A stretch of 7,179 nucleotides of DNA from an uncultured Collinsella sp. (GTDB lineage: Bacteria > Actinomycetota > Coriobacteriia > Coriobacteriales > Coriobacteriaceae): the NCBI GenBank assembly GCA_937981515.1, contig CALJNY010000167.1:1-7179 (forward strand). The letters are read 5' to 3'. The position numbers and the translations under genes are program-made. Shown piece after piece: positions 1-7,179 of this stretch (positions within the stretch are counted from its first letter, which is position 1; every line of letters begins with the position of its first letter). The notes under the pieces were generated by a model, which saw only the letters and a list, made by a program, of their open reading frames with translations, was not told the origin of the DNA and did no database searches.

Positions 1-486
1 GACGGGCTGGGGCTCGGGGGTCTCCATGTACAGCGTCTCGGGCAGGTCGAGCGAGGCGATGCGCGCCTCGACGGGGTTCACCACGTAGTGCTTGATGGCC
101 TCGATGGCGGCTTCGTCCAGAGCGCCCGAGATCATATAGACCTTGGCGGAGCGCACGGCGGGGCGCTCGCCCTGGCTGATGAGCTGCACGCACTCGCTGG
201 CGGAGTCGGCGCGCTGGTCAAACTGGCCAGGCAGGAATTCGACGGCAAAGACGGCGCCATCGCTTGCGGGGAGCTCGTCGTAGGTCACATCGACCTGGGG
301 CTCGCTAAAGACGGTCGGCACGCAGGAGCGGAAAAGCTCCTCGTCGATGCCCTCGACGTCGTAGCGGTTGATGATCCTCAGGGCCTCGATGCCCTTGATG
401 CCGAGAATTTCGGTCAGCTCGCCCTTGAGCTGCTGAGCCTCGACGTCGAACCCGGGTTTCTTCTCCACGTAGATACGAGAGACCAT
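1..486 (-). CDS. purL: Phosphoribosylformylglycinamidine synthase, N-terminal part (cut by window edge)
   Basis: FGAM synthase catalyses the ATP- and glutamine-dependent amidation of formylglycinamide ribonucleotide, the fourth step of de novo purine synthesis, in the cytosol. The first 162 codons are present and run off the left edge without a stop. The protein begins MVSRIYVEKKPGF. A stretch at about residues 88-98 (EFLPGQFDQRAD begins near 81) leads into CVQLISQGERP and SAKVYMISGAL. A later HYVVNPVEARIA segment matches the conserved Ile-Lys-x-Tyr-x-x-NPVE-x-R element of PurL. This arrangement fits the large single-chain form found in clostridia and coriobacteria, usually about 1,200-1,250 residues; the ATP-binding and glutaminase parts would lie outside the window. 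The ATG at 484-486 follows a purine-rich GGAAGG/AGGAA site on the minus strand. The gene is divergent from the antiporter, with 184 bp between starts. Family assignment is firm; the full domain layout is inferred. Confidence 0.92.
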   Translation of the reverse strand, partial: MVSRIYVEKKPGFDVEAQQLKGELTEILGIKGIEALRIINRYDVEGIDEELFRSCVPTVFSEPQVDVTYDELPASDGAVFAVEFLPGQFDQRADSASECVQLISQGERPAVRSAKVYMISGALDEAAIEAIKHYVVNPVEARIASLDLPETLYMETPEPQPV

Positions 487-634
487 TGGTTCCTGCCTTC
501 CTGATCGGTTGGGCGTACGGTACGGTATGCGGCAGCGGTCGGTTTGCGGGGTCTGCCCTGCGGTCGCCTTGAGCCACATGTTTGTAAACCTCACTATGAT
601 ACGACAGCTCGCGGCGCGTTGAGGACGGCGAGGG

Positions 635-643
635 TGCTACAGT
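635..643 (+). promoter_or_regulatory. Possible extended -10 promoter of the antiporter gene
   Basis: TG at 635-636, one base, then TACAGT at 638-643 fits an extended -10 element (4 of 6 matches to TATAAT). It would start transcription near 650, giving a leader of about 20 nt that just contains the ribosome binding site. No good -35 hexamer is seen at the usual distance. This is a weak prediction. Confidence 0.28.
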
Positions 644-670
644 GATGCGCAAACAAGAGAAAGGCATCAC

Positions 671-2233
671 ATGGCATTCGTTTCACTCGCCATCATCGCG
701 CTCGTGGCCTTTGCAAGCCCCTTCATCGCCTCGGCGATTCCCGGAAAGCCCGTTCCCGAGACGGTCTTTTTGCTCGTGTGCGGTGCGGTGCTGGGACCCC
801 ATATGCTCGGCGTCATCCATGTAGATGCCGAGGTCTCGCTGGTGTCCGAGCTGGGTCTGGCCTTTTTGTTCCTGCTCGCCGGCTTTGAGATCGACCCCAA
901 GAGCATCACGGGCGTCGAGGGGCGCTACGGCTTGGCGACGTGGGTCGTCACGTTTGGTATCGCCTGGCTTGCCGTGCGCTTTACTCCGTGGTTCTCGGTC
1001 AGCCATTTCGACGGTATCGCCGTGACGCTTGCCCTCACTTCGACGGCGCTCGGCACGCTCGTGCCCATCATGCGTGAGCGCTCGCTCACCGGCACGCGCG
1101 TGGGCGACTCGATTCTTGCGTATGGCACCTGGGGTGAGCTCGGCCCCGTGCTCGCCATGTCGGTGCTGCTGTCTGCCCGCACCGGCATCCAGACGCTTGT
1201 AATCCTTGGCTTGTTTGCGGTGGTCTGCGTGTTGCTGGCCGTGGTCCCAAGCCGCTCCAAGCGCGTCGGCAGCCGCTTCTTTGCGTTTGTCGAGGAGCGC
1301 GCCGATACCACGTCGCAGACCTTCGTGCGCCTGACGGTGCTCATCCTGGTCACGCTCGTGGCATTCTCCGCCGTCTTTGACCTCGACATCGTGTTGGGTT
1401 CTTTTGCCGCCGGCTTTGTCCTGCGCTATATCATCCCCGAGGGCAACCATACGCTGGAGACCAAACTCGACGGCCTGGCCTACGGCTTTTTGATTCCGGT
1501 GTTCTTCACCGTATCGGGCGCAAAGATCGACCTGACGGCCGTGGCGTCGCGCCCGGGCTTGCTCGCGGGCTTTATCGTGGCGTTGCTGATTATTCGTGCC
1601 GTGCCCATCCTCATCTCTATGGGCATTTGTCCTGCGACGCGCGATGTGTCGGCGTATGGTCGCATTACCGTGGCCCTGTACTGCACCACGGCGCTTCCGA
1701 TCATCGTTGCCGTGACGAGCGTTGCCGTCAACGCGGGCGCGCTGTCGCAAGATATTGCGTCGGTCATGGTTGCCGCCGGTGCCATCACGGTGTTCTTGAT
1801 GCCATTGCTCGCGCAGCTCTTCTACCGCGTGGTCGACGCCGCACCGGTCGCTGCCGTGGCAGAGGTTGCCGAGCATCCATCCGATGCGCTTGACATCCTG
1901 CGCGCCCATCACGATTTGGCGAGCCTGCTCGCACGCGAGCACGAGCTGCTGACCTCGCATGGTCACGGCCGCGTATTCGAGGGCCTGCCTACGCTCGATA
2001 CGATTGCCGAGCGTCTTTCCGCCGAGGCAGCGAGCGGCCACATCGATGCCCGCATCGTGGATGCGGCGCATCTTCTTGCCGATAAGACCTATGGTGACGA
2101 GGTTGACCCGTCCGAGCTGACTCCGCGTGAGCGTCGCCGCCTGGAGCGCGCCAAGCTCGCCGTGCACGAATACCGCCGCCGCATGCTGGAGCTCTATGCA
2201 AGAGAAGAAGCTGAGGACGACGACGGTAAGTAG
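671..2233 (+). CDS. Cation:proton antiporter, CPA2 (KefB-like) family
   Basis: This is an integral membrane monovalent cation (Na+ or K+)/H+ exchanger of 520 residues. Residues about 5-385 form the Na_H_Exchanger domain with about 11-13 hydrophobic helices. Family signatures include LGLAFLFLLAGFEID (61-75), TSTALGTLVPI (123-133), a LGSFAAGFVLR helix (242-252) and PVFFTVSGAKIDL (276-288). In the helix where CPA2 proteins usually carry an Asp for ion exchange, this protein has GELGP with Glu156; I take this as a subfamily trait, not damage. Residues about 390-520 form a charged, helical cytoplasmic tail (for example LTPRERRRLERAKL) ending in an acidic stretch. No GxGxxG nucleotide-binding (TrkA-N/RCK) motif is visible in it, so the KefB/C type of control is unlikely. 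The ATG at 671 follows AGAGAAAGG at 657-665 and is preferred over the out-of-frame ATG at 642. The gene stands alone; its 3' end meets the palindrome array and then a terminator. The ion transported cannot be told from sequence. Confidence 0.88.
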   Translation: MAFVSLAIIALVAFASPFIASAIPGKPVPETVFLLVCGAVLGPHMLGVIHVDAEVSLVSELGLAFLFLLAGFEIDPKSITGVEGRYGLATWVVTFGIAWLAVRFTPWFSVSHFDGIAVTLALTSTALGTLVPIMRERSLTGTRVGDSILAYGTWGELGPVLAMSVLLSARTGIQTLVILGLFAVVCVLLAVVPSRSKRVGSRFFAFVEERADTTSQTFVRLTVLILVTLVAFSAVFDLDIVLGSFAAGFVLRYIIPEGNHTLETKLDGLAYGFLIPVFFTVSGAKIDLTAVASRPGLLAGFIVALLIIRAVPILISMGICPATRDVSAYGRITVALYCTTALPIIVAVTSVAVNAGALSQDIASVMVAAGAITVFLMPLLAQLFYRVVDAAPVAAVAEVAEHPSDALDILRAHHDLASLLAREHELLTSHGHGRVFEGLPTLDTIAERLSAEAASGHIDARIVDAAHLLADKTYGDEVDPSELTPRERRRLERAKLAVHEYRRRMLELYAREEAEDDDGK

Positions 2234-2248
2234 TCGATACTCTCTCGG

Positions 2249-2603
2249 GGAAGCCGCGTCCCGTTTTGAAGGCGCGGAACGGGACGCAGTTTCCGCATCG
2301 GCCCCCATCGGGAAGCCACATCCCATAATGGACGCTCAGAGCGGGATGCGGTTTCCGCTTTGGACCCCTGCCGGAAAGCGCGTCCCAGTCTGAAGGTTCA
2401 AAATGGGATGTGGTTTCCGAAACAGGGGCCGTTGGGAAGCTGTGTCCCGGAATGGGCGCCCGGAGTGGGATACCGTTTCCGCAGGAGGCCCATTGCGGAA
2501 ACGGTATCCCAGAATCGACGTTCAAAACGGGGTGCAGTTTCCGCAAGGAGGTCCTGGGGAAACCGTGCCCCGTTCTGAGCTGAAATACCGGGACGAAGCT
2601 TCC
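2249..2603. repeat. Array of six 46-bp imperfect palindromes on a 62-bp period
   Basis: Six units occupy 2249-2294, 2311-2356, 2373-2418, 2435-2480, 2497-2542 and 2558-2603; each is exactly 46 bp. A unit is a 14-bp left arm (consensus GGAARCYGYRTCCC), an 18-bp centre, and the inverted arm. The centre is itself partly palindromic, with TGAA near the left and TTCA near the right in several units. Starts are spaced 62, 62, 62, 62 and 61 bp. Spacers are 16, 16, 16, 16 and 15 bp, mostly begin GC, and have a G-rich then C-rich core that is weakly palindromic. The array can therefore also be read as twelve half-sites in alternating orientation at about 30-32 bp steps. Several arm differences are transitions that keep G-U pairing, but unit 6 has four non-pairing positions. 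The period is not a multiple of three, and frames shift through the array, so it is not coding. It lies between convergent genes, a typical place for REP/BIME-type elements. The family is unrecognised. Confidence 0.9.
2466..2511. repeat. Perfect 18-bp inverted repeat spanning units 4 and 5 of the array
   Basis: TGGGATACCGTTTCCGCA at 2466-2483 is exactly complementary to 2494-2511, with a 10-nt loop (2484-2493). It joins the right arm of unit 4, the ends of the spacer, and the left arm of unit 5. It is the longest perfect stem I found in the window, and it uses the spacer-centred rather than the unit-centred register. Confidence 0.9.
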
Positions 2604-2617
2604 CCTGCAAACAGAAC

Positions 2618-2658
2618 AAGGCGCGCTGTCTGCGGTTGATGCATGCAGCGCGCCTTTT
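2618..2658 (+). terminator. Rho-independent terminator after the antiporter gene and repeat array
   Basis: AAGGCGCGCTG (2618-2628) pairs perfectly with CAGCGCGCCTT (2646-2656), giving an 11-bp GC-rich stem with a partly paired loop, then TTTT on the plus strand. On the minus strand the stem is followed by CCTTGTTCTGTTT, which is moderately T-rich, so it may also stop the SDR transcript arriving from the right. It ends about 40 bp before the SDR stop codon. Confidence 0.78.
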
Positions 2659-2700
2659 GCGTTGGGCCTCGTTGAGGTTCGAAGTCGTGGCTTGCGACCT

Positions 2701-3450
2701 TTAGGAGCGGGCGGCTCCGTCGACGGGGAGCACGGCGCCCGTGACATAGGAGGCCATGTCGCTCGCTAGGAAAACGAAGGCGTTGGCGACATCCTCGGGC
2801 TCGCCCATGCGGCCGAGCGGAATAGTGGCGACGATGGGCTTGATGACCTCTTCGGGCAGGTTGGCGACCATGTCAGTCTTAGTCACGCCAGGGGCAACGG
2901 CGTTGACGCGAATACCCATAGGGGCGAGCTCACGCGAGAGCGACTGGACCATACCGTTGACGGCAAACTTGGACGTGGGGTAACCGACGCCGGAGGGCTG
3001 GCCGTACTTGGCGACCATCGAGCTTGTGGTAGTGATGGTGCCGCCGTGGCCGGCCTCGGTCATGATCTTGGCGGCAGCCTGGTGGCCATTAAAGACGGCG
3101 ACGACGTTGAGGTCCATGACTTTGGCGAACTCCTCGGCCGTGTAGTTCAAAAGGGGCGAGCGCTGGGAGATTCCGGCATTGTTGACGACCGTGTCCAGGC
3201 CGCCCATGTCGGTTGCAGCCTGGGTAAAAGCCTCGGTCACGGCCTCGAGTGAGGCGAGGTCGCAGGAGCGGCCCCAGACCTTGGCGTCGGGATAGGCGGC
3301 CGCCAGCTTCTCAACGGCCGTATCGGCAGTCTCCTGGCGCGAGCCAAAGACGGTGACGGCAGCGCCCTCCTCGATAAAACGGCAGGCGATCGCATAGCCG
3401 ATACCGCGCGTGCCTCCGGTGATGATTGCTTTCTTGCCCTCGAGCAACAT
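2701..3450 (-). CDS. Classical SDR oxidoreductase, BaiA/FabG-like
   Basis: This is a 249-residue NAD(P)H-dependent alcohol/ketone oxidoreductase with a single Rossmann fold. Visible motifs are the cofactor loop TGGTRGIG (11-18), D64-L65 for adenine binding, NNAG (90-93), and the catalytic set N115, S144, Y157 and K161 (YPTSK). APGVTKTDM and a C-terminal DGA segment also fit. S37-R38 after the second strand suggest NADP(H) preference; this is inference. From memory, the pattern (TGGTRGIG, FGxxQExxDTA, VFNG, SGVGYPxSK, VAPGVxxTDM, RMxEPE, VDGA) resembles the BaiA 3-alpha-hydroxysteroid dehydrogenases of bile-acid-converting gut clostridia. It also overlaps generic FabG-like 3-oxoacyl-ACP reductases, so the substrate is open. 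The frame is open further upstream, but ATG at 3450 is chosen because GAGGAAG sits just before it and the protein then starts MLLEGKKAIITGG, the usual SDR start. It is probably monocistronic, since a terminator separates it from hom. Confidence 0.9.
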   Translation of the reverse strand: MLLEGKKAIITGGTRGIGYAIACRFIEEGAAVTVFGSRQETADTAVEKLAAAYPDAKVWGRSCDLASLEAVTEAFTQAATDMGGLDTVVNNAGISQRSPLLNYTAEEFAKVMDLNVVAVFNGHQAAAKIMTEAGHGGTITTTSSMVAKYGQPSGVGYPTSKFAVNGMVQSLSRELAPMGIRVNAVAPGVTKTDMVANLPEEVIKPIVATIPLGRMGEPEDVANAFVFLASDMASYVTGAVLPVDGAARS

Positions 3451-3532
3451 GGTGCTTCCTCTCATCGCGGGCGGACATACACGGCGCAGCATAGCGGCGG
3501 CAAAATACAGCTGCCGTCGCATATCGGCAAAC

Positions 3533-3561
3533 GGTATCCACGGTTGTTGACGAACGGTCAA
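3533..3561 (-). promoter_or_regulatory. Possible promoter of the SDR gene
   Basis: On the minus strand TTGACC (3561-3556, 5 of 6 matches to the -35 consensus) is followed after 17 bp by GATACC (3538-3533, 3 of 6 for -10). A start near 3526 would give a leader of about 75 nt. The good spacing and -35 are offset by the poor -10. Confidence 0.25.
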
Positions 3562-3605
3562 GCTGTTCAAACGTTAGTCGGCCACTTTGTGCAAAAGATG
3601 TAACT

Positions 3606-3640
3606 AAAAGGGGCTCCCATCCAATCGGACGGGAGCCCCT
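3606..3640 (-). terminator. Rho-independent terminator of hom
   Basis: Reading the minus strand, AGGGGCTCCC (3640-3631) pairs with GGGAGCCCCT (3618-3609), with some further pairing inside the loop, then a TTTT run (3609-3606). It lies about 30 bp after the hom stop codon and separates hom from the SDR gene downstream. Confidence 0.9.
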
Positions 3641-3670
3641 CATGCGTTATTTGATTTGTCGAGAATCGGA

Positions 3671-5014
3671 CTAGTTGGCCATGACGCCTTCGGTCCAGGC
3701 CTCGACGTCCTCGATGCGCAGAACGTTGGCGACCTCGGCCACGCAGTCGACGCTGGCAAGCTCGGCGGCGGCAGCCTGGACGTCCTTCTCGAGCGCGCGG
3801 TGCGTCAGGAAGATGACCGAGCAGGCATCGCTAACGCCCGACTTGCCGTCCTCGACCTGGTTGATGAGCGAGATCGAGATGTTGTGCTTGGCAAAGATAT
3901 CGACCGTCTCGGACAGGGCGCCCACGCGGTCGGCGACCTTCAGGCGCACATAGTACTTGGTCTGGAGCTCGTCCATGGGCTTAAAGGCGAGGTTGTGGCC
4001 ATAGGGCTCAATCTCGGGCAGCGGAGCCACGCCGCGGCTGATCTGCTCGGAGAGCGACAGGATATCGCCCACGACGGCGCTTGCGGTGGGGAAGGAGCCT
4101 GCGCCGGCACCGTAGAACATAGTCTCGCCCACGGCGTCGCCTACCACGTAGACAGCGTTCATGGCGCCGTTGACCTTGGCAAGCATGTGGTCGGCGGGGA
4201 TCAGCGTGGGATGCACGCGGACGTCGACACCGGCGTCGGTGTTGCGGGCGATACCGAGCAGCTTAATGGTGTAGCCGAGCTCGCGGGCCTGGGCGATGTC
4301 CTCGGCGCCGATGGTACGGATACCCTGCTGGTACACATCGTCGGTGGTAACGCGGGTGCCAAAGCCGATGGAGGCGAGGATGGCCGTCTTGCTGGCGGCG
4401 TCGAAGCCGTCGACGTCGGCGGACGGGTCGGCCTCGGCATAGCCCTTGGCCTGCGCGTCGGCAAGCACGTCGGCGTAATCGGCGCCCTCGGCGTCCATGC
4501 GCGACAGGATATAGTTGGTGGTACCGTTGAGAATGCCGGCGATGGTCAGGATCTTGTTGCCCACCAGGTCGTGCTCGAGCGTGCTCACGATGGGGATGCC
4601 GCCGCCGCAGCTGGCCTCGCACTTAATCTGCACGCCGCACGCGCGCGCCTTCTCGGCAAGCGTCTCGACGTGACGGCCCAGCAGGGCCTTGTTGGCAGAG
4701 ACGACGTGCTTGCCGTGCTCAAAGGCAGTGGTGAAGATTTCGGTTGCGGGATGCTCGCCACCGATCAGCTCGACGACGATGTCGACGGCGGGGTCGGTGA
4801 CGACATCGTGCCAGTCGCTCGTAAAGGCCTCGCGCTCAATGCCTGCCGCCTCGGCCTGCTCCCAGGCAAGCGCGCAGGCGCGGGTCAGCTTAAGGTCGAT
4901 GCCGTAGGCGGCAAGGTACTCATCGTGGTGGCTCTTGATCAGACGGGCCACGCCGCCGCCGACGGTTCCCAGACCGATGAGGCCGACGTTCACGGTGCGC
5001 AGGGGTTCGCTCAT
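3671..5014 (-). CDS. hom: Homoserine dehydrogenase with C-terminal ACT domain
   Basis: The enzyme reduces aspartate-4-semialdehyde to homoserine with NAD(P)H, at the branch leading to threonine, methionine and isoleucine, in the cytosol. The protein has 447 residues, the normal size for the monofunctional enzyme. Residues about 8-130 form the Rossmann domain with GLGTVGGG (14-21) and SANKALL (106-112). The central catalytic domain shows CGGGIPIV (136-143), ILNGTTNYILSRM (161-173) and GYAEADPSADVDGFDAASK (191-209). Lys109 and Lys209 sit where the two essential lysines of this family are found. Residues about 353-430 form an ACT domain (YYVRLKVADRVGALSETVDIF), the usual site of threonine feedback inhibition. 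ATG at 5014 is supported by AAGGAG seven bases upstream. No aspartokinase domain is fused, and thrB/thrC are not in the window. It is divergent from the amino-acid receptor gene. Assignment is firm. Confidence 0.97.
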   Translation of the reverse strand: MSEPLRTVNVGLIGLGTVGGGVARLIKSHHDEYLAAYGIDLKLTRACALAWEQAEAAGIEREAFTSDWHDVVTDPAVDIVVELIGGEHPATEIFTTAFEHGKHVVSANKALLGRHVETLAEKARACGVQIKCEASCGGGIPIVSTLEHDLVGNKILTIAGILNGTTNYILSRMDAEGADYADVLADAQAKGYAEADPSADVDGFDAASKTAILASIGFGTRVTTDDVYQQGIRTIGAEDIAQARELGYTIKLLGIARNTDAGVDVRVHPTLIPADHMLAKVNGAMNAVYVVGDAVGETMFYGAGAGSFPTASAVVGDILSLSEQISRGVAPLPEIEPYGHNLAFKPMDELQTKYYVRLKVADRVGALSETVDIFAKHNISISLINQVEDGKSGVSDACSVIFLTHRALEKDVQAAAAELASVDCVAEVANVLRIEDVEAWTEGVMAN

Positions 5015-5068
5015 AGATAGCTCCTTCGTGCATCTTATGGATGGATTAACCGCTTAAAGGTTGAGTGC

Positions 5069-5074
5069 ATTCTA
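5069..5074 (-). promoter_or_regulatory. Possible -10 element of the hom promoter
   Basis: On the minus strand TAGAAT (5 of 6 matches to TATAAT) lies 55 bp upstream of the hom start codon. No convincing -35 hexamer is seen 16-18 bp further up. No T-box or other amino-acid-sensing leader is evident in the short hom leader. Confidence 0.25.
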
Positions 5075-5132
5075 GCGTGAAGTGCGGGCGCGTGCTTGCC
5101 TGGCAGCGGGAGCAGCATAAAACGCCACCCCC

Positions 5133-5157
5133 GAAACGCTGCGGAAACATTGGAAAC
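5133..5157. promoter_or_regulatory. Three GAAAC direct repeats in the hom / receptor intergenic region
   Basis: GAAAC occurs at 5133-5137, 5144-5148 and 5153-5157, with spacings of 11 and 9 bp, close to one helical turn. The middle copy lies in CGGAAACATT (5142-5151), a ten-base word that recurs at 6493-6502 upstream of the second receptor gene. It is a candidate binding site for a regulator acting on both divergent genes; chance cannot be excluded in so short a pattern. Confidence 0.25.
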
Positions 5158-5231
5158 ACGCTCGCTACAAACGAACTTCCGTAACAAACTGTCAACGTTT
5201 GCACCATAAGGTTTGCCCTGTACCGCAAGAC

Positions 5232-5246
5232 GGCCGCACCACGGCC
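5232..5246 (+). other. Small GC hairpin just before the receptor ribosome binding site
   Basis: GGCCG (5232-5236) and CGGCC (5242-5246) form a 5-bp stem with a 5-nt loop, ending four bases before the AAAAGGGGG ribosome binding site at 5251-5259. It could tune translation start, but a stem this short is common by chance in GC-rich DNA. Confidence 0.3.
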
Positions 5247-5264
5247 AGCGAAAAGGGGGACACC

Positions 5265-6431
5265 ATGTTTAGCATCAACAACGTACTTAACCGCAGGAGT
5301 TTATTGGCTGGCGCTGCGGCGCTCGGTAGCACCGCAGCACTCGCTGGTTGCTCGTCGGGTGGCTCGGACGGCGGCTCCGCCGATGACGGCAAGACCTTCA
5401 AGATCGGTGTCATCGGCCCTTTGACCGGCGCCGCGGCAACCTATGGTGTCTCGGCCGAGAAGGGTGCCAAGCTCGCCGCCAAGGATTTCTCGACCAAGGA
5501 CCTCAAGCTCTCGCTTAAGTCCGAGGATGACGTCGCTGACGGCGAGAAGGCCATCAACGCCTTCAATACCCTGTGCGACTGGGGCATGCAGGCTCTCGTC
5601 GGCCCCGTCACGACTGGTGCCGCCGTTGCCGTCTCGGGCGAGATTGCCGACGACATGCTCATGGTCACGCCCTCGGCCTCGTCTCTCGATGTCACCAAGG
5701 ATAAGACCACGGTCTTTCAGGTTTGCTTCACCGATCCCACTATGGGCGCCAGCGCCGCGAAGTTCTTGGCCGAGAAGTACGCGGACGCCAAGATCGCCTT
5801 GTTTTACAACTCCGGCGATACGTACAGCTCGGGTGTTGCCGATGCCTTTGCCGAGCAGGCCAAGGAGTCCAAACTTGATATCGTCGATACCGAGACCTTT
5901 AAGGACGATTCCTCCACGAGCTTTACCAACCAGCTCACCAAGGCCAAGGAGGCCGGCGCCACGCTCATCTTTGCGCCGATCTACTACACGCCGGCGTCCG
6001 TTTTGCTCAAGAACGCCAAGGACATGGGCTACGACATGACGCTCATGGGTACCGACGGCATGGACGGCCTGCTCTCTGTGGAGGGCTTCGATACCTCTCT
6101 TGCCGAGGGCGTACTGCTCATGACCCCGTTTTCGGCTGACGATGAGAAGAATGCCGACTTCGTCAAGGCCTATAAGGATGCCTACGACGAGACGCCCAAC
6201 CAGTTTGCCGCCGACGCTTACGATTGCGTCCACGCCATCGCCGAGGCTATCGATAGGGCGGGGATTGACATTTCGGCCGACGGTGCCGACATTGCCGGCG
6301 ACCTTGCCAAGGCCATGCGCAAGATCAAGATCGAGGGCCTGACAGGCGAGCTGACGTGGAATGACGAGGGCCAGGTCGAAAAGCCCGCCACAGCCTATGT
6401 GATCCAGGACGGCAAGTACATCGCCGCCTAA
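5265..6431 (+). CDS. Branched-chain amino acid-type ABC transporter substrate-binding lipoprotein (copy 1)
   Basis: This is an extracellular receptor, anchored by lipid to the outer face of the membrane, that delivers ligand to an ABC importer. The protein has 388 residues, usual for LivJ/LivK-type proteins. The signal peptide has a twin-arginine NRRSLL (9-14), a hydrophobic core, and lipobox LAGC with Cys29 as the lipidated residue. A Ser/Gly/Asp linker (30-42) follows, then the type I periplasmic-binding fold from about 45 to 388: FKIGVIGPLTG (45-55), the hinge-side segment DWGMQALVGPVTTGA (105-119), TPSASS (135-140), YNSGDTYSSG (181-190), LMGTDGMDG (260-268) and NQFAADAYD (312-320). These are family hallmarks for leucine/isoleucine/valine receptors, but related proteins bind other amino acids or amides, so the ligand is not certain. 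An in-frame TTG 66 bases upstream was rejected because ATG at 5265 has AAAAGGGGG five bases before it and gives a proper signal peptide. A paralogue follows. Confidence 0.9.
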   Translation: MFSINNVLNRRSLLAGAAALGSTAALAGCSSGGSDGGSADDGKTFKIGVIGPLTGAAATYGVSAEKGAKLAAKDFSTKDLKLSLKSEDDVADGEKAINAFNTLCDWGMQALVGPVTTGAAVAVSGEIADDMLMVTPSASSLDVTKDKTTVFQVCFTDPTMGASAAKFLAEKYADAKIALFYNSGDTYSSGVADAFAEQAKESKLDIVDTETFKDDSSTSFTNQLTKAKEAGATLIFAPIYYTPASVLLKNAKDMGYDMTLMGTDGMDGLLSVEGFDTSLAEGVLLMTPFSADDEKNADFVKAYKDAYDETPNQFAADAYDCVHAIAEAIDRAGIDISADGADIAGDLAKAMRKIKIEGLTGELTWNDEGQVEKPATAYVIQDGKYIAA

Positions 6432-6449
6432 GTGCGCATAAAGCGCGAC

Positions 6450-6467
6450 CGGTGAGGCCGTTTTATT
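6450..6467 (+). terminator. Weak possible terminator between the two receptor genes
   Basis: CGG (6450-6452) can pair with CCG (6458-6460), plus one wobble pair, followed at once by TTTTATT. A second 4-bp stem, GCGC/GCGC, lies just before it (6434-6446). The stems are too short for a confident call. At best this is a leaky terminator that would let some transcript run into the next gene. Confidence 0.25.
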
Positions 6468-6479
6468 CAGGGCAGGGAC

Positions 6480-6630
6480 GCCTGTAACAGAACGGAAACA
6501 TTACTTTCACACAATAAAGTGGCATTACTGCATAAAGTAATAGAAATACGCAGAACTATGGATAAATGAACAAATCCAAAGAAAAGTTGAAATAATCGCC
6601 ACTTTCCTTAACTAAAGCGTCTAGTATTTT
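6480..6630 (+). promoter_or_regulatory. AT-rich control region upstream of the second receptor gene
   Basis: This 150-bp stretch is sharply AT-rich against its surroundings. It contains nested inverted repeats (ATTACTTT at 6500-6507 against AAAGTAAT at 6534-6541). Possible promoter parts are TTGAAA (6587-6592) with only poor -10 partners, and TAGTAT (6622-6627, 4 of 6 matches) just before the leader hairpins but lacking a good -35. A promoter is very likely in this stretch; its exact position is not resolved. Confidence 0.5.
6524..6541. promoter_or_regulatory. Operator-like palindrome ATTACT-N6-AGTAAT
   Basis: ATTACT (6524-6529) and AGTAAT (6536-6541) are perfect inverted half-sites with a 6-bp gap, giving an 18-bp dyad typical of a dimeric regulator. 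A third related half, ATTACT within ATTACTTT, lies at 6500-6505. No equivalent dyad is seen before the first receptor gene, so any control here would be specific to the second one. The regulator is unknown. Confidence 0.4.
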
Positions 6631-6635
6631 GCGAA

Positions 6636-6681
6636 CGCCGAACACGGCGAAGGATGGCCTGTCGGGTAACCGAAACCCGAC
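6636..6681 (+). other. Two consecutive hairpins in the leader of the second receptor gene
   Basis: CGCCG (6636-6640) pairs with CGGCG (6645-6649) around a 4-nt loop. GTCGGGT (6661-6667) pairs with ACCCGAC (6675-6681) around a 7-nt loop. No T-run follows either stem, so they are not intrinsic terminators. They lie just before the GAGAGGAGAG ribosome binding site (6689-6698) and may protect the mRNA or tune translation. I do not recognise a known riboswitch. Confidence 0.5.
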
Positions 6682-6702
6682 GAGATTTGAGAGGAGAGCC
6701 GC

Positions 6703-7179
6703 ATGTCGAGCCTCACCGGTAAGTCATTGAACCCTGTTATGAATCGCAGGAGCGTTATCGCGAGCGCAGCAGGTCTGGGGGCGATGTCCATTCTAGCTGG
6801 TTGCTCCTCCAACGGCGGCGACAGCGGTTCCGCTTCGAGCGACGCTTCGTTTAAGATCGGTACCATCGGCCCGCTGACCGGCGCCAACGCGTCCTACGGC
6901 AAGTCCGTTACCCAGGGTGTCGAGCTTGGCTGTAAGGATTTCTCGACCAAAGAGCTGCCGCTTGCCAGCAAGGCCGAAGATGACCAGGCCGACGGCGAGA
7001 AGGCCGTCAACGCCTTCAACACCCTGCTCGACTGGGGCATGCAGGCCCTCGTCGGTCCGACCACCACGGGTGCGTCGGTTGCCGTTGCCGCAGAGTGTGG
7101 CAACGACACCAAGTCGTTCATGATCACCCCGTCCGCGTCCTCCGAGGACGTCACCGACGGCAAGGATTGCGTCTTCCAG
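6703..7179 (+). CDS. Branched-chain amino acid-type substrate-binding lipoprotein (copy 2, cut by window edge)
   Basis: The first 159 codons of a second receptor are present; the gene runs off the right edge. The signal peptide has NRRSVIAS (14-21), a hydrophobic core and lipobox LAGC with Cys34 as the lipidation site, then a Ser/Gly/Asp-rich linker. The binding domain opens FKIGTIGPLTG (50-60) and continues through KDFSTKELPL, DGEKAVNAFNTLLDWGMQALVGPTTTGA and TPSASS. By eye about two-thirds of the aligned mature residues match copy 1, so the pair arose by tandem duplication. Differences cluster around residues 62-78, 84-95 and 129-141. ATG at 6703 is preferred over the internal ATG at 6739 because GAGAGGAGAG lies at 6689-6698 and nothing similar precedes 6739. 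Permease and ATPase genes (livHMGF type) would be expected beyond the edge but cannot be seen. The ligand is inferred from the family only. Confidence 0.9.
   Translation, partial: MSSLTGKSLNPVMNRRSVIASAAGLGAMSILAGCSSNGGDSGSASSDASFKIGTIGPLTGANASYGKSVTQGVELGCKDFSTKELPLASKAEDDQADGEKAVNAFNTLLDWGMQALVGPTTTGASVAVAAECGNDTKSFMITPSASSEDVTDGKDCVFQ

Follow-up and report, generated by a model that had tools for sequence, protein, structure and literature searches.

The window, by which we mean the whole stretch of 7,179 nucleotides analysed here, belongs to Collinsella, and relatives of its exchanger protein with 95-99% amino-acid identity were found in 20 Collinsella loci (one cut short). The gene for this sodium/proton exchanger was called as an open reading frame at 671-2233 on the plus strand (PF00999, Pfam E-value 4.3e-38), and its 3' end is followed, 15 bp past the stop codon, by an array of short inverted units. 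The convergent neighbour is a short-chain dehydrogenase gene (2701-3450, minus strand; open reading frame, PF13561). Behind the array stands a separate terminator-like hairpin at 2618-2656 (no strand assigned; 16-nt arms, 7-nt loop, T-run at the right end), which was located by an inverted-repeat search and by orthologous alignment; no T-run of the kind that marks an intrinsic terminator was detected behind the window units themselves. Further along the window, two neighbouring, similar-looking genes for periplasmic-binding lipoproteins were observed at 5265-6431, which matches PF13458, and at 6703-7179, which leaves the window.

The array comprises six units of 46 bp without assigned strand, each formed by one plus-strand and one minus-strand half-site of 14 bp. 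The units lie at 2249-2294 (half-sites 2249-2262 and 2281-2294), 2311-2356 (2311-2324 and 2343-2356), 2373-2418 (2373-2386 and 2405-2418), 2435-2480 (2435-2448 and 2467-2480), 2497-2542 (2497-2510 and 2529-2542), and 2558-2603 (2558-2571 and 2590-2603), the plus-strand half-site being given first in each case. The linkers between them, likewise unstranded, measure 16 bp four times (2295-2310, 2357-2372, 2419-2434, and 2481-2496) and 15 bp once (2543-2557). The starts of successive units are 62, 62, 62, 62, and 61 bp apart, and each half-site is inverted relative to the one before it, with successive steps of 32 and then 30 bp (29 once), as the first-pass annotation of this DNA had described it: six inverted units on a 62-bp period, equivalent to twelve alternating half-sites. 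The arms match at 12, 12, 11, 11, 11, and 9 of 14 positions in units 1 to 6, the last unit being the most degenerate. The spacers had also been called weakly palindromic, and this was borne out by the majority letters of 194 distinct 16-bp linkers from the whole family, GCATGGGGCCCCATCC.

A half-site scan of the window that tolerated up to two mismatches gave 15 matches, compared with 1.43 expected and a largest value of 5 in 200 shuffles. The array accounted for 14 of the 15, namely the twelve half-sites and two second-strand matches one base off. A repeat finder reported 4 copies at 62-bp spacing that were 69-70% alike; the array was absent from the list returned by a tandem-repeat finder. 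Rfam 15 gave no match in the window at the gathering score, and no similar DNA was detected among phage records.

Of 43 Collinsella genomes, 22 held 20-51 units each in a pattern search allowing two mismatches and 20 held none, as did 22 further genomes of the taxonomic family; the reversed pattern, used as a control, had no match in any genome searched. A single match in one genome (G023) was attributed to chance, because the inner features of the family were absent by eye. Among 296 genomes drawn from the class, matches occurred only in 20 known carriers and in G023. The array family is therefore confined to one Collinsella group among the genomes searched. When a 1.8-kb region was used as the query, the best DNA matches of the carriers were 91-100% identical (in G033 across 719 bases only), whereas among 21 other Collinsella genomes 14 matched at no more than 74% and 7 had no match. 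Judged from this contrast in identity, the carriers look like one clade, made up of Collinsella aerofaciens and its close relatives, and their common ancestry explains part of the regularity of the arrays.

The geometry was followed in G003, a complete chromosome, by means of a half-site profile that imposed no rule on length. Eleven arrays were detected, in which the inner step, between the two half-sites of a unit, was 32 bp in all 27 cases; the outer steps were 30 bp (17 cases), 29 bp (one), and 21 bp (one), and one same-strand step of 19 bp was seen. Outside these arrays, the scan returned a strong half-site standing alone in one place and 38 weaker isolated matches, compared with 37 for the reversed profile at the same threshold. 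A set of 97 distinct arrays was then assembled from G003, the window, and loci fetched from relatives. Of its 333 inner steps, 329 were 32 bp, three were 31 bp, and one was 30 bp; the outer steps were 30 bp in 231 cases and 29 bp in 39, with 21, 31, 32, and 56 bp once each, and five more odd neighbour pairs comprised four same-strand pairs and one inverted pair at 62 bp. The count of detected half-sites was odd in 31 of the 97 arrays, so that some ends are not full units. Homologous flanks placed the arrays in 21 groups, and since adjoining arrays can merge, the number of loci is at least 21. The inner step was exclusively 32 bp in 19 of the 21 locus groups, and 8 groups showed 29 bp besides 30 bp between units. 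Thus, arrays of this design are present in at least 21 locus groups of relatives, neither restricted to the window nor irregular elsewhere, nor does the length of their units vary freely. The first-pass proposal of a stricter constraint on unit length than on sequence holds for the window array and genome-wide.

According to the gene calls made in this analysis, overlaps with genes exceeding 20 bp were absent from all 97 arrays; a cruder gene calling of G003 had included two long frames whose starts reached into arrays. The first-pass annotation had likened the position between convergent genes to that of REP/BIME-type elements, and the family is indeed intergenic and leans towards convergent gaps as those elements do. 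In G003, 5 of 11 arrays lay in such gaps, compared with 138 of 994 gaps of at least 100 bp (p = 0.011), or 4 of 11 (p = 0.055) when one weak 201-bp gene call was left out. Across the 97 arrays, many of which are mutual orthologs, 48 contexts were convergent, 24 tandem, and 18 divergent, with 7 left unassigned; by majority, the 21 locus groups comprised 9 convergent, 8 tandem, 2 divergent, and 2 unassigned. These mixed contexts do not force a single role at gene ends. The neighbours of the arrays are ordinary genes, including those for the exchanger, a patatin, thiamine-phosphate synthase, FeoB, and DnaK, and one array of G003 follows the tmRNA gene. At G003:C1:144440-144651 and in L007, the dehydrogenase was not called beside the array, and the next gene is sized like the homoserine dehydrogenase of the window; accordingly, it is with the exchanger gene that the array remains associated. 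An ATPase/DUF234 gene was observed with arrays on both sides (L214:812-2758 and G003:C1:1162052-1163803). It was considered as a partner of the arrays and dropped, as close copies (94-100%) were found in just 15 of the 22 carriers, five of them with a TGA stop counted inside the match.

The number of units differed between orthologous loci. At the window locus, where units were counted by length and by eye, six were present in L001 and L017, five in L019, four in L002, L003, L005, L008, L009, L010, L012, and L018, three in L007 and L015, and two in L004 and L011. A lone half-site was all that was present in L006, L013, L014, and L016, that is, at 4 of the 19 readable loci (L020 being cut short), indicating that the array is dispensable at the window site. 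A second convergent locus was readable in 14 genomes and in G021 (five reverse-strand loci were left unread and three were without a flank). One unit was found there in G003, G001, G009, G026, G024, G011, G010, and G034, two in G031 and G035, three in G019 and G018, and four in G005 and G002. The length steps of about 62 bp, together with mosaic units, suggest that arrays may lengthen and shorten through in-register recombination between units. In G021, a 1281-bp element (L278:213-1493, G021:C2) occupies the symmetry centre of a 46-bp unit at this locus and is bordered by AGG at either end. Matches to the rve and HTH_21 domains were obtained for its open frame, as is the case for IS3-type elements, and one copy was detected in G021 and none in eight other genomes searched. 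Certain elements of the IS3 family target REPs, according to the passages of PMC1525189 that deal with them.

Each 14-bp half-site contains eight core positions (GGAAA-N6-CCC). Substitutions were counted in 22 disjoint equal-length pairs of orthologous arrays with at least 75% identity, covering 9 of the 21 locus groups, with edge half-sites excluded. The results showed 5 changes in 1008 core positions, compared with 70/756 at variable arm positions, 61/1134 at inner positions, and 72/1048 in linkers. The core thus changed about 14 times more rarely than the linkers (core/linker ratio 0.00-0.14 by bootstrap over the nine locus groups), a figure that may be helped, despite the exclusion of edges, by the half-site scan through which the arrays were found; pairs of unequal length did not enter it. 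When edges and overlapping pairs were included (48 pairs), the core showed 43/3232 changes against 146/2384 in the linkers. These patterns argue that the core positions are kept by selection at resident loci; gene conversion alone would not be expected to spare the variable positions.

The first-pass annotation had also raised selection on hairpin geometry and had treated the whole 46 bp as a palindrome. Self-complementarity was indeed good in the 14-bp arms, but inner positions 15-17 matched less often than in re-paired halves (z -4.2 to -5.8), whereas the central position 22 matched more often (z 4.1). In addition, GAAT tends to sit in one half of a unit and not in the other, and this mixed kind accounts for 67 of 122 units, which limits longer palindromes. 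The 122 units (below 85% identity) matched at the six variable arm positions with a frequency of 0.556, compared with 0.532 (sd 0.016) after re-pairing, and 69 of 1000 shuffles were as high. A stricter set of 73 units gave 0.532 against 0.500 (sd 0.021) and a covariation index of 0.06, and the 23 units of G003 gave 0.507 against 0.513 and an index of -0.01. A different inverted family of G003, used as a positive control, gave 0.623 against 0.496 in 13 pairs, with an index of 0.25 and 14 of 2000 shuffles as high, confirming that the test can detect covariation. A further G003 hairpin family offered 4 usable pairs, too few for a verdict, and orthologous terminators varied too little to serve as controls. 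Clear arm covariation was thus absent, the variable arm positions changed as fast as the linkers, and the suggestion of a selected hairpin geometry was not upheld. The maintained pairing that belongs to a REP hairpin was likewise not found in these units, beyond a small excess of Watson-Crick pairs over re-pairing that persisted, oriented sets included, with z of about 1.5 to 2.3; it could be explained by relatedness or by weak pairing. Halves facing each other across linkers also matched slightly above chance (31 of 1000 shuffles as high). In tandem contexts, an asymmetry between G.T and A.C (71 to 35, p 0.0006) was considered as a sign of RNA-hairpin selection and then dropped, because composition-matched re-pairing gave 76.8 G.T against the 71 observed; no such bias was found in convergent contexts, with the strand taken from the nearer gene end.

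The geometry, the absence of clear covariation, and the core constraint point to paired sites in duplex DNA, which we think somewhat likely to be bound by a putative sequence-specific protein rather than read as a hairpin. The 46-bp unit is an inverted pair of 14-bp half-sites at a nearly fixed step of 32 bp, and the putative protein would occupy both members of the pair, with about three turns of the helix between them, on one face of the DNA. Adjoining units may be bound side by side with neighbouring pairs in register, and the nucleoprotein patch formed in this way at gene boundaries could act in supercoiling, in nucleoid organisation, or in separating convergent transcription. Helical phasing, which had been offered as one reason for the strict length, is compatible with a step of 31 bp, or about three turns. 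Iterons and the site clusters of nucleoid proteins are repeated duplex sites on a near-helical pitch. Such phased operator arrays may be comparable, but unlike them the Collinsella sites span many loci and alternate in orientation.

A rather unlikely alternative is that the units are miniature transposons whose 14-bp terminal inverted repeats were read as duplex by a transposase that is lost or unrecognised, so that the arrays are tandem remains. Inverted ends, a fixed unit length, and the presence at many loci would suit such an element, ends read as duplex DNA would need no covariation, and a second family of similar design resides in the same genomes. However, the cores are conserved at resident orthologous copies, unlike in relics, neither a target duplication nor a clean empty site was demonstrated, and a tandem period of 62 bp is atypical of insertion.

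Hairpins formed in the RNA of 3' untranslated regions, which would block exonucleases or end transcription, are an unlikely explanation as well. The position of the window array between the exchanger stop and the terminator-like hairpin is what this would predict, a folding energy of -33 kcal/mol was obtained for unit 1 together with the bases that flank it, and 9 of the 11 G003 arrays lie within about 270 bp after a gene end, that of tmRNA included. Against this, the other two are not close behind a gene end, one of them lying 263 bp before a DnaK gene, and substitutions at the variable arm positions are at least as frequent as in the linkers. Covariation was not clear, and units oriented by transcription showed no excess of G.T, that is, G.U in the RNA, beyond composition.

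The usual view of intergenic palindromic repeats is that of hairpins disseminated by RAYTs, and a REP/REPIN-type miniature element, mobilised by a RAYT (TnpA-REP) that recognises the folded single strand, would account for the intergenic position, the inverted pairs, their alternating orientation, and the number of units per genome. Homologs of Y1 transposases were detected in 37 of the 43 genomes, and one RAYT subfamily (76-100% identical to the query) occurred in 21 of the 22 array genomes and in 0 of the 21 others. However, this co-occurrence tracks one genome group and may reflect one event. The first-pass annotation had pointed to a RAYT-type protein as a possible linked transposase, and such linkage was not found: no half-site was present in the flanks of 22 RAYT genes (20 from 14 genomes and two in G003; 18 in carriers and 4 in array-free genomes), within flanks of up to about 2.5 kb, one locus being shorter. 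As to the two RAYTs of G003, the first is flanked by other inverted repeats at either end, and a different palindrome stands 3' of the second. In the carrier subfamily (L229-L249), the tyrosine of the RYVHANP stretch, which we take to be catalytic by comparison with E. coli TnpA-REP and in agreement with a shorter Pfam match, is replaced by serine in 17 of 21 copies, and 11 of the 21 carry a changed HUH motif, with the frame open. Median dN/dS was 0.125 where the copy was intact (four cases) and 0.26-0.43 for the altered groups, which suggests a looser yet present constraint. The unit counts were not lower with altered RAYTs (23-51 vs 20-47). Neither the half-site profile nor the 4-8 bases next to it contained a GTAG tag, and CGTC appeared solely as one YRTC variant inside the half-site. 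Together with the lack of clear arm covariation, these results make RAYT-driven spread of a hairpin improbable. That the regularity arose merely through recent duplication of a neutral tandem repeat is hardly credible: copy changes of about 62 bp at a time would fit, as would mosaic units, yet the window units are only about 70% alike while the inner length is constant and the core far more conserved.

BIMEs are intergenic, vary in unit number, and are thought to work at gene boundaries in enterobacteria. Those of E. coli form arrays of short elements with regular spacing and alternating orientation, as described in PMC2817692. Binding by gyrase, IHF, or DNA polymerase I is a further BIME trait. 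The Collinsella elements are similarly spaced and oriented; however, their half-sites are 14-bp sites of duplex type without an evident REP hairpin or GTAG tag, clear covariation of their arms is lacking, linkage to a RAYT was not found, and they belong to a different phylum. The REPIN unit is an inverted REP doublet. The Collinsella unit is also an inverted doublet, but units of 46 bp stand in phased tandem arrays, no unit-bounded RAYT was found, and pairing is not maintained. In the sections of PMC3733652 that treat them, CGTC-tagged REPs are often dimers, intergenic, and without a dedicated transposase, with heterodimers common, stems of 8-9 bp, loops of 4-5 nt, and often a CCA tail. The halves of the Collinsella unit also differ beyond chance at positions 15-17, but its 14-bp half-sites do not fit the stem-loop plan given there. 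The same survey suggests that heterodimers may escape SbcCD cleavage, and by analogy with that part of it the mixed unit halves would fit such an escape. On the best reading, the layout is BIME-like and the elements are not hairpin REPs, as the REP features that were tested (hairpin maintenance, RAYT flanking, and the tag) failed. The family was not found described in the open-access articles searched for REP, REPIN, or BIME elements of Collinsella, for intergenic palindromes and repeats, or for the half-site strings. The main text of the RepRanger article (PMC12306157) does not contain the word Collinsella or Coriobacteria, nor does that of the GTAG/CGTC survey (PMC3733652) contain Collinsella or Coriobacter.

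A second array family, unrelated in sequence, was observed in G003 through a k-mer count; its half-site is GTTACAGATYGAGA, again in alternating orientation, e.g. at G003:C1:467921-468295. It gave 93 matches, compared with 5 for the reversed control, and its steps were 41 bp (42 cases), 39 bp (18), and 40 bp (9), with four single others, giving a period of about 80 bp. Its halves showed no covariation. The 55-bp pair of this family was present 25-66 times per genome in exactly the same 22 carriers; among the remaining 21 genomes, three had a single copy and the rest none.

The reading as protein-bound duplex sites may extend to a system of chromosome marking in the Collinsella aerofaciens clade, in which at least two unrelated families of phased paired operators (with periods of 62 and 80 bp), each with its own protein and a fixed two-site geometry, are placed at gene boundaries, selected, and actively kept from forming hairpins; we offer this tentatively, as a possibility that we do not favour. 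The Collinsella data separate two readings of such repeats, in that the palindrome appears as two inverted copies of one site, with the hairpin not maintained and the sites strongly constrained. Collinsella, a genus common in the human gut, offers a testable case of a REP-like family that may be kept for binding, accompanied by a second family built in the same way. Whether repeats of this type are parasites or sites that organise the chromosome can be tested directly.

G003 also holds further inverted families, with pairs of cccTATTtCACCGCAACT at 57 bp, whose arms covary, and pairs of GAGATTATCCAC at 46 bp, as well as ACCACCACAAAGG hairpins and GTCTGTCCCCAATGA repeats that adjoin a RAYT.
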